Shown piece by piece: positions 1 through 60,248 of a stretch of 60,248 bases of DNA. The stretch lies in contig VBAW01000017.1 in assembly GCA_005888635.1 (NCBI GenBank), positions 68,537 through 128,784 on the forward strand. Reading direction: 5' to 3'. Source of the DNA: Candidatus Bathyarchaeota archaeon (GTDB lineage: Archaea; Thermoproteota; Bathyarchaeia; 40CM-2-53-6). Both the position numbers and the translations under genes were made by a program. Within the stretch, counting starts at the first letter, position 1, and every line of letters starts with the position of its first letter. The notes under the pieces were generated by a model. It had not been told where the DNA came from and searched no databases. It worked only from the letters and a program-made list of their open reading frames with translations.

Positions 1-291
1 GCCCATTCCGCCACCGATGGCCTTCCTCTTCTTCAGAATTCGTCCGCCCAGACTCTTTGCCTTCTGTTGCATTGCAGGGATGGTGTCAACGTTGACGTAG
101 AGTGTGGTTGATCCAGGCTTGACCTTCTTGCCTAGCATGAAGCCGCCGCCGACGCCCTTCTTAGAGGTCTTGAACATTGTATAGCCGTCGCCAGCCATCT
201 CGAATTTCCAGCCGAAGAGTCTGGAGTAGAACTTTTTGGTCGCCAGTAGGTCCTTGGATATCAGTTCTATGTGGCCTATTTCTTTTCCCAT
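1..291 (-). CDS. VOC (glyoxalase/bleomycin-resistance) family protein, 3' part missing
   Basis: The reading frame starts at an ATG (291) and runs off the window edge after 97 codons. The N-terminus (MGKEIGHIELIS, then DLLATKKFYSRLFGW) is the typical first beta-alpha-beta unit of vicinal-oxygen-chelate proteins, with the metal-ligand-like His at residue 7. A glycine-rich stretch (KGVGGGFMLG) and TLYVNVD follow, as in the family. VOC proteins act on very diverse substrates, so no reaction can be assigned. Probably cytosolic and monocistronic from its own promoter. Confidence 0.8.
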   Translation of the reverse strand, partial: MGKEIGHIELISKDLLATKKFYSRLFGWKFEMAGDGYTMFKTSKKGVGGGFMLGKKVKPGSTTLYVNVDTIPAMQQKAKSLGGRILKKRKAIGGGMG

Positions 292-317
292 AGTAGCCCT
301 GTATTGCCAAATATTGA

Positions 318-329
318 GTTTAAAAATCT
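318..329 (-). promoter_or_regulatory. TATA-like promoter of the VOC gene
   Basis: Read on the minus strand the sequence is AGATTTTTAAAC, an AT-rich archaeal TATA-like box centred about 33 bp upstream of the ATG at 291. That spacing fits a leaderless or very short-leader transcript. Confidence 0.4.
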
Positions 330-372
330 ACACCTTTCACCCGAAAAACACGCTAGATGACGAATCTGACGT

Positions 373-1380
373 TTAGGCCGCCGTTAGACGCGTCAAAAAG
401 AACTGTTTGAACTTCGGGACAGCGCTCGTGCAGACCATTACCGACCTTCCCACGAGTCTGTCATCTGGCAACCAGTCCCGCCTGTCAGCCACGGTCATTC
501 CCAACGTGTACTCGCCTTTCGTCTCAACCTGAGCGTGGAAGTTTGAAAATTGGAAGAGCGATGGTTTGATTTTAACTGCCACAGCCATCGGATCATGTAG
601 AGCAAATCGGCCATATCTTCTCATGTTATTTTTCAAGATCGAACTTGCGAAAGCGCAGACACGCCCTTTCCGATTTCTTAGCTGGTCATAATCACTTTTC
701 GTCAGCTGGACACGAGGATTCATTGTCACATCGAGGCCAACTGCCCTAATTGGGACATCTGCTTCGAACACGATTTTCGCAGCTTCTGGGTCCGAGTAGG
801 TGTTGAACTCTGCCACCGGAGTCTCATTCCCAAAGCCATACTTTGTAACGAAGTACGCGCCTCCCATCATCACAATCTCCTCGATCATCTCCCTAGCTTC
901 CGGGAACTCTGTTAGGAGCGCCGCAACGTTGGTCAACGGTCCCGTACAGATGATGGTCGTAGATTGTCGCTTGGATGAGGCGAGAGTTTCTAGGATCGCA
1001 TTGAGCGCGAGCTTCTTTGTAGGACTGAGCTTAGGAAGTGGTAAGTTGGAATCTCCTAACCCATCGCTTCCGTGAAAGGCTGTTGCCCGAATCGGGTCAC
1101 GAAACAGCGGATTCCCTAAACCGCGAGCGACCCAGACATCTGACCTGTCAAGAAGTTCGACGACTTTCAATCCGTTGATTGTTGCTTGTTCGACAGGTAC
1201 GTTGCCTGAGACCGCGGTTATGCCGGCGACCTCTAGCTCGGGAGATTTTAGGGCGAGTATGAGTGCTAGAGCATCATCGATGCCCCCGTCCATATCGATG
1301 ATGACGCGGGAGGGTCTTCTCGACCCGGGACCCTTCCTAGAATAATTTCGAAATTTTCTTGGTGGGCAACGTGTCGGCAA
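373..1380 (-). CDS. Inosine/uridine-preferring nucleoside hydrolase family protein
   Basis: Hydrolyses the N-glycosidic bond of ribonucleosides in the known family (IUNH, Ca2+-dependent). The Asp cluster IIDMDGGIDDALALILAL lies near residues 27-44; the usual form is DTDPGIDD, so this copy has Met-Asp-Gly-Gly variations but keeps the metal-binding aspartates. Further family landmarks are the CTGPLTNVA segment, MMGGAYF, EFNTYSDPEAA and, near the C-terminus, LHDPMAVAV with the catalytic-type His-Asp. The only start codon in frame is TTG at 1380, inside the end of the upstream gene (44-bp overlap), so the two genes are translationally linked. The partner is an isochorismatase-fold hydrolase, which suggests nicotinamide riboside or purine nucleoside salvage; this is inference. 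Confidence 0.88.
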   Translation of the reverse strand: MPTRCPPRKFRNYSRKGPGSRRPSRVIIDMDGGIDDALALILALKSPELEVAGITAVSGNVPVEQATINGLKVVELLDRSDVWVARGLGNPLFRDPIRATAFHGSDGLGDSNLPLPKLSPTKKLALNAILETLASSKRQSTTIICTGPLTNVAALLTEFPEAREMIEEIVMMGGAYFVTKYGFGNETPVAEFNTYSDPEAAKIVFEADVPIRAVGLDVTMNPRVQLTKSDYDQLRNRKGRVCAFASSILKNNMRRYGRFALHDPMAVAVKIKPSLFQFSNFHAQVETKGEYTLGMTVADRRDWLPDDRLVGRSVMVCTSAVPKFKQFFLTRLTAA

Positions 1381-1990
1381 GATACCAGAATTTCAGATAT
1401 TGAAGACCAGTCCGATACTGCAACTCTGTAAACGAGTTCACTGCGTCCTCGGCTATGATTGTCTCGTAGCCCCTGAAGAAGGCGTCAGCAGTTGTGTGCC
1501 TGACGCAACAGTCGGTATGTAGACCCGAGATAACTAGGGTGTTGGATCCTTTTCCATCATGCGTTCTCTTGAGTTCGCGTTCTAGTCTAGTGTTGAAGAA
1601 ACTGCTGTAGGTTGTCTTGGGAATCTGAACATCTTTCTTCCGCGGCCTCAATTCGCCTATGACCCTGGCACCCTTGGTGCCACGCATAGCGTGCTCTCCC
1701 CACCTTTCGATCTCGAAATCCTTCCTTGTATGGGAGTCGTTAGAATAGAGCACAGGGACGCCTGCGCTACGAGCCGAGTCTATGAGTTCGACGCTACGAG
1801 GAATCATCGGGACCGCCCGGTCGCACTTGATCTTACCATATACAAAGTCGTGCAGCATGTCAACGACAAGGACAGCGTACCTTCGGTCATTGTCATACAC
1901 GTGAGGTGCGACTGCAGTTTCTAGATTGTAGACGTTGATCTGTTCCGCCGGGCCTTGTCCACGAATTCTAGCCAAGAACCATCCCAGCAC
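1337..1990 (-). CDS. Isochorismatase/nicotinamidase-family cysteine hydrolase
   Basis: The catalytic triad of the cysteine hydrolase family is visible: Asp in LVVDMLHDFV (about residue 43), Lys in IPKTTYSSF, and Cys in GLHTDCCVRHTTADAF. Next to the last is the usual cis-peptide region. The fold hydrolyses amides (nicotinamidase, ureidoacrylate) or the isochorismate vinyl ether; the exact substrate is not readable. The start chosen is GTG at 1990. Its 3' end overlaps the nucleoside hydrolase, so the pair forms an operon. Nucleoside hydrolase plus nicotinamidase would convert nicotinamide riboside to nicotinate, in a window that also carries nadA and nadC; this is a hypothesis from context. Confidence 0.85.
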   Translation of the reverse strand: MLGWFLARIRGQGPAEQINVYNLETAVAPHVYDNDRRYAVLVVDMLHDFVYGKIKCDRAVPMIPRSVELIDSARSAGVPVLYSNDSHTRKDFEIERWGEHAMRGTKGARVIGELRPRKKDVQIPKTTYSSFFNTRLERELKRTHDGKGSNTLVISGLHTDCCVRHTTADAFFRGYETIIAEDAVNSFTELQYRTGLQYLKFWYLADTLPTKKISKLF

Positions 1991-2055
1991 GCGGACCCCG
2001 CAGGCATGATTTTAAGATCATTCCTTATCGGCCTCAACCAACCGGGGAGAGAGAT

Positions 2056-3282
2056 TTGGAAGGAAAGGCCGATGTTGTGATAGTTGGCGCAGGAATAGCA
2101 GGCTCAGCTCTGGCCTTAGAGCTCCAGAAGAGAAACATCTCGACCCTTCTGTTAGATCGTAGGAAAGGGCTCGATGCGACTCCTCGAGGCATAACCTTCC
2201 AGCCCAATGGCCTGGAAGCGCTGGAGAAGATTGGAGTTCTGGACAGCGTTCAGCAGACGGGCTCGGCGGAAAGAATACTCGAAGTGCGAGACTGGAACCA
2301 ACAGGTTTTGTTGGAAGCCGACTACGGATTGCTTGACCATCCGCAGAACTATATCATGACGGCTGACGCAGTGCAGGTGGAACACCTTCTCGGATCCAAG
2401 GCTGAGAACCTAGGCGCTCAGACCATCTGGAATACTCGGTTCCAAGAAATCATTTGGAAGGATGGAATTGCCCAGGGACTACGTTGCAACGTCGAGGATG
2501 GACCTTCCGAAATCCAAGCTTCGATAATCGTCGGGGCTGATGGGCCTCAGTCGCATGTTCGGGAAAGCATCGGAGCGACGACAAAGACGAAGAAATATTC
2601 GGATTCTTTCATGGTTGGCCTAATCGGGCCAGTTTCAGAGTTGAAGGATAGGGCACGACAATACCAGGCGCCAGGAAAGATGCTCGGGATAATGCCCGCA
2701 GGCCCAGGAGCGACATACATCTTCTACTGCGTTGGAACTCGGAGCTTTGAAGACTTGAAGAAGGAAGGACTAGGACGTTTCAAAGATGAAGTAACTCAAG
2801 CCGCACCTGAACTGGCCGAAGCGTTTGGAATGATGGAGGCATGGACGAAAATCGCGTATTTCACTCCCAGTTTCATAAAGGTCGACCCCTGGGTAGGGAA
2901 CGGCGTGGCGCTGCTCGGTGATTCAGCGCACACATTCCATCCTCATGCTGGACAGGGAGTGAACCTGTCTCTGCAGGACGCACTCACCTTGGCAGATGTG
3001 ATAGCAGAAGCCCTGAGCGCAGGGGATACTTCAGCGAAGAGATTGTCCCGATACCAGTCGAGTCGGAAAATGTTTGCTGATGTGATAGGACAGCATGCTC
3101 ACTATACGTCCACCTATGCGCTCAGCAATAACTGGCTGATCAAGCGACTCAATAGACGGGCACTGAGCAAGATGCAGAAGAATCCGAAGCTCATGAAAAA
3201 AGCACTCGAGATAACAGCCGGAGTGTTCACTAAGAAGCCGGGTCTTATCGAGCAGGCAAGAATTGGTGGAATCCTGCCCTAG
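2056..3282 (+). CDS. FAD-dependent monooxygenase (UbiH/PHBH-like)
   Basis: A class A flavoprotein hydroxylase. The Rossmann dinucleotide motif VVIVGAGIAGSALALEL is at residues 7-23, the DG motif IVGADGPQSHVRES lies near residue 160, and the GD motif ALLGDSAHTFHPHAGQG near residue 285 binds the FAD ribityl chain. The length (408 aa) is normal. Family members hydroxylate aromatic or quinone-like substrates using NAD(P)H and O2. The start is a TTG and the gene is divergent from the isochorismatase-like gene, sharing a 65-bp intergenic region. It ends in a 4-bp convergent overlap with the MFS gene. Confidence 0.85.
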   Translation: MEGKADVVIVGAGIAGSALALELQKRNISTLLLDRRKGLDATPRGITFQPNGLEALEKIGVLDSVQQTGSAERILEVRDWNQQVLLEADYGLLDHPQNYIMTADAVQVEHLLGSKAENLGAQTIWNTRFQEIIWKDGIAQGLRCNVEDGPSEIQASIIVGADGPQSHVRESIGATTKTKKYSDSFMVGLIGPVSELKDRARQYQAPGKMLGIMPAGPGATYIFYCVGTRSFEDLKKEGLGRFKDEVTQAAPELAEAFGMMEAWTKIAYFTPSFIKVDPWVGNGVALLGDSAHTFHPHAGQGVNLSLQDALTLADVIAEALSAGDTSAKRLSRYQSSRKMFADVIGQHAHYTSTYALSNNWLIKRLNRRALSKMQKNPKLMKKALEITAGVFTKKPGLIEQARIGGILP

Positions 3283-4628
3283 GTTGCGGTGGGCACAGCG
3301 ACCACGAGTTCTTCCTCAGGCAGGCTTACGTCCTTGAAGACCGACCAGAAGTAGCCGATCGACGTGAGATAGAGAGCTGTGCACAGGAAGAACGGTAGTG
3401 CGAGATAGAGCGCACCGCCAAGTCCCATGAAGTAGGCGCCGACTGATGTGCTTAGAGAGTTGGGTAGTCTCCAGAGCGATGCAGTCACAGCGGAAGCCTG
3501 CGACCTCTCGTCTGGAGGAACGAGACCCATCAGGAGAGACTGCTCTACCGGATTGGACATCATCATTAGCGCACTTCTCACGACGTAGATCGAGGAAGCT
3601 GACGCGAAGCTAGGAGAGAAAGGAAGGGAGAAAAGGAAAGCCGTCGACGATCCTTGAGTCAAGACTATTGTCTTGACTGTCCCAAATCTTCGCGCTAATC
3701 TTGGTGCGGCAAGGTTTGCGAACCCCATCACTAGACTGTTAACTCCTCCCAGGATTGGCGCACTGACATCGTCTACAACTCCGAACTTCAAGAGCGCCCA
3801 GCCTGGGATCAGGGGAATGACCATTCCCGCTCCGAGAGCAATCAGAATTCCCGCTAGCGAGTACTGAGCTACGGTTCTGCGAGATTTCTTTGGAATGATA
3901 TGAAAGCCTCGATGGTCGGCATCAGAGGATCTTGATTCGGAGACTGATAGAGCGATCCCAGGCCCGAGCAGACTGAGCAGAGCCACCCCGAGGAACAGAT
4001 ACCTGTGACCCGTCACAAGGTCAACCGCATACCAGTTTTTCAGCAATCCCAGGATGCTCGCGCTGAAGCCGCCGACGGCTGCGCTGATGGTGGCTATGAA
4101 GAAGGACAGGCTAAAAGCACTGGTGCGTTTCGCGTCCGTCGCCTTGTCCGCAAGCATTGCTCCCCAAGATGATGCATACATTGCCTCAGAGAGTCCTGAC
4201 AGAACGGCCGTTCCAACCAGGAGGGGCAGATTTGTCCCGACGAAGGCGAACAGAACCAGAGTGAAGCTTGCAATGACTCCGCCTAGGACCACGAACCGTT
4301 TCCTTCCATAACGATCCGCCAAACCCCCGAAGAGAAGAGTGCTCGAAGCGCTGGTTATGCCGATGACTGTGAGAATTATTCCGCTAGTGGCGAAGCTGAG
4401 ACCTTCTAGAACAAGATAGATCTGGAGAGTTATCCAGAGGAGACCCGCGGCCGCCCAGTTGAAGAAACTTGCATAGATTAGGAGATTTGCTTCTCGAGGA
4501 ATGCCTCGGAACTCGTCGAGACCCGTAATGATACGCTGGAACAATAGACGAGCCTCGCTGGATTCCACAACCAACTTGTCGCGGCTTCCACTAAAGGATT
4601 GGTCTAGGCTTTCTTGACTGGGATACAA
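3279..4628 (-). CDS. MFS transporter, 12 predicted membrane segments
   Basis: The protein is a run of hydrophobic helices with the MFS motif A (GGLADRYGRKRFVVLGG) between helices 2 and 3, near residue 100. A second related loop (APRLARRFGTVK) occurs in the C-terminal half. The first ~45 residues are soluble and charged. Members of this type are proton-driven drug or metabolite exporters; the substrate is unknown. The start is a TTG at 4628; no ATG lies in frame before the first helix. It is convergent with the flavin monooxygenase gene and overlaps it by 4 bp. Confidence 0.85.
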   Translation of the reverse strand: MYPSQESLDQSFSGSRDKLVVESSEARLLFQRIITGLDEFRGIPREANLLIYASFFNWAAAGLLWITLQIYLVLEGLSFATSGIILTVIGITSASSTLLFGGLADRYGRKRFVVLGGVIASFTLVLFAFVGTNLPLLVGTAVLSGLSEAMYASSWGAMLADKATDAKRTSAFSLSFFIATISAAVGGFSASILGLLKNWYAVDLVTGHRYLFLGVALLSLLGPGIALSVSESRSSDADHRGFHIIPKKSRRTVAQYSLAGILIALGAGMVIPLIPGWALLKFGVVDDVSAPILGGVNSLVMGFANLAAPRLARRFGTVKTIVLTQGSSTAFLFSLPFSPSFASASSIYVVRSALMMMSNPVEQSLLMGLVPPDERSQASAVTASLWRLPNSLSTSVGAYFMGLGGALYLALPFFLCTALYLTSIGYFWSVFKDVSLPEEELVVAVPTAT

Positions 4629-4976
4629 TCATACGTGCTCGTGAAGCCCTTGCATCCTATTCTGGGATGGATGGAAAAAGCAGGAACTGATAGAGAACTG
4701 GGAAACGGTTAGCCGAAGAGTGAAGATTTTCCCTTTACTAGTTCGACTTATCCTTTCCAAGCTTGCTGTGACGGAGTAAGTTCCTATTGTGAAAATGTAG
4801 ACGAGATGGAAGTTTGCTAGAATGCCCATTGTTGAGATTGAGCCCCAGATCAGGGTCGAGACTCATGGCGAGAAGCATTAGGTATGCTACGGTGAACGAT
4901 GTGGCGATTGCAGTTCGGGCAGCTCCCTTTTTTTCACAAAATCGTCCTTGCTCTCGCTCTTACCGTGCAGGACCTG
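4629..4976. other. 348-bp gap without a confident gene
   Basis: No open frame here resembles a known protein. On the minus strand two short hydrophobic stretches in different frames (around 4760-4830 and 4840-4920) could be a decayed membrane-protein fragment joined by a frameshift, but the match to anything is only compositional. Confidence 0.3.
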
Positions 4977-5519
4977 TTACCGTGCCACAGCCTTGGTCTC
5001 GAGTGTCTCCCAAGGAAAGTTGTGATGACGCTTATAGTACTCGACAAGTCCTCCTTCCCGCATCAGACCTCTAAGGAACTCTGGAACCTTAACCGCAGGG
5101 TGTACACCGCCATCCCGGGTCGTGACGGACCAGTCTTGCAGATTGATTTCTATCTCATCAAATTGCTTCACTTGCTTAGAGATTCCCGGAACCTCTAGCG
5201 CAGGGAGCCCAATCGCGAAGCAGTTACGATAGAAAATCCGCGCAAAACTCTCCGCGATCACGGCGGCCACGTTAGAATATTTGATAGCGACAGGGGCCTG
5301 TTCCCGGCTGGAGCCTCCTCCAAAATTCTTTCCGGCTACAAATAGATCTCCGGCTTTCACCTTCTTGTAAAACTCAGGGTCGAATCCGTACATGGCATAC
5401 TTGGCCATCTCGACGGGATCGTTGGTCCTAGCTTTGAACCGGAACGGGATGATAATGTCAGTGTTCACATCATCGGGCCAGACCCACGTCCGGCCTTTCA
5501 AGACACTTGGGCTTGTCAT
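4977..5519 (-). CDS. leuD: 3-isopropylmalate dehydratase small subunit (LeuD-like)
   Basis: The swivelling-domain subunit of the isopropylmalate isomerase/homoaconitase group. Visible signatures are [12 protein letters not shown] near the N-terminus, [21 protein letters not shown] (the substrate-binding GGSSREQA loop) and [17 protein letters not shown]. At 180 aa it is the usual archaeal small-subunit length. It starts with ATG and overlaps the end of the large-subunit gene by 4 bp, so the two are co-translated. Acts in leucine biosynthesis if the pair is LeuCD; a related 2-carboxy-acid dehydratase role cannot be excluded because no leuA or leuB is nearby. Confidence 0.85.
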
Positions 5520-6793
5520 AGGTATCTCCTAGGGTCCGCGATCTTCCCTTCTATGGCCGAGGCTGCAGCTGTCGCAGGGGATGAGAGATAGATCTTGGAG
5601 GTTATTGCACCCATCCGTCCTATGTAGTTGCGCGGTGAGGAGGATATGCAGACCTCGTTCTCTCCCAAGACCCCAAGATGTGTTCCTACACACGCACCGC
5701 AAGTAGCATTTGTGAAGACTGCTCCGGACTGCAAAAATATCTCTGCCAGTCCATTCTTGATGGCTTGCTCGAAAACACTCTTGGATGCTGGGGTGATGAC
5801 GCATCTTGTTCCAGTTTTGACCTTGTGGCCTTTCAGTATCTTGGCTGCGACGACGAGATCTTCGTATCGTCCGTTCGTCGAGGACCCGATGAAAGCCTGA
5901 TCGACCGGTGTGCCTTCGACCTCTCCGACCTCCTTTACCTTGTCGACATTTCCAGGCTCTGCAACTTCGGGGACTATCTTTCCAATGTCGATATCGTACT
6001 CGTCCTTGTAGCTAGCTTTGGACCCTGCGTGAATCTCGTACATTGACTTGCGATTTTTCGACCTAAAGTATTCTTGTGTTGATGCGTCTACTTCGAAGAT
6101 AGAGAGTTTGCATCCGCACTCCATAGAATTGTTACTAATACAGGCTCGTGAGGCTATGGAGAGGTCTTTGACGGCGGGTCCCTTCCATTCTATTGACCGA
6201 TAATTTCCTCCGTCTTCCCCCACTGTTCCAATAAAGTGTGAGACTATGTCCCGAGCAAAGACCCCTTTCTTGAACTGGCCGGTAAGGTTGACCTTGATCG
6301 ATTCCGGGACCTTTACCCAGAGTTTTCCAGAAGCCCACACAGCGGCCATTTCCGAGCTACCAATTCCCGTGGCGAAGGCCCCGACCGCTCCAGCTTGACA
6401 TGTGTGAGAGTCAGCGCCGAAAAGGACCATTCCCGGGACGACGTGGTTCTCAAGAAGATGCTGGTGTGAAATGCTCCCTTCGACGAGTCGTACGCCATAC
6501 TTCTTGACGAACTCTCTCATCAAATGATGAAGGTTAGCGACTTTCTCATCGGGAGCAGGGAAGGAATGATCAATAACGAGATGGATTTTGGAAGGGTCCC
6601 AGACCCTCGGGACACCCATCTCGCCGAAGACTTTGATTGCAAGCGGCCCTGTGCTGTCCTGAGCCATAGCGAGGTCCACGGGCAGTACAGTAATGTCTCC
6701 CGGGCGATGGATCTTTTCGGCACCATCCGCTCGGATGCTAATGATCTTCTCCGCAAAGGTCAGCGAATCATCGTTCAGGATGCCTTGACGCAA
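5516..6793 (-). CDS. leuC: 3-isopropylmalate dehydratase large subunit (LeuC-like), cluster cysteine altered
   Basis: An aconitase-superfamily large subunit (425 aa, archaeal LeuC length). It shows VIDHSFPAP, FGADSHTCQAGAVGAFATG and GSSEMA, and near the C-terminus ATCGACVGTHLGVL with two [4Fe-4S] ligands, then CISSSPRNYIGRMG. The third ligand normally sits in a GSCTNGR motif; here it reads IGSSTNGRYEDL, so a serine (codon TCC, around 5888) replaces the cysteine. An unusual ECGCK motif near residue 225 adds two extra cysteines. The start is a TTG at 6793 and leuD follows with a 4-bp overlap. The fold assignment is firm; whether the cluster is normal is open. Confidence 0.85.
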   Translation of the reverse strand: MRQGILNDDSLTFAEKIISIRADGAEKIHRPGDITVLPVDLAMAQDSTGPLAIKVFGEMGVPRVWDPSKIHLVIDHSFPAPDEKVANLHHLMREFVKKYGVRLVEGSISHQHLLENHVVPGMVLFGADSHTCQAGAVGAFATGIGSSEMAAVWASGKLWVKVPESIKVNLTGQFKKGVFARDIVSHFIGTVGEDGGNYRSIEWKGPAVKDLSIASRACISNNSMECGCKLSIFEVDASTQEYFRSKNRKSMYEIHAGSKASYKDEYDIDIGKIVPEVAEPGNVDKVKEVGEVEGTPVDQAFIGSSTNGRYEDLVVAAKILKGHKVKTGTRCVITPASKSVFEQAIKNGLAEIFLQSGAVFTNATCGACVGTHLGVLGENEVCISSSPRNYIGRMGAITSKIYLSSPATAAASAIEGKIADPRRYL

Positions 6794-6954
6794 CGACGTT
6801 CTGAGGCGGGCGAGAAACTGGTCGCTATTAAACGTGAACGCAGAACCTAGACCGTGATATCAGCTCAGGAACTGGCGATGCTGTCTCCGCCCAAAAATCT
6901 GAAAGTTTTTGAGTCTGAGTCGACTCATAATAGCCGTCATAAGACCAGTTTTGG

Positions 6955-7185
6955 ATGAGTAATGGACGTATGGCTGAGAAGAAACGCTTGCCACCATGGG
7001 AGGAAGCAAAGCTTGTCTTCAAGATGCAAGAGGAGACTCGTAAGCGTAAGCTTCTGGAAGAAGACATGCAGCAGCGTCGAGGACGCGCCAAGCGTGCTGG
7101 TCCAAATACCTCTGACGAACTCGAAGAAAACAGGAAGCGGCTAAGGGCGTTACAAAAGCGAATCGATGAAGAAGACGATCGCTAG
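6955..7185 (+). CDS. Small charged coiled-coil hypothetical protein
   Basis: A 76-residue protein, highly charged (Lys/Arg/Glu rich), likely helical throughout, with ETRKRKLLEEDMQQRRGR followed by a Glu/Arg heptad-like tail (ENRKRLRALQKRIDEEDD). It starts at ATG 6955; a second ATG at 6970 is possible. No known domain is recognised. It is divergent from leuC and convergent with the toroid protein. Confidence 0.55.
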   Translation: MSNGRMAEKKRLPPWEEAKLVFKMQEETRKRKLLEEDMQQRRGRAKRAGPNTSDELEENRKRLRALQKRIDEEDDR

Positions 7186-7192
7186 CCACTTT

Positions 7193-8215
7193 CTACAATC
7201 CCGAGACGAGGAGGCCGAGCCTCTTTAGCACAAGAAGCGCCTGCAGTGTTAACCACTTGCTGGGTTTGCCCGCTTCCTCGATTTGCAACGCTCTCTCCGT
7301 TCCCCATCCTTGGGTTATCAGCTCTCGCTCTTCGGGTCGGGAAACCGTCTCTTCTCCATGCATCGCGTGTGCATGTCGCCATCCTCTGTAGACACCGTCC
7401 AAATTCCATTTTCCATCGGGCGTTCTCTTTTCCAAGAGCAGGGCGACGGCATCGTTCATCCTTGGATCATTCTTGATGCCCAGCTCTGTCAGGACTCGCA
7501 ATCCGTGCAGAAAATCGTAGCAATAGTGTATGGGGTAATGCAGCCTCAGAAAATCAAGCAGCACGACAGAATCATCCTTGTCAGACCGGTAGACGCGATG
7601 CTTCAGTAGAAACTCAGCTCCTCTCTTCGCTGAGACTTCCCAGCCCTTCCTCGCGTCGTGCGCCATCATCTCGGACAGAGCCCAGACTGGCTGAATAACC
7701 GACATGAAGGATCCATGCTTCCCAGAGGGCGAGCAGTTCCAACCGCCATCAGCCAGCTGTTTCGACAACAGCCAATCCATCGCGCTCAGGACCCTATCGT
7801 CCTCCGCGTATCCCATCTTTGCTAGAGCCCGAACCATGTTTCCGGTCGCGCAGATATGAGGCTCAAATTTCTCATGACCCTTTGGTCGAAGCGAGATGCC
7901 CCCTGTTTCCACATTGTGATGCTCTAGGAAATGATCAACAGCCTTGTCCACACGCTGGTCCTTGGATGAAGCGCCCAAGTCCGCTAAGACGACTAGCTGC
8001 CAAGAGCACGCGGAGAATTTTGGAACATAACAAGACGTAGGATTGTCCCAGTAGATACCATCTTTCTGCTTGGCTAGAATCTTTGACGCCCAACCGATTC
8101 TTCCGATACGGTTCAGAGTGCTGATGACGCTTTGATCGTTCTCACCTCTCTCCTGGAGATCGACCAGAGTATGATAACGGGCTGACGGCTCATCCTCCTC
8201 TAGGAGCCAATTCAA
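7193..8215 (-). CDS. Alpha/alpha-toroid (prenyltransferase/squalene-cyclase repeat-like) protein
   Basis: Repeated helical pairs carry QW-like motifs: LADGGWNCSPSG near residue 155 and TPDGKWNLD near residue 270, with further degenerate repeats. This is the signature of the (alpha/alpha)6 barrel of terpene cyclases and protein prenyltransferases. At 340 aa it is far shorter than a squalene-hopene cyclase (~630 aa), and no DxDD catalytic motif is seen, so it probably binds rather than cyclises a ligand. The start is TTG 8215; the frame stays open upstream to about 8310 without an ATG, GTG or TTG. Confidence 0.6.
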   Translation of the reverse strand: MNWLLEEDEPSARYHTLVDLQERGENDQSVISTLNRIGRIGWASKILAKQKDGIYWDNPTSCYVPKFSACSWQLVVLADLGASSKDQRVDKAVDHFLEHHNVETGGISLRPKGHEKFEPHICATGNMVRALAKMGYAEDDRVLSAMDWLLSKQLADGGWNCSPSGKHGSFMSVIQPVWALSEMMAHDARKGWEVSAKRGAEFLLKHRVYRSDKDDSVVLLDFLRLHYPIHYCYDFLHGLRVLTELGIKNDPRMNDAVALLLEKRTPDGKWNLDGVYRGWRHAHAMHGEETVSRPEERELITQGWGTERALQIEEAGKPSKWLTLQALLVLKRLGLLVSGL

Positions 8216-8326
8216 TACGCTCTTCGAGACAGAGACTTTTGGGACTTGAACCTGTTGCAGTTTAGGAAACCTCTCTATGGTCCCGAGAGATTCTTCGAAA
8301 TAAAGCTGGCGCGTTCAATCAATAGC

Positions 8327-8337
8327 CCTTAATTATT
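8327..8337 (+). promoter_or_regulatory. TATA-like box of the cobalamin-binding subunit gene
   Basis: CCTTAATTATT lies about 38 bp before the TTG start at 8371 and is the only clear AT-rich box in this intergenic region. Confidence 0.35.
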
Positions 8338-8370
8338 GAGATGTGCCTGAAAGCAACGTAGATTCGCGCT

Positions 8371-8820
8371 TTGCCCCAGAAGAAACCAACGGCTGGCTCT
8401 GACAAGAGAATTCGGGTCCTAGTTGCAAAGCCTGGGCTGGATGGTCATGACCGAGGCGCGCTTATTCTCTGCCGCGCCTTCCGGGACGCAGGCATGGAGG
8501 TCATCTACACAGGCTTCCTCGCAACCCCTGAACAAGTCTCTCAAATGGCTATCGACGAAGACGTTGATGTTGTCGCCATGAGCCTTCTAAATGGCGCTCA
8601 CATGACGGCCTTTCCCAAAGTCGCCAAGCTTGTCCGAGAGAAGGGCGGTGATGATATTCTGCTCGTTGGGGGCGGTATCATTCCCGATGATGACAAGCCT
8701 CGACTGGAGAAGCTAGGGATTACTGGAAATTATGGCCCTGGCACGCCTCTGAAAACGATTATCGAGCATGTTGAGAAGATTGTACGAGAGCGGGACTCCA
8801 AGAAACCTAGACATTGCTAA
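8371..8820 (+). CDS. Cobalamin-binding subunit of methylmalonyl-CoA mutase type
   Basis: A stand-alone B12-binding domain (149 aa). The DxHxxG motif KPGLDGHDRGA at residues 20-30 supplies the lower-axial His ligand to cobalt. The rest of the Rossmann-like fold follows, with MSLLNGAH and LVGGGIIPDDD. It matches the small subunit or C-terminal domain of (2R)-methylmalonyl-CoA mutase, or of isobutyryl- and 2-hydroxyisobutyryl-CoA mutases. The catalytic large subunit is not in this window. Start TTG at 8371. Confidence 0.88.
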   Translation: MPQKKPTAGSDKRIRVLVAKPGLDGHDRGALILCRAFRDAGMEVIYTGFLATPEQVSQMAIDEDVDVVAMSLLNGAHMTAFPKVAKLVREKGGDDILLVGGGIIPDDDKPRLEKLGITGNYGPGTPLKTIIEHVEKIVRERDSKKPRHC

Positions 8821-8853
8821 ACTAGTCAGAGTGACGGGGCAGATCGCAAGGGC

Positions 8854-9273
8854 ATGGGCTTCCTCTCCATCATGGGCAAAATCCTAATTGGTCTAGCCAT
8901 GCTCACAATGCCCGTGGCTGTGTCTCTAATCCTTGTCTTCAGTGAGACTCTAACGACGATAGGAGTCGCTATCTCGCTGGGTGCTAGCATCTTCGTGTTC
9001 TTCTGCGGAATCTACGCAGGATTCCTCGGGATCAAGTACGAGCGACTCCAGCAGCAGTTCGAATCCTTTGTCAACCCGCTTAAAATCCGGCCTAACGCGG
9101 TGAATCTGATCAAAGCAATCTGCCCAATAGATCAAGAACAGATAGTCTTCGTCCACGTAAGCCCACACCGTGATGATGCTCGACCTGACGGCTTGGACAT
9201 TTTCCTTGGCTCATGCGGCCACGAGGTCCATCGCGGGGAAATCGAAGTAGAACAGCCCGCCGAATCAGCCTAG
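8854..9273 (+). CDS. Small membrane protein, two N-terminal TM helices
   Basis: The 139-residue product starts at ATG 8854 and has two hydrophobic helices (about residues 7-28 and 33-57), followed by a soluble tail. The tail holds a CPIDQEQIVFVHVSPH segment and GSCGHEVH, so four Cys/His residues could bind metal. No family is recognised. It lies between the mutase subunit and nadC on the same strand. Confidence 0.6.
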   Translation: MGFLSIMGKILIGLAMLTMPVAVSLILVFSETLTTIGVAISLGASIFVFFCGIYAGFLGIKYERLQQQFESFVNPLKIRPNAVNLIKAICPIDQEQIVFVHVSPHRDDARPDGLDIFLGSCGHEVHRGEIEVEQPAESA

Positions 9274-9311
9274 CTATGACGACCCCCGGAATTGTGTTAT
9301 TTGCTTATACC

Positions 9312-9328
9312 GAACCCTCGAAGGGTTC
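9312..9328. promoter_or_regulatory. Inverted repeat just upstream of nadC
   Basis: GAACCC and GGGTTC flank a five-base spacer about 15-30 bp before the nadC start, just downstream of a TATA-like stretch (TTGCTTATACC). The position suits a repressor operator or a 5' hairpin. The same repeat is not seen upstream of nadA. Confidence 0.3.
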
Positions 9329-9343
9329 CAGTTTCGTTGAGGT

Positions 9344-10216
9344 TTGGGTCTCACTAGATCAGTTGTAGAAGATGCTGTCAGATCCTTCTTGGCGGAAGAC
9401 ATCGGATATGGAGACATCACTACCAACGCCCTCATCGACCCCAAGCAAAAGGCTGAGGGAAGAGTGGTCTGCAAAGAGAGTGTGGTGGTCGCTGGCATCG
9501 AGGAGGCGCTGGTTATTCTCGAACTCGCGGGCTGTCAAGGAACCGCTGCGGCTCGTGACGGCGATCGAGTCAAGGCAGGGACGATGATTCTTTCCGCTCG
9601 GGGTCCGGCGCGGGCCTTGTTGGCCGTTGAGCGGACATTGTTGAACATACTAGCCCACATGTCCGGAGTTGCGACGGCGACGGCAGACCTCGTATCAATC
9701 GCCAAGAAGGAGAGTCGAGGCAAGGTGAGAGTTGCGTGTACTAGAAAGACGCTTCCAGGTCTGAGATATTTCGAGAAGCGTGCTGTCGAGCTTGGCGGCG
9801 GGGACACTCACCGGCTGAGGTTGGACGATGCCGTGCTGATCAAAGATAATCATCTAGAACTTGCTGGCTCGGTGGGTGCTTGTGTTCGAAAGGCGAAGGA
9901 GAGAGTGAGCTTCACAAAGAAGGTGGAGGTCGAAGTTACGACTGCTGAGGAGGCCGTCGAGGCCGCTCAGGCGGGAGGTGACATAGTTCTCCTCGACAAT
10001 ATGACTCCGAAGGAAGTGGGAGGTTGTTTGACATTGTTGATGAGAAGAGGTCTTCGAGACCGGGTTCTAGTCGAAGCGTCAGGCGGGATTAGAAAAGAGA
10101 ATCTTGCAAGTTACGCGAAGACCGGAGTGGACGTAATTTCCGTTGGCGCAATCACCCACTCTGCTTCAGCCATTGATATGAGTCTGGAGATGCGTGCCTC
10201 TCGAAAGCGGGGCTAA
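9344..10216 (+). CDS. nadC: Nicotinate-nucleotide pyrophosphorylase (quinolinate phosphoribosyltransferase)
   Basis: Converts quinolinate and PRPP to nicotinate mononucleotide in de novo NAD synthesis. Family features in order: DIGYGDITTNAL near the N-terminus, ERTLLNILAHMSGVAT, the active-site segment CTRKTLPGLRYFEKRAVELGG, HRLRLDDAVLIKDNH, and the PRPP-binding C-terminal loop VLVEASGGI then DVISVGAITHS. At 290 aa it has normal length. The start is TTG at 9344. The upstream pathway enzyme NadA is encoded about 5 kb away on the other strand. Confidence 0.95.
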   Translation: MGLTRSVVEDAVRSFLAEDIGYGDITTNALIDPKQKAEGRVVCKESVVVAGIEEALVILELAGCQGTAAARDGDRVKAGTMILSARGPARALLAVERTLLNILAHMSGVATATADLVSIAKKESRGKVRVACTRKTLPGLRYFEKRAVELGGGDTHRLRLDDAVLIKDNHLELAGSVGACVRKAKERVSFTKKVEVEVTTAEEAVEAAQAGGDIVLLDNMTPKEVGGCLTLLMRRGLRDRVLVEASGGIRKENLASYAKTGVDVISVGAITHSASAIDMSLEMRASRKRG

Positions 10217-10302
10217 GCATTCTGAGCTCTAAGGCTAACGCGCTGATCAGGAAAGCCGATGCCATACGGGTCCGAGAACATCGACTAAAACCCAGTCTCC
10301 GA

Positions 10303-11082
10303 TTGAAGACCCAGGGTGAGATAATCGAGTTCATCCACGATAAGGGTCTCGTCTCGACGCTAGGCGGTAACGAGCTTCCAAGCTTCATCAGTTGCATACT
10401 AGGCAAGCCTTGGAAGCCTTCTGCGAAGGGCTTCAGTGGCTGGTTGGACTGGTGGTCGACCAAGATCTCCGGCCAACCAGTAGCCCACGTTTCACGAGAT
10501 ATTGAAGGGAGAAAGGACATTCTCGCCACGAGAATATTCAGAAGGACCAAGACCTTCGTATCCGGCGAACTCTGGCCGATCCTCGACATCATCGTTAAAC
10601 ATCACCAAGACCCAGCGGTCAAACAACAGATTCTCTCAGATATCGAGCTGAAAATACTCGAAACTATCGAGACAGAGGGTTCCATCCGAACAGACCGATT
10701 GAGAAAGAAGCTCAAGCTCGAGGCCAAAGAAAACAACTCCAAGTTTCACCGTTCACTGAGCCACCTAGAAAGCTACGCGCTAATAGTGGGTGTTGAAGAC
10801 CCTCGCCCAGAGAAACATCTACACGCCAACATCTGGCAAACGTGGGATACAAGAACCCATGAAGGGAGTGGTCGTAACAGCCTCTCGTACAGTGAAGCCT
10901 TAGGTAAACTCCTCGCTAAGACTGTTGACGTTTGCGTTCTCGTCCGCGAAGACCAGATACCAAAATGGTTCGAGTGGAGCACCGACATGCAACCGGTCAA
11001 GGAAAAATTGTTACTGGAAGGAACCGTGTTGAGGTCCGGCCCCTACCTCGTTTCATCAAAGGTCCGTGATGTCAACAATTAA
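10303..11082 (+). CDS. Unrecognised protein with a winged-helix-like C-terminal half
   Basis: A 259-residue product. Residues ~110-165 look like a winged helix: IELKILETIETEGSIRTDRLRKKL, then FHRSLSHLESYALIVGVED. The N-terminal half is rich in Trp and basic residues (GFSGWLDWWSTKISGQP). The helix-wing-IVG pattern recalls AlkZ/YcaQ-type glycosylase repeats, but the length and missing motifs do not support that call. Start TTG 10303; the frame is open back to 10177 with only CTG-like codons, so the true N-terminus may be longer. The next gene follows 27 bp downstream, probably as an operon. Confidence 0.6.
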   Translation: MKTQGEIIEFIHDKGLVSTLGGNELPSFISCILGKPWKPSAKGFSGWLDWWSTKISGQPVAHVSRDIEGRKDILATRIFRRTKTFVSGELWPILDIIVKHHQDPAVKQQILSDIELKILETIETEGSIRTDRLRKKLKLEAKENNSKFHRSLSHLESYALIVGVEDPRPEKHLHANIWQTWDTRTHEGSGRNSLSYSEALGKLLAKTVDVCVLVREDQIPKWFEWSTDMQPVKEKLLLEGTVLRSGPYLVSSKVRDVNN

Positions 11083-11109
11083 TGACCGACCGCCCATGGA
11101 CCTAGCCTT

Positions 11110-12144
11110 ATGGCAAGCTCGCCCGCCGGGCCCTCAACTTCCGACCTCGCCAATAGAAGTCGAATCATAAACCGAATCGAGAGAGAAGCAGGGGTCCCGC
11201 GCCTAGCCGACATTCTCTCTGATCGTCTCGCACCAACCGACCTGCAATCATTACTATTGGAAGTATATGCACGGAGAGCAAAGAAACGTGACCCGAAAGC
11301 GCTACTCGACGACCATGTCTCAAACAGGTTCACTCGACCCTCTGCCTCCGATCCCACGCGTCTTCTTGCATGGGACCGTGTCGCATTCTCGACACTACCA
11401 AGTGTCTTCCAGGCTGTTGAACTCTCACCGGTTTGCTCGCTGGGAACTGGCTCCGTACTGTCTCCGATTAGTCAGGACTGGACCGTTTCGACCATACGAA
11501 ATACTGAGATTGTTGCCGACCCGACGAACGTGCTCGCGATTGAATGCGCGGTTCGACGCCGCGAACAGAAGAATTTCTCCACGGGCCATGCAGCTTCGGT
11601 TCATCTAGCATCGAGTCACCGCGTTCTTAGAGGCCAGAAGATCAGCATCCGTCCAGGTGTCTTGCAACACTTCAGACTCTTTTCCTTGTGCAGTTCTGGC
11701 CGCGACCCAGGAAATCTTCGATATGAGACCGAAACGGTGCGTCTCCACATCGGATTCTTCCTAAAGGCGTTCAAGAAGTTTCTGAGCTCTAAGACTCCTC
11801 TTCGAGTCACCAGTAGCGACTTCAGCTCTGGGGCTGCGAGATCAGCAGTTCGATCGGGAGTCGTTGACAAGCTTCAATCCTCACACGACGGGGTGAAGAT
11901 CGGATTTGATCAGGAGAGAAAGCAAGGGCGAGGATACTATGGTGCGTTGTGTTTCAAGATCTTCGCAACTTCCTCCACAGGGCGAGAGCATGAACTGGTC
12001 GACGGTGGAGATGTCAATTGGACCCAGAAGCTACTCAATAACGCTAAGGAGCGGCTCGTCATCAGCGGATGTGGGAGCGAGAGACTCTGCGAACTTTTCG
12101 GAGCCACCGGTTTCCGACAAAGATTGCTGAGAACCGAGTCTTAG
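11110..12144 (+). CDS. Conserved-looking protein of unknown function
   Basis: A 344-aa protein starting at ATG 11110. The N-terminal helix region (ADILSDRLAPTDLQSLLLEVYARRA) is followed by a long mixed domain. Near the C-terminus is RGYYGALCFKIFA then ELVDGGDVNWTQKLL, faintly like the RGYYTGIVFE / GGRYD region of HisS/HisZ class II synthetase folds, but too weak to call. No membrane segments or signal peptide. It forms a pair with the preceding winged-helix protein and overlaps the downstream convergent gene by 4 bp. Confidence 0.6.
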   Translation: MASSPAGPSTSDLANRSRIINRIEREAGVPRLADILSDRLAPTDLQSLLLEVYARRAKKRDPKALLDDHVSNRFTRPSASDPTRLLAWDRVAFSTLPSVFQAVELSPVCSLGTGSVLSPISQDWTVSTIRNTEIVADPTNVLAIECAVRRREQKNFSTGHAASVHLASSHRVLRGQKISIRPGVLQHFRLFSLCSSGRDPGNLRYETETVRLHIGFFLKAFKKFLSSKTPLRVTSSDFSSGAARSAVRSGVVDKLQSSHDGVKIGFDQERKQGRGYYGALCFKIFATSSTGREHELVDGGDVNWTQKLLNNAKERLVISGCGSERLCELFGATGFRQRLLRTES

Positions 12145-12659
12145 ATGCTGGCCCCGACAATCATCAAGATCAATGTCAGTGCAAGCAAGAACACTCCCAA
12201 CCTAGCGGCCATGCCCAGTCTCTTCTGCAGACTCGCGACTTGAGAAGAGGTCGCCGCGTCCCCCCCGGGTGTTGCTTGTTTCTGCAACATTTTCAACAGT
12301 CCAACGAGCTTCCGGCTAGTTGGTATCAAGACTCCGAACGCGATTAGAAGAACGATGAGGGTCACGACCGCACCAATTTGGATGTAAATCAGACCTGAGC
12401 TGGACGGTGCAAAGGAGGTCGCGACTTGAGTAATGTAAGCGTATAGCGCGAGACCTGCTACCGCGGCAGCGATAGAGCTTCCTCCGATGAACCGCATGTA
12501 CGATGGTAGCACAGAGATGGTGAATTCACCTCTTGATGCTGGAGACATTCTTCTTAGCGAGGGCGCGAGGACCGAAACGAACAATGTGGCACCTCCCATC
12601 CATGCGATTATTGAGCCAACGTGAAGAAGGAGCAGAACGACAAACACAGCATCGGCCAT
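12141..12659 (-). CDS. Four-helix integral membrane protein (CopD/DUF2269-like)
   Basis: The protein has four hydrophobic helices (about residues 3-28, 55-78, 88-110 and 150-171). Helix 1 contains LLLLHVGSIIAWMGGATLF, a His/Gly/Trp pattern seen in small CopD-like and DUF2269-like membrane proteins. The function is unknown; a metal or haem-related role is only suggested by the helix-1 His. ATG at 12659; divergent from the carboxypeptidase gene. Confidence 0.65.
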   Translation of the reverse strand: MADAVFVVLLLLHVGSIIAWMGGATLFVSVLAPSLRRMSPASRGEFTISVLPSYMRFIGGSSIAAAVAGLALYAYITQVATSFAPSSSGLIYIQIGAVVTLIVLLIAFGVLIPTSRKLVGLLKMLQKQATPGGDAATSSQVASLQKRLGMAARLGVFLLALTLILMIVGASI

Positions 12660-12807
12660 TCTTGTCCAGACCCAACGAATTCTTTTCAGCTTCGCTATTT
12701 ATGATGTGTGAGTGGGCATCTTCGTCACCCGGAGGCACGTGGAAGGATACCCGCAAACTGTTCGAATGTTTTTAGATAGTAATAGTTGAAGAATCGATGC
12801 TGATCTA

Positions 12808-14298
12808 ATGACCCCGTTCAGCAATCTAGTCATCCTCGACCTTCTGGCCAAGTACAAACCGATCGCCGCTATGACCCACACCTCTGCCCTGTTAGGATGG
12901 GACTTGGAGATCAACATGCCAGAGGCTGGCGCCACTGCAAGAGGCCAGGCTCAGGCCGAAATCGAGCTGTTGAGACAGAAAATGACCCTTGACCTGACAG
13001 GTCTCATCGAGAAGGCTGAGAGGCAGAAGACCCTCAACGATGCCGAGAAGGGAGTAGTCCGTGTCATCAAGAGAGAACTGGATTTTTACCAAAAAGTTCC
13101 ACCAGATCTGCTGGAGCAACTGCAGAAGGCCACCGTTGAGGCATCTGTCCCATGGAGAGAGGCGCGGAAGAAGGCTGATTTTGGAATCTTCCAGCCTCAC
13201 CTCCAAAAAATAACCGACCTGAAACGGAAGCAGGCAGAACATCTCAACCCATCCACTCATCCTTACAACGCGCTGTTGGACCTCTTCGAGGAAGGACTGA
13301 CCATCAACGACCTTGACCAGATCTTTTCCGTGCTCATACCACAGCTCAAGAAGATCCTGGCCAAGACCCTCGCGCAAGGAAAATTCCCTGAGAAGCATCC
13401 CTTGGAGGAGGCTGACTATGATGTTGAGGCGCTGAAACAGGTAAACGAGAAACTCATCGGCCTACTAGGCATGCCAGGCAAGAGATTCCGGCAGGACGTT
13501 TCGACACATCCATTCTCGATAAGAATTGCTGGCGATGATGTGAGGATCACAACGAGATACGAGCCTAAAAACTTCAAGGCCTCAACGTTCGGCCTAATCC
13601 ACGAATGCGGCCATGCTCTCTATGAACTCCAAGTGGATCATGAGCTAGACTTCACACCGACTGGAACAGGCGTCTCTTCAGGGCTACATGAGTCACAGTC
13701 CCGGTTCTGGGAGAACATTGTCGGAAGAAGCAGACAATTCACGTCTATGACCTACCCGCTCCTCAAGACGAAGCTTAGTTTCCTATCCCGCTACGACGAG
13801 AACCAAGTCTACTCATACTTCAACACGGTAAGACCCAGCCTGATACGGGTCGAGGCGGACGAACTGACCTACAACTTCCACATCGCCATGAGATACGAAC
13901 TAGAGAAGAAGATGTTGCAGGGAACCGTCCACGTGTCAGAACTCCCCTCGGTATGGAATGATATGATTGAGGAGTATCTCGGCAAGAGACCACCCGACGA
14001 CGCTCAGGGAGTCCTCCAGGACGTCCACTGGAGCTGGGGCCAATACGCCAACTTTCCAGGCTACTCTCTCGGAAATGTGATAGCAGGAATGCTCTGGAAT
14101 ACTCTGACAAAGAAACAGCTACTTCCAATCAGCGGAGACAAGAGCATCCCGGCACTAAAGGGATGGCTGGCAGAAAACATCCACAAACCAGGAGCAACAT
14201 ATCCACCTAAGGAACTACTCAATCGAGTCTTCGGCCACGGATACGACCCGGCGGGACTAGTAAGCTATCTCGAAAACAAGTATCTCGGAGCAAATTGA
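12808..14298 (+). CDS. M32 family metallo-carboxypeptidase (Taq type)
   Basis: A cytosolic zinc carboxypeptidase that removes C-terminal residues from peptides. The zinc motif HECGHALYELQ lies near residues 268-278, with the third ligand Glu and the substrate loop in SGLHESQSRFWENIVG near residue 295. Other family landmarks are GWDLEINMP near the N-terminus, THPF and RVEADELTYNFHIAMRYELE. Length 496 aa is typical. The ATG start at 12808 is preceded by an AT-rich box (TTTTTAGATAG) about 38 bp upstream. Confidence 0.95.
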   Translation: MTPFSNLVILDLLAKYKPIAAMTHTSALLGWDLEINMPEAGATARGQAQAEIELLRQKMTLDLTGLIEKAERQKTLNDAEKGVVRVIKRELDFYQKVPPDLLEQLQKATVEASVPWREARKKADFGIFQPHLQKITDLKRKQAEHLNPSTHPYNALLDLFEEGLTINDLDQIFSVLIPQLKKILAKTLAQGKFPEKHPLEEADYDVEALKQVNEKLIGLLGMPGKRFRQDVSTHPFSIRIAGDDVRITTRYEPKNFKASTFGLIHECGHALYELQVDHELDFTPTGTGVSSGLHESQSRFWENIVGRSRQFTSMTYPLLKTKLSFLSRYDENQVYSYFNTVRPSLIRVEADELTYNFHIAMRYELEKKMLQGTVHVSELPSVWNDMIEEYLGKRPPDDAQGVLQDVHWSWGQYANFPGYSLGNVIAGMLWNTLTKKQLLPISGDKSIPALKGWLAENIHKPGATYPPKELLNRVFGHGYDPAGLVSYLENKYLGAN

Positions 14299-14303
14299 AC
14301 CCA

Positions 14304-15023
14304 TCAAACCTTCCGCTTAGAATCTTTCTGGAGGCTTATGCCAAACCATTTTCGCAACAATCTATCGAACTCTGCCCGACCCTTGACAGATCGCTCAATT
14401 CGCCTACCTCCCCTCGTCAAAATGAGCTTCGAATCTGTCAGAGTCACTCTTCCATCCCGTGTCAGCAGAGTGCACACTCGGTTTTTCTTGAAGTGCGAGT
14501 TCGGAGAAGTCTGCTGATAGCGACATCTGCGGACAAAATCCCCAAGCGTTCTTGGTCGAAGACTGAACAGGTATTGCGGCTCCCAGAGATTCTTCACGCG
14601 ATCCCATCTGGATAGAAACCTCCCGCCAGCTCTGCGATTGATACGATAGATCCTTCCGTTGTCAGTTTGTGGACCCTCAAAATCTAGGCGTTTTGGTTCA
14701 GTAAACGAGTCTCCGAAACCAACATCGGCCAGCCAACGATCCTTCATCGTCACCAACAGAGTCATGTGATCAAACTCTGGAGTGAAACCACCATTCTCTA
14801 GCGCGACTCGTGCAGAAAGCACGCGCGCCTTGAAGCCCAAGCTCGTGAGGAGCGCTGCAAAGGATCCGTTGAGTTCGTAGCAAAAACCTCCACGTTTGTG
14901 AGTGATGATCTTCTCGTAGAACGCATAGTGACTGAGAATTATCGGTCGTCCAAGGTGAATGTCAAAATTCTCAAACGGTATTGAAAGCAGGTGCTTCTTG
15001 TGAAGTCTACACAGAGTCTTCAA
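14304..15023 (-). CDS. Arylamine N-acetyltransferase
   Basis: Transfers acetyl from acetyl-CoA to arylamines or related acceptors. The Cys-His-Asp triad is visible: RGGFCYELNG (Cys), PEFDHMTLLV (His) and LADVGFGDSF (Asp). The IPFENFDIHLGRP block is also diagnostic. The recorded start is TTG 15023, but the conserved N-terminal NAT block (TTRAYLDRIGY) lies in frame upstream to about 15090, and no ATG, GTG or TTG precedes it before the stop at 15108-15110. A CTG at 15101 is the only near-cognate codon. Either initiation is non-standard or the 5' end is damaged. Confidence 0.88.
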   Translation of the reverse strand: MKTLCRLHKKHLLSIPFENFDIHLGRPIILSHYAFYEKIITHKRGGFCYELNGSFAALLTSLGFKARVLSARVALENGGFTPEFDHMTLLVTMKDRWLADVGFGDSFTEPKRLDFEGPQTDNGRIYRINRRAGGRFLSRWDRVKNLWEPQYLFSLRPRTLGDFVRRCRYQQTSPNSHFKKNRVCTLLTRDGRVTLTDSKLILTRGGRRIERSVKGRAEFDRLLRKWFGISLQKDSKRKV

Positions 15024-15156
15024 GCTTGGCGGAGTCGGCTCATGATATCCAATTCGGTCTAGGTAGGCGCGAGTTGTGTCGCTGACATGTCTGGTTTTCA
15101 GTGAAACCTACGATCCGGCTGGATTGATTACTGCACCAGCATCAATTTACTTTGAC

Positions 15157-16122
15157 CTAGGCTAGCTGCAGCATTCTCTCGATAGAGAGCCTAGCTCTAT
15201 CGGCGGTCTCTTTTGGAACCTTGACCTCGTAGACCATGTCCCTCAGCGACCGGTAGACCTTCTCCAGAGTTATGGTCTTCATGTACTGGCAGACAGCATC
15301 CTCCTTCACAGGCAAGAACGTCTTATCAGGATTCTCCTTCCTCATCCGATGAAGAATGCCCGTCTCAGTAGCTACTAGGAACTTGTTAGCCGATGACTGT
15401 CGCGCGTGGCGGACCATTCCTTCAGTAGAGTAGACTTGCGTCATTGGAAGGTTGAAGTCACCCTTCTCGGAGAAGTAGAGGAACTGTGTGACACACCCGC
15501 ATTCCGGGTGGACCAAGAATTCCGCGTCCCGGTGCTCTTCGAGCTTCCGGTTGATGACATCCGGAGTGATGCCGGCGTGGACATGACACTCTCCCGGCCA
15601 GACCTCCATCTTCCGCTGTGTCTTCTCCATAACATAGGCTCCAAGAAACATGTCTGGCAAGAATAGAATCTCCCGGTCCCGCGGAATACTATTCACTACC
15701 TTTACCGCGTTGCCTGAGGTGCAAGCGTAGTCGCTTTCGGCCTTCACCTCCGCCGTCGTGTTAACGTACGAAACGACAACAGCCTTTGGATGCTCCTTCT
15801 TCCAAGCCCGCAATTTGTCAGCGTCAATGGTTGCAGCTAGGGAACATCCTGCTCCAAGGTCTGGCAGTAGGACCTTCTTCTGAGGAGAAATTATGGACGC
15901 GGTCTCGGCCATGAAATGGACCCCACAAAACACGATCACATCTGCCTCGGTCCGAGCGGCGACCTGAGACAGTCCAAGAGAATCGCCAACATAATCGGCG
16001 ATGTCCTGGACCTCTGGGATCTGATAATTGTGGGATAGTATGACCGCGTTCCGCTCACGCTTGAGCCTCGTGACCCCCGCTACAAGATCCTCTCTACCGT
16101 TGGGCCGGATTGTTGCGGGCAT
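15157..16122 (-). CDS. nadA: Quinolinate synthase
   Basis: Condenses iminoaspartate with dihydroxyacetone phosphate to quinolinate using a [4Fe-4S] cluster. The three ligand cysteines are in VIVFCGVHFMAE, LVHPECGCVTQF and EDAVCQYMKTI. Also present are ILSHNYQIPEVQDIADYVGDSLGLS (N-terminal substrate region, part shown) and ACTSGNA. Length 321 aa fits the archaeal/bacterial enzyme. ATG start at 16122; upstream on the minus strand lies ATTTTAA about 40 bp away. No nadB (L-aspartate oxidase) is present nearby. Confidence 0.96.
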   Translation of the reverse strand: MPATIRPNGREDLVAGVTRLKRERNAVILSHNYQIPEVQDIADYVGDSLGLSQVAARTEADVIVFCGVHFMAETASIISPQKKVLLPDLGAGCSLAATIDADKLRAWKKEHPKAVVVSYVNTTAEVKAESDYACTSGNAVKVVNSIPRDREILFLPDMFLGAYVMEKTQRKMEVWPGECHVHAGITPDVINRKLEEHRDAEFLVHPECGCVTQFLYFSEKGDFNLPMTQVYSTEGMVRHARQSSANKFLVATETGILHRMRKENPDKTFLPVKEDAVCQYMKTITLEKVYRSLRDMVYEVKVPKETADRARLSIERMLQLA

Positions 16123-16364
16123 TAGTCGACTTCTAATTAACAGAAGGCTAGTCCTCGGTTAAAATGTTGCTTCGAAGATGCCTCCTTGCAAGAGACTTTG
16201 TTAGGGTCCGAGTAACAACATTGTTTTCCTCGACTGTTACGATACTACTCTTGGGTTCCTGAGATTCCAGAATAGCTGATGGATGAATTGAATCCCTCTA
16301 CTGGATCCCGAGATGCAACGTGCACTCGTACGAGGCCGAGGGCTGAGATAGGGATGATCCATCC

Positions 16365-16715
16365 ATGAAGATCAGCTGGCACGATGTGGCTGAAGACGTC
16401 GAGAAGCATGCTCACAGACTAGCCGAAGACATTTTCGCGCTAGAACCGGATGTAACGGAAGAGGTGGACCTCAAGGCATTATTCGAGCGCATTCTTGGGA
16501 AAGAGGACTGGACTGACAAGCTCGCCGCGCAGCTTGGACGGTTCAAGGGACTCTTTCATCGATCTCAGAAAGAGACCGAACTCCCTGAGGATCTCAAACA
16601 ACTCATACCGAACATGGGAGATGTCGAGCGCGCCTACGTGGAGATAACAAGTGGGTACAAGGACTTCATCAAGGCAGTCTGGGTCGCGCAACACGAGCGT
16701 CAGTGGCGCGAGTGA
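16365..16715 (+). CDS. Small acidic hypothetical protein
   Basis: 116 residues, soluble, mainly helical, starting at ATG 16365 (MKISWHDVAEDVEKHAHRLAEDIF). It lacks cysteines and known motifs. The gene stands alone after a 240-bp intergenic region and converges with the CBS gene. Confidence 0.6.
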   Translation: MKISWHDVAEDVEKHAHRLAEDIFALEPDVTEEVDLKALFERILGKEDWTDKLAAQLGRFKGLFHRSQKETELPEDLKQLIPNMGDVERAYVEITSGYKDFIKAVWVAQHERQWRE

Positions 16716-16724
16716 GACGACTCA

Positions 16725-17156
16725 CTAGTACATTGGCGACTGCAATCGAGCTATTTGCGAAGAAACCCGGTCGATGTACTCCTTCAACCGTGACAACATG
16801 GTCTTCGCAGTGATCACTCCGAGAACCTTGTGATCCGAGATAACGAGGACCCGTCGTATTCCTTTCTGAGTCATTATTTGGGCAACCTGGTCTATGCCCT
16901 CGTTTCCATCGACCGAAACTAGGTTGCTGGTCATTATGTCGCCGAGCTTCACTTCGCCAGGACCCTTACCTTCTGCCGTAATCTTTGCCAGAAAATCCCA
17001 TTCTGTAACAATGCCTTCCGGAACGCCACCTGCTGACGCGATTATTACGAAACCGTGGCCCTTCGCCTTCATCTGACGCGCGGCTTCAAGCGCGCTCGTG
17101 TTTCTCGAAAGGGAAATGAAATCCTTCTCGACAATGTCCTTGGCAACTAGGACCAT
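16725..17156 (-). CDS. Two-CBS-domain protein
   Basis: Two tandem CBS motifs make up the whole protein (about 143 aa). The first contains AARQMKAKGHGFVIIAS and IVTEWDFLAKI; the second has IMTQKGIRRVLVISD and GVITAKTML. CBS pairs bind adenine nucleotides and regulate partner proteins. I place the start at ATG 17156 (MVLVAKDIVEKDF) because an upstream GTG at 17171 adds five poorly conserved residues. The partner is not evident from context. Confidence 0.85.
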   Translation of the reverse strand: MVLVAKDIVEKDFISLSRNTSALEAARQMKAKGHGFVIIASAGGVPEGIVTEWDFLAKITAEGKGPGEVKLGDIMTSNLVSVDGNEGIDQVAQIMTQKGIRRVLVISDHKVLGVITAKTMLSRLKEYIDRVSSQIARLQSPMY

Positions 17157-17235
17157 GATTGATGACCACACAAAACGGATAGATAATGGTTAACAAATCC
17201 TCTGGAGAAAACTACGGATGCGTAGATTGCCCCTT

Positions 17236-18684
17236 TCATGCTACCTGTTCACGGACCTCTTGTTTCTGATTGACAACTACTCCAACTCCTCGACCTCTGA
17301 GAGCAGAGGGAACTATTGCTATCAGACTCATGATTGCCATAATCCAGAAGATGGTGTGCATTGGCGCAATGAAGAGGTCCATGCTCGGAGTGGCTCCCGA
17401 TGGGAGCTGTAATCCCGCGAATATTGCCTGCAGAACTTTGTTCGATATACTAGTCGCCAAGACGGCGAATGAGATTGAGAGGCTTAGAAGAGCTCCAGTA
17501 GTCACCAGGGTGGCAGACATTCCAGAAGCCACGCCCCTCCTAGTCACGGGGGCTGAACTCATGATAGAGCTGATGTTTGGTGCTACAAACATTCCCCCTC
17601 CAGCTCCTACGAGTATCATGAGGAGTGCAAGAACTGTGTAGGAGACGTTCGCAGGGATGAGCGCGAGCCCTATCAAGCCGGCTGTCGAGATTGAGAGTCC
17701 GGTTGTTGTGAAGAATCGAGGTCCATACTTGTCCGAGAGGTAGCCGCTTAAGGGTCCAAGGCTGACAAACGCCACCGCGAACGGTATCAGGGCAAGCCCA
17801 GCTTTGAAAGCGTCGTAGATCAGCACTCCTTGGAAGTATATTGTGAGGACTAGTGATACGCCGCTCCGGGCTATTGAAGCTAGGAAGTTGCTGAATATGC
17901 CTGCGGAGAAGGCGCGGATCTTAAACAGTGTCAAATCCATCAGGGGAGTGCGAGAGTGAAGTTCCACATACACGAAGCCGCCGACCATCAACAAACCAGC
18001 TCCCATCAGTGCCACATCAACGAGCGTGTATCCCGACAGTGCGCCAAGAGTGAGACCGACTAGGAACGCAGTTAGTCCGCCCGCAAACAGGACATTGCCC
18101 GGCAGATCGATTCTTTCATGACGGACAGTGCCCAGTTCCCGCAGCCTCTTGTACGCCCAGAAAGTTGCAAAGGCACCTATCGGAAGGTTGATCCAGAAGA
18201 TAGACTGCCAGCCTAAGGCCACGGTCAGAATTCCACCCAGTATGAGTCCTATGACGGAGCCGCTAATGCCCGCCACAAGGTTGACGCCGATCGCACGCCC
18301 GCGTTCATTTGGCGGAAATGCGTCTGTCAGAATTGCCGCGTTATTGGCCCAGATGAGAGCTGCACCTACTCCCTGAACGAGGCGGAAGAAGACCAGCATT
18401 CCACCGTTGACCGATAAACTGCAAAGGCCGGAGCCTATGGTGAAAACCGCGAAACCGAGATTGTAGAGCCGCACTTTGCCGTACATGTCTGCCAACCGGC
18501 CGAAGGCCAAGAGTAGGACAGCGGTCATGAGGATGTAGCCCATCAGGACCCAGAGGGCTTCGAACGCTGTAGCATTGAGGCTTCGGGTAATTGTTGGGAG
18601 AGCGATGAGGACGATGTTCCCGTCCAGCTGGGACATGAAAGCCCCGATCGTGGTATTGGTCAGAACAGTGTACTTGTACTGCAA
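17236..18684 (-). CDS. DHA2-type MFS exporter, 14 predicted TM segments
   Basis: The N-terminal motif FMSQLDGNIVLIALPTI is the DHA2 (EmrB/QacA) motif D1 and lies in helix 1. Motif A appears as GRLADMYGKVRLYNLG, and motif C-like GISGSVIGLILGGIL in helix 5. 482 residues with about 14 helices is the usual length. Such proteins export drugs or metabolites by proton antiport. Start TTG at 18684. No regulator or membrane-fusion partner adjoins it. Confidence 0.88.
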   Translation of the reverse strand: MQYKYTVLTNTTIGAFMSQLDGNIVLIALPTITRSLNATAFEALWVLMGYILMTAVLLLAFGRLADMYGKVRLYNLGFAVFTIGSGLCSLSVNGGMLVFFRLVQGVGAALIWANNAAILTDAFPPNERGRAIGVNLVAGISGSVIGLILGGILTVALGWQSIFWINLPIGAFATFWAYKRLRELGTVRHERIDLPGNVLFAGGLTAFLVGLTLGALSGYTLVDVALMGAGLLMVGGFVYVELHSRTPLMDLTLFKIRAFSAGIFSNFLASIARSGVSLVLTIYFQGVLIYDAFKAGLALIPFAVAFVSLGPLSGYLSDKYGPRFFTTTGLSISTAGLIGLALIPANVSYTVLALLMILVGAGGGMFVAPNISSIMSSAPVTRRGVASGMSATLVTTGALLSLSISFAVLATSISNKVLQAIFAGLQLPSGATPSMDLFIAPMHTIFWIMAIMSLIAIVPSALRGRGVGVVVNQKQEVREQVA

Positions 18685-18778
18685 CTTGTAGCCCCGAAGA
18701 TGGCTTAGCTTAGTTCGAAGACTTGTACTTGTAGGCCTTCTCTTTCAGACGGACTGCATAAGACTTGTTTCTGGAGTG

Positions 18779-18958
18779 CTAGGATGCTCTCTTGGCTCCG
18801 ATGTAGTAGTGTTCCTTCGCAACTTCTTGGAAGACCACAATCGTCTGATCCCTCGGAGCCTTGGCAATGCTCTCGACCGCATCAGTAATGGCCTTGGCTA
18901 GATCGTCCTTCTGCTGTTGAGTCCGCCCACCATACATCAAGACTTTGACTATTGGCAT
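18779..18958 (-). CDS. 4-oxalocrotonate tautomerase family protein
   Basis: A 59-residue product read directly from the sequence: MPIVKVLMYGGRTQQQK, then KDDLAKAITDAVESIA, ending HYYIGAKRAS. Family members use the N-terminal proline, exposed after Met removal, as general base; Pro2 is present here. The length matches the ~60-residue 4-OT subunit, which assembles as hexamers. The ATG is at 18958. The gene lies upstream of the exporter on the same strand with a 94-bp gap. Substrate unknown. Confidence 0.85.
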   Translation of the reverse strand: MPIVKVLMYGGRTQQQKDDLAKAITDAVESIAKAPRDQTIVVFQEVAKEHYYIGAKRAS

Positions 18959-19044
18959 AGTTCGACACCTGACCGGGTCCGGAAATGGAGTTGAAGAAAT
19001 TTACCTTCGCGGTACAAGCTGAATGATAGATGAGAATCGGTGTT

Positions 19045-19359
19045 CTAGTTTAGCTTCTGGATGAGCCGGGATGTTGCGGCGACCGTGACAATCGCGCCTA
19101 TTGCGACGCCGTCTAGATCGTTGATGAAAAATGCGAGAAGAGTAGTCGCTCCTCCCGCAACCATGTCTCGAAAGAGTCCTCTGTTTCGCGGAGACTTGTC
19201 GATAACGTCAGCGGCGAGGACGAGGAGTAGGGCGAGGAAGTACGCTGGTTGCTGGGAGATCGCTGAGGTCAGAAGGAAGAATATCGGCCATGCTGCGAAC
19301 TGACTGACAGGCAATAGGAAGGATCGTATTTCCGTCAGCCGTAGGGACAGGCCGCTCAT
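19045..19359 (-). CDS. Small membrane protein, unknown
   Basis: A 104-aa protein with about three hydrophobic helices (residues 20-35, 38-52 and 65-95) and ATG at 19359. On the minus strand a TATA-like TTTTTCTATAC lies about 30 bp upstream. No family recognised. Confidence 0.55.
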   Translation of the reverse strand: MSGLSLRLTEIRSFLLPVSQFAAWPIFFLLTSAISQQPAYFLALLLVLAADVIDKSPRNRGLFRDMVAGGATTLLAFFINDLDGVAIGAIVTVAATSRLIQKLN

Positions 19360-19476
19360 ACATTATAGGGGAGGTAGCCGTATAGAAAAAGCGACCCAAC
19401 TATTTCTACTACTTTTCGGTTTAATTTTTCCTACTGCGTCTCAGTCGAGACACGGCTCTGTCAAGACCCTTCAACA

Positions 19477-20244
19477 CTATTTCTCTAGGTTCCATGCGGA
19501 CTTGCTGTACTTGGTATCATAGAGCTCATTCGCTGTCGACAACTCAGTCTTCGTCAAAGTTCCCTCCTCCAATCGCACATTGTAAGAACTCTCTATTCCT
19601 CGAACCATTCCATCCCTCACATTCCTCGTCGTCACATCCTTCCCCAACTCATCACGAATCGTCGTGACTCTCTTCTGCACACTAGCAACATGCCTATCAG
19701 CGAGCTTCACCTGCGGAACATTCAAGACCCGTCCGAGAATCGACAGGTCAGAAGCCACTAGGACACAGCCGTGATGAAAGACGGTCCCCCATCTGATGCT
19801 CCCAGCAGCACCTGAAACCTTCTTCCCTTCGACCTGAATATCGTTGATCGGTTGAAACTCAGCGTTTACTCCGAGACCCCGCAATCCTTCGACGGCACCC
19901 TCCGAGAGTCTCTGAAAGACCAGCTGAAGATCCATATCCGGGACCAAGGGGTGACCCTTCCTCAATGAGATCGCGTAGTTCAGGTTGCCAGCATCATGAT
20001 AGACCGCCCCGCCCCCAGTAAACCGTCTAACCACCGTGGTCCCAGTCTCCTTACAAGCATCGAAATTGACCTCGAGCGGCGCCGACTGGAAGCATCCCAG
20101 AACTATCGTGTTTGAGTTATGCCAGAAACGAACAGTGTTCGGAGCCTTACCCTCACCCACCGCACGTGGAATAGCTTCCTCCACGCTCATGTTCATGAAC
20201 GGATCATCCCGGTATTCCAAGTCGACTAGTCGCCAAGTCTCCAT
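19477..20244 (-). CDS. lplA: Lipoate-protein ligase A, catalytic subunit of the split archaeal enzyme
   Basis: Activates lipoate with ATP and attaches it to lipoyl domains of 2-oxoacid dehydrogenase or glycine-cleavage proteins. Motifs: NSNTIVLGCFQ, VVRRFTGGGAVYHDAGNLNYA (RRxTGGGAVxHD, about residues 72-85) and VEGKKVSGAA with the catalytic Lys. At 255 aa it lacks the C-terminal accessory domain, which is encoded separately just upstream, as in Thermoplasma. ATG at 20244 overlaps the last base of the lplB stop. Confidence 0.92.
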   Translation of the reverse strand: METWRLVDLEYRDDPFMNMSVEEAIPRAVGEGKAPNTVRFWHNSNTIVLGCFQSAPLEVNFDACKETGTTVVRRFTGGGAVYHDAGNLNYAISLRKGHPLVPDMDLQLVFQRLSEGAVEGLRGLGVNAEFQPINDIQVEGKKVSGAAGSIRWGTVFHHGCVLVASDLSILGRVLNVPQVKLADRHVASVQKRVTTIRDELGKDVTTRNVRDGMVRGIESSYNVRLEEGTLTKTELSTANELYDTKYSKSAWNLEK

Positions 20245-20597
20245 TAGAACCCTGACTCCCCAGGTTTTGCGGCGAGTATTGCTTTGACAAAATCATCCGA
20301 CGTCACACCCAGACCTTGTGCGCCGGTTCCACGGAAGAAACGATCAACCAGAAGTTTCAACTCCTCTTCCTTCAACGGAACATCCTCCAACATCATCTCG
20401 AGCTTCGCGAGACTGTCTTCCGGAATCAGGAAGAAATCTCCAGAGATTTTCGCGGACTCGATTCGTCCTCCCGTTTCTCTCAATCGGACTCTTAGCAACT
20501 TTCCTCCCGGAGCCTTGTAATCTGCTGAAAGCAAGGTCCTCCCGCCGTTGGTCATTGCGCTATTCCTATCTCCATTAGTCTCGACCTTGGTAGTCAT
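20244..20597 (-). CDS. lplB: Lipoate-protein ligase accessory subunit LplB
   Basis: Matches the C-terminal accessory domain of lipoate ligases: ADYKAPGGKLLRVRLRETGGRI, then ISGDFFLIPED and LVDRFFRGTGAQGLGVTSDDFVKAI near the C-terminus. In archaea this domain is a separate protein required by LplA. I take ATG 20597 as start; a TTG lies one codon earlier. The gene directly precedes lplA with a 1-bp overlap, consistent with a complex made from one mRNA. Confidence 0.88.
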   Translation of the reverse strand: MTTKVETNGDRNSAMTNGGRTLLSADYKAPGGKLLRVRLRETGGRIESAKISGDFFLIPEDSLAKLEMMLEDVPLKEEELKLLVDRFFRGTGAQGLGVTSDDFVKAILAAKPGESGF

Positions 20598-20601
20598 CAA
20601 A

Positions 20602-21168
20602 CTAGTTAGCTGTGAATCGTTTCATTTGCCCTTTCACGATCCTAAGGCCGGTCTGAAGATTTCCCTTGCCAAAGAGACCGGTGAGCACCTCGTTTCCGTT
20701 ACCAGGAGCTCTTGGGAGACCCTCAATAATTTCCCTCATTTGTGAGAATAGCTTGTGGTAGTGTTCTAGCTTGTGTTTCTTTCTATCTGATAGTTGCCAA
20801 TAGAACCTAGTACAAACGGTCTCCCTGTCTCCCCCGTCTCCGTCGTCGATGACCGCTTGCGCTTCAACGGTGAAATCTCTATTCTTCTTCCGAAGACCAA
20901 GGTATAGCGCGAAGGCCACGTTCGACGGCGGAGAGAATGCGAGGTATCCGCTCTCGTGACGATTGACTTTCCAGCGAGGATTCGTTGGATGTCCCCCGCT
21001 ACAAGATGAAAATGTCCGGTATCCTTTATTGTTCAGCAATGAGACAATTTCCCTGATCGCCGGGTCTATTCGATGGATATTTCGTCCGTCCCGAAGGCTC
21101 TTCCAGTTCGACCGTTCCAGCTCCCCCAACCTCTTCGAGTGAGCGCGAGGAAGAAAATCGTCACTCAT
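20602..21168 (-). CDS. TYW3-like/unknown protein with an SSCSGG motif
   Basis: 188 residues from ATG 21168. The segment IDPAIREIVSLLNNKGYRTFSSCSGGHP (positions about 37-64, shown in part) resembles the substrate/SAM region of Tyw3-type wybutosine enzymes (DPxI..LV..LN....T.SSCSGR), but the rest does not clearly follow that family. It immediately precedes lplB on the same strand (gap 4 bp), so it may be in that operon. Function not assigned. Confidence 0.6.
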   Translation of the reverse strand: MSDDFLPRAHSKRLGELERSNWKSLRDGRNIHRIDPAIREIVSLLNNKGYRTFSSCSGGHPTNPRWKVNRHESGYLAFSPPSNVAFALYLGLRKKNRDFTVEAQAVIDDGDGGDRETVCTRFYWQLSDRKKHKLEHYHKLFSQMREIIEGLPRAPGNGNEVLTGLFGKGNLQTGLRIVKGQMKRFTAN

Positions 21169-21179
21169 TTCTCTCGACT

Positions 21180-21764
21180 TTACAAGCGTATCCAGCGGAA
21201 GACTGACTCGTCAAAAACATAACTCTGGTTCTGATCGGCTGAAGCGAACCCCTTGAACTCGTGCCACCTATCAGACTTCTTGTCGTAGACTGCCTCGACC
21301 AGTTCCAGCGGCTTATCCATCGTCTCGGGACGCAGCATCTGACCCAGAATCCCCGTAAGGTGCCCGATCTGGTCTAGGGCAGAGCTCAACTCTTTCTCCT
21401 CAAGAACTCCAGACTTGAATACCAGTTTATTCTTCTCTCCTAGGAAACTCAAGGTAACCGCAGCGCCGGCTTTTCCTCTTCGATATCTGACCTGTCTCAG
21501 TAGCTCTTTGAGTTCACGCCAGTTTTCCCGTAGAACATCTGTAAAGACCGTCGTAACGTAGGGATAGTGGAATGTTATGTTGACTCGAGTGGCCAAATCC
21601 TCGTCCAAGAGTTCAGCATAAGACGGATGTTCAAGCCGGAATCCCTTCCGAAGGATCCTATAGAGGACCTCGTGCTCGAACGGCGACAATTCGCCCTCGA
21701 CCAAGACCTCAGCAAGAGGCTTCTCTGGGACAGTTACAGCCTCGCGAGTACTCAAGCTAGGCAT
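21180..21764 (-). CDS. Conserved-type hypothetical protein
   Basis: 194 aa, ATG at 21764, soluble, alpha/beta. It shows LSPFEHEVLYRILRKGFRLEHPS and a C-terminal YDKKSDRWHEFKGFASAD segment; no catalytic motif is evident. It leads the run of same-strand genes down to lplA (gap of 11 bp), so lipoate-related or translation-related co-expression is possible. Divergent from the CoA transferase. Confidence 0.55.
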   Translation of the reverse strand: MPSLSTREAVTVPEKPLAEVLVEGELSPFEHEVLYRILRKGFRLEHPSYAELLDEDLATRVNITFHYPYVTTVFTDVLRENWRELKELLRQVRYRRGKAGAAVTLSFLGEKNKLVFKSGVLEEKELSSALDQIGHLTGILGQMLRPETMDKPLELVEAVYDKKSDRWHEFKGFASADQNQSYVFDESVFRWIRL

Positions 21765-21791
21765 TAAGTGGTTAGAGTCTGAGATAAGCGC

Positions 21792-22967
21792 ATGGCTCTA
21801 CCACTCCAGGGTCTACGCGTAATAGATCTGACCCAAGACTTCGCGGGACCCTTCTGCACCATGATACTGTCAGGCCTAGGCGCGGAAGTCATCAAAGTTG
21901 AGAAGCCGGTGTCCGGGGACGAGACTCGTGCCTGGGGGCCACCCTTCGTCAGGGGTCTCAGCTATTATTTTCTCAGCCTCAATCGTGGAAAAAGGAGCAT
22001 CACGCTTGACCTCAAGACTTCTGCGGCCCAGAAGGTAATCCGGCAACTTGTACAGGATTCTGATATTCTGGTCGAGAGCTTCCGTCCCGGCACACTATCC
22101 AGGTACAACCTTGACTATCCCAGGCTCCGGAGAGTGAACAAGGCCCTCGTGTACTGTTCTATCTCAGGATTCGGACAAACAGGTCCCTATCGTGATCGCC
22201 CTGGATATGACATCGTGGCGTTTGCGATGAGCGGGATCATGAGCACAACCGGCGAGGAAGGTCGTCCATCGATCAGAGTTAGCATCCCAGCTGCAGATAT
22301 CGCAGCAGGCCACTACGCATCAACGGCAATCCTCGCCTGTCTCTCCCGCCGGCTTGTGACGGGAAGAGGAGACTACATCGACATCTCACTCTACGACTCA
22401 ATCGTTTCCTGGCTCAGCTATCTGGCGACCTACTATTTCGCGACCGGAAAAGAACCCAAGAGAATGGGTTCGGCCCATCCCAGCATTGTACCGTACCAAG
22501 CCTTCATGTGCAAAGACAGGGAGATCATAATTGCGGTGGGCAATGACCAACAATTTCAAAGACTCTGCCAGAGCCTCGGACTAGAGAAGCTCTCAGAAGA
22601 GAGACGGTTCAACACTAATCCTCAACGAGTCCGAAACAGATGGCAACTAATCTCGATACTATCGCTGCGTTTGAGGGAACACAGCGCAGCATACTGGAAC
22701 AAGCTCTTCAATCAGAACCGAATCCCCTCAGCACCCGTCTACAAGATCGGCGATGTTGCCAGGGATCCCCAAGTCAAACATCGTGGTCTCTTCAGGAAAA
22801 TGAAATCCGGAATCCCGCAAATGACCTCGCCCATCAAGCTATTCAAACAAGAGAAACGTCTCTCGAGTTCCGCTCCCACGCTGGGGCATGACACTACCCA
22901 AGTTCTCCGAGAACTCGGCTACTCTAAATATGCAATAAACAGAATCACAAGGAACAGAGCTGGTTAA
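21792..22967 (+). CDS. CaiB/BaiF (family III) CoA transferase
   Basis: Moves CoA between carboxylic acids through an aspartyl-CoA anhydride. Family III features: LQGLRVIDLTQDFAGPFCT at the N-terminus, LSGLGAEVIKVEKP, LNRGKRSITLDLK, ISGFGQTGPYRDRPGYDIVAFAMSG (shown by its core; catalytic Asp in PGYD, about residue 143) and GDYIDISLYDS. Length 391 aa is normal. The acceptor and donor acids are not readable. ATG at 21792; together with the acyl-CoA dehydrogenase at 33-34 kb it hints at acid catabolism. Confidence 0.92.
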   Translation: MALPLQGLRVIDLTQDFAGPFCTMILSGLGAEVIKVEKPVSGDETRAWGPPFVRGLSYYFLSLNRGKRSITLDLKTSAAQKVIRQLVQDSDILVESFRPGTLSRYNLDYPRLRRVNKALVYCSISGFGQTGPYRDRPGYDIVAFAMSGIMSTTGEEGRPSIRVSIPAADIAAGHYASTAILACLSRRLVTGRGDYIDISLYDSIVSWLSYLATYYFATGKEPKRMGSAHPSIVPYQAFMCKDREIIIAVGNDQQFQRLCQSLGLEKLSEERRFNTNPQRVRNRWQLISILSLRLREHSAAYWNKLFNQNRIPSAPVYKIGDVARDPQVKHRGLFRKMKSGIPQMTSPIKLFKQEKRLSSSAPTLGHDTTQVLRELGYSKYAINRITRNRAG

Positions 22968-22983
22968 TTCCAGCTGTAGCTTT

Positions 22984-23754
22984 TCAATGCGCGAACGCTG
23001 CCTTAGCAGGTGTCCGAAAGGAAGTCAATTCGACTCCCCTGAGACGACTCCCAATCTTCGCAATGACTCCCGGCGCGTCAGTGTCGAACTTGCAAACAAG
23101 ACACTGCACTAACAGTGATAGTGTCTCGATTTTGATGACGTCCAATCCGAGATTTGCCGACTTCACTGTTTTCTCAGCATAGTCCCTATCGATGCCAGCA
23201 GCGATCACTCGGTCGAAGAGCAACTTCCTCCACCATATGAACAGGTCTCGGCTCTTGTCAGCCAGTTCGACAGTGACGTTCTCTCCCTGAAGCTGCGTAA
23301 CAATGACATCGACTGGAAAATAATCCAAGAGGCCATTCTCTTGCAGAATCTCTCTTGATGATTTCAGGGCACCATCTGATAGTTGAGCCCTCATCCTGTG
23401 CAGGGGATAGAGCGCATCCTTCCGCGTGGGCTGAAGGATTCCTATGTCGACGTAGACACCGAAACCTACCCTCCCCGATCCCGTGATGAATCCCCTGCGA
23501 ACGTCCCAGCGCTCCACCTTCGAACGGAGCACAGGTGCTTCCCCAAACTTTTCCTTTAGAAGGTTGAGGAATGTCTCTGCGTCGTCTCCCCGAGCTCGGA
23601 CCTGCAACCATTGTTGTGGAGCAGCGATTTCCCAGTCGACCCTTAGACCCTGGGCCTCTCTCGATAGAACATTCCAGACCGGCTTAGGTCCACGATTCAG
23701 AACGGGTTCAGGGATTTTCTCAGCCAGGGTGGCTGTCAGCCAACCCTCAGCCAA
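22984..23754 (-). CDS. DUF2110-family archaeal protein
   Basis: A 256-aa protein that fits the archaeal DUF2110 family: LRVDWEIAAPQQWLQVRARGDDAETFLNLLKEKFG (shown in part) and RGFITGSGRVGFGVYVDIGI, then a C-terminal domain with LVCKFDTDAPGVIAKIGSRLRG. The family is usually encoded beside TFE in archaea, exactly the arrangement here (19 bp downstream of tfe). Its biochemical role is unknown; a link to transcription is inferred from synteny. Start chosen: first start codon of the frame at 23754. Confidence 0.78.
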   Translation of the reverse strand: MAEGWLTATLAEKIPEPVLNRGPKPVWNVLSREAQGLRVDWEIAAPQQWLQVRARGDDAETFLNLLKEKFGEAPVLRSKVERWDVRRGFITGSGRVGFGVYVDIGILQPTRKDALYPLHRMRAQLSDGALKSSREILQENGLLDYFPVDVIVTQLQGENVTVELADKSRDLFIWWRKLLFDRVIAAGIDRDYAEKTVKSANLGLDVIKIETLSLLVQCLVCKFDTDAPGVIAKIGSRLRGVELTSFRTPAKAAFAH

Positions 23755-23773
23755 GACTATTCTTCTCTAAGGA

Positions 23774-24310
23774 TCAGACTTTCCCGGTAACGAAGGCTGC
23801 AGGGCGATCGGAGAGCTCCGACTCAAGCTTGCGCGAAAGATCCTCTAGCAACTGTATGGTCTTACGGTTATCATCGCTCACCATCTGCCCGTTACAACCG
23901 CTACATCTGAAAGCGGACTCCATCGCGTCCTCAAACGTCACACGCACGTTCAAGCATTCTTTGCACATGAAGAAACTATGACCCTTCTCAAATTCCAGCC
24001 TTGTCCGAAGGGTCTCCAGAGCCTTCTTCTTCCGGCTCCGGACAAACGCGTCCAACTGGTCTGGCTGGAGCTTCCAGTGATAGATGAACCATCCAGTCTT
24101 CTCATCCCTCGACCGCTGGCACGTCACCAGAGCATGGTCGTAGAGCTTGTAGAGAACCTTCCGAGCCGTGTTCAGCCGGACGTTAGCCTGGGTCGCAATA
24201 ACATCGTCAGTGGTTGTCCCAGCTTGGGCAAGCGCCTTAACCACGCTGATGGCTTCCTCTCCGCCAAAGAAGCTGGCTAAACGAGCAAGATCATCGTGAT
24301 GATTCCCCAT
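23774..24310 (-). CDS. tfe: Transcription factor E (TFE alpha)
   Basis: The archaeal TFIIE-alpha homologue assists promoter melting by RNA polymerase. The N-terminal extended winged helix covers residues ~10-75 (SVVKALAQAGTTTDDVIA, NTARKVLYKLYDHALV). A coiled linker is followed by a zinc ribbon (FMCKECLNVRVTF ... FRCSGCNGQM) with four cysteines. The 178-aa length is typical. ATG at 24310. Divergent from trm56 over a 64-bp shared promoter region and followed by DUF2110, the common archaeal arrangement. Confidence 0.95.
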   Translation of the reverse strand: MGNHHDDLARLASFFGGEEAISVVKALAQAGTTTDDVIATQANVRLNTARKVLYKLYDHALVTCQRSRDEKTGWFIYHWKLQPDQLDAFVRSRKKKALETLRTRLEFEKGHSFFMCKECLNVRVTFEDAMESAFRCSGCNGQMVSDDNRKTIQLLEDLSRKLESELSDRPAAFVTGKV

Positions 24311-24374
24311 AATCTCTGATACCCCTCGCCACCCTATATTGTGCGCTTCTCCAATTTAATGTATTACCCTAACA

Positions 24375-24926
24375 ATGAACTCGCCAACATTGGCGAGAAT
24401 ATTCATTCTCCGGATAGGCCACCGGGTCTTCAGAGACTCACGAGTGACCACCCACGTCTGTCTAACCGCCCGCGCTCTAGGCGCTGACGGAGTAATCATA
24501 GCGGACCGTGAGGACAAGGTTGTGGAATCCACAATCCGAGATGTGACAAACAGGTTCGGGGGACCCTTCGAGGTCGAGAGCGGAAAACCATGGAAACATG
24601 CTGTCCGAGACTGGAGAGCCATGGGAGGACGAATAGTCCATCTGACAGCGTATGGACTACCACTGCCGAAAAAGCTCTCAGAAATACATGACGCCGACGC
24701 AGATCTTCTCGTCATTGTAGGGTCAGAAAAGATGCCTGGAGAGATCTTCAAAATCGCTGACTGGAACATATCAGTTACCAACCAGCCCATGAGTGAAGTG
24801 GCCGCGTTAGCTATTTTCTTGGACTGGTTCAGGCAGCATCGTGAGTTCGACCGCGAGTTTTCCAAGGCTCAGGTCCAGATCGTTCCCTCAAAAAGTGGAA
24901 AAGAGATTCAACAACTCCCCAGGTGA
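24375..24926 (+). CDS. trm56: tRNA (cytidine(56)-2'-O)-methyltransferase Trm56
   Basis: A SPOUT-fold enzyme specific to archaea that 2'-O-methylates C56 in the T loop of tRNA using SAM. Signatures: IFILRIGHRVFRDSRVTTHVCLTARALGADG at the N-terminus (shown for residues ~9-38), VHLTAYGLPL, LLVIVGSEKMP (SAM knot) and NISVTNQPMSEVAALAIFLD. Length 183 aa fits. ATG at 24375; divergent from tfe. Confidence 0.95.
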   Translation: MNSPTLARIFILRIGHRVFRDSRVTTHVCLTARALGADGVIIADREDKVVESTIRDVTNRFGGPFEVESGKPWKHAVRDWRAMGGRIVHLTAYGLPLPKKLSEIHDADADLLVIVGSEKMPGEIFKIADWNISVTNQPMSEVAALAIFLDWFRQHREFDREFSKAQVQIVPSKSGKEIQQLPR

Positions 24927-25002
24927 ATATGGTTTGTATGAGATTACGAGAGCTATGGCGCCTAAGACGCCTGCTACGATGATGGGAAACGAGCCATCTT
25001 CA

Positions 25003-25506
25003 CTACGCCTCAATGTTCTCCTTGTGCTTCACCAAGGCCACATCGCCCAACGTGACTACAGGAGACGGCGAAGCTTTGCGAGGGGGAGAAGGAACCTCAA
25101 GCTCTTCCCGTGGAACAAGCAATCTGACCCTGAGAATATGTTCCAATTCCTTCGAGAGTCTCATAGTCGGCAGCATCTTGCCAATCTCGATCTTCTGAAT
25201 AACCGTCAGCTTCTCCTTCGCTTTGAAAGCTAGATCATGTTGAGAGATGCCAAGCTTCTCCCTTCCCTCTTTAATGACTCGGGAATATTCCTCGATAAGA
25301 TCAGACTCCTCAACCGCTTTCGGCAGCCTCTCGATCGGTGCATGCGTATGCGAAGGCGCTATCACCGGGCGACGGGACCTATCAGAAAAACTGGGGAGTC
25401 TAGTGCCAATACTCGAACATTGCTGGCATACGATGAGGGTTGCTCCTTCCACCAGTGACCTTCCAGGCTTGCCCACGATCTCGTGTCCACAAATCTCACA
25501 GAACAA
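25003..25506 (-). CDS. MBF1-like multiprotein bridging factor (zinc ribbon + HTH)
   Basis: Archaeal MBF1 architecture: N-terminal zinc ribbon (FCEICGHEI ... IVCQQCSSIG, residues 2-33), a linker rich in Pro and His, then a Cro-type HTH (YSRVIKEGREKLGISQHDLAFKAKEK, with VIQKIEIGKMLPT). MBF1 links transcription activators or ribosomes in archaea and eukaryotes. Length 167 aa. The start is TTG 25506, just after a stop 18 bp upstream. Convergent with trm56. Confidence 0.9.
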   Translation of the reverse strand: MFCEICGHEIVGKPGRSLVEGATLIVCQQCSSIGTRLPSFSDRSRRPVIAPSHTHAPIERLPKAVEESDLIEEYSRVIKEGREKLGISQHDLAFKAKEKLTVIQKIEIGKMLPTMRLSKELEHILRVRLLVPREELEVPSPPRKASPSPVVTLGDVALVKHKENIEA

Positions 25507-25579
25507 GGGTTCAGGATACCTCTAGGCGAGAACGTTAGAAATAGCTACTCAGGATGCTTATGTAGGTATCGGATTTACA

Positions 25580-26065
25580 ATGCCCCTCCAGCCTGTAAAG
25601 CCCCGGCTTCACGAGCTGAGAAGAGTCAGAGTCGTGGCCAATTACCAGTTTGGTAAGGGCGCGAGCAAAGCCTTTCCCAAAACCCTCTTGATAACACGAT
25701 CCCCCAATACTCACAGAATTCGACACATCTACAACAACACCGAGCTGTTGGCAACCTATCGCCCGAAGGATGGATTGCTTGCACTATCGATCCCCGGGGG
25801 GCAAGCTCTACGCGGTACCTTCAAATCACCGAGGCTAAGGGTCGAGGTCGTCCCAGGGGTTGAGGAGTTCATCAAGAATGGGGGCAATGTGTTCTGCAAA
25901 CATGTTCAGCACGTGGACCCAGAACTGCGCCCAGCAGAGGAAGTTCTCGTGGTTGATGGGAGGGATCGTTTGTTGGCGGTTGGCAGAAGCTTCTTCAATG
26001 CTGAAGAAATGCTCAGTTTCAAAATTGGCGTAGCGGTAAAAGTCCGACATGGAGTTGAAAGCTGA
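25580..26065 (+). CDS. PUA-domain RNA-binding protein
   Basis: 161 aa. An N-terminal alpha/beta region (LHELRRVRVVANYQFGKGASKAF) is followed by a C-terminal PUA domain (VEEFIKNGGNVFCKHVQHVDPELRPAEEVLVVDG, shown for its core, then LLAVGRS). It resembles the archaeal stand-alone PUA protein next to NAC, as here. PUA domains bind tRNA or rRNA. ATG at 25580; the NAC gene follows 48 bp downstream, probably in one transcript. Confidence 0.85.
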   Translation: MPLQPVKPRLHELRRVRVVANYQFGKGASKAFPKTLLITRSPNTHRIRHIYNNTELLATYRPKDGLLALSIPGGQALRGTFKSPRLRVEVVPGVEEFIKNGGNVFCKHVQHVDPELRPAEEVLVVDGRDRLLAVGRSFFNAEEMLSFKIGVAVKVRHGVES

Positions 26066-26113
26066 TAGACTTTAACAATCAGCAACCCGCCAAAGACGGT
26101 TGAAAGTTCCACC

Positions 26114-26464
26114 ATGCAACGTCGGATCAACCCTAGAGAAGCGAACCGGATGATGCAACGCATGGGCATGCAGGTCAAACAGGTAGACGATGTGACCAGA
26201 GTCATCATCGAGTCGGCCTCAAAGAGAATAGTAATCGACGCTCCCGAAGTTGCGATCGTCACGGTCCAGGGACAGACAGTCTACCAAGTTGGTGGAGGAA
26301 CAGCCCGTGAAGAAGGTCCGGCTGGGGCGTCTACACAGGAAGATGCAAACCTCGTCGCCTCACAGGCAGGAGTATCAGTAGACGAAGCTGCTAAGGCTCT
26401 CCAGCAATCTGGAGGCGACCTAGCTCAAGCCATTATCGTTCTCAAACAGAAGAAAACCTCCTGA
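26114..26464 (+). CDS. nac: Nascent polypeptide-associated complex protein (archaeal NAC alpha)
   Basis: The NAC domain (MQRRINPREANRMMQRMGMQ, KRIVIDAPEVAIVTVQGQTVYQVGG) occupies residues 1-75 and a UBA domain (QEDANLVASQAGVSVDEAAKAL, ... GGDLAQAIIVLK) the last ~45. The homodimer binds nascent chains at the ribosome exit. Length 116 aa is typical. ATG 26114; a Nudix gene starts 14 bp downstream. Confidence 0.96.
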   Translation: MQRRINPREANRMMQRMGMQVKQVDDVTRVIIESASKRIVIDAPEVAIVTVQGQTVYQVGGGTAREEGPAGASTQEDANLVASQAGVSVDEAAKALQQSGGDLAQAIIVLKQKKTS

Positions 26465-26477
26465 GAAATTCCGGTCT

Positions 26478-26969
26478 TTGACTATACAAGCGACCGTATG
26501 CTTCATACTCAGAGACAACGAGGTTTTGCTCCTCAAGAAATCCAAAGGACTTTTCGGTCAGGGAAAATGGAACGCTCCCGGCGGCAAGATACTACCCAAT
26601 GAAGAGCCTCAGACTTGCGCTGTTAGAGAGGTCTTCGAAGAGACCGGAATCATCGTAGAGAATACGGAACAAATCGGCCTCCTGCACTTCTACAACAACA
26701 GCCAGCGCGAGAATCCCGATTGGATCGTCCACGCATTCCTCGCCCATCAATCCATCGGAGTACCCATAGACGGACGAGAAGGCCGGCTCAAATGGTTCAA
26801 AATCGACGCTCTACCCTTCGACGAGATGTGGGAAGACGATCAATATTGGTGCAGACTAGCACTTGAAGGGACCAGACTTGAGGGATGGTTCTACTTCTCA
26901 GGCGACTTCGAGAACCTAATCGATCATAGGATAGAAGTCAAGCCACCGCCAAATCAGATCGAAGAATGA
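26478..26969 (+). CDS. Nudix hydrolase (MutT-like)
   Basis: An intact Nudix box: GGKILPNEEPQTCAVREVFEETGI, i.e. Gx5Ex7REUxEExGU at about residues 36-58, which binds the catalytic Mg2+. The protein has 163 aa and the WNAPGG context of the 8-oxo-dGTP/oxidised nucleotide hydrolases, but the substrate cannot be fixed. Start TTG at 26478, close behind the NAC gene. Confidence 0.9.
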   Translation: MTIQATVCFILRDNEVLLLKKSKGLFGQGKWNAPGGKILPNEEPQTCAVREVFEETGIIVENTEQIGLLHFYNNSQRENPDWIVHAFLAHQSIGVPIDGREGRLKWFKIDALPFDEMWEDDQYWCRLALEGTRLEGWFYFSGDFENLIDHRIEVKPPPNQIEE

Positions 26970-27036
26970 AACTGGCTATTCTAGGGTCTCTCAGGCTTTA
27001 AGACCCAAAGCAGACCCGGGACATGGCAAGAGAAGA

Positions 27037-28566
27037 TTGAAGCTCATAGAGTGCGTGCCAAACTTCAGCGAAGGACGACGACAAGAAGTAATCAACTCAA
27101 TCGCAGATGCCATCAGATCAACTCCGGGCGTCACCCTGCTAGATGTAGAATCGAATCCTGACCACAATCGCTCTGTCATAAGTTTCGTCGGCGAATCCGG
27201 TCCCGTCAAACAAGCGGCGCTCGCCGCGTCAGGGAAGGCCATTGAGCTCATCGACCTCACCAAACATGAGGGCGAGCATCCTCGCATGGGAGCCGTAGAC
27301 GTAGTCCCGTTCGTACCGTTGTCCGGAGCAACCATGGACGACTGCGTAGCACTGGCGAAGGATTTTGGCAAAGAATTCGCAGAGCGATTTCATGCTCCAG
27401 TTTTCCTCTATGAGGAAGCTGCCTCTATACCCGAAAGGCGAAACCTTGCGGATGTAAGAGCAGGCGAATTCGAAGGACTCCGTGACAAAATAGGCAGAGA
27501 CCCAACAAAGAAGCCGGATTTCGGCCCCGACAAGATTCACCCAACTGCAGGGGCGACCGCTGTGGGCGCGCGGGAAATACTGATCGCCTACAACGTTAAC
27601 CTTGGGACAAACGACCTCGCAATCGCGAAGAAGATCGCGCACCAGCTCCGAGCTAAGGATGGCGGCCTCGCCTACGTCAAGGCTCTCGGCTTCGAACTGA
27701 AAGAACGCGGAATCGTACAAGTATCGATGAACATGACTGACTATCACAAGAGCCAGCTCTTCAAAGTCAAAGAACTCGTCGAACTTTTCGCCGAGAGATA
27801 CGGGGTCCAAGTCGTGAGCAGTGAGATCGTAGGACTCGCCCCAATGGACGCGCTGGTTGATTCTGCCGAGTTCTATCTGAAACTTGAGAATTTCAGCCGC
27901 GAACAAGTTCTGGAGAAACGATTGTTCGCACCCAGCCCGTCAAGCCTAACCGACATGAGCCTCTCAAACTTCTCGGAGGAAGTGGCTTCAAAGAAGGCAA
28001 CCCCAGGAGGAGGCAGCGTTTCGGCATATATGGGCGCATTAGCCGCGGGCCTTGTCTGCATGGTTGCGAGAATAACACTCGCCAAGAAGGACACGGCGCA
28101 AGACATCGAACAGCTTCAAGAGGTCGTTCGGAAGGGAGAGGATCTTCGCGAGAGATTATTGGGACTGGTTGTCGAGGACGCTGAATCCTTCGATGCTGTT
28201 ATGCAGGCGTTCAAGTTACCCAGAGACAAGCCGGACGTTCGAAGAAAAGCGATTCAAGACGCCACAGTCAAAGCAGCCGAGGTGCCACTACGCACACTTG
28301 ATTCCTCTGTTAAGATTCTACGCCTGGCAGAAGAGGTCGCGAAATACGGAGCGACCAACGCGCTCTCTGATGTTACGACATCTGTGGCCGCTGCGCGAGC
28401 GACCACGGAAGGAGCTGCCAGCAACGTACTGATCAACCTAGACATGCTAGAGGACAAACTATGCGCAGACAAGACCCGCATGCGCGTCTTGGAACTGAGA
28501 AAAGACGCAGAACAATTGGAGCAACGAGCTCTGGAACTCGTAGCAACTCGTTCCCGTAAGAAATAG
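27037..28566 (+). CDS. ftcD: Bifunctional glutamate formiminotransferase / formimino-THF cyclodeaminase
   Basis: Transfers the formimino group from formiminoglutamate (histidine breakdown) to tetrahydrofolate, then deaminates it to methenyl-THF. Residues 1-~300 are the transferase: LIECVPNFSEGRR, GEHPRMGAVDVVPFVP with the catalytic-type His, and ARxILIAYNVNLGT. Residues ~310-509 are the cyclodeaminase: SLSNFSEEVASKKATPGGGSVSAYMGAL, shown by its core, a glycine-rich turn typical of FTCD_C. Both halves look complete. Start TTG 27037. No hutHUI genes are nearby. Confidence 0.95.
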   Translation: MKLIECVPNFSEGRRQEVINSIADAIRSTPGVTLLDVESNPDHNRSVISFVGESGPVKQAALAASGKAIELIDLTKHEGEHPRMGAVDVVPFVPLSGATMDDCVALAKDFGKEFAERFHAPVFLYEEAASIPERRNLADVRAGEFEGLRDKIGRDPTKKPDFGPDKIHPTAGATAVGAREILIAYNVNLGTNDLAIAKKIAHQLRAKDGGLAYVKALGFELKERGIVQVSMNMTDYHKSQLFKVKELVELFAERYGVQVVSSEIVGLAPMDALVDSAEFYLKLENFSREQVLEKRLFAPSPSSLTDMSLSNFSEEVASKKATPGGGSVSAYMGALAAGLVCMVARITLAKKDTAQDIEQLQEVVRKGEDLRERLLGLVVEDAESFDAVMQAFKLPRDKPDVRRKAIQDATVKAAEVPLRTLDSSVKILRLAEEVAKYGATNALSDVTTSVAAARATTEGAASNVLINLDMLEDKLCADKTRMRVLELRKDAEQLEQRALELVATRSRKK

Positions 28567-28567
28567 C

Positions 28568-28921
28568 CTAAGCGTCCAACTGAATCAATCCCGTCTTCTT
28601 ATCAGCCCAAACCATCAACGGGGCCACAAGCATAGTCAACTCTCTTCCCTCTCTAGTCAGAAAATACTCGACTCGGGGAGGAATTTCCTGATAAGCTACA
28701 CGTTTCACAATTCCATTCCGTTGGAGGTCCTTCAAGACATCGCTCAAGGTCTTGGCGCTTATACCTGGAAGTTTCCGAGCCAGATGGTTGAACCGCAGCG
28801 TTCCTTCGTTTCCAAGTTGAGCCAAGGCACATAGTACCCATTTCTTCCCAATAACATCAACAAGCCCCTCACACGGGCAGGGACAGATGCAGCAGGGTTC
28901 TCCTTCCTTTTGTCTAACCAT
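28568..28921 (-). CDS. HxlR-type winged-helix regulator with a cysteine-rich N-terminus
   Basis: 117 aa, HxlR family: GLVDVIGKKWVLCALAQL, LRFNHLARKLPGISAKTLSDVL (HTH recognition region, in part), LQRNGIVKRVAYQEIPPRVEYFLT. Unusually, residues 9-17 read PCCICPCPC, and Cys31 follows in the HTH core, giving six cysteines near the DNA-binding domain. HxlR proteins are known to sense redox, aldehyde or quinone stress through cysteines. ATG at 28921, divergent from a cysteine-rich mini-protein gene, with two palindromes between. Likely autoregulated. The start follows immediately on the first palindrome. Confidence 0.88.
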   Translation of the reverse strand: MVRQKEGEPCCICPCPCEGLVDVIGKKWVLCALAQLGNEGTLRFNHLARKLPGISAKTLSDVLKDLQRNGIVKRVAYQEIPPRVEYFLTREGRELTMLVAPLMVWADKKTGLIQLDA

Positions 28922-28924
28922 TCT

Positions 28925-28987
28925 GTAACCCAGTTACCCTATGGGAACTTGCCGAGTTAAATACTTCACTTTGGTAACTGAGTTACC
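28925..28987. promoter_or_regulatory. Divergent promoter with two matching palindromic operators
   Basis: GTAACCCAGTTAC (28925-28937) and GGTAACTGAGTTACC (28973-28987) are two inverted repeats of the same GTAAC..GTTAC type. They flank an AT-rich centre (GTTAAATAC, about 28956-28964) that can serve as TATA box for both directions, about 38-43 bp from each start codon. Each operator therefore covers one predicted transcription start. The likely ligand is the HxlR protein encoded at the left. Confidence 0.7.
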
Positions 28988-29002
28988 GAGGTGAAGTGTC
29001 AA

Positions 29003-29089
29003 ATGAGCTGTTGCGGACCCGGCTGCGGATGTTGTGGTCCAGGGTGTTGCTCCAACGAGCAAACAAGCCAGAACATCGGAAAGAACTGA
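29003..29089 (+). CDS. Cysteine-rich mini-protein (28 aa), metallothionein-like
   Basis: Read directly: ATG at 29003, stop TGA at 29087. The product starts MSCCGPGCGCCGPGCC and continues SNEQTSQNIGKN. Seven cysteines lie in the first 16 residues, as two CCGPGC-like repeats that resemble a small metal-binding peptide. It is divergent from the cysteine-rich HxlR regulator, sharing the operator region. No homologue is known to me; the role in metal or thiol buffering is inferred. Confidence 0.6.
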   Translation: MSCCGPGCGCCGPGCCSNEQTSQNIGKN

Positions 29090-29165
29090 GCCTTGAAATG
29101 GTAAGGCTGTTCGAAGTCTGATGCGTACCCACCTTTTTCTGAAGATCTCCCGGGCAGACCATGGA

Positions 29166-29175
29166 ACTCTTAAAC
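29166..29175 (+). promoter_or_regulatory. TATA-like box of the aldo-keto reductase gene
   Basis: ACTCTTAAAC lies about 38 bp before the ATG at 29209 and inside the longest open frame, which supports 29209 rather than 29161 as the true start. Confidence 0.35.
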
Positions 29176-29208
29176 ATGAGGAATCGGGTCGATCGCCCTC
29201 GTCGCTCA

Positions 29209-30195
29209 ATGCAGTATTCCCAACTCGGTCCCACCGGACTCCAAGTTTCACGCATCTGCCTTGGAACAATGTCCTTCGGTAACTCTGAGGAGTGGATGGT
29301 TGAAATCGATAAGGCGAGGCCGATTGTGAAACGTTCTCTCGACCTAGGCATAAATTTCTTTGACACCGCGAATGTTTACTCGAACGGAAGATCCGAGGCA
29401 ATCGTTGGCGAGCTTCTGAAGGACCAACGGGACGATGTGGTGATTGCTACAAAGGTCAGATTGAAGATCGGAGAGGGACCCAACACCGAAGGGCTCTCAC
29501 GATACCACATCATGGGCCAAGTGAAGAAGTCTCTCAAGCGTCTCCGAACTGATAGAATTGATCTCTACCAGACCCACCGATGGGACTACTCGACCCCGAT
29601 AGAAGAAACACTCCTCACTCTCAATGATCTAGTCCGACAAGGAACGGTCAATTACATAGGCACCTCGAGCATGTTTGCCTGGCAGTTCGCGAAAGCGCTC
29701 GCCGCAAGCAACCTGCTGGGAATTGCCCGTTTTGTATCTATGCAGAACCACTACAACCTCTGCTATCGCGAGGAAGAGCATGAGATGATACCCTTCTGCA
29801 AAGACCAAGACATAGCTCTGATTCCGTGGAGCCCCTTAGCCCGTGGCTTCCTTACAGGCAGATACAAGCGCGGGGGAAAAGTGGACACTCCGAGATACCG
29901 ATCTGACAAGTACTTTGCTGAAAGATTCTTCAGACCCGAAGACTTCGACGTCGTCGAGCGCGCCGAGGAGATAGCAAAGGAGCAGGGAGTAACAGTATCC
30001 CAAATCGCCTTAGCTTGGCTCCTCCACAAAGGAGTCTGCGCTCCAATAATCGGAGCAACTAAAGTTGAGCATTTAGAAGATGCTGTCAGCTCGCTCGAAG
30101 TCAAGCTCTCACCAGATGACATGAAAAGGCTGGAAGAACCCTACAAGCCCCATCGAATAATCGGACCGCTACATGTTCCGAAGCCCGCTAGCTAG
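29209..30195 (+). CDS. Aldo/keto reductase
   Basis: An NADPH-dependent oxidoreductase with the (beta/alpha)8 AKR fold. The conserved N-terminus MQYSQLGPTGLQVSRICLGTMSFG fixes the start at ATG 29209; an upstream ATG (29161) would add a basic, unconserved leader that contains the probable TATA box. Active-site features: FFDTANVYSNGRSE (Asp, Tyr), VIATKV (Lys) and DLYQTHRWD (His). C-terminal cofactor loop APIIGATKVEHLEDA. Length about 328 aa. Substrate unknown; the AKR/methyltransferase pair is convergent. Confidence 0.92.
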   Translation: MQYSQLGPTGLQVSRICLGTMSFGNSEEWMVEIDKARPIVKRSLDLGINFFDTANVYSNGRSEAIVGELLKDQRDDVVIATKVRLKIGEGPNTEGLSRYHIMGQVKKSLKRLRTDRIDLYQTHRWDYSTPIEETLLTLNDLVRQGTVNYIGTSSMFAWQFAKALAASNLLGIARFVSMQNHYNLCYREEEHEMIPFCKDQDIALIPWSPLARGFLTGRYKRGGKVDTPRYRSDKYFAERFFRPEDFDVVERAEEIAKEQGVTVSQIALAWLLHKGVCAPIIGATKVEHLEDAVSSLEVKLSPDDMKRLEEPYKPHRIIGPLHVPKPAS

Positions 30196-30953
30196 GTTCT
30201 GGACCTTTCTCTCGCGGCAAAGTTTCGAAGCTGTGTAGGGTCCCAACCAACAACTTCGACAATTTCTCGACGACGAATTGTCTTCTCCGGATTCTCTGAA
30301 TGAAGCCGTTGAATGATCTTATCGTTGACCTCCGCCGGGACATCCCAAGAAACTGAAGACCTCCTCTTGTCGAAGGAGTCTATCTCTTCATGTAAATGGA
30401 TGTCTGTCAAGTAGTCACCAACTAATTTGATAGTCGCCGGAGGTATCACTCGACGAAGCCCAGCCTCACCATCATTGAACCGATCCAGAGGATAGCCCAT
30501 CGCCTTCCTCAGCTCCAAATATCTCGACCTCGGACTGAACCCCTCCCCGCCCTCCACCTCAGCAACAACTACTCTCCTTGTCACCTGGCCTACTTCGCCA
30601 ACTACCTGAACCCAATCTCGAACGAGATGCAACACATGAACCATAATTGCACCATCAAAGACTCTGTCCCGGAAAGGAAGGTAGTGCGCGTCGGCTTGGA
30701 CCAAGTTTCGGACTCTCTTCTCTCTAGCCTTAGCCATCATAGAGAGTGACACGTCAATACCTACGACGTCGAATCCTGAATTATTCAGGTACTCTGCAAA
30801 TCGGCCCGTCCCGATTCCGACATCGAGAATGGTCCTGCAACCAGCGAACAGTTCTTTCATCGCGTTCAAGAGACTCTTCATCACTTCTGGTGGAACGCCG
30901 GACCATCTCGTGGAGTCGTAGACGCCGGCTATACGATCAAAGGAAACCGCCAC
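30192..30953 (-). CDS. SAM-dependent methyltransferase (class I)
   Basis: Motif I (ILDVGIGTGRFAEYL) lies near residues 41-55, the acidic loop (VVGIDVSLSMMAKA) follows, and the IV-like segment is FDGAIMVHVLHLVRD. The remaining ~110 residues are an unrecognised C-terminal part with a possible substrate role. GTG start at 30953, 4-bp overlap with the aldo-keto reductase at its end. Target unknown. Confidence 0.88.
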   Translation of the reverse strand: MAVSFDRIAGVYDSTRWSGVPPEVMKSLLNAMKELFAGCRTILDVGIGTGRFAEYLNNSGFDVVGIDVSLSMMAKAREKRVRNLVQADAHYLPFRDRVFDGAIMVHVLHLVRDWVQVVGEVGQVTRRVVVAEVEGGEGFSPRSRYLELRKAMGYPLDRFNDGEAGLRRVIPPATIKLVGDYLTDIHLHEEIDSFDKRRSSVSWDVPAEVNDKIIQRLHSENPEKTIRRREIVEVVGWDPTQLRNFAARERSRT

Positions 30954-31076
30954 TTATGTTTCACCTAAAGCCCCCGAGTGACGTCAACTCTCGAAGCATC
31001 TGCTCCTTTGGACATGTGGAAGGTCAATCGACCGTCTGCTAAACCTATACGTCACGATTGACCCTGTGATGCTATC

Positions 31077-32012
31077 TTGCTTCATGCTGACGGGGTCGCC
31101 CGGAGCTTATACTCAGAGGGGGGTTTCCTCAGCCCTAAGCCGCCTTTCGACTTTTCCAAAGCCCTGGACTTCTTGAGAGGCTTCCCGCCGATGCTGGCGG
31201 ACCAGAAGATCGATGAACTCTCTCTGACTAGGGCTGTCTGTATCGGAGGCCAGACGGTCGTCTTCAATGTTAGATCAACAGGCCTCATCAAGAGTCCTCG
31301 ATTGAAATATGCACTCAGTTCCGATCGTCCCCTGACGCCTGGTGTGCGTGACGCAGCGGTAGACCGTATCAGTTTCTTTCTGAGTCTAGCTGATGACCTC
31401 GAAAATTTCTATCGCATCGGCTATGGTGATGTGGATTTTGCGCCGATCCTGCAGAGGCTTTACGGTCTACACCAGGTGAAATTTCTCACTCCCTTTGAGT
31501 CTGCCTCCTGGGCAGTACTCTCTCAGCGCTATCCGGCCGCAGCAGCGCAAAGGACCAAACAGGCCATCACCGAAAAATTTGGTACAAGTCTAGAGATGAA
31601 TGGTCAGAGGTACGTCGCTTTTCCCGAACCCTACCGCCTGGCGTACGTCAGCGAACCTGACCTAGGTGCCATTGTCAAGAATCAGCGGAAGACACAGTTC
31701 TTGATCGGCGTCGCAAAGGCCTTCGCAGAGAAAGACGAAAGATTCCTCAGAACAGCCAAGTACGACGAGGTTGAAAAATGGCTAAGTCAGATCCAGGGCA
31801 TCGGAGACTGGTCGTCAAAACTGATTCTCCTGCGAGGACTCGGCCGAATGGAGAAGATCGCGGTGGAGAAACGATTGCTGAGAGCCGCTTCAAAAGTCTA
31901 CGGTCGAGGGAGAACCCTGACTCAGAGCGTGTTAGACCAGATGGCGGAGAAGTATGGACCTTGGAAGGGGTACTGGGCATACTATTTGAGAACGGCGTCC
32001 CTGAAATCCTGA
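31077..32012 (+). CDS. AlkA-like HhH-GPD DNA glycosylase, catalytic Asp apparently replaced
   Basis: 311 aa. An N-terminal AlkA-type domain is followed by the helix-hairpin-helix region LSQIQGIGDWSSKLILLRGLGR near residue 235 and PWKGYWAYYLRT at the C-terminus, both typical of 3-methyladenine glycosylase II. The family's catalytic Asp (E. coli AlkA Asp238, in PDDYL) aligns with AVEKRLL here, i.e. Lys, preceded by Glu. The enzyme may be inactive, or may use another residue. Start TTG at 31077. Divergent from the methyltransferase. Confidence 0.82.
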   Translation: MLHADGVARSLYSEGGFLSPKPPFDFSKALDFLRGFPPMLADQKIDELSLTRAVCIGGQTVVFNVRSTGLIKSPRLKYALSSDRPLTPGVRDAAVDRISFFLSLADDLENFYRIGYGDVDFAPILQRLYGLHQVKFLTPFESASWAVLSQRYPAAAAQRTKQAITEKFGTSLEMNGQRYVAFPEPYRLAYVSEPDLGAIVKNQRKTQFLIGVAKAFAEKDERFLRTAKYDEVEKWLSQIQGIGDWSSKLILLRGLGRMEKIAVEKRLLRAASKVYGRGRTLTQSVLDQMAEKYGPWKGYWAYYLRTASLKS

Positions 32013-32036
32013 GATAGCAGCCGAGCTTTCACTGAG

Positions 32037-32480
32037 CTACTCAGGATTAGACGTTGACAGAGACTGCACTTTTGCTAGGGCGTGTTTGACCAGGACCGAT
32101 CTTCCCCAGCCGTGGTGAGCAAAGTCTTCGACCGGCGGCAGTTTGTCGATCTCGAACCATCTCAACTCTGCAACTGTCATCCCAGGTGAGACGTTCATGG
32201 TTCGCGTGAAGGCTAGATAATCAAAGATGAGATGCCAAGTCTGATTGTTGCCCATGAAAGATTCAATCTCTGCGAGTTTCAGTGTTGCATCGTCTATTCC
32301 TGCCTGTTCCTTCAAGATCCGCCTGGCGGCTTCGTCTGGATGCTCTAGGTGGTGAAGATCATCGTTGGGTAGAAACCATCCTTCTTGATTGTCGGGGCCG
32401 ACCCTGTATTTCACTAAGAGCGCCGAACTGTGATGAAGGGTCGCGATATGGGCTACTAGTGTATGCGTGTTGCATTCCAT
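32037..32480 (-). CDS. Nudix-fold protein with degenerate catalytic box
   Basis: 147 aa. The fold fits Nudix (LLVKYRVGPDNQEGWFLPND, then AEIESFMGNNQTWHLIFDYLAF), but the box reads LEHPDEAARRILKEQAGI. Compared with REUxEExGU it has RILKEQ, so the first catalytic Glu is Ile and the last is Gln. Mg2+-pyrophosphohydrolysis is likely weakened or lost; a ligand-binding role is possible. ATG at 32480. Confidence 0.75.
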   Translation of the reverse strand: MECNTHTLVAHIATLHHSSALLVKYRVGPDNQEGWFLPNDDLHHLEHPDEAARRILKEQAGIDDATLKLAEIESFMGNNQTWHLIFDYLAFTRTMNVSPGMTVAELRWFEIDKLPPVEDFAHHGWGRSVLVKHALAKVQSLSTSNPE

Positions 32481-32529
32481 GGGTGAAATCCTAGCATTTG
32501 TCCTCTGCGAGAGAGGAAAAGATTAGCCT

Positions 32530-33000
32530 TTAGTCGCGCAGAATTCCTTCGACAACGTTCCCTTGGAGTAGTGAATCTTCAGACTTCTCTGCCTTCTCGA
32601 AGAGTGTAGTCTCATCTACCTGAACCGAAGCTCGTTTCTGGTAGATCTTCGCGACTTGTCGAAAGATGTCTGAAAGCTTGTCAGATTTTGGCCGAACCTC
32701 TTTGCCGAGTCGCCGGGCCAATATCTCGGCGCAATGGTTCACCACCATCCTTCTCCCGGTCCCAAGTATCTCGCCTAGCGCCTTGTCGAGCTCCTCAATT
32801 CCATCAGGTAGCTTGTTCATATCTACATGGTGTCTACGTCTGGCATAGTGAAGAATCAGCTCGGCAGTCGCCCCCCCTAGACTCTGAAACGCTTCTTCAA
32901 CAGAATCCTTTAGCTGCATCGCTAAGTCGGGAGGAAGATGTACTAGCCGGAACAAGCCCCGTTGGGACATCGGTAGCACTAGACGAGCTGCCTCTGCCAA
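32530..33000 (-). CDS. Helical hypothetical protein
   Basis: 156 aa, soluble, rich in helix-forming residues (LKDSVEEAFQSLGGATAELILHYARRRHHVD, in part). No motif recognised. The longest frame starts with TTG 33000; ATG 32970 (MSQRGLFRLVHLPP) is an equally plausible start. It follows the ACAD gene on the same strand, 109 bp apart. Confidence 0.55.
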   Translation of the reverse strand: MAEAARLVLPMSQRGLFRLVHLPPDLAMQLKDSVEEAFQSLGGATAELILHYARRRHHVDMNKLPDGIEELDKALGEILGTGRRMVVNHCAEILARRLGKEVRPKSDKLSDIFRQVAKIYQKRASVQVDETTLFEKAEKSEDSLLQGNVVEGILRD

Positions 33001-33109
33001 TCTTACAACTAACGTTACTAGGCCGGCCTACGACAGGTTGCACGCAATGAGCCGAAGCGGGCCCAGGGGGCACTCAGAACCCGCAAACCGGACGCTAATT
33101 AGACCCGCG

Positions 33110-34291
33110 TTACTCTTTCAGTTCTCGAATGAGCTGTTTAGCTATCGTTAGCCGTTGAATGTCGTTTGTTCCCTCGTAAGTCTTGATGATCTGCGAATCT
33201 CTCAAGAACCGCTCGACCGGGTACTCGGTCGCAACGCCGTAGCCGCCGTGTATCATCATCGCCAACAATGCCAGCTTTTCGGCTGTCTCAGTTGATGTCA
33301 CCTTCGCGATCGAGGCGGCTTTGACAAACTCCTTGCCCTGATCCTTGAGCGATGCTGCCCAGTAGGTGAGCAGACGTGCCGTGTGAAGCCCGATGGCCAT
33401 CTCGGCCAGCTTGTACTGGACCTGCTGAAAGTCGATCAACGGCTTCTCAAAACTCGTCCTGGTCTGCGCATAACTTATCGCGGCCTCGTAAGCGGCCTGG
33501 GCAATACCGACGCCTTGAGCCGATACGTCGACCCGCCCTCGATCGTAGGTCTTCACGCCAATGTAGAACCCGTCACCCTCCTTACCGACAAGATTGTCGG
33601 TAGGTACTTTGACATGGTCAAGAATCAATTCCGAAGGTTGCGAGCCTCGGAGGCCTGTCGTTTCGATGTGACTTCCTATCTGGAATCCCTCTGCTCCTCT
33701 TTCAACAATGAATGCACTCAAACCCTTATGCCGCTCCTTGCTACTTGGAGGAGGACTCGTTCTAGCGAACACCAAGTAGAGGTCCGCGATCTCACCGTTT
33801 GTGATGAACGTCTTCCGGCCGTTGATCTCCCAGTGGCTTCCGTGAAGCTTGGCCGTTGACTTGATCCCGGCTACATCGGACCCTGCCCCGGGCTCAGTCA
33901 TCGCGTGAGCCCCGATCTTATCGCCAGATACGATCGGGACGAGAAACCGTTTCTTCTGCTCTCCCGAGCCCCATTCATTCAGAGGCTCCGACACCAGATG
34001 ACTCGCGACAAAGACCGTTGAACAGGCAGCTGAGACTCGAGCTATCTCTTCGATAGCAATGACCATCGAGAGAAGATCTCCACCTAGACCACCATACTCC
34101 TCCTTGTATGTGATAGCAGTCAGACCAACTCCCGCAATCCGTCGGAGAAGGTCTCTCGGTATCTTGTTATTCCGATCAATCTCAAAGGCTACTGGCCGAA
34201 TCTCCTTCTCAGCAAAATCCCGGATAGTATGTCGGAGACTCTCGTGATCAGCAGTCAGCTTAACTTCATAATCAGCAGAACGAGGCATCAT
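33110..34291 (-). CDS. Acyl-CoA dehydrogenase
   Basis: A flavoprotein that introduces the alpha,beta double bond into acyl-CoA. Family features: HAMTEPGAGSDVAGIKSTA (FAD-binding loop) in the middle, ANGEIADLYLVFAR-type strand, GGYGVATEYPVERFLRD, and the catalytic Glu in KTYEGTNDIQRL near the C-terminus. Length about 393 aa. I choose ATG 34291 over TTG 34333, because the TATA-like box (GCTTAAAGG on the minus strand, 34343-34351) would place the transcription start downstream of the TTG. Electron acceptor and chain length are not readable. Confidence 0.93.
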   Translation of the reverse strand: MMPRSADYEVKLTADHESLRHTIRDFAEKEIRPVAFEIDRNNKIPRDLLRRIAGVGLTAITYKEEYGGLGGDLLSMVIAIEEIARVSAACSTVFVASHLVSEPLNEWGSGEQKKRFLVPIVSGDKIGAHAMTEPGAGSDVAGIKSTAKLHGSHWEINGRKTFITNGEIADLYLVFARTSPPPSSKERHKGLSAFIVERGAEGFQIGSHIETTGLRGSQPSELILDHVKVPTDNLVGKEGDGFYIGVKTYDRGRVDVSAQGVGIAQAAYEAAISYAQTRTSFEKPLIDFQQVQYKLAEMAIGLHTARLLTYWAASLKDQGKEFVKAASIAKVTSTETAEKLALLAMMIHGGYGVATEYPVERFLRDSQIIKTYEGTNDIQRLTIAKQLIRELKE

Positions 34292-34342
34292 AGTGCTCGT
34301 CAAATCTAAACCAACACCCAACCTTGGTGGCAATCATTCCTT

Positions 34343-34351
34343 TAAGCTTTG
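34343..34351 (-). promoter_or_regulatory. TATA-like box of the acyl-CoA dehydrogenase gene
   Basis: GCTTAAAGG on the minus strand implies a transcription start near 34321, about 30 nt before the ATG at 34291. Confidence 0.4.
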
Positions 34352-34465
34352 GAACACATCGGCAGCGTACGATTCACGTCTGGAGGCAGAACCTCTCAGC
34401 CCCATTTTAGTCATCTTTCTCTTCCTTATCAATTCCTTTTAGAACCGACGAATCAATCTGACCAC

Positions 34466-34933
34466 GTGAGAAGTTCGCGGGGAGCGCTTCGGTTCTCTTC
34501 AAGAAGGCAATGGCGGAACTGGCTAGCGAGAAATCACGCCACAAAGAACGAAGCGCTTTTGTTAATCTACAAGAGGGCGCCGAAGAATTCAAAGTTCCCT
34601 TCGCGTAGCGCGCTCGAGGAGGCACTTTGCTACGGATGGATTGACGGATGGTTCAAACCCCTAGATAACGACCGGTGGCTAATCAGGTACACACCAAGGC
34701 GGAAGAAATCCAACTGGTCCAAGTACAACATAGCAACCGCATGGAACTTGCTTAACGAAAACAAGATGACTCCCGCAGGTGTTGCGAGATTGCCTAAAGA
34801 TGTCTTTGAAGTTTGGGAGAAACATAGGCCTCATGCAACAGTCATAGTTCGAGTGACCCAAGGAAGAGGAATCACGTTCGCTGATGGGAAGAACTATCTT
34901 TCAATGATCAAAATGCCAGCACGTGCCCCTTGA
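34466..34933 (+). CDS. YdeI/OmdA-family protein
   Basis: The protein matches the small YdeI/OmpD-associated family: RQWRNWLARNHATKNEALLLIYK, EALCYGWIDGWFKPL, RYTPRRKKSNWSKYNIATAW (core parts shown) and KMTPAGVARL. Function unknown in the family. The longest frame begins at TTG 34349, but a GTG at 34466 (MRSSRGALRF) sits about 26 bp after a TATA-like CTTTTAGAA and starts closest to the conserved domain, so I use it. Confidence 0.8.
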   Translation: MRSSRGALRFSSRRQWRNWLARNHATKNEALLLIYKRAPKNSKFPSRSALEEALCYGWIDGWFKPLDNDRWLIRYTPRRKKSNWSKYNIATAWNLLNENKMTPAGVARLPKDVFEVWEKHRPHATVIVRVTQGRGITFADGKNYLSMIKMPARAP

Positions 34934-35106
34934 GGAAGCAGGCGTCGTATGTCCCTTCCAAGAGACTGTCTCGAGATATCCGCTGTCTGACCTCTGACTG
35001 TCAAGAATAGCATTACCACGCGAGGACGGCTAAATGGGCCAGGTCCCCCCACTGAGAATTTAACGAGACAAGGGTTCTCGCACAAGCGGAAACGGGAGTA
35101 TCCTGA

Positions 35107-35150
35107 TAGGGCGGGTGGGATTTGAACCCACGATCGGTGCCCGAGACCAG
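35107..35150 (-). pseudogene. Partial copy of tRNA-Pro 3' half
   Basis: The minus strand reads the anticodon arm, T arm (GTGGGTTCAAATCCCAC) and 3' acceptor of tRNA-Pro(CGG): 27 and 13 bases are identical to the complete gene at 36.6 kb, with three bases missing from the variable loop and one substitution. No 5' half (D arm or acceptor) is present on the upstream side, so it cannot fold as a tRNA. Together with the intact gene it frames a 1.5-kb segment and looks like an integration attachment scar. Confidence 0.75.
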
Positions 35151-35232
35151 TCTTTGCAACCTTTGCTGGGTACGCTTGACAAGCGGGTTATCTACTGGTT
35201 TTTACTAGCGCTACTCTGTGCTTGCAGTGACG

Positions 35233-35578
35233 CTAGTTGAGACTGGGTTTCGGAAGGGGCGCCCCGCAGCCAACGCATTTTTCTTTGAACGGTTGGCTCA
35301 TCCCGCAGTATTCGCATTTGACTAGTATTGTGTCGGGGGGAGGGTGGGGGAGAAAAAGCCGTCTGCTGAGTATACGGACGCTGGACCCCAGGCCCAGATT
35401 GCGTTGCGGCCCTTGCAACAACGATGATTATGATAACAAGGAAGAATAGGAAGAAAATGCCACCGAAAGCGACCCCGGGGGGTCCAGTGGCAAAGACTGC
35501 GACGCCTCCGAATAAGAGGAATATCATGAGAAGAACGAGTGCGACAATGATCCCGGATCGATTTTGCCGGCCGCTCAA
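35233..35578 (-). CDS. Membrane protein with C-terminal zinc ribbon, split by a frameshift
   Basis: The 5' frame (MSGRQNRSGIIVALVLLMIF, from 35578) encodes two hydrophobic helices followed by a Pro-rich linker. About 35335-35350, in a run of six G (GGGGGGAGGG), the frame changes: the coherent C-terminus (KCEYCGMSQPF, then CVGCGAPL, a CxxC/CxxC zinc ribbon) lies in another frame and ends at the TAG at 35233-35235. One gene with a frameshift, real or a sequencing error, explains both pieces. It lies inside the tRNA-Pro-bounded segment. Confidence 0.7.
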
Positions 35579-35628
35579 CCTGTCAGAGACTGATCCCCAG
35601 TTCTATAACAACATAGTGGGAGTCTTCA

Positions 35629-36534
35629 TCACCAGGCAAGACTTGCCTGAGTCGAATCTTCTTCGTGATGAAGCAGGCCAAGATCGCCCCTCAACAACAA
35701 TGAATATCCTGTTCTTGGACCGTCACATAGGATGTAGTCTGCGATTATAGAACCGGGTCCAAAGAATCCCGAGGAAAACTGTGCTCCTAGGCCTTGGGCT
35801 ACTCCTGCAAGCTCTCCCATCGACATCGAACTCGACATTGCAAAGCATAGATCGAAGCTTCGCATTATCGGACGCCAAGAGAGATTCCCGGTGCCAGAAC
35901 CGACTTCTCCTATTACCTCCTCGGATACGAACTCGCCCACTCTCCGACTCATCACTAGGGAGACTTTCTTGAACGATGTTCCTGTGTTCGAGACCGCAGC
36001 TGTTAGACCTCCCGTGGGGTCGATGTTTATCGAAGCGTTAGCGATCGACTGATCGTGGGCGATTGAGAGGAGCGGCTTGCTCACAGAGGGTTTCAAGGGG
36101 AACCATGGCGATCTGATGAGAAAAATCCAGATGTCACGTCCCATCGGAACATCGACGTGGATGGCCGGAGCGAGGAACATTCCCTCCCATCGGCACCGCA
36201 ATAATCCAGCTGCGGGCATAGACTCTTGAAGAGTAAAAGTCAGTGTCTGGCTTCCGCCAGTATCGGTTGCTTCCTCAGGCTGAATAATCTGGGGATCCAG
36301 CATTGAAGAGTCGCACCTCCAAGCCTGAGTTTTTCCTTCTTGGACCCAGTGGAAGAAAAGAACCCCGGTCCCAGTGTAGACAGCTCTGTGAGCTATCCCC
36401 CGGCTCGACTTGAGCTTGACAATAGGCTGGCCTGCTCCGACCCCATATTCAACCTGGATCCCACCGATTAGGCTATAGACCGGCACTATTCCCCTACTCG
36501 CTACGACTCTAACTAGTTCGCTTCCAACAACCAA
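35629..36534 (-). CDS. Unrecognised 301-aa beta-rich protein
   Basis: Starts at 36534. Composition suggests beta strands (SLIGGIQVEYGVGAG, VPVYSLIG, SFDLCFAMSSSMSMGELAGVAQGLG) and no clear membrane helix. It resembles AIM24-like beta-sandwich proteins only loosely. The gene sits inside the 1.5-kb segment between tRNA-Pro and its partial copy, with the zinc-ribbon membrane protein following 51 bp downstream. Confidence 0.5.
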   Translation of the reverse strand: MVVGSELVRVVASRGIVPVYSLIGGIQVEYGVGAGQPIVKLKSSRGIAHRAVYTGTGVLFFHWVQEGKTQAWRCDSSMLDPQIIQPEEATDTGGSQTLTFTLQESMPAAGLLRCRWEGMFLAPAIHVDVPMGRDIWIFLIRSPWFPLKPSVSKPLLSIAHDQSIANASINIDPTGGLTAAVSNTGTSFKKVSLVMSRRVGEFVSEEVIGEVGSGTGNLSWRPIMRSFDLCFAMSSSMSMGELAGVAQGLGAQFSSGFFGPGSIIADYILCDGPRTGYSLLLRGDLGLLHHEEDSTQASLAW

Positions 36535-36627
36535 CTTCCGATTTAAAGAGCGATAGAATTGAAAAATTCAGCAGTTGAGTCACGAATTTCAGAGTTGTTG
36601 ACTCGAAGGTAGGGTAGGTTGGGTTAG

Positions 36628-36744
36628 TGGGGCGGGTGGGATTTGAACCCACGATCACCGGTGCCCGAGACCGGTATTTTCTATGCCCGGATGGCATCTT
36701 AGACCAAGCTGTCCCCACTGAAGGGTGGTCTGGACCACCGCCCC
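36628..36744 (-). tRNA. tRNA-Pro(CGG) with two probable non-canonical introns
   Basis: The acceptor GGGGCGG (36738-36744) pairs perfectly with CCGCCCC (36629-36635), discriminator A. The T arm is GTGGG-TTCAAAT-CCCAC, the anticodon arm CCGGT-CTCGGGC-ACCGG, anticodon CGG. Between them, 117 nt contain 41 nt too many. Removing 21 nt in the D loop (about 36709-36729) and 20 nt just before or in the anticodon stem (about 36675-36694) leaves exactly 76 nt with a normal tRNA-Pro D arm. Both sites allow one or two bases of shift because of repeated AG and CC. Such introns occur in several archaeal lineages. No CCA is encoded. Confidence 0.85.
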
Positions 36745-36761
36745 TATGTAAGGAGAAACTC

Positions 36762-36777
36762 GGTTTACAAATAAACC
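36762..36777 (-). promoter_or_regulatory. TATA-like promoter of tRNA-Pro
   Basis: GGTTTATTTGTAAACC on the minus strand is AT-rich, itself palindromic, and centred about 26 bp upstream of the tRNA 5' end. Confidence 0.5.
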
Positions 36778-36871
36778 ATTCAACTACTCTGTAGCAGATA
36801 TGAGACTAACCTGTAGGGCAGTTCGACGGTTTCGCTCAGAATTGGGTCGATGATTCTGTCCGAATTTGGAT

Positions 36872-37033
36872 CTACTTTGACTTTTTCTCTTTCATGTGCC
36901 CGTTGAAGTATTGTCTAATGAGATGCTCGAAGAAAATGCTGAATCCTCCGGTCCTCCCGTAGTACAGCTTCCCCACTTCTTCTCTGACCAGCTCCTCTGC
37001 CTCGTCGGTTAGGGAGATCATTACCTTTCCCAT
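36872..37033 (-). CDS. Small ribbon-helix-helix-like DNA-binding protein (53 aa)
   Basis: The longest frame extends to 37456, but only the part from ATG 37033 reads as a protein: MGKVMISLTDEAEELVREEV, then GGFSIFFEHLIRQYF. A short beta strand with two helices fits the ribbon-helix-helix (CopG/MetJ-like) fold of antitoxins and regulators. A strong TATA box and a CCCCT..AGGGG inverted repeat lie about 35-60 bp upstream, suiting autoregulation. No toxin partner is seen next to it. Confidence 0.65.
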   Translation of the reverse strand: MGKVMISLTDEAEELVREEVGKLYYGRTGGFSIFFEHLIRQYFNGHMKEKKSK

Positions 37034-37063
37034 GGTAGCTCTAGACTTCCATAGATAGCTGTG

Positions 37064-37092
37064 GGCGGTTTTATAGTTATCCCCTTGAGGGG
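37064..37092 (-). promoter_or_regulatory. Promoter and inverted repeat upstream of the RHH gene
   Basis: On the minus strand AACTATAAAACC (TATA) lies about 38 bp before the ATG at 37033, preceded by CCCCT-CA-AGGGG, an inverted repeat adjacent to the BRE position and a candidate operator. Confidence 0.5.
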
Positions 37093-37321
37093 TTCGCGCC
37101 ATCCGCAAACAATAAGAATCAGCAACCACATTTGATCGTAAGCATCGTGAAGAAGCTGGGCTGACGCCTCTCACTTTGTTCCTTGCTACACATCCAGTTT
37201 GAAATAATCTAAGCGGCACCTCTCTTGTCTTTTGGAGGTGAACAGTTCTGAAGATGCGAGACGGAGATTCTGTACCACCACACCGAAACGCACCTCCCGG
37301 GTAACGTTTGAAAAAGATTAA

Positions 37322-38551
37322 ATGGACATAAAATCCCCTTTTTTTCTGGCCTCCTTGAGCACAATTAGCGCCGATGAATTCTTTGATAGCATACACAGAA
37401 TAGTCTCTCTTCTGGACGAAGAAAACATTGCGATCCTCAGAACCATGAAGCAGCATGGCCCCCGAAATTTGCTAGGGATCGCTCGGAAAGCGAAGCTACC
37501 CTACACAACCGTATACAACAGAGTAACGAAGCTCGAGAGCCAAGGAGTTCTGAAGACGTGGATTCAACCCAACTGCCCGAAAATCGGGTTAAGCAGAGCT
37601 GTAGTTTTAGCAACTCCCCATCCGGGAAAGGAGATCTTCACGAGAGAAGCTCTGAAAATTCCAGGATTCTGGTTGAGAATTGCTCGCTGCATCGGAGACT
37701 GTAACGGCTACTACTCGCTTCATGGTATACCTACCGCAAGTCGCCAAGAATTTGAGTTGTATCTCGACCAATTGTTGGAGCGTGGACTACTCAAGAACTA
37801 CCGGATTTTCTGGGTTGGCGACACGAAGTTCCCGCTGACGAATTTTGACTATTACAAGCCCAAAGACCGAACTTGGAAGTTCGATTGGAAGGGATGGTTG
37901 GATTCTTTTGTCACGAGTAGAGCCAAGCCTGAATCTAGCAAACAATCTTCTCAACCTGTTTCCTTCGACAAGAAAGATCTGATCATCCTCAAAGAGCTGG
38001 TAAAGAACGCAAGGACAACGCTAGCCGATCTGTCGAAGTTACTGTCTCTCACCTTGCCCGCAGCGAAATACCGTTTTGACCGGCTTGTTGAAAGAGGCCT
38101 GATTCAGGAATGGGTGATCGACCTTCTCCCGTATGCGCCGCAAGTTTCTGAGCTGTCAGAGGTACGTTTCGATTTCAAGAATGAGAGTTTCATGAGAGGA
38201 GCCGAACCCATTCTTGACAGTCTTCCGATCGTTCAGAGCTATTCTCCAATAACTGGGCTGAACTCAATAACTACACGGCTCTATCTTCCACGCAACGAGG
38301 TAAGCAACCTCCACACCTTCCTCTCCCTCCTCGTATCGAAAGGAGTCCTCACAAGCTACTCCTATCTTGTGATCGACCCCATGACCATACAAGCGCAGAC
38401 CTTCGCGTACAAAGACTACAGTGATGACTCGGGATGGAACTATGCAAGCCGAGAATACCTAAAGACGATCGACAATCTGATGCCCAAATGGAACAAGACA
38501 GAGATCGAGCTCTCCCCTCAAGCACTGCCGTCTCTTTCTCTGAAACTATAG
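37322..38551 (+). CDS. Tandem winged-helix transcriptional regulator
   Basis: 409 aa with two HTH units. The first (EENIAILRTMKQHGPRNLLGIARKAKLPYTTVYNRVTKLESQGVL, residues ~34-78, core quoted in part) and the second (KKDLIILKELVKNARTTLADLSKLLSLTLPAAKYRFDRL, ~220-260) are Lrp/MarR-like winged helices. Each is followed by an alpha/beta segment, as in archaeal tandem-wHTH regulators. ATG at 37322. The target and ligand are unknown. A long 288-bp region separates it from the RHH gene. Confidence 0.75.
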   Translation: MDIKSPFFLASLSTISADEFFDSIHRIVSLLDEENIAILRTMKQHGPRNLLGIARKAKLPYTTVYNRVTKLESQGVLKTWIQPNCPKIGLSRAVVLATPHPGKEIFTREALKIPGFWLRIARCIGDCNGYYSLHGIPTASRQEFELYLDQLLERGLLKNYRIFWVGDTKFPLTNFDYYKPKDRTWKFDWKGWLDSFVTSRAKPESSKQSSQPVSFDKKDLIILKELVKNARTTLADLSKLLSLTLPAAKYRFDRLVERGLIQEWVIDLLPYAPQVSELSEVRFDFKNESFMRGAEPILDSLPIVQSYSPITGLNSITTRLYLPRNEVSNLHTFLSLLVSKGVLTSYSYLVIDPMTIQAQTFAYKDYSDDSGWNYASREYLKTIDNLMPKWNKTEIELSPQALPSLSLKL

Positions 38552-38594
38552 ACGAGAGTCCAGCTGGGCAGGTCGTCAATCTGATTATCCGAGA

Positions 38595-39038
38595 ATGTCG
38601 AGGGCTTTGCTTACGGAAGCACAGCTAATTGATCTCAGTTTAAAAGCGCCGGGACCATTCCGTCTTATGGTTCCGTTGCAGCAGATCGATTCAGGAACGA
38701 TGGCACTGGTCGTTGCCGGCTACGAGCCGCAGTATTCTGATCCTCTGACAATGAATTCAGGCGACGCGCTAAAGATCGTGAAGAGAAGAGACGAAGAATG
38801 GCCTGGATGGGTATTCTGTGAAAGCCAGAGCGGGAGGCGGGGCTGGGTCCCGGAGAAGAGTATCAAGATAGACGGTGAGGCTGCAGTCGCACAGCAGAAC
38901 TACGTGGCACGTGAAGTGACTGTGATGGAGGGTGAGATTGTAAGGATAGAGAGCGTTGAAAGTGGCTGGGCCTGGGTCACAAACATGACCGACGCGACAG
39001 GCTGGGTCCCATTGAAGAACCTGAAAATCGTAGAATAG
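38595..39038 (+). CDS. Tandem SH3-like domain protein
   Basis: 147 aa. Two SH3-type beta barrels are visible: ALVVAGYEPQYSDPLTMNSGD ... WVFCESQSGRRGWVPEKSIKI (residues ~35-92) and QNYVAREVTVMEGEIVRIESVESGWAWV ... GWVPLKNLKI (~97-147), with the ALYDY-like start, the acidic RT/n-Src segments and the GWxP signature. SH3 proteins usually bind Pro-rich peptides or act in signalling. ATG at 38595, 44 bp downstream of the tandem wHTH gene. Confidence 0.75.
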   Translation: MSRALLTEAQLIDLSLKAPGPFRLMVPLQQIDSGTMALVVAGYEPQYSDPLTMNSGDALKIVKRRDEEWPGWVFCESQSGRRGWVPEKSIKIDGEAAVAQQNYVAREVTVMEGEIVRIESVESGWAWVTNMTDATGWVPLKNLKIVE

Positions 39039-39210
39039 TTGTCACCCATTACATTCGCAGGCAAGGATGAGTATGTTCGACAGATGCCCTTCGCGGATTC
39101 ATAACTCGAATAAACTAAACAGTGAGATTCTCTCCTGAGTACAGTTGGACCTTGTTACCCTACTCAAGTTTTTTAGTGTAAGTGTCTGGCTCTTCTGACG
39201 AGATTCATTC

Positions 39211-41457
39211 TTGCAGAGATCGTATGAGCGGTTCAGCTCAGAGGTTCTTGATGCCGCTTCTGCTCCTGTACGATTGCATGTTCTCAAACTACTCGTTTCC
39301 AAGGGTCCTCTTCCCTATACTGAGATAATGTACGAGGCAAAGCTCGATCCTGTACGGGATGCCGGCAAGTTCGTCTACCATCTTAAGACCTTGAGAAAGG
39401 CCGGTCTGGTTTCGATCGAAAAAGGCACGAAAAAGTACAGCGTAACCGAGCTCGGGAAGATTCTGGTCGAGTTCTCGCGGGACCTAGATGAGTACATCGC
39501 CGTAAAGCGCGGCAGACTGTTCGTCCGTACATCCCGTATGGCCATCGAGGAGTTCGACCGCACCAGAATCGCCAGATCCTTAGTGAACGAAGCGAGAATG
39601 CCTCAAACGCTTGCCGATGAAGTGGCGGCGGAAGCGGAAGAGAGACTTCTCAAGTTCGGAATAGTCTATCTCAGCGCTCCCCTTATCAGGGAGCTTGTCA
39701 ACATTATTCTCATTGAAAGGAAGCTAGAAGAGTATCGACACAAGCTCACAAGGCTGGGACTACCTGTCAACGATGTAACGCTGCTACTCCGGGAGGCTGG
39801 CCAGAAACAGCTCGACGCGAACTGGGTCCAGAAATCCGCAGGAGAGAGAGTCATCGAGGAGTATGTTCTGCTCGATAGCCTTCCTCGGGCCACAATTGAC
39901 GCGCACCTAGCGGGCCAGATTCACCTAGAGGACGCCGCCTCATGGATCCTGAAACCGAGCATACTCTTTCACGAAGCCAGCCTCTTCTTTCGAAAAGGGA
40001 CTCCCGCCACCAATCCTCCATCATCTCTTGAAGACGCCTTGGAATCAATTCTGAAGATCCTACGCACAGCAGAACGAGAAGTCTCAAGTGAACAAGTACT
40101 CGACCACTTCAACCTTACACTCGCCCCGTTCATCAGAGGACTCCCGCGCCAGCACGTCCAAGAATCGATCAAACGATTCATGTACGATCTCAACTGGGAC
40201 GGCTTCTCCAACACGATAGCAGCCCAAGTCACAGTAGGATTGGATAATCAAATCCCTGACCATGTCCAGAAACGAGAGGCGGTGGGTCCAAACGGCAAAG
40301 CTGAAGGAATCTACGCCGACTTTTCGAGAGAAGCCGAAGAGCTATTCACAACAGTAATCGCTGCAAGTCTAGAAATTGGTCGTCAACAGCCCATACTCAA
40401 CCCATCAATTGTAGTAAGGAATCCCAGCGGGAAGATCGAGCCTACGGACGAGCTTCTCAACATGGCCTTCGAAAGCTCCGCCAAACACTCCGTTCCCAAC
40501 TTCTTGATGCAATCCTCAGAACAGAACTATTCGATATCGTCCGAGGGACCAATTCTTTTCGAAGACAAAGACGGGACGAAAGGGGCAGGTGCCGTTGTCG
40601 GGACGGTCCAGCTTAACGTGCCCAGAGCCTCCTATGAAGCGTCGGGAAAGGACGAGAGGTTCTTTCAAGCAGTCCAGTCTGGAACCATTGAAGCGGTAAA
40701 GGCTCTACAACTTAGACAGCAAGCCATCGACGAGAGAGTCTCGGAAGGAGTCTTGCCACTCCTAGCATGGCAAGCAGACGGAGGAGCCTACTACGACTCG
40801 ATAAGGGCTCATGGAGAGATAGGCCTAATGGGACTAGCAGAAGCAGTAAAGCATCATACTCGTGCTGAACTCTGGGAAAAGACGAGCTTAGCCTTTGCAA
40901 AGAAGATTGTAGAATCTGCACGACGAGCGGTTAGTGAAGCCGACGCACGCGATATTCGAGTAAGAATCGGGATTCATTCATCTCCTCAAGCCTCAGCCCG
41001 TCTAGCCTCGATCGACGCAGAGAAATTCGGGTTTTCGACTGTTGTCTATCAGGGCTCCAAAAAATACCCGTACTATAACGACACGCCAGGAATTCCCTTA
41101 ACTCAAAAAGTACCCTTTGCGACTCGAGCAGTTATTGAAGGAGAATTACAAAGATCCTTCGACGGAGGTGCACTGCTTCTGTTGATGGTTAGATCTAAGG
41201 TGGACAGTCAGGCCTTGTCAAAGGCTTCGCGAGAACTAAGCGAGGCCGGAGTACGATACTTCACTTTCTCGTCCCAGTATTCGCGTTGCCAACGTTGTTA
41301 CGCTATAAGCGCCGGAGTCAGGGCCAGATGTGATAACTGCGGATACGAACACTTGACAATACTTGCAAAGCTAGGAGGAAGACTTCTTCCATTAGATACT
41401 TGGTCCGAGGCCAGAAAGAGAGACTTGGACCGCGTTATTCCCTACGATTTCTCATAG
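39211..41457 (+). CDS. HTH–ATP-cone–class III RNR-like fusion lacking catalytic cysteines
   Basis: 748 aa in three parts. Residues ~8-85 are an ArsR-like winged helix (HVLKLLVSKGPLPYTEIMYEAKL, in part). Residues ~102-190 are an ATP-cone (IEEFDRTRIARSLVNEA, KLTRLGLPVNDV). The rest resembles anaerobic ribonucleotide reductase NrdD (DAHLAGQIHLED, GTVQLNVPRASYE), ending in a CQRC..CDNC zinc site and KLGGRLLPLDTW where NrdD has the RVxGY glycyl loop. Only four cysteines exist (693, 696, 707, 710), all in the zinc site; the thiyl cysteine of the barrel is absent. A regulator sensing (d)NTPs is the obvious inference. Start TTG 39211, with a T-rich TATA-like box about 39 bp upstream. Confidence 0.8.
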   Translation: MQRSYERFSSEVLDAASAPVRLHVLKLLVSKGPLPYTEIMYEAKLDPVRDAGKFVYHLKTLRKAGLVSIEKGTKKYSVTELGKILVEFSRDLDEYIAVKRGRLFVRTSRMAIEEFDRTRIARSLVNEARMPQTLADEVAAEAEERLLKFGIVYLSAPLIRELVNIILIERKLEEYRHKLTRLGLPVNDVTLLLREAGQKQLDANWVQKSAGERVIEEYVLLDSLPRATIDAHLAGQIHLEDAASWILKPSILFHEASLFFRKGTPATNPPSSLEDALESILKILRTAEREVSSEQVLDHFNLTLAPFIRGLPRQHVQESIKRFMYDLNWDGFSNTIAAQVTVGLDNQIPDHVQKREAVGPNGKAEGIYADFSREAEELFTTVIAASLEIGRQQPILNPSIVVRNPSGKIEPTDELLNMAFESSAKHSVPNFLMQSSEQNYSISSEGPILFEDKDGTKGAGAVVGTVQLNVPRASYEASGKDERFFQAVQSGTIEAVKALQLRQQAIDERVSEGVLPLLAWQADGGAYYDSIRAHGEIGLMGLAEAVKHHTRAELWEKTSLAFAKKIVESARRAVSEADARDIRVRIGIHSSPQASARLASIDAEKFGFSTVVYQGSKKYPYYNDTPGIPLTQKVPFATRAVIEGELQRSFDGGALLLLMVRSKVDSQALSKASRELSEAGVRYFTFSSQYSRCQRCYAISAGVRARCDNCGYEHLTILAKLGGRLLPLDTWSEARKRDLDRVIPYDFS

Positions 41458-41527
41458 CTCTCGGACGAGATCGACGCATGATATCTGAACTCTGGTCTAC
41501 ATCTATTCTGTTCGAAGGAGTCAAGGG

Positions 41528-42826
41528 TTGACTCTCGCCCAGAGCATAACTCTGAGCAATCTCGAGCTGACGCGGTTTTTCATCGCCCTGGTGCTTCTTC
41601 TCTTCTCAGCTTATGCCGGCTCCTTTCTTTTCGATAAGCTCAAGCTCCCACGGGTCATTGGGGAAATCTTTGGAGGACTCTTATTGGGTCCAACTGTATT
41701 CGGCTACCTCTTTCCCGCCAGCGAGAACTGGATATTCTCCGCTTACCCTTCCGAAGGCCAACTCCTCTCCTTAGTATCTTGGTTTGGACTAATCCTTTTG
41801 ATGTTCATCTCGGGAGTCGAGATTCATGGAACATTCAATCGAGAGGACAAGCGTACCGCGGTGGCGTTTCTTCTCGGAGCGACAATTCTTCCGTTCCTGA
41901 TCGGAGTCGGAGTCTCTAGAGTGTACGATTTCAGCCCCTACGCTGGTCCCAACAGCAACCCACTCTCACTATCGATAATCATAGGAATCGCTGTAGCAGT
42001 CACATCAATACCAGTAATCTCGAAAATCTTCCTCGACCTCAAGATAATGGGCACTCGCTACGCTAGAATCGTGCTTGCAATCGCGACCGTTGAAGACAGC
42101 ATCCTCTACGCAGGACTTGCCATAGCTACTGGCGTGGCCGGAGCCTCCGCTCCCTCCACATCAACAATAACCTACGCAATCGCCCTAACTGCCGTCTTCC
42201 TGGCCTCGGGGCTACTAGTTCTACCGCGGGTTCTTCGTCGGCTGAGCACATCAAGAGCGAAGTTGCTAATGGAAGCGTCTCATTCTAGATTCGCCCTCTT
42301 CCTCTGCTTTGTCTTTGTAGCGGCCGCGGCCCTGTTGAACGTCAACGTAGTGTTCGGTGCGTTCCTGGCTGGCATAGCCATCGGGACCGTGCCACAAGAC
42401 GTGTTCGCGAAGGCTACTGGAAGCATCAGGAAAATCTCTCTTGCACTCTTCACGCCCGCATATTTTGCAATCGTCGGCCTTGAACTAGACCTAATTCACC
42501 AGTTCGATATTGCCATTTTTCTCGGTTTCCTGCTCTTCTCATCCGGTCTCAAGATCGCCGGGGCGCTGGGAGTTGGCAAGCTTATCAGGAGAAGCTGGCT
42601 ATCCAGCGTCAATCTCGCGATCGGCTTGAACGCGAGAGGAGGGCCGGGAATCGTACTTGCCACAATCGCCTTCGGCGCCGGGCTAATCTCCGAGCCCTTC
42701 TTCGTAGCTCTCGTCCTCATAGCAATAGTAACGTCACTGGTGACAGGATACTGGTTGAGATATACGCAGGCCAAAGGATGGCCTCTCCTAGACGAGGACA
42801 AGACTTCCCAGCAGGGCAGGTTCTGA
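41528..42826 (+). CDS. Cation:proton antiporter (CPA2 family)
   Basis: 432 aa, about 12-13 hydrophobic helices. The KefB/NapA-type features are LKLPRVIGEIFGGLLLGPTVFG at the N-terminus, GIAVAVTSIPVISKIFLDL, and the ion-binding-like IATVEDSILYAGLAI segment with an acidic pair. A C-terminal soluble regulatory domain is missing, as in NapA-type Na+/H+ antiporters. Start TTG 41528, 70 bp after the RNR-like gene. Substrate (Na+ or K+) not decided. Confidence 0.88.
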   Translation: MTLAQSITLSNLELTRFFIALVLLLFSAYAGSFLFDKLKLPRVIGEIFGGLLLGPTVFGYLFPASENWIFSAYPSEGQLLSLVSWFGLILLMFISGVEIHGTFNREDKRTAVAFLLGATILPFLIGVGVSRVYDFSPYAGPNSNPLSLSIIIGIAVAVTSIPVISKIFLDLKIMGTRYARIVLAIATVEDSILYAGLAIATGVAGASAPSTSTITYAIALTAVFLASGLLVLPRVLRRLSTSRAKLLMEASHSRFALFLCFVFVAAAALLNVNVVFGAFLAGIAIGTVPQDVFAKATGSIRKISLALFTPAYFAIVGLELDLIHQFDIAIFLGFLLFSSGLKIAGALGVGKLIRRSWLSSVNLAIGLNARGGPGIVLATIAFGAGLISEPFFVALVLIAIVTSLVTGYWLRYTQAKGWPLLDEDKTSQQGRF

Positions 42827-42871
42827 AACTATGAGTTTGTTCTTGCAACCTAAGTATTGAATATGCTAGAT

Positions 42872-44223
<1,352 letters not shown>

Positions 44224-44227
<4 letters not shown>

Positions 44228-44691
44228 GCTGGATCATTAAAGACCTATGGAAGAACCTCGAACTTCGCCAATCAGAATATGCGAATTTGCTGAACGATGA
44301 CGATAGAATCAGAGCATATGAAATCGTCAATCGGATAGCTTCTGACGTCGGGACCAAGTGGGGAGTATTCTTGCAGCTGAATTTCCCCCCAGGACAAGCT
44401 AGCTTCCGCTCATCTGACCTGGGTCATAGAAACTTGACGATGTTGGTCTTTCGTGATAGAAAGAAGTTCACGGATGTTTCCGAGTCTGAGGTCAATCACA
44501 CTTTCGACCCGCTGAAACCGATTGCAATTGACAGTGCGGGCTTTGGCTACGAAGGGTACAGGGTGAGACTTTCAAAGGGTCGGATTGACTGCCTTCCGGG
44601 GGGAGTTCATCTCTGGTGCGAGATTACTCCCCAAATTCTAGATGTTCTAGACTGGCTATTCGCGAATGCGTACGGAATGAAGCAAGCTTAG
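44224..44691 (+). CDS. Unknown protein co-transcribed with the pseudo-receiver
   Basis: 155 aa, soluble, with WGVFLQLNFPPGQ, FRSSDLGHRNLTMLVF and GRIDCLPGGVHLWCEITPQILDVLDWLF. No family recognised. The TTG start overlaps the end of the pseudo-receiver gene by 4 bp, so the two are translated together. Confidence 0.55.
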
Positions 44692-44695
44692 GACT

Positions 44696-45088
44696 CTAGG
44701 AGAGGGGCACGAGTCTCTTTCCGAGCCTTCTCTCTATCTCTATCTTGGCCCGTTTCAACTGTCGGGCTCTTTTCAGCAATTCGACCAGATAGTCCAGGTC
44801 AACTACTGGTCTGAGTGATGGATATTCCCATGGGGTCTTGTTGATCTCGTCAGGATAAATCATGTAACCCGTCGGATAATGAGTGACCAGTATGCCAGTA
44901 GGGTCCGCCTCTAGGACCTTGGAGAACTCTCGGAGAGTGTAGCCTGCCTTCTTCAGCATCTCGAGGGTCTTGTCTAGTTCGTCGCAGGCCCTTTCAAGCT
45001 CCGCGTACAGTTCGCCTCTATCACCGTCATTGGGCACTGCGATAATCTCCCAACAGCTTACACAGGGGCAAGGGCGGATGGCGGGCAT
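44696..45088 (-). CDS. Small hypothetical protein with N-terminal CPCVSC motif
   Basis: 130 aa from ATG 45088. It begins MPAIRPCPCVSCWEII, i.e. three cysteines within six residues, and continues as a helical domain (ERACDELDKTLEMLKKAGY). A metal-binding role is only a guess from the cysteines. It converges with the pseudo-receiver pair and follows the PolD small-subunit gene on the same strand. Confidence 0.55.
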   Translation of the reverse strand: MPAIRPCPCVSCWEIIAVPNDGDRGELYAELERACDELDKTLEMLKKAGYTLREFSKVLEADPTGILVTHYPTGYMIYPDEINKTPWEYPSLRPVVDLDYLVELLKRARQLKRAKIEIERRLGKRLVPLS

Positions 45089-45227
45089 AAGCGTTCTTTA
45101 ACCGAGATACCAGCATCCGCGGAAACAGGCCGTCTAGACCAGTTTTGAAACTGGACAAACCGGGTCCAACGGCGAGACTCAGTCCATAGTAGTTTCCTGT
45201 GGAGTCTTCACAAATTTTCTCTGGACG

Positions 45228-46739
45228 TTATTCCGACCGGAAATCCATCATGCGGACCTGCATCGATTGAAGATTAACAACCGGCAAGAGCCCCGGCTGA
45301 GGCAATAAGCCCATTCTCTTCTGATAATCAGTCTGGCCCTGCCATGCCCCACTATTCACAATCGTCGTCCCACGATAGACTCCTGATCCTGGCACGTGGA
45401 TGTGTCCTGACTGGAATACGTCCGGGACATGCTCCACCACCAGCCAGTCCTCCACTTCCGGCCCAATAGGCGTCGACTTACCATACTCCGGTGCCAGATG
45501 CCTCGCCCGCAACTGATACTCCATAACCTCCACCGGCCGTTGATAATCAAAACCCGGTGCTGAACTCAGAATATCCATAAGGCTCGTTCCATGAAACAGC
45601 AAAAAATCGACACCCTCCAGACGCACCTCTGAAGGATCACCTAGCGACACAATCCGTCGAGAGTCGTAGACGGGACCTGCAAACTCCTTGGGAATAGCAG
45701 GCTGCGGCAGCGCCTGTCTGACAGCATCGTGATTCCCGGGAATCAGAACCACTTCCATGTGTTCCGGGATCTCCCCGACAAGCTTAGCGGCCAACCGATA
45801 CTGCTCGTAGACGTCAGGAACTTTCAAATCCACTTCTTGCCGAGGATACACTCCAATCCCGTCCACTAGATCACCGCCGATCAGAACGTACTTGACGTGA
45901 TCAGCAATGTGCCGCTGGTCCGGTCCCCCGACCTCCCCCTTCAACCAGCGCAGGACCCTGCCAAAAGCATCCTCCATGAACACCTTACTACCAACATGAA
46001 CATCCGATATCAGAACCGCGTAGAGCTCCTCGCCCGCGCGGCCAGGTTTGTGATCAGGAATCTCTGGCAACACAATATTCTCGGCGACAAGCAACTTCCC
46101 AGAACTCTTCCGCGTCTCCAGAAACAGTACTTGATCTCGAGAAATCTGACGTGCCGTCTGCCAGACTGACGGGTTCGAATCACCCACCAGGACAGTCGCC
46201 TCATCATCATAATCATCGACCGTCAGAAAGATGCGATTGGCCTTTTCCCGCTTCTCCACAACCATCGCAACAAAGCGTCCTCTTCCATTCGTCCCCCCTG
46301 CGAGAGCGTCAGAGATCGTCCCAGCGCTCCTCGTATCAATTCTCTGTCGGAAGAGAGCACTCATCTTCTCGAAACGGCTACGGAAGTACCGGAGAAAATC
46401 GTCAAGGACCCCGGTCGTTCCCAGTTTGCCAGTCGGATCGAAAACCACTTCAAGTCTCGACTCCCGATCCTCGGCAAACCTTCGCCCGTGTCCCAGCCCT
46501 TCAACCGGGACAACTGGACCAGCTGCTAGATCCAGCTGTTCAGCCGCCTTCAAGACTAGATCTGCGCTGATGAAGAGCGGCCTCGGCTGAGCCAAGCTCG
46601 CCATTTTCAAGACCTCGTCCACGAGGGGTTTGAGAGAGGATTCGCGGCCTTTCTCAACGAGGGTCTTGAAGGCCTCGGATTCCATCTGGAAGCCTGCCTC
46701 CAGTATGGTCCCTACGGCTCTTCGCATTTCCTCGGACAA
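45228..46739 (-). CDS. polB: DNA polymerase D small subunit DP1 (3'-5' exonuclease)
   Basis: The proofreading/scaffold subunit of the archaeal replicative polymerase D. Residues ~1-200 include the helical N-terminus and an OB fold. The calcineurin-like phosphoesterase motifs are intact: LISDVHVGS (about 240), LIGGDLVDG, IPGNHDAVRQ, LLFHGTS and QSGHIHVPG. 503 aa is normal. Start TTG 46739 (an ATG lies 12 bp further). The large catalytic subunit DP2 is not in this window. Its presence excludes a classical Crenarchaeon. Confidence 0.95.
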   Translation of the reverse strand: MSEEMRRAVGTILEAGFQMESEAFKTLVEKGRESSLKPLVDEVLKMASLAQPRPLFISADLVLKAAEQLDLAAGPVVPVEGLGHGRRFAEDRESRLEVVFDPTGKLGTTGVLDDFLRYFRSRFEKMSALFRQRIDTRSAGTISDALAGGTNGRGRFVAMVVEKREKANRIFLTVDDYDDEATVLVGDSNPSVWQTARQISRDQVLFLETRKSSGKLLVAENIVLPEIPDHKPGRAGEELYAVLISDVHVGSKVFMEDAFGRVLRWLKGEVGGPDQRHIADHVKYVLIGGDLVDGIGVYPRQEVDLKVPDVYEQYRLAAKLVGEIPEHMEVVLIPGNHDAVRQALPQPAIPKEFAGPVYDSRRIVSLGDPSEVRLEGVDFLLFHGTSLMDILSSAPGFDYQRPVEVMEYQLRARHLAPEYGKSTPIGPEVEDWLVVEHVPDVFQSGHIHVPGSGVYRGTTIVNSGAWQGQTDYQKRMGLLPQPGLLPVVNLQSMQVRMMDFRSE

Positions 46740-46811
46740 AAGCCGACCTACCCCGACACCTAGGTCAGGGTGAGGCTTCCAGATTTATGCTGTTGTCGAG
46801 GACCTCTACCT

Positions 46812-47780
46812 CTACCTCGTTATTGTAAGGTCCGAGATGTCCACTGAGATCTCGCACATTCTGTTCAGGGCAATCGTGACCGCCACCAAATGATTGACGA
46901 GTGGCCTAGCTGAGCCTGCGACTCGCGCCTCAGCCTCGGAAAGCTGTTTCTTGGCATCCTTGAACCGGGGTCCCACAGATGATGCTAGTTTCAGATCTCG
47001 AGAGAGCACAGACCCTACCGCGTCCCGGTACATAGCGTTCACCGAAGCGCCAATCTTCTCTAGCAATGCTTGCTCTTCCTTTGGGATTGTTACGCCATCT
47101 TGCGTATTCTCAGCTATGGTTACGGAGTAGTCGGCGAAGGTTTCGATGTAGCTTGCGAGAAGTCGAAAGTCGAGGCAGTCAACTGAGGAGACTTTGATCT
47201 TCTCAAGAAGATACGTGTCAGAGATCGCCGCCCTGACAAGCCGGACTAGCAGGAAGTACCATCGGTCAACCTCTTCATCTCTCTCAACAACCCCTTTGGC
47301 CAGTTCCCTGTTGGACGAGACGAACGCCTGAACTGAATCGAGTTGCATGGGCATCGAGAGCATCTCAAGACGGCGTAGAATGCGCTCGGGATTGAGTAAC
47401 GAGGGTTCGACCAGGCATTGTAGAACTATTCTCTTCGAATCTTCCTCCAGGACCTCCAGCCCTACAAGCCGCTTGGTTGTGCGTCTGACTTCTTCTCTAA
47501 TGTCAGGAGAGAAGCTGTCTTTTGATTGGACTCTGATTATGTCGTAGCCCAGCAGGTATCTCTCGATAATCTCACGCCGGACGAATGGAGAAGCATCTAG
47601 AACTACCTCCAGTGGGGCTCTCTCCTCGTCTATCTTAGGCGAGAGCAACAGTCTTCCATCCTGCCGCTCTTCATAGGAGACAACGGACCCTGCTCCGAGT
47701 CCGACTCGTTTGGCCCATGCTTTCGGAATCGTAACTAGGAAGGTGCCGTCTGGAGTTCGTTGTAGTTTGCGTAATTCCAA
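46812..47780 (-). CDS. PhoU-like regulator with N-terminal AbrB/SpoVT domain
   Basis: Archaeal-type PhoU: an N-terminal swapped-hairpin AbrB domain (LRKLQRTPDGTFLVTIPKAWAKRVGLG, residues ~3-30, core shown) followed by a long PhoU helical bundle (KRLVGLEVLEEDSKRIVLQCL). Such proteins are thought to tune phosphate transport. No pst genes are visible. Start TTG 47780; a TATA-like CCTAAAATTC lies about 38 bp upstream on the minus strand (47814-47823). Confidence 0.88.
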   Translation of the reverse strand: MELRKLQRTPDGTFLVTIPKAWAKRVGLGAGSVVSYEERQDGRLLLSPKIDEERAPLEVVLDASPFVRREIIERYLLGYDIIRVQSKDSFSPDIREEVRRTTKRLVGLEVLEEDSKRIVLQCLVEPSLLNPERILRRLEMLSMPMQLDSVQAFVSSNRELAKGVVERDEEVDRWYFLLVRLVRAAISDTYLLEKIKVSSVDCLDFRLLASYIETFADYSVTIAENTQDGVTIPKEEQALLEKIGASVNAMYRDAVGSVLSRDLKLASSVGPRFKDAKKQLSEAEARVAGSARPLVNHLVAVTIALNRMCEISVDISDLTITR

Positions 47781-47813
47781 CTAGGATGACCGATCCTCTT
47801 GGTATGACAATGA

Positions 47814-47823
47814 AGAATTTTAG
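47814..47823 (-). promoter_or_regulatory. TATA-like box of the PhoU-like gene
   Basis: CCTAAAATTC on the minus strand, about 38 bp before the TTG at 47780. Confidence 0.4.
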
Positions 47824-47839
47824 GGTTTGGCTGAATCTA

Positions 47840-48973
47840 CTATGATGAGGTTGGTAACTCTAGAGTTTCAAGCTTGCTTCCATCGTTAAGATGCTGGTAA
47901 CTTAGCCGGAGGACCTCTTCAGTGTTACGCCCCTTCAGAGCACTGAGAGTAACCTGAGGTATGCCTGGGAAGACTCTCGAGACGAGCCTCTTGCCTTCTT
48001 CGACACGACTCTCGTCAGACTTGTCAACCTTGTTGATGCAGATCAGAAGCGGAACCTTTGGAGCGATCTGTTTCAGAGTGTAATTCGAAGCCGTGAGTTT
48101 CCTGAAGACTATTTCCTCCTCCTCGCTGATGTCAATGAATAGGAGAATAAAGTCGGAGTTGGATATCTCACCTAACGTTGTGTTAAAGGCCTTGAGAATT
48201 ATGGGATGCATGTCTTCGATAAATCCGATGCTGTCGATCAGGATGAAACTGAACGCGTCCATTCCGTTGTTATAGTCAACCCTTCGGGCGTATGTTGACA
48301 GCGTTGTGAATGGACCCAGTCCAGTCTCTTTGTGCTCCGAAACAACCCGGTTGAAAAAAGTCGTCTTCCCGCTCTGTGTGTAACCTGCTAGCGCTACTAT
48401 TGGGAATCCAAGCTCTTTACGGTGTTCTCTGAGAGTTGTCTTCTTCGCGTAGACGTCGCGCAACTCTTTCTCCACATGAGAGATTCTTTTACGCGCACCT
48501 CTCTCGTAATCAGCGTACGGGTACTCCCCTGGACCACTCCAGCCGACCTGTTCTCCAAGGATACCTTTCAATCTCAGAAACTCTTTGCCCCAAGAGAAAG
48601 TGTACTTGAGCTTTGCAAGCTCGATCTGGAGTTTTGCTTCTTTCGTCATTGCGCGCCGGTCGAAGACCTCTAGGATCAGCATGTTCCGGTCTATGACATT
48701 GATGTCGGTTCCGCCTAGAACCTTCTGAATCTTGAAGACTTGGGACCCAGGCAACCTATTAGCGAACAAGACCGCCTCGATCTCTTTCTCTGATGTCAGC
48801 TGTTTGACCTCGTCGAGCTTTCCGGGTCCGATACAGTATGTGTGGTGTAGGCTCTTTCGATGTTGGATCACCGTATCAACCACGTCGTAGCCGATGCTTC
48901 GGGCCATTGTCTTGACCTCGTCCGCCCTAGATGGAGCGGTGGGCACGACGCACTCGACTACAATGGACCGCAC
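47840..48973 (-). CDS. hflX: GTPase HflX
   Basis: A ribosome-associated GTPase (377 aa). The N-terminal HflX domain includes CIGPGKLDEVKQL and LFANRLPGSQVFKIQKVLG. The G domain has P-loop GYTQSGKTTFFN (about 195), G3 LIDSIGF and G4 INKVDKSD. The family splits or rescues stalled ribosomes under stress. The GTG at 48973 is the start; a ~70-bp gap separates it from the atpF gene. Shares its strand with PolD, PhoU-like, atpF, ogg and pyrI genes. Confidence 0.93.
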   Translation of the reverse strand: MRSIVVECVVPTAPSRADEVKTMARSIGYDVVDTVIQHRKSLHHTYCIGPGKLDEVKQLTSEKEIEAVLFANRLPGSQVFKIQKVLGGTDINVIDRNMLILEVFDRRAMTKEAKLQIELAKLKYTFSWGKEFLRLKGILGEQVGWSGPGEYPYADYERGARKRISHVEKELRDVYAKKTTLREHRKELGFPIVALAGYTQSGKTTFFNRVVSEHKETGLGPFTTLSTYARRVDYNNGMDAFSFILIDSIGFIEDMHPIILKAFNTTLGEISNSDFILLFIDISEEEEIVFRKLTASNYTLKQIAPKVPLLICINKVDKSDESRVEEGKRLVSRVFPGIPQVTLSALKGRNTEEVLRLSYQHLNDGSKLETLELPTSS

Positions 48974-49040
48974 TGCAGAAGACCGACTCTCTCTAGAAGG
49001 ACCGTGCGTTATTTGAACATCCTGTGTCCCGACACTTTGC

Positions 49041-49370
49041 TTATTGAACTCTGATTTCGACGCCGACGGTACGCTTGATCAAGTCTGCTAGGAGGTCGAC
49101 TTGAGCCTTGCCACCACCCTTGCGTGTCGGAATCGAGACAACTAGCGGAAGTTCGATCCCCTTCTTGCTCTTTCCCAGTCTGTCTTTGATCCAGTCGAAG
49201 ACAGGCTCTGTCGCAATCACTAGGGAGACGAGTTGTTTCGCCTTGATCTCGTCGAAGGTCTTTACCGCTTCTTCTTGGGATTTGACGACCCATGTGTTCT
49301 TGACGCCGCCCAGTTTGAAGTAGATGCTCGTCTCCTTGTCGGCCATGACCCCAATCTTACCCATGCTCAT
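49041..49370 (-). CDS. atpF: A-type ATP synthase subunit F
   Basis: 109 aa. IGVMADKETSIYFKLGGVKNTWVV at the start (about residues 6-28, cut here), then LVIATEPVFDWI and LPLVVSIPTRKG are the subunit F pattern (Rossmann-like domain linking the central stalk to the head). No other A-ATPase subunit genes lie in the window, so this copy is separated from the atp operon; that is unusual. ATG at 49370. Confidence 0.82.
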   Translation of the reverse strand: MSMGKIGVMADKETSIYFKLGGVKNTWVVKSQEEAVKTFDEIKAKQLVSLVIATEPVFDWIKDRLGKSKKGIELPLVVSIPTRKGGGKAQVDLLADLIKRTVGVEIRVQ

Positions 49371-49373
49371 TTC

Positions 49374-50060
49374 CTACTTGAAGATCCAGCCAGTTTCTCT
49401 GGACCAGAAGAGAAGATCAAGATCGGCTATAGGTATGCCTATCTCTGCCGCGAATCTTCGAAGCTTCTCCTCAATTTCCAAGTAACGCTTCTTCGTTATG
49501 GACGTAGGTATCTCTGGGATGACTCCGAGCCGGTTCAAGTTTCGAAGAATGTGCCTGTCGAGAATAGCGAACCCTTCTCCCAGGCCAATGTTCCGCAGAA
49601 AATGGCTAGCCTCCTTGTAACCTAGGCCTTTGACATTTTCAACAAGCCATTCACGGAGCTCGAAGGGATTGTAGAAGCTTGAGATCCTGGATTTCAACTG
49701 CAACTCGCCATCGTTCGAGAACACGTCCCTGGCTTCAACAATGTACTTCGCTTTGTTGTCAGAGAACCTAACACTTCTCAAGAACGGCTCAAGCTCGGGA
49801 GGCTTGCCCTTGAGGAGAAGAGTTTGCTTTTTGAGCGCAGTGACTGCTTCCCAGCAGACCTTGGCTGATGATTGAGGCGTTAGAAGGCAGAAGCATAGTT
49901 CCGCAAAGACTTCCTCATCTTTCCATTGCATCACCTGTCTGAATTCTTCGAGTCGTTTCTGAATTGCCTCCTTTCTCTCTTGATAGAGCGCCTGCAACGC
50001 AGGGACATCATGCTGTTCTCTTGCGACAGTCATCTGTGTGCTAGAACTGTTTGAGAACAT
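49374..50060 (-). CDS. ogg: 8-oxoguanine DNA glycosylase/AP lyase, Ogg2 type
   Basis: The archaeal Ogg2 family excises 8-oxoguanine and nicks the abasic site. The HhH region VKGLGYKEASHFLRNIG carries the catalytic Lys (about residue 140), followed by the catalytic Asp in FAILDRHILRNL. The C-terminus LDLLFWSRETGWIFK is characteristic. 228 aa is the normal length. ATG at 50060, overlapping the end of pyrI by 20 bp. Confidence 0.94.
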   Translation of the reverse strand: MFSNSSSTQMTVAREQHDVPALQALYQERKEAIQKRLEEFRQVMQWKDEEVFAELCFCLLTPQSSAKVCWEAVTALKKQTLLLKGKPPELEPFLRSVRFSDNKAKYIVEARDVFSNDGELQLKSRISSFYNPFELREWLVENVKGLGYKEASHFLRNIGLGEGFAILDRHILRNLNRLGVIPEIPTSITKKRYLEIEEKLRRFAAEIGIPIADLDLLFWSRETGWIFK

Positions 50061-50565
50061 CTTGTTTCTCCATGATGCGTACGCAGTAGAAACATCGCAG
50101 TCTCAAAGGGTCCTGTCGTTCCACCAAGAACTTCGGCTCGACAGGTTCTCCCGCGTTGGAGACGCATGCCGGGTTTGCGCACCGCACAATTCCCCTTATC
50201 GACTCTGGAAGCTTAACACGGGTCTTCTCAGCCACCTCATAATCTCGTATGATGTTAATCGTCGCGCTCGGCGCGATCAAAGCAATCTTGTCAACCTCGC
50301 CCGGTTTGAGCTCTCGGTTTTCCACTTTGACAATATCCTTCTTACTGTCTGACTTCGATGATACGTTCATTGCTACGCTAACGACGTGTCCCTCACCGCC
50401 ACCGATCCCTAGAATTTTCAGAACATCAAGAGCGTGACCCGCAGAGATATGGTCGATGACAGACCCGTTACGGATCTTCTTAACGTAGAGCTCCTTGGCC
50501 CCGCTCCCCTTAGACAATTCTAGGATCTCTAGCTGATCCTTCACTCTTAATTCCTTGCCCGACAA
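50041..50565 (-). CDS. pyrI: Aspartate carbamoyltransferase, regulatory subunit
   Basis: Binds CTP/ATP and zinc and clamps PyrB trimers together. The N-terminal allosteric domain starts at YVKKIRNGSVIDHISAGHALDVLKILG (core of it quoted), and the C-terminal zinc domain has CANPACV and CFYCV, giving the four cysteines. 174 aa. Start TTG 50565, with a GTG alternative at 50544. It overlaps ogg. The catalytic pyrB lies about 6 kb downstream on the same strand. Confidence 0.95.
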   Translation of the reverse strand: MSGKELRVKDQLEILELSKGSGAKELYVKKIRNGSVIDHISAGHALDVLKILGIGGGEGHVVSVAMNVSSKSDSKKDIVKVENRELKPGEVDKIALIAPSATINIIRDYEVAEKTRVKLPESIRGIVRCANPACVSNAGEPVEPKFLVERQDPLRLRCFYCVRIMEKQDVLKQF

Positions 50566-50577
50566 AACGGATCGAAC

Positions 50578-50997
50578 ATGACAGTAGAATCCCAGATCGT
50601 CAAGCTTGCAACCCAGAAGGAAGGCGAAATCCTAGACATAACGGATAAGGTGCAAACCATTGTTGAGAATGGAACCATCCAGAGTGGTGTAGTATTCCTC
50701 TTTGTGCCGGGATCAACGGCTGCCCTCACAACAATCGAGTACGAGCCAGGTCTACTGGTTGACTTACCGTCCGTGCTCGAAAGGATCGCTCCGAGTGACG
50801 GCTCGTACGAGCACGAGAAGCGATGGCATGATGGGAACGGTCATTCTCATGTTAGAGCCTCATTGATTGGGCCTGATCTATCTGTGCCATTTGAACGGAA
50901 GAAGTTGATGTTGGGAACTTGGCAGCAGATCGTCTTTATCGAATTTGATGTTCGACCACGTGACCGAACAGTCATCGTCCATTCCATAGGCGAGTGA
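50578..50997 (+). CDS. YjbQ/UPF0047 family protein
   Basis: 139 aa, the YjbQ family, sometimes assigned thiamine-phosphate synthase activity. Signatures: GIVFLFVPGSTAALTTIEYEP-type segment near residue 40 and RWHDGNGHSHVRASLIGPDLSVPF near residue 82, with the conserved His residues. ATG at 50578, divergent from pyrI (12-bp gap). Confidence 0.9.
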   Translation: MTVESQIVKLATQKEGEILDITDKVQTIVENGTIQSGVVFLFVPGSTAALTTIEYEPGLLVDLPSVLERIAPSDGSYEHEKRWHDGNGHSHVRASLIGPDLSVPFERKKLMLGTWQQIVFIEFDVRPRDRTVIVHSIGE

Positions 50998-51310
50998 ACG
51001 ACTCCCATACCCCTCCCTTTCCGGTGGAAACAACAGGAGTGTGATTCAAGTGAGGTCCATGATGGTTGCTTTGTAGTGGATCATCGTTGATAGTATACAG
51101 GATAACCTAAATCCACGAAACCCTGTCATAACCATCTGGAGTAAGATCAAACCATACCTAACTAACTCTTCATTTCGTCATTAATTATTGCACTGGAAAT
51201 TAAGGGGTGGGTGTGATGGGTTTAGTCGGTCCAGTCGAAATCCATGTACGGGAACCCTTAATTCCACTGGAACAGGGACCGCTTAGATCACTCAGAAGTG
51301 TTCTCACAGT
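50998..51310. other. Candidate replication origin with ORB-like elements upstream of orc1/cdc6
   Basis: 313 bp without a gene. Three sequences resemble the archaeal origin recognition box (TTCCAGTGGAAAC then GGGG): TTCCGGTGGAAACAACAGGA at 51019-51038 (+), CACTGGAAATTAAGGGGTGG at 51191-51210 (+) and, inverted, GTTCCAGTGGAATTAAGGGT on the minus strand from 51273 down. An AT-rich stretch (about 51100-51190) lies between the first and second, fit for unwinding. Placement directly before an initiator gene is the classical archaeal arrangement. The elements deviate from consensus, so this stays a candidate. Confidence 0.65.
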
Positions 51311-52555
51311 TTGTCGCAACAAGGACTAGATCTCATCTTTGAACAAGTGCTCTCAGGAGGACAGATCTTCAAAGACAGGAATCTCCTAAGACACGACTAC
51401 ATGCCCACAAGCCTGCCCCATCGAGAGGAACAGATCCGACGCCTCGGCTCCGTCTTGGCCCCGGCCCTATCGAAGGAACGCGTATCCAACATTTTTGCCT
51501 ATGGGAAGACTGGGACGGGGAAGACTATCGTCGCAAGATTCGTCTTGGATAGACTGCAGAAGAAAGCGAGAGACTACGGCCGCGCTGTAGACACTAGCTA
51601 TGTGAATTGTCGGCTTTCAGGGACCAACTACAGGGTCATAGCTGATCTCTGTCGAGCGTTAGGCCAGGAGGTCCCGTTTACGGGGCTCGCGGTGGGAGAG
51701 TTGCTAGATAGGTTGAGGGATGCTTTGCAGTCACGGGGGTCCGCGTTCCTCGTCGTTCTCGACGAGATTGATGCGTTGGTCAAGAGGAGCGAGGACGATA
51801 GCGTGCTGTACGAATTGACTAGAATCAATGAGAGCTTGGACGGCGGTTGGATTGGAGTTATCGGAATCTCGAACGATCTTCACTTCAAAGATTTCCTGGA
51901 CCCTCGAGTATTGAGCTCCCTCGGAGAAGAAGAGCTGGTTTTCAAACCGTACTCGTCCGATGAACTATACGATATTCTTAGTGATCGGGCAGAGGCCGCG
52001 TTTCAGCCGGGAGCCTTAGAGGATGGCGCACTACGACTCTGCGCCGCTATGGCCGCGGGGGAGCATGGTGATGCCAGAAGGGCGCTTGATCTCCTACGGG
52101 TCGCTGGTGAGATTGGCGAGAGGGGGAGAGAGAAAGGTATCCTAGAGTCACATGTCCGACTAGCCCAGCAGAAAGTGGAGCACGACAGGGTGACAGAGGT
52201 CCTGTCCTCATTGCCGCTTCATTCAAGAATCCTTCTCATCGCAGTCCTACATTCAGAGAACGCGCGCAAAGAGAGTCTAGTAACCGGGGACGTATACGAG
52301 GTATACCGTGAGTTATGTGCTGCTGCGGCTGTGGAGTCGTTGACTCAGAGGCGGGTGAGCGGATTGCTAAACGAGCTGGATCTCATGGGAATTGTTAATG
52401 CGCGTGTTGTGAGCTTCGGCCGCTACGGGCGGACGAAGAAGATCCGGCTGGGAGTTGAGCCGCGCGCCGTCACGTCGACGTTTGGCAGCGATGGACTCGT
52501 TAAAGGGCTCCTAAATTATGCACCGAAGAGCCTCCCGAAACAGCACAATCACTAA
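51311..52555 (+). CDS. cdc6: Orc1/Cdc6 replication initiator
   Basis: An AAA+ ATPase with winged helix that binds origins and loads MCM. Walker A is AYGKTGTGKTIVA (about residue 64), Walker B LVVLDEIDALV, sensor 1 IGISNDLHFK, box VII-like LDPRVLSSL, and the winged helix spans residues ~290-390 (RILLIAVLHSENARKESLVTGDVYEVY, in part). 414 aa is typical. Start TTG 51311. DUF99 overlaps its 3' end by 38 bp. Likely autoregulated through the origin boxes upstream. Confidence 0.96.
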   Translation: MSQQGLDLIFEQVLSGGQIFKDRNLLRHDYMPTSLPHREEQIRRLGSVLAPALSKERVSNIFAYGKTGTGKTIVARFVLDRLQKKARDYGRAVDTSYVNCRLSGTNYRVIADLCRALGQEVPFTGLAVGELLDRLRDALQSRGSAFLVVLDEIDALVKRSEDDSVLYELTRINESLDGGWIGVIGISNDLHFKDFLDPRVLSSLGEEELVFKPYSSDELYDILSDRAEAAFQPGALEDGALRLCAAMAAGEHGDARRALDLLRVAGEIGERGREKGILESHVRLAQQKVEHDRVTEVLSSLPLHSRILLIAVLHSENARKESLVTGDVYEVYRELCAAAAVESLTQRRVSGLLNELDLMGIVNARVVSFGRYGRTKKIRLGVEPRAVTSTFGSDGLVKGLLNYAPKSLPKQHNH

Positions 52556-53114
52556 CTGTGTCGGAATTGACGATGGACCGTTTCTGTCTAGAAGATTAGG
52601 CGGGTCCACAGCCCCACTAGTCGTAGCGCAACTCAACGGGCCGCATCTTGTGAAAGCGAGAGTTGGACGGATAAGCGTGGACGGATTGGACGCCACCACG
52701 ACTGCATTGAGAATGCTCAGCTCTCTTCCATTGCGAGATTCTCCGATTCTGCTAGCCGGTGCAACGTTCGCAGGCTTCAACATCATCAACCCTAGAGTAT
52801 TGCAGAGAAGATTCAGAACACCGACAGTCGTCGTAATTGGGTCTCGACCCAATAACAGAGCTGTGAAACGCGCCCTGGTTAGACATTTTCCAGACTGGAG
52901 GAGAAGGTGGCGGATTCTGTCCTCGCTGGGTCCGCTGCATCATGTGCGAACAGTCCGGAACGAGGGTCCGATCTTCTACGAAGCGTTCGGCTGTGACGAC
53001 GATGAAGCGAGAGGGATCTTGAAAGAATGGGCATATGTCTCAAGAATTCCAGAGCCCTTGCGTGTCGCCGGGCTGGTTGCTAGAGGACTGTTTCCCGCGC
53101 AACCTCTCGACTAG
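52518..53114 (+). CDS. DUF99 family archaeal protein
   Basis: 198 aa. VGIDDGPFLSRRLGGSTAPLVV near the N-terminus, DGLDATTTALRML, LLAGATFAGFNIINPRVL and TPTVVVIGSRPNN fit DUF99 (UPF0215). The DGLDAT and AGFN cores are its main signatures. Function unknown; an endonuclease V-like fold has been suggested for relatives. ATG 52518, overlapping the cdc6 gene, so probably translationally coupled to it. Confidence 0.82.
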   Translation: MHRRASRNSTITNCVGIDDGPFLSRRLGGSTAPLVVAQLNGPHLVKARVGRISVDGLDATTTALRMLSSLPLRDSPILLAGATFAGFNIINPRVLQRRFRTPTVVVIGSRPNNRAVKRALVRHFPDWRRRWRILSSLGPLHHVRTVRNEGPIFYEAFGCDDDEARGILKEWAYVSRIPEPLRVAGLVARGLFPAQPLD

Positions 53115-53204
53115 GCTCTAGGTTACAGGAGGCTTTAGTCGTCCTCTGGAGGCTAGTGTGGACGTTCATCGCAACTGTTCATTGGGACTCGGGAGGAAAA
53201 CCGG

Positions 53205-53390
53205 ATGCTTGGAAAAGAAAATTCGAAGGAGAACAAGCTCAACGAGTATTTCCGCCGGAGATGCTCGAATTATGAACGGTTTCTTTGCAATCGCGTCTGG
53301 GAATGCGCATTGTGCGCGCAGCAAGTCGGCAAAGTGGAGACATTGGAATTGCCTACGGTTACAAAGGTCGAGGCGTTGAGGCGGAGGTGA
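53205..53390 (+). CDS. Small cysteine-containing protein, first gene of an SD-coupled pair
   Basis: 61 aa: basic N-terminus (MLGKENSKENKLNEYFRRRC), then NRVWECALCAQQVGKVE with a CxxC pair. The ATG at 53205 has GGGAGG upstream, a clear Shine-Dalgarno sequence, while most genes here look leaderless. Its stop overlaps the Shine-Dalgarno of the next gene. No homologue recognised. Confidence 0.5.
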   Translation: MLGKENSKENKLNEYFRRRCSNYERFLCNRVWECALCAQQVGKVETLELPTVTKVEALRRR

Positions 53391-53394
53391 GACG

Positions 53395-53622
53395 ATGGAA
53401 GTTTTGAGGGAAGAGGAGGTCTTGCAGCTGGAGGAGGAGTTGTTGCGCAGATTGGAAGAGAAGCTTACGCCACTCGTTGAGCAAGCGGCGGTCGATGCTG
53501 CAAAGGTAGCCATGCATCAGTTGAGGCTTGACTTGATGAGTCACCTTAGCAGGCATGAGGATACGATAAGACGGCTGAAACGGACTGAATCCGCGCTGAA
53601 CCACATCCCCACGACAAGATAG
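53395..53622 (+). CDS. Coiled-coil small protein, second gene of the SD-coupled pair
   Basis: 75 aa. Long amphipathic helices (EEEVLQLEEELLRRLEEKL, then HEDTIRRLKRTESAL) form a probable coiled coil. The ATG at 53395 is preceded by GGAGGTGA at 53386-53393, the strongest ribosome-binding site in this part of the window. The partner gene ends inside that site, so the two are translationally coupled and may form a complex. Confidence 0.5.
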   Translation: MEVLREEEVLQLEEELLRRLEEKLTPLVEQAAVDAAKVAMHQLRLDLMSHLSRHEDTIRRLKRTESALNHIPTTR

Positions 53623-53623
53623 G

Positions 53624-53650
53624 CGGTCCCAAGGACCCTTCAAGGGGGTC
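53624..53650 (+). terminator. Hairpin after the small gene pair
   Basis: GGACCC TTCAA GGGGGTC forms a GC-rich stem right behind the stop codon at 53622. No strong T-run follows, so terminator function is uncertain. Confidence 0.3.
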
Positions 53651-53715
53651 TAGGCTGAGCACGGATTCAAAGCCAAACTAGATTCTCCCGCGATCTTTCA
53701 AACCAGACGAGATTA

Positions 53716-54834
53716 CTATTTTTTGCAGCTATGGCAGAGAGGACTCTTGTTAATGACGCCCTTAGTGGTGACACATTCTGTGCAGAGATGTTTCCGACAA
53801 GAACTGCATAGTCGGGTATGTTCGTGGCAGACGACTCCCCCACATTCTTCGCAGACTGCTTGAGTAGCTTTGTCGCATAGATTGCACTTCCGTGTCTCAT
53901 CCCAGATTATCTTACTGGTGGCCGCTTGGAGGATCTTTCGATAGGAGCGGCCGAGAGCGACTAGTTCGGCTGTCACGATCGGTATGTGTAGAAGCGTGAT
54001 GCCAGACACGGAAATATCGTCGGGGTGAGCCCCTGACTCTCTCCCAATAATTTCGCCCGTGTGCGCTCTGATGGAATCCTCGGCGACTCCTGCTGGTGCA
54101 ACGGTCACCGTATTCTTCATTTCAAGCTCAGGAGGAAGATGCGGCATCGAACCAGTGGAGGACTCGATCTCCAGACAGTCCACAAAAAGGCCTGATCCAG
54201 GCAGATTTTTCAGCTCTCCCTCGAAGAGTCCTGCGTCGCACTCCCTTCCATCAACGCCATCGAAGACTATCACTCCCTTCGCCTTCCTCTTCTTCCCATG
54301 ATTCAACGTGAAATCGGCGAAGAAGTATGGTCGAAACTCGAGTTTGGGCATCGAGGTAAGTCTGAGTACGCTACCGTTCTCGATCCCGTAAGCCAGAATC
54401 TTCGACGCGACGGTACGAGATACAGGTAGGGTCCCGGGGACCTTCTGTCGCTCGGGAGGCTTGATCTTCTCGACCCGCTCTTTCAGCTTTGCTAGGTCCC
54501 AGAGTTCGACTCCCAGTTTTCGAGCCATGAACTCCGCGTCTCCCGTGAAGCCTTTGGGAGAGACATAGATCCCGCTTTCCAGTCCAGCGCTTCTGAGTCG
54601 GTTCACGAAGCCTTCGACCTCGCGTCCGTTCACCTGGCGGTCTCCTTCCCAACATTCGAAGGCTACTTTCTGGGTCTGCTTGCCCGTCGTCCGGGATGCT
54701 ATGATGTCTACAAAGTGGTCGCCGGAGTCGTCTGCTTGGACATTCTTCTCGACGTTGAAGCCTTCGATCCGGCACACGTCTGAGACCATGTCAAGTACGA
54801 AACTGTTCGAGTCTGAGTTCGTTTGGCTGGCCAT
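53716..54834 (-). CDS. Mrr-like nuclease-fold protein with C-terminal zinc-finger domain
   Basis: 372 aa. N-terminus (residues ~30-115) resembles the Mrr/PD-(D/E)xK fold: HFVDIIASR, KVAFECWEGDRQV, GLESGIYVSPKGFTGDAEFMA. The usual E-x-K active site reads FECW, so the catalytic Lys is replaced by Trp. A central unrecognised region follows, then a cysteine-rich end: CNLCDKATQAVCEECGGVVCHEH, CSSCRKHLCTEC and LCHSCKK, about 13 Cys/His of B-box/RING-like cross-brace spacing. ATG at 54834. Nucleic-acid or protein binding more likely than cleavage. Confidence 0.7.
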   Translation of the reverse strand: MASQTNSDSNSFVLDMVSDVCRIEGFNVEKNVQADDSGDHFVDIIASRTTGKQTQKVAFECWEGDRQVNGREVEGFVNRLRSAGLESGIYVSPKGFTGDAEFMARKLGVELWDLAKLKERVEKIKPPERQKVPGTLPVSRTVASKILAYGIENGSVLRLTSMPKLEFRPYFFADFTLNHGKKRKAKGVIVFDGVDGRECDAGLFEGELKNLPGSGLFVDCLEIESSTGSMPHLPPELEMKNTVTVAPAGVAEDSIRAHTGEIIGRESGAHPDDISVSGITLLHIPIVTAELVALGRSYRKILQAATSKIIWDETRKCNLCDKATQAVCEECGGVVCHEHTRLCSSCRKHLCTECVTTKGVINKSPLCHSCKK

Positions 54835-54987
54835 AGGGATTCGGACGGCCTCGAAATCGACTGGGTCCAGGATTCCGAATAAGGCTAGTGTAACCCTCTG
54901 GCAATTCTCATGCGAAGAACATGTGGTACTATTTCGAATCTGTACGCCGTCGTTACTTCACAGGGAGGATAGGGAAAGACGTAAGCC

Positions 54988-55509
54988 GTGGATACGGAAC
55001 TGTATCCGCTCAAGACCTTGGGTAGAGTGACCACCTGGCAAGATGGAACTAGGGCGTCAGTCAAGGGTATCTTGAAGGATCCGATAGTCTTGAGACTCCT
55101 CTCGAGGAGTAATCTGACGCGAGCTCAGTTTGAAACACTCATTATGGACCAACTAGGGCATGATATGGCTAACAAACAACTTACACGGGGCGAAATGGCG
55201 CAGTTGGTGCGTAATCAGAAGGGAATAAGCCGAGGCGCATTGAATAGGACGCTCAGGCAGGGGAGAGAGAATGTTTCAGAGGCAATTCACACGATCCTCC
55301 TTCTTGGATACGGTGGATTGATCGACAGTCCCGCTCTGGCACCGTTCGTCGAAGCTTCGGAGCTGCTGAAGAGTCAAATGGTCCAGTTTGAGGAGCTGGC
55401 AAAGGACAATCCGAAGCTGTACGGTGAGCGCGCAGTCGCAATCATCGAGGATCTGGAGGAGGCGTTCCAGGCGCTCTATGGGAAACGCGTGACGCGTGAC
55501 GTCACGTAG
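54988..55509 (+). CDS. Unknown helical protein upstream of the repeat array
   Basis: 173 aa from GTG 54988. Mostly helical (QLVRNQKGISRGALNRTLRQGRENVSEAIHTILLLGYG, in part), with a C-terminal SQMVQFEELAKDNPKLYGERAVAIIEDLEEAFQALYG helix pair (core). The last codons overlap the first GTGACGTCAC repeat (55496-55505), i.e. the gene runs into the array. A DNA-binding or partition-like function would fit the location only by context. Confidence 0.5.
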   Translation: MDTELYPLKTLGRVTTWQDGTRASVKGILKDPIVLRLLSRSNLTRAQFETLIMDQLGHDMANKQLTRGEMAQLVRNQKGISRGALNRTLRQGRENVSEAIHTILLLGYGGLIDSPALAPFVEASELLKSQMVQFEELAKDNPKLYGERAVAIIEDLEEAFQALYGKRVTRDVT

Positions 55510-55761
55510 CGTCGACCGCATCACGTCATATCACGGGTGACTGGAAAGTAGTAAACAGGAGAGGAGTGAATCGAGGCAGAGTTCCCTTCGTGATGCGTCA
55601 CGCGGTGATGTCACCCAGTTGACGTCAAGGTGCAACACTGGAGTCACGGAGATATCACGGGTGATTTCGCTCCGAGAGACTCGAGACCTCTTGCATAGGT
55701 TAATGTTAAATCTCTATTCATCGTGATGTGATGTCACGTAGTCGTGCACGTGATGTCACAG
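55488..55761. repeat. Array of GTGAYGTCAC palindromes between two genes
   Basis: Four copies of the palindrome GTGAYGTCAC occur at 55496-55505, 55605-55614, 55728-55737 and 55750-55759, with a related CGTGATGCGTCACG at 55589-55602. A second motif, ATATCACGGGTGA, occurs at 55528-55540 and 55652-55664. The first copy lies on the stop of the upstream gene, and the third and fourth on the start region of the downstream winged-helix gene. This is too dense for chance at this base composition; it suits a multi-site operator or a plasmid-type iteron/centromere site. Confidence 0.65.
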
Positions 55762-56441
55762 TAATGCTTGGACTTCGCCGAAAGAACATGGAAGACCGGT
55801 TAGCTACTGAAAATGGTGATGTTGCAAGACTCTTCTTCGACTCATTTTCCAAGCGAGTCAGCATCGTCGAGGATGGTCTAAAGACTGTGTCGACCGAGAT
55901 TAGCAGGCTGAAAATCTCCGTAGATCGAAGCCAGCTCTCAGATCTCGTCCTCCTCGAGCGACTTCAGAAGGCAGAAGGGCTCGTTAGAGAATCTCTCAAT
56001 TGGACAAAAGAGGCAGCTGGAATTTGGCGCGAGCTGAGGGAAATGCCGGTGACGAAAGAGGAGCGCTCCGTCGTGACTAGTGAATCATCGGCAGGACCTC
56101 CTGGGGTTGACGCTGAAGAGGCTGGTCTCTCTCGGCGCGTTCTCGCTCCCATGCCAGAATTGGGGACCCTTCCATCGATCACTACTCCTACTGAATTGCA
56201 AGTCTTGACCATGCTGGCGAATGATGGACCCAAGTCAGCCCCCGAGATTGGTAGGGTAGTAGGCCGTTCGAGAGAACATACCGCTCGCTTGATGAAGAAG
56301 CTATACGAGGAGGGCTACATCCGAAGGGACCAGACGAGGATTCCGTTCAGATATTCCTTGGTGGAGAGGGTTAAACAGACTTTCAAGAAACAAGAGACTA
56401 GGGACGGAGCGAAAGAATCGGTCTCGATTCCTCAGTCTTGA
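55728..56441 (+). CDS. Winged-helix protein with coiled-coil N-terminus, repeat-array partner
   Basis: 237 aa in the longest frame. Residues ~20-100 are charged helices (LFFDSFSKRVSIVEDGLKTVSTEISRLKISVDRSQ, in part) and residues ~150-220 are a MarR-like winged helix (TELQVLTMLANDGPKSAPEIGRVVGRSREHTARLMKKLYEEGYIRR, core). A TATA-like GTTAAATC (55705-55712) predicts a transcription start near 55734, so the ATG at 55764 (MLGLRRKNMEDR) may be the true start; GTG/ATG 55728/55731 are further upstream. The promoter and start lie within the palindrome array, so autoregulation is likely. Confidence 0.6.
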   Translation: MMSRSRARDVTVMLGLRRKNMEDRLATENGDVARLFFDSFSKRVSIVEDGLKTVSTEISRLKISVDRSQLSDLVLLERLQKAEGLVRESLNWTKEAAGIWRELREMPVTKEERSVVTSESSAGPPGVDAEEAGLSRRVLAPMPELGTLPSITTPTELQVLTMLANDGPKSAPEIGRVVGRSREHTARLMKKLYEEGYIRRDQTRIPFRYSLVERVKQTFKKQETRDGAKESVSIPQS

Positions 56442-56808
56442 CCCTGTAACTGACGTTCCGGCCTGTCTCCGTTCTATCCAAGACGCCTCTTTCAACGAGC
56501 CGTACTAGGTACGTTGAGACGGTGCTAAGCAGGATCTTTTCCGTAAACGAGGTTTCGAAAGCCTTCTTCGCATCAGAAGCAGTAAACTCTCGTTGCTTCA
56601 AATCGGAAATGATCGTGCTCGCAAGCCTGTCGAACTTCCGGGGTGAGATGCTAAGGGCTGAAGCGGTCCCTCGCGGAGTCCCAGCCATCACCTCCACAAG
56701 ATCGAGTAGTTTTCCCACCTTTTCGCGCGTGACTTGTCCATCGATGGTTATCGAGTGTCTAACGCCTTCATCGTCATAGAATTCTAGTTTGAATCGGCGT
56801 GGTCTCAC
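56398..56808 (-). CDS. Winged-helix-like conserved-type protein next to the distal ORB
   Basis: 136 aa from GTG 56808. The C-terminal two thirds read like an HTH unit: FDRLASTIISDLKQREFTASDAKKAFETSF and LLSTVSTYLVRLVERGVLDRTETGRN. The N-terminus starts with RRFKLEFYDDEGVRHSITIDGQVTREK, a beta-rich segment. Function unknown. It overlaps the convergent winged-helix gene by 44 bp and lies beside the ORB-like element at 56936. Confidence 0.55.
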   Translation of the reverse strand: MRPRRFKLEFYDDEGVRHSITIDGQVTREKVGKLLDLVEVMAGTPRGTASALSISPRKFDRLASTIISDLKQREFTASDAKKAFETSFTEKILLSTVSTYLVRLVERGVLDRTETGRNVSYRVKTEESRPILSLRP

Positions 56809-56935
56809 GTTGCAGGCACTCGTCTCTGAGGAGGGAGTTTCACTGTTCGCTGTTCACATGTAGAAAAGTGCTTCCCCTCACGTAGATTGGTCCATAGTGA
56901 ATCGATGTGCGCGTCGTATGGTGGGTTTCCAATGG

Positions 56936-56955
56936 TTCCAGTGGAAACAGAGGGG
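56936..56955 (+). other. ORB-like element, near-perfect
   Basis: TTCCAGTGGAAACAGAGGGG matches the archaeal origin recognition box (TTCCAGTGGAAAC plus a G-rich tail), better than the elements next to cdc6. A neighbouring GTTTCCAATGG (56925-56935) extends the dyad. It lies in a 190-bp gene-free region, 4.4 kb from the cdc6 gene, and could be part of a spread-out origin. Confidence 0.6.
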
Positions 56956-56998
56956 TGCTTGGGCTTGTTCACTAGTAGTGAAGCTGTTCTGTTCGCTT

Positions 56999-59593
56999 CT
57001 AGGGCGGTGGCGGGTTGTTAGGGTTGGACCCAGTGCCGGTGTCTGGAGCTTTCGGAAGGTTTTGTTGTGGAGGGGGAGGTGGTGTCGCGTAGAAGGATTG
57101 CATCTCTTTCTCTTTCCTTCGCTGGGCGCGTCGCCTGATCAGTCTGTAGGTCTCGATGACGGGCGTGATGAGTAGTGGGATCAGGAGCAGGAACGAGTAC
57201 GGCTGGAAGTCAGTGAAGGTGCGCGAGAATTGGGTCAAGGGTCCCGATAGAGAGGTTACCTCAGTAGGGTCTGTATTGACGTTGTAGGAGATCTTTGTGC
57301 TGTTAGGTGCTGTCCAGAGAAAGTTGACGGTGGCGGGCGAGAGAACATACACTCCGCTACTTGTGGTGATAACAGTGTAGCTCATTGTCATACTGTTACC
57401 CGGTGTGAGTATCGAAGCTTGGAGCGTCTGGGCTCCACTGGGAGAAATCTGTAGAGTTTGAGCGTAGCTGGACGAGGTTTGGGGGTCGTTGAGGTTCAGG
57501 TTGGTGACTGTTACGTTGTCTAGGTTTTGGACCGTGACGACTATGATGTGAGTGGTTCCGACGGGTCCAATGTTGGGAGTACTGGTTTTCTGGATGACGA
57601 TGTCCGGTGCGAAGGGATAGTTGAACCTCGCAACGAAGTCGGGTTGAGAGCTCGATGTTACGTTAAGGTAGTATGTTGATGTGGCGTTGTTGTAGAGGGG
57701 ATTGGGAAACAGGGGACTGTACAGGATAGTTCCTGGCTGGAAACTCATGCTTACGATGGACGCGTTAGCGGCTGGGTCTCCCACGAGATTATTCTGGAAG
57801 CCCAGGAGAGTCTTGAGGTCTAGCTGGTGGACTCCTCCTTTGAAGAACTGTCGTGGAAATTGGACGTTCAGGTCGAAGCTGAAACCAGTGATTGAAACTC
57901 CGTTGACTGTGATCGGAACTATTCCAATTGCCGCGAAATATTTCAGATTCTGAATATTTGCAGGGCTGATGAGGCTTGAGAAGCTCTGGCTGGGAAGCAG
58001 AGCCATCAGCTTGGTTAGCGCGTCATAGTTGGAGAGTTCTGGGTTCGGCGCATAGATCGTTGCGGTGCCTTGTCCACCCATAGACAGAGAGAATATCGTA
58101 GTAAACTGTATTCCTAGTGCTTGGGAGAACTGGGCTTCGACTGCGGCCGACTCGGTAGCTGTGGTCTTTGGATCCCCTGAATAGACTGTGACAAGTGCGG
58201 GTTGTGATAGGATCTGAAGCATCTGATTTTGCTGTCCATTACCGAGGGCTTGTGAATCGTTGTTGTTTACGATGAAGGCTGCTACGTTAGCGCCGGCATA
58301 GTTGTTGTCTTGGACGAGGCCCTTGCTTGATAGATCAAGATTCGTGAGCTGGAGAGTTGTGTTTGGCGCTCCTAGCATGTCGAGGGCAACGTCTAGGCGT
58401 TGCTGGTACGGCCCTGGAACCGCGGCTTGGAATGGGGGAGATATGATCCCATAATGTGATACACCAAAAATGGGTAAGAGCATGAGTAGCACAATAGCCG
58501 TTTTCAGAACGGGCCGGTCAACGATGCTGCGGTTCTCTTTCAATCCGTGCTTTCCATGGATCAACACGAACACATACTTGACGAGGTCAATGCTGCCCTG
58601 CCAGATCAGGGACGCTGCGCGTCCGGAGATCGTGACTATTGCGAAGATTAGACCAGCATTCCGAACAAGGGTGAGCGTCACGCTCTGAATGAAAGCTGGA
58701 TCCGCAGGGGATGAGGCTTGAAGAAAGAGGGGAAGGAGGTCACTCGCCACTGGACCCGTCGCTGCGGCGATCAATGAGAACCCCGGCGGTGGAGGAGGAA
58801 TGTTTGAAAAGCCGCCCGACGTTACTCCCCGAAAAATTGAGAGCGCGGCTAACCCCATCGCTCCGAGAGTCGAGAGAAAGACTGCGAGACCCACCATGAA
58901 TCCCCGTCCAACCTTGCCTCCCGCGATGATTCCTCCCAACAGTCCGGCGGTGATCCAGAGCTGGAAGACTGGTGGGTAGGTCAGAGGATTGGTGAAGATG
59001 AGATAGACTGCGACTATGAGCGTGTTGAAGTGGACGCCGAGGACTGGTGAGAGCCAGTCGCTGACTCCTCGCAGTCCCGTGGGTAGTTGCGTGTATCCGA
59101 TGAATAGAACGAGGAGGTACGCTACTGCCCATCCGATGTATCGACCGAGGAAGATTCCCTCGCTGGGGTGAGGCAGGAGGTAGATAGTCTTCGGATCGTC
59201 AGGTCGCCGCTTGACCATCACATTTCCAACGCGCATGTAGAGATAGAAGTAGAGTACTCCAGGGACTACACCGGCGATGATAAAGCCTAGAATAGCTGCG
59301 GAGAGACTAACAGACCGTGCCTTCTCGTAGTCTCTTGACGCGATTCTTTCTCTTATCCGAGAACCCTTGCCTCCGACAATGGCGCATCCAACTGTGAGGA
59401 CGACGAGTAAGATAGGGATAGGCTGGTATGCTAAGAGGCCAGGAAACCAGGTGGGTAGGGTGGCTATGATGATGGTCGAGGTCAGAATTCCTATTGCGCG
59501 ACTGACCGAACTGCAGACGAGCGCAACAGTGGCTGCCTGACGAATCTCCGTGGGCGCCTCCTTCAGAGCCTGATAAGGCGGAACCTGGGCCAC
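56999..59593 (-). CDS. Large membrane protein with extracytoplasmic domain, unknown
   Basis: 864 aa, starting with GTG 59593. Residues ~20-385 contain about ten hydrophobic helices, ~390-800 are a soluble, Asn/Thr/Ser-rich domain with beta-strand character (likely outside the cell), then one further helix (SFLLLIPLLITPVIETYRL), a basic stretch and a Pro-rich cytosolic tail (YATPPPPPQQ). No recognised family. The topology resembles anchored surface or CARDB-type proteins; the repeat VTVQNLDNVTVTNL fits a CARDB-like strand. Neighbour: an M50 protease, divergent. Confidence 0.6.
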   Translation of the reverse strand: MAQVPPYQALKEAPTEIRQAATVALVCSSVSRAIGILTSTIIIATLPTWFPGLLAYQPIPILLVVLTVGCAIVGGKGSRIRERIASRDYEKARSVSLSAAILGFIIAGVVPGVLYFYLYMRVGNVMVKRRPDDPKTIYLLPHPSEGIFLGRYIGWAVAYLLVLFIGYTQLPTGLRGVSDWLSPVLGVHFNTLIVAVYLIFTNPLTYPPVFQLWITAGLLGGIIAGGKVGRGFMVGLAVFLSTLGAMGLAALSIFRGVTSGGFSNIPPPPPGFSLIAAATGPVASDLLPLFLQASSPADPAFIQSVTLTLVRNAGLIFAIVTISGRAASLIWQGSIDLVKYVFVLIHGKHGLKENRSIVDRPVLKTAIVLLMLLPIFGVSHYGIISPPFQAAVPGPYQQRLDVALDMLGAPNTTLQLTNLDLSSKGLVQDNNYAGANVAAFIVNNNDSQALGNGQQNQMLQILSQPALVTVYSGDPKTTATESAAVEAQFSQALGIQFTTIFSLSMGGQGTATIYAPNPELSNYDALTKLMALLPSQSFSSLISPANIQNLKYFAAIGIVPITVNGVSITGFSFDLNVQFPRQFFKGGVHQLDLKTLLGFQNNLVGDPAANASIVSMSFQPGTILYSPLFPNPLYNNATSTYYLNVTSSSQPDFVARFNYPFAPDIVIQKTSTPNIGPVGTTHIIVVTVQNLDNVTVTNLNLNDPQTSSSYAQTLQISPSGAQTLQASILTPGNSMTMSYTVITTSSGVYVLSPATVNFLWTAPNSTKISYNVNTDPTEVTSLSGPLTQFSRTFTDFQPYSFLLLIPLLITPVIETYRLIRRRAQRRKEKEMQSFYATPPPPPQQNLPKAPDTGTGSNPNNPPPP

Positions 59594-59683
59594 GCCGTGC
59601 CTCCTCTCAGAAACAGCCCTCTCGGAAACCGCGAAGAAAGGGATTCTGATACCCTAGTTACCGTGTCAGATGTTCAGAAGCAA

Positions 59684-59693
59684 ATCGAAATAT
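59684..59693 (+). promoter_or_regulatory. TATA-like box of the M50 protease gene
   Basis: AATCGAAATATG lies about 40 bp before the GTG at 59731. Confidence 0.3.
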
Positions 59694-59730
59694 GAGAAGA
59701 GGAGGCCCACGCTACTCCGGTTAGGGGACA

Positions 59731-60248
59731 AGTGTCATCGCAGTTCAGTCCCGGAGAGATCAGTTCCATCATCATCGCCTGGCTGGTGCTCTCAGTCGCG
59801 ATCACTTACCAGAACTTTGTGGGTCTCTTTACTGGAATAGGTAGCTTTGAGATAGTCATAGCCGGCTTTGTTGCCACCGCGACAGGATTCATCATCCACG
59901 AGATGGGGCACAAGTTCGTCGCAATAAGACGCGGCTATGTCGCCCACTTCCGTCTCTGGATGTGGGGACTATTACTGACCCTGTTCATTGTGGTATTTTC
60001 AGGAGGAGGTGTCGTCTTCGGTGCTCCAGGAGCAGTCTACATTGCTCCCGCGGCAATGGCATACTACGGCTACGATTCCGTCACTAGGCCACGCGATCCA
60101 GAACAGGAGAACATGGTAATTTCAGCAGCCGGACCCGGAATCAACCTAGCATTCGCCATAGCATTTCTATCATTGTTTCTAGCCGTACCAGCAGGATTCC
60201 TGTCTACGATCGCGATATTTGGTTTTGAACTAAATGTCGGGCTGGGAT
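59731..60248 (+). CDS. M50/site-2-type membrane metalloprotease, 3' part missing
   Basis: Read from GTG 59731; runs off the window after about 172 codons. Several hydrophobic helices include the zinc site FIIHEMGHKFVAIRRG (HExxH) in helix 2, and the second M50 landmark SAAGPGINLAFA is near the edge; the later Asp ligand is not reached. Such proteases cleave transmembrane segments or are the related unspecific archaeal site-2 homologues. Divergent from the large membrane protein with which it may cooperate. Confidence 0.88.

Follow-up and report, generated by a model that had tools for sequence, protein, structure and literature searches.

Regulators derived from dead enzymes are known in other pathways, and the ROK repressors and BzdR carry a DNA-binding head on a former metabolic enzyme. 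How ribonucleotide reductase (RNR) and the supply of DNA precursors are controlled in archaea without NrdR is, to our knowledge, an open question. NrdR, the bacterial RNR repressor, reads ATP versus dATP; its ATP-loaded and dATP/ATP-loaded forms differ in oligomeric state and in DNA binding, and it is described as rare in archaea (PMC9110341).

The protein described here consists of a helix-turn-helix (HTH) head, an ATP-cone and a barrel resembling that of the class III reductase NrdD, and is referred to as the pseudo-NrdD protein. No description of a protein with this architecture was found in the literature. It resembles NrdR in that an ATP-cone is joined to a DNA-binding domain and in that the gene often lies beside RNR genes. 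Unlike NrdR, whose N-terminal zinc ribbon binds DNA, it has a cysteine-free winged helix as its head and a zinc site at the C-terminus, carries a whole dead reductase barrel and occurs in archaea. It shares with class III NrdD the fold, the ATP-cone and the C-terminal Cys4 zinc site, but lacks the CC pair, the partner cysteine and the Gly-Tyr of that enzyme and has the winged helix added; moreover, NrdG2 is absent from 21 of the 28 carriers tested. The winged-helix fold of the head is that of the ArsR/SmtB regulators. However, the head of the protein studied contains no cysteine (there is none before residue 693), unlike that of the metal-sensing ArsR/SmtB proteins, and the effector part is a cone and a barrel. 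As in the ROK repressors and BzdR, the body of a metabolic enzyme appears to have been turned into a regulator of its own pathway, although the enzyme and the pathway are different ones. By the features that define each group, the pseudo-NrdD protein is not an NrdD, an NrdR or a metal-sensing ArsR protein, and in its anatomy and gene linkage it matches what would be expected of an RNR regulator whose body is a dead enzyme. It is very probably a transcription regulator of RNR genes that evolved from NrdD.

The window, meaning the whole stretch of DNA analysed, is 60,248 nucleotides long. Its nearest named records, among the best 80 of 238 relatives, are Bathyarchaeota MAGs, which places it in the Bathyarchaeia. 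The gene and its parts are situated as follows.

39168..39177, + strand: AT-rich box, 34-43 bases 5' of the TTG start, probably a TATA box (alignment of upstream regions)
39211..41457, + strand: pseudo-NrdD gene, an open frame with a TTG start encoding 748 amino acids
39241..39495, + strand: ArsR-like winged helix-turn-helix, residues 11-95 (Pfam matches near the cut-off, invariant columns, Foldseek)
39520..39735, + strand: ATP-cone, residues 104-175 (Pfam match, conserved columns)
39736..39822, + strand: linker, YRHKLTRLGLPV..DV region, residues 176-204 (sequence comparison)
39832..41265, + strand: NrdD-like barrel, residues 208-685 (Pfam NRDD 2.1e-52, Foldseek on the model)
39961..39963, + strand: Ile251, at the place of the second active-site cysteine (alignment with active NrdDs)
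40546..40551, + strand: Gly446-Pro447, at the place of the CC pair (alignment with active NrdDs)
41287..41340, + strand: zinc site CxxC-x10-CxxC, residues 693-710 (sequence, alignment)
41365..41391, + strand: remnant of the glycyl-radical loop, AKLGGRLLP, residues 719-727 (alignment)

The sequence ATTTTTTAAA is found at the position of the AT-rich box in most of 18 aligned upstream regions from the same family. The core of the winged-helix head reads LDPxRDAGKF(V/A)YHL. In the ATP-cone, the loop at residues 105-108 is VRTS and differs from the usual form, KRDG. The first part of the linker is among the most conserved stretches of the family and resembles the linker of some active NrdDs.

The initial annotation had read the protein as an ArsR-like HTH, an ATP-cone and an NrdD barrel with a zinc site, and this division is confirmed by Pfam and Foldseek. 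The NRDD model matches residues 208-739 of the window protein (E 2.1e-52) and the ATP-cone model matches residues 104-175 (E 1.3e-5, 26.1 bits against a cut-off of 25.8). Within residues 11-94 the models DUF7347, HTH_20 and HTH_45 score 0.8 to 1.2 bits below their cut-offs; the two ammonia-oxidiser orthologs tested pass the cut-offs of HTH_20, DUF7347, ATP-cone and NRDD. The AlphaFold2 model of the window protein, made from 50 aligned sequences, has a mean pLDDT of 87.6 and a pTM of 0.76. Upon comparison of the whole model with the PDB using Foldseek, the first 36 matches were all class III NrdD (best 8p2s_B, E 2.8e-27), in agreement with the barrel fold expected from the earlier reading. A separate model of residues 1-195 (pLDDT 80.0, pTM 0.51) gave ArsR, SmtB and CzrA among its first matches, with E values of 2.5e-3 to 8.6e-3 and TM scores to the target of 0.59-0.80. 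NrdR (9a6n, 7p37) and other winged-helix families were matched as well; all matches of this part have E values above 0.001, the ArsR/SmtB probability being 1.00.

The gene is linked to RNR genes. Among 121 distinct loci of unequal length, an RNR gene lies within the fetched stretch at 28, in every case downstream and on the same strand; the other 93, which include the relatives of the window, have none, and many of these stretches are short. The downstream gene is a class II nrdJ in 17 of the 28 and an active nrdD in 11. It is situated within 570 bases in 25 of them, and the furthest is 1510 bases away. Three stretches (L035, L036 and L037) were cut after the NrdD neighbour had been seen, and two of these genes are also present in stretches of set size (L097 and L100). 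In family f26 nrdJ starts just downstream at all 46 loci read, and the same is found at the five f58 and two f55 loci read. Nmar_1627 is named as the ribonucleotide reductase of Nitrosopumilus maritimus (PMC4303638), and no paper naming the two neighbouring locus tags was found in the literature.

The window locus itself is not beside an RNR gene. Its neighbours encode an SH3 protein, a Na/H exchanger and then an aspartate/ornithine carbamoyltransferase (42872-43801), which is two genes downstream of the pseudo-NrdD gene. A carbamoyltransferase gene of this type is found downstream on the opposite strand in 55 related loci, redundant loci included. In 28 loci the downstream genes include one taken, by eye, to encode the ATCase regulatory chain. 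The class II NrdJ of the window's genome is encoded on two other contigs that overlap at their ends. A split nrdJ was considered for this genome and rejected as a contig break, the two pieces ending and beginning with the same residues. In three genus mates (G013, G016 and G017; loci L308-L313) nrdJ is an open frame of 1276-1289 amino acids; about 1.1 kb separates the two parts of the match, and the insertion looks like an intein.

A gene in this position could also encode a regulatory subunit that associates with the active reductase, NrdJ or NrdD, and adjusts its activity through the cone, the winged helix then being a protein contact. Adjacency to RNR genes would suit such a subunit, as would the similar ATP-cone and linker of some active NrdDs. 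A search of the window's genome, which is 92% complete, gave no ATP-cone other than that of the pseudo-NrdD protein, so that the NrdJ of this genome has none. However, reductases of two classes adjoin the gene, and two unrelated interfaces would be needed. Furthermore, the winged helix is the most constrained part of the protein in ammonia oxidisers, and the one ammonia-oxidiser NrdJ that was run against Pfam already has a cone. A regulatory subunit is therefore considered unlikely.

Somewhat less likely again is a regulator of other genes, for instance those of pyrimidine or arginine synthesis, for which the RNR linkage would be incidental. It would account for the carbamoyltransferase on the opposite strand at the 55 loci and two genes downstream in the window, and for a divergent carbamoyltransferase, named by eye, at four loci of families f32, f36 and f47. 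Nevertheless, a convergent neighbour shares no common promoter with the pseudo-NrdD gene, and the RNR neighbours are of two classes and are always downstream on the same strand. Regulation of RNR genes remains the preferred reading.

The catalytic residues were counted in 131 non-redundant members of the family aligned with 38 active NrdDs from the same phylum. The members were obtained from 206 head-bearing sequences by leaving out 36 that are cut by the end of the stretch and thinning the remaining 170 to below 90% identity. Two of the 40 sequences sorted as active were left out, L073 because it is a truncated part of a family member, and another because its row is cut by the end of the stretch. 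A sequence was taken as a member if it scored higher with the head-bearing profile than with the active one; since the profiles derive from sequences already sorted by the authors, the residue counts are not wholly independent of the sorting. The same division into members and active enzymes was given by a tree of the barrel alone.

The second active-site, or partner, cysteine is present in 38 of 38 active NrdDs and in none of the 131 members. The CC pair, which holds the thiyl-radical cysteine, is likewise found in all 38 and in no member, a lone cysteine occurring there in 12 of the 131. The glycyl-radical position is a glycine in 37 of the 38 active NrdDs and in 13 members, the window protein among them, and the Gly-Tyr at this position is seen in no member. 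The three zinc-cysteine columns scored are all cysteine in 121 of the 131 members. Six ammonia-oxidiser copies of family f26 that were read end right at the zinc site and have no glycyl-radical loop. In the window protein the only cysteines are residues 693, 696, 707 and 710, all in the C-terminal zinc site, and the CC pair has become Gly446-Pro447, which bears out the initial annotation in placing all four cysteines there and regarding the active-site thiyl cysteine as lost. Its remark that the glycyl loop is changed though a Gly remains is also right for this protein, because Gly723-Arg724 aligns to the glycyl Gly-Tyr. Neither a cysteine outside the zinc site nor a known active reductase, either of which it had named as fatal to its reading, was found.

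The distribution of the activase was compared in 28 genomes. NrdG2 (TIGR02495) is above the cut-off in seven, weaker radical-SAM matches being present in all 28, and a head-less NrdD is above the TIGR02487 cut-off in the same seven. In the other 21 the pseudo-NrdD protein is the only NrdD-like match; among these 21 are the genome of the window and three genus mates, as well as 13 ammonia oxidisers. AmoA was tested in 12 of the 13, and the remaining one (G322) belongs to the same genus as a tested genome. NrdG of the E. coli type (TIGR02491) was found in none of the 28 genomes at E 1e-20, while 3 of 14 control genomes were positive. In the window's genome, at 92% completeness, no NrdG-type activase is above the cut-off and the radical-SAM match is weak. 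In two of the seven genomes (G038 and G058) the head-bearing copy just passes the NCBIfam equivalog cut-off for NrdD (335.6 and 326.5 against 326.35 bits), but these copies lack the active-site residues.

Judged by its residues, the pseudo-NrdD protein does not function as a class III reductase. The whole NrdD fold, the retained zinc site and the two members just above the equivalog cut-off might be taken to indicate a working enzyme with unusual chemistry. This is very improbable, since all cysteines of the window protein belong to the zinc site, the needed residues occur in none of the 131 members, the window's genome has no NrdG activase above the cut-off, and the protein occurs in ammonia oxidisers, which are aerobes. 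An active reductase was rejected on the residue counts and the activase distribution. The distinction matters for annotation, in that NrdD models match the pseudo-NrdD protein and two members pass the equivalog cut-off. If the protein is counted as a class III RNR, aerobic archaea are credited with an oxygen-sensitive enzyme that they lack.

Compared with two relatives, the gene has a dN/dS ratio of about 0.08 (0.040/0.513 and 0.093/1.125); a third comparison was saturated. In view of this ratio, of a copy in 24 of 30 good-quality relatives and of a head that is near-identical across the ammonia oxidisers, a decaying pseudogene, which the drifting barrel and the shortening of the protein in some lineages might suggest, is rejected as hardly conceivable.

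The family is under purifying selection, with the head and cone most constrained and the barrel drifting. Among 27 ammonia oxidisers (20 from f26, 5 from f58 and 2 from f55) the mean pairwise identities of head, cone and barrel are 0.955, 0.812 and 0.542; among 78 Bathyarchaeia they are 0.554, 0.698 and 0.385. The order of cone and barrel is reversed in 15 active NrdDs whose cone is similar, the cone having 0.536 and the barrel 0.591. Columns that are at least 90% identical across the 131 members make up 14 of 85 for the head, 27 of 87 for the cone with the linker, and 17 of 481 for the barrel. It is because of this inverted constraint, together with the RNR linkage (28 of 28 downstream on the same strand), that a regulator is favoured.

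A tree of the barrel alone, computed for 48 members and the 38 active enzymes, places the members on one side of a single branch with an SH-aLRT of 100. The tree was obtained by a quick search, is unrooted and has seven long branches, and for this reason is consistent with a single origin of the family without proving it. A similar cone and linker are present in some active archaeal NrdDs, which suggests that the family descended from that kind of enzyme. An enzyme would here have been turned into a regulator of the same reaction, and the probable course can still be traced, from active relatives that have a similar cone, through addition of the head and loss of catalysis, to drift of the barrel.

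The initial annotation had proposed a repressor that uses the old barrel as a sensor of dNTPs or substrate. The analysis favours a regulator of RNR genes, on linkage and constraint, and lends no support to the sensing role of the barrel. There are 41 positions that at least 95% of the active NrdDs have in common. At least 80% of members retain 12 of these; the other 29 fall below that level, four of them being still at 70-77%. The barrel is the least conserved part of the protein, and in some lineages the whole protein has shrunk to 535-618 amino acids. Substrate sensing by the barrel is disfavoured because so many of its positions have been lost, and the ATP-cone is the likelier sensor.

By analogy with NrdR, the regulator probably operates in the following way. 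The winged helix would bind an operator at an RNR gene, and the ATP-cone would read ATP versus dATP and change the oligomeric state or the DNA affinity of the protein. The old barrel and zinc ribbon would serve mainly as a dimerisation scaffold. With the barrel dimer holding them, the heads would then bind or leave the nrdJ or nrdD operator according to the balance of ATP and dATP. A more far-reaching reading, which we regard as tentative and rather doubtful, is that the protein could be the general RNR master regulator for much of the phylum searched, a counterpart of NrdR that arose independently when the reductase itself became a transcription factor. The barrel might then bind dNTPs at the specificity site of the dimer interface and integrate the ATP/dATP signal of the cone with the other dNTPs to set nrdJ and nrdD transcription. 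A concrete candidate for an RNR regulator can be named for the Bathyarchaeia and the ammonia oxidisers, some of which are cultured.

Between the pseudo-NrdD gene and nrdJ in family f26 there is a conserved block, TATGAANTTCATA, followed by TCAA-N5-TTGA. In the 46 loci the first part is exact in 21, has one or two mismatches in 11 and three or four in 14. The TCAA-N5-TTGA part is exact in 24 of the 46 and loosely present in 41; the loose expression matched 42, at one of them first at another place. In 16 of the 21 copies holding TATGAANTTCATA the reading frame that opens at its ATG is closed by a stop codon ahead of nrdJ, showing that the block is not simply coding. The block contains two imperfect palindromes with centres 22 bases apart; their palindromicity, determined on 40 of the 46 loci, is 0.621 and 0.579, compared with a 95% level of 0.557 and a maximum of 0.639 in a column-shuffle control, which is a modest signal. 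A search of the 12 genomes of one genus with the whole-block pattern, allowing up to three mismatches, gave one copy in 11 genomes and none in the twelfth, and a reversed control pattern gave no match in these genomes. TATGAANTTCATA does not precede the pseudo-NrdD gene itself in any of the 46 f26 loci, and visual inspection of the f58 and f55 loci showed no copy of the block. Up to E 1, no Rfam match to an RNA element was found before nrdJ in six loci. Before the window gene (span 38960-39330) no inverted repeat of at least 7 bases within 40 bases was found. The f26 block is suggestive of an operator, and should be regarded as a candidate.

The family spans the Bathyarchaeia, the ammonia-oxidising archaea and other lineages of the phylum. 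A near full-length copy is present in 47 of 61 genomes, namely the window's own and 60 relatives. The rest comprise two genomes with head-bearing pieces, one with a copy cut at a contig end, six that match through a head-less NrdD only and five without a match. Among the 30 genomes of good quality, 24 hold the pseudo-NrdD form and six a head-less NrdD only; because these six have the head-less NrdD alone, the pseudo-NrdD protein is not required for NrdD. A search with the head and cone gave 263 matches in 398 of the phylum's genomes; as these include weak matches to a single domain, the figure does not stand for the number of members. Of 22 genomes tested for AmoA, 14 have it, and all of these belong to families f26, f55 and f58; these families are ammonia oxidisers and carry the pseudo-NrdD protein. 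Among phage records 46 match, none over more than 80% of the query, and the ten matches listed are ordinary NrdD with 21-22% identity.

Several copies depart from the usual form or from the expected source. Shortened members of 535-618 amino acids, in which the barrel is further reduced, occur in families f32, f36, f47 and f45 (L247-L251 and L235), and at four of these six loci, in families f32, f36 and f47, a carbamoyltransferase gene, named by eye, is divergent. At four other loci (L236-L239) proteins of 218-469 amino acids match the winged-helix head alone, one of the frames being open at a contig end. A near full-length copy in a record titled Njordarchaeum (L095) reflects either presence outside the phylum or misbinning. 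The record entitled 'bacterium isolate Centralia_MAG_577' (L078) encodes a copy 78% identical to the window protein, and its title is probably wrong, since the protein that it resembles so closely is archaeal.
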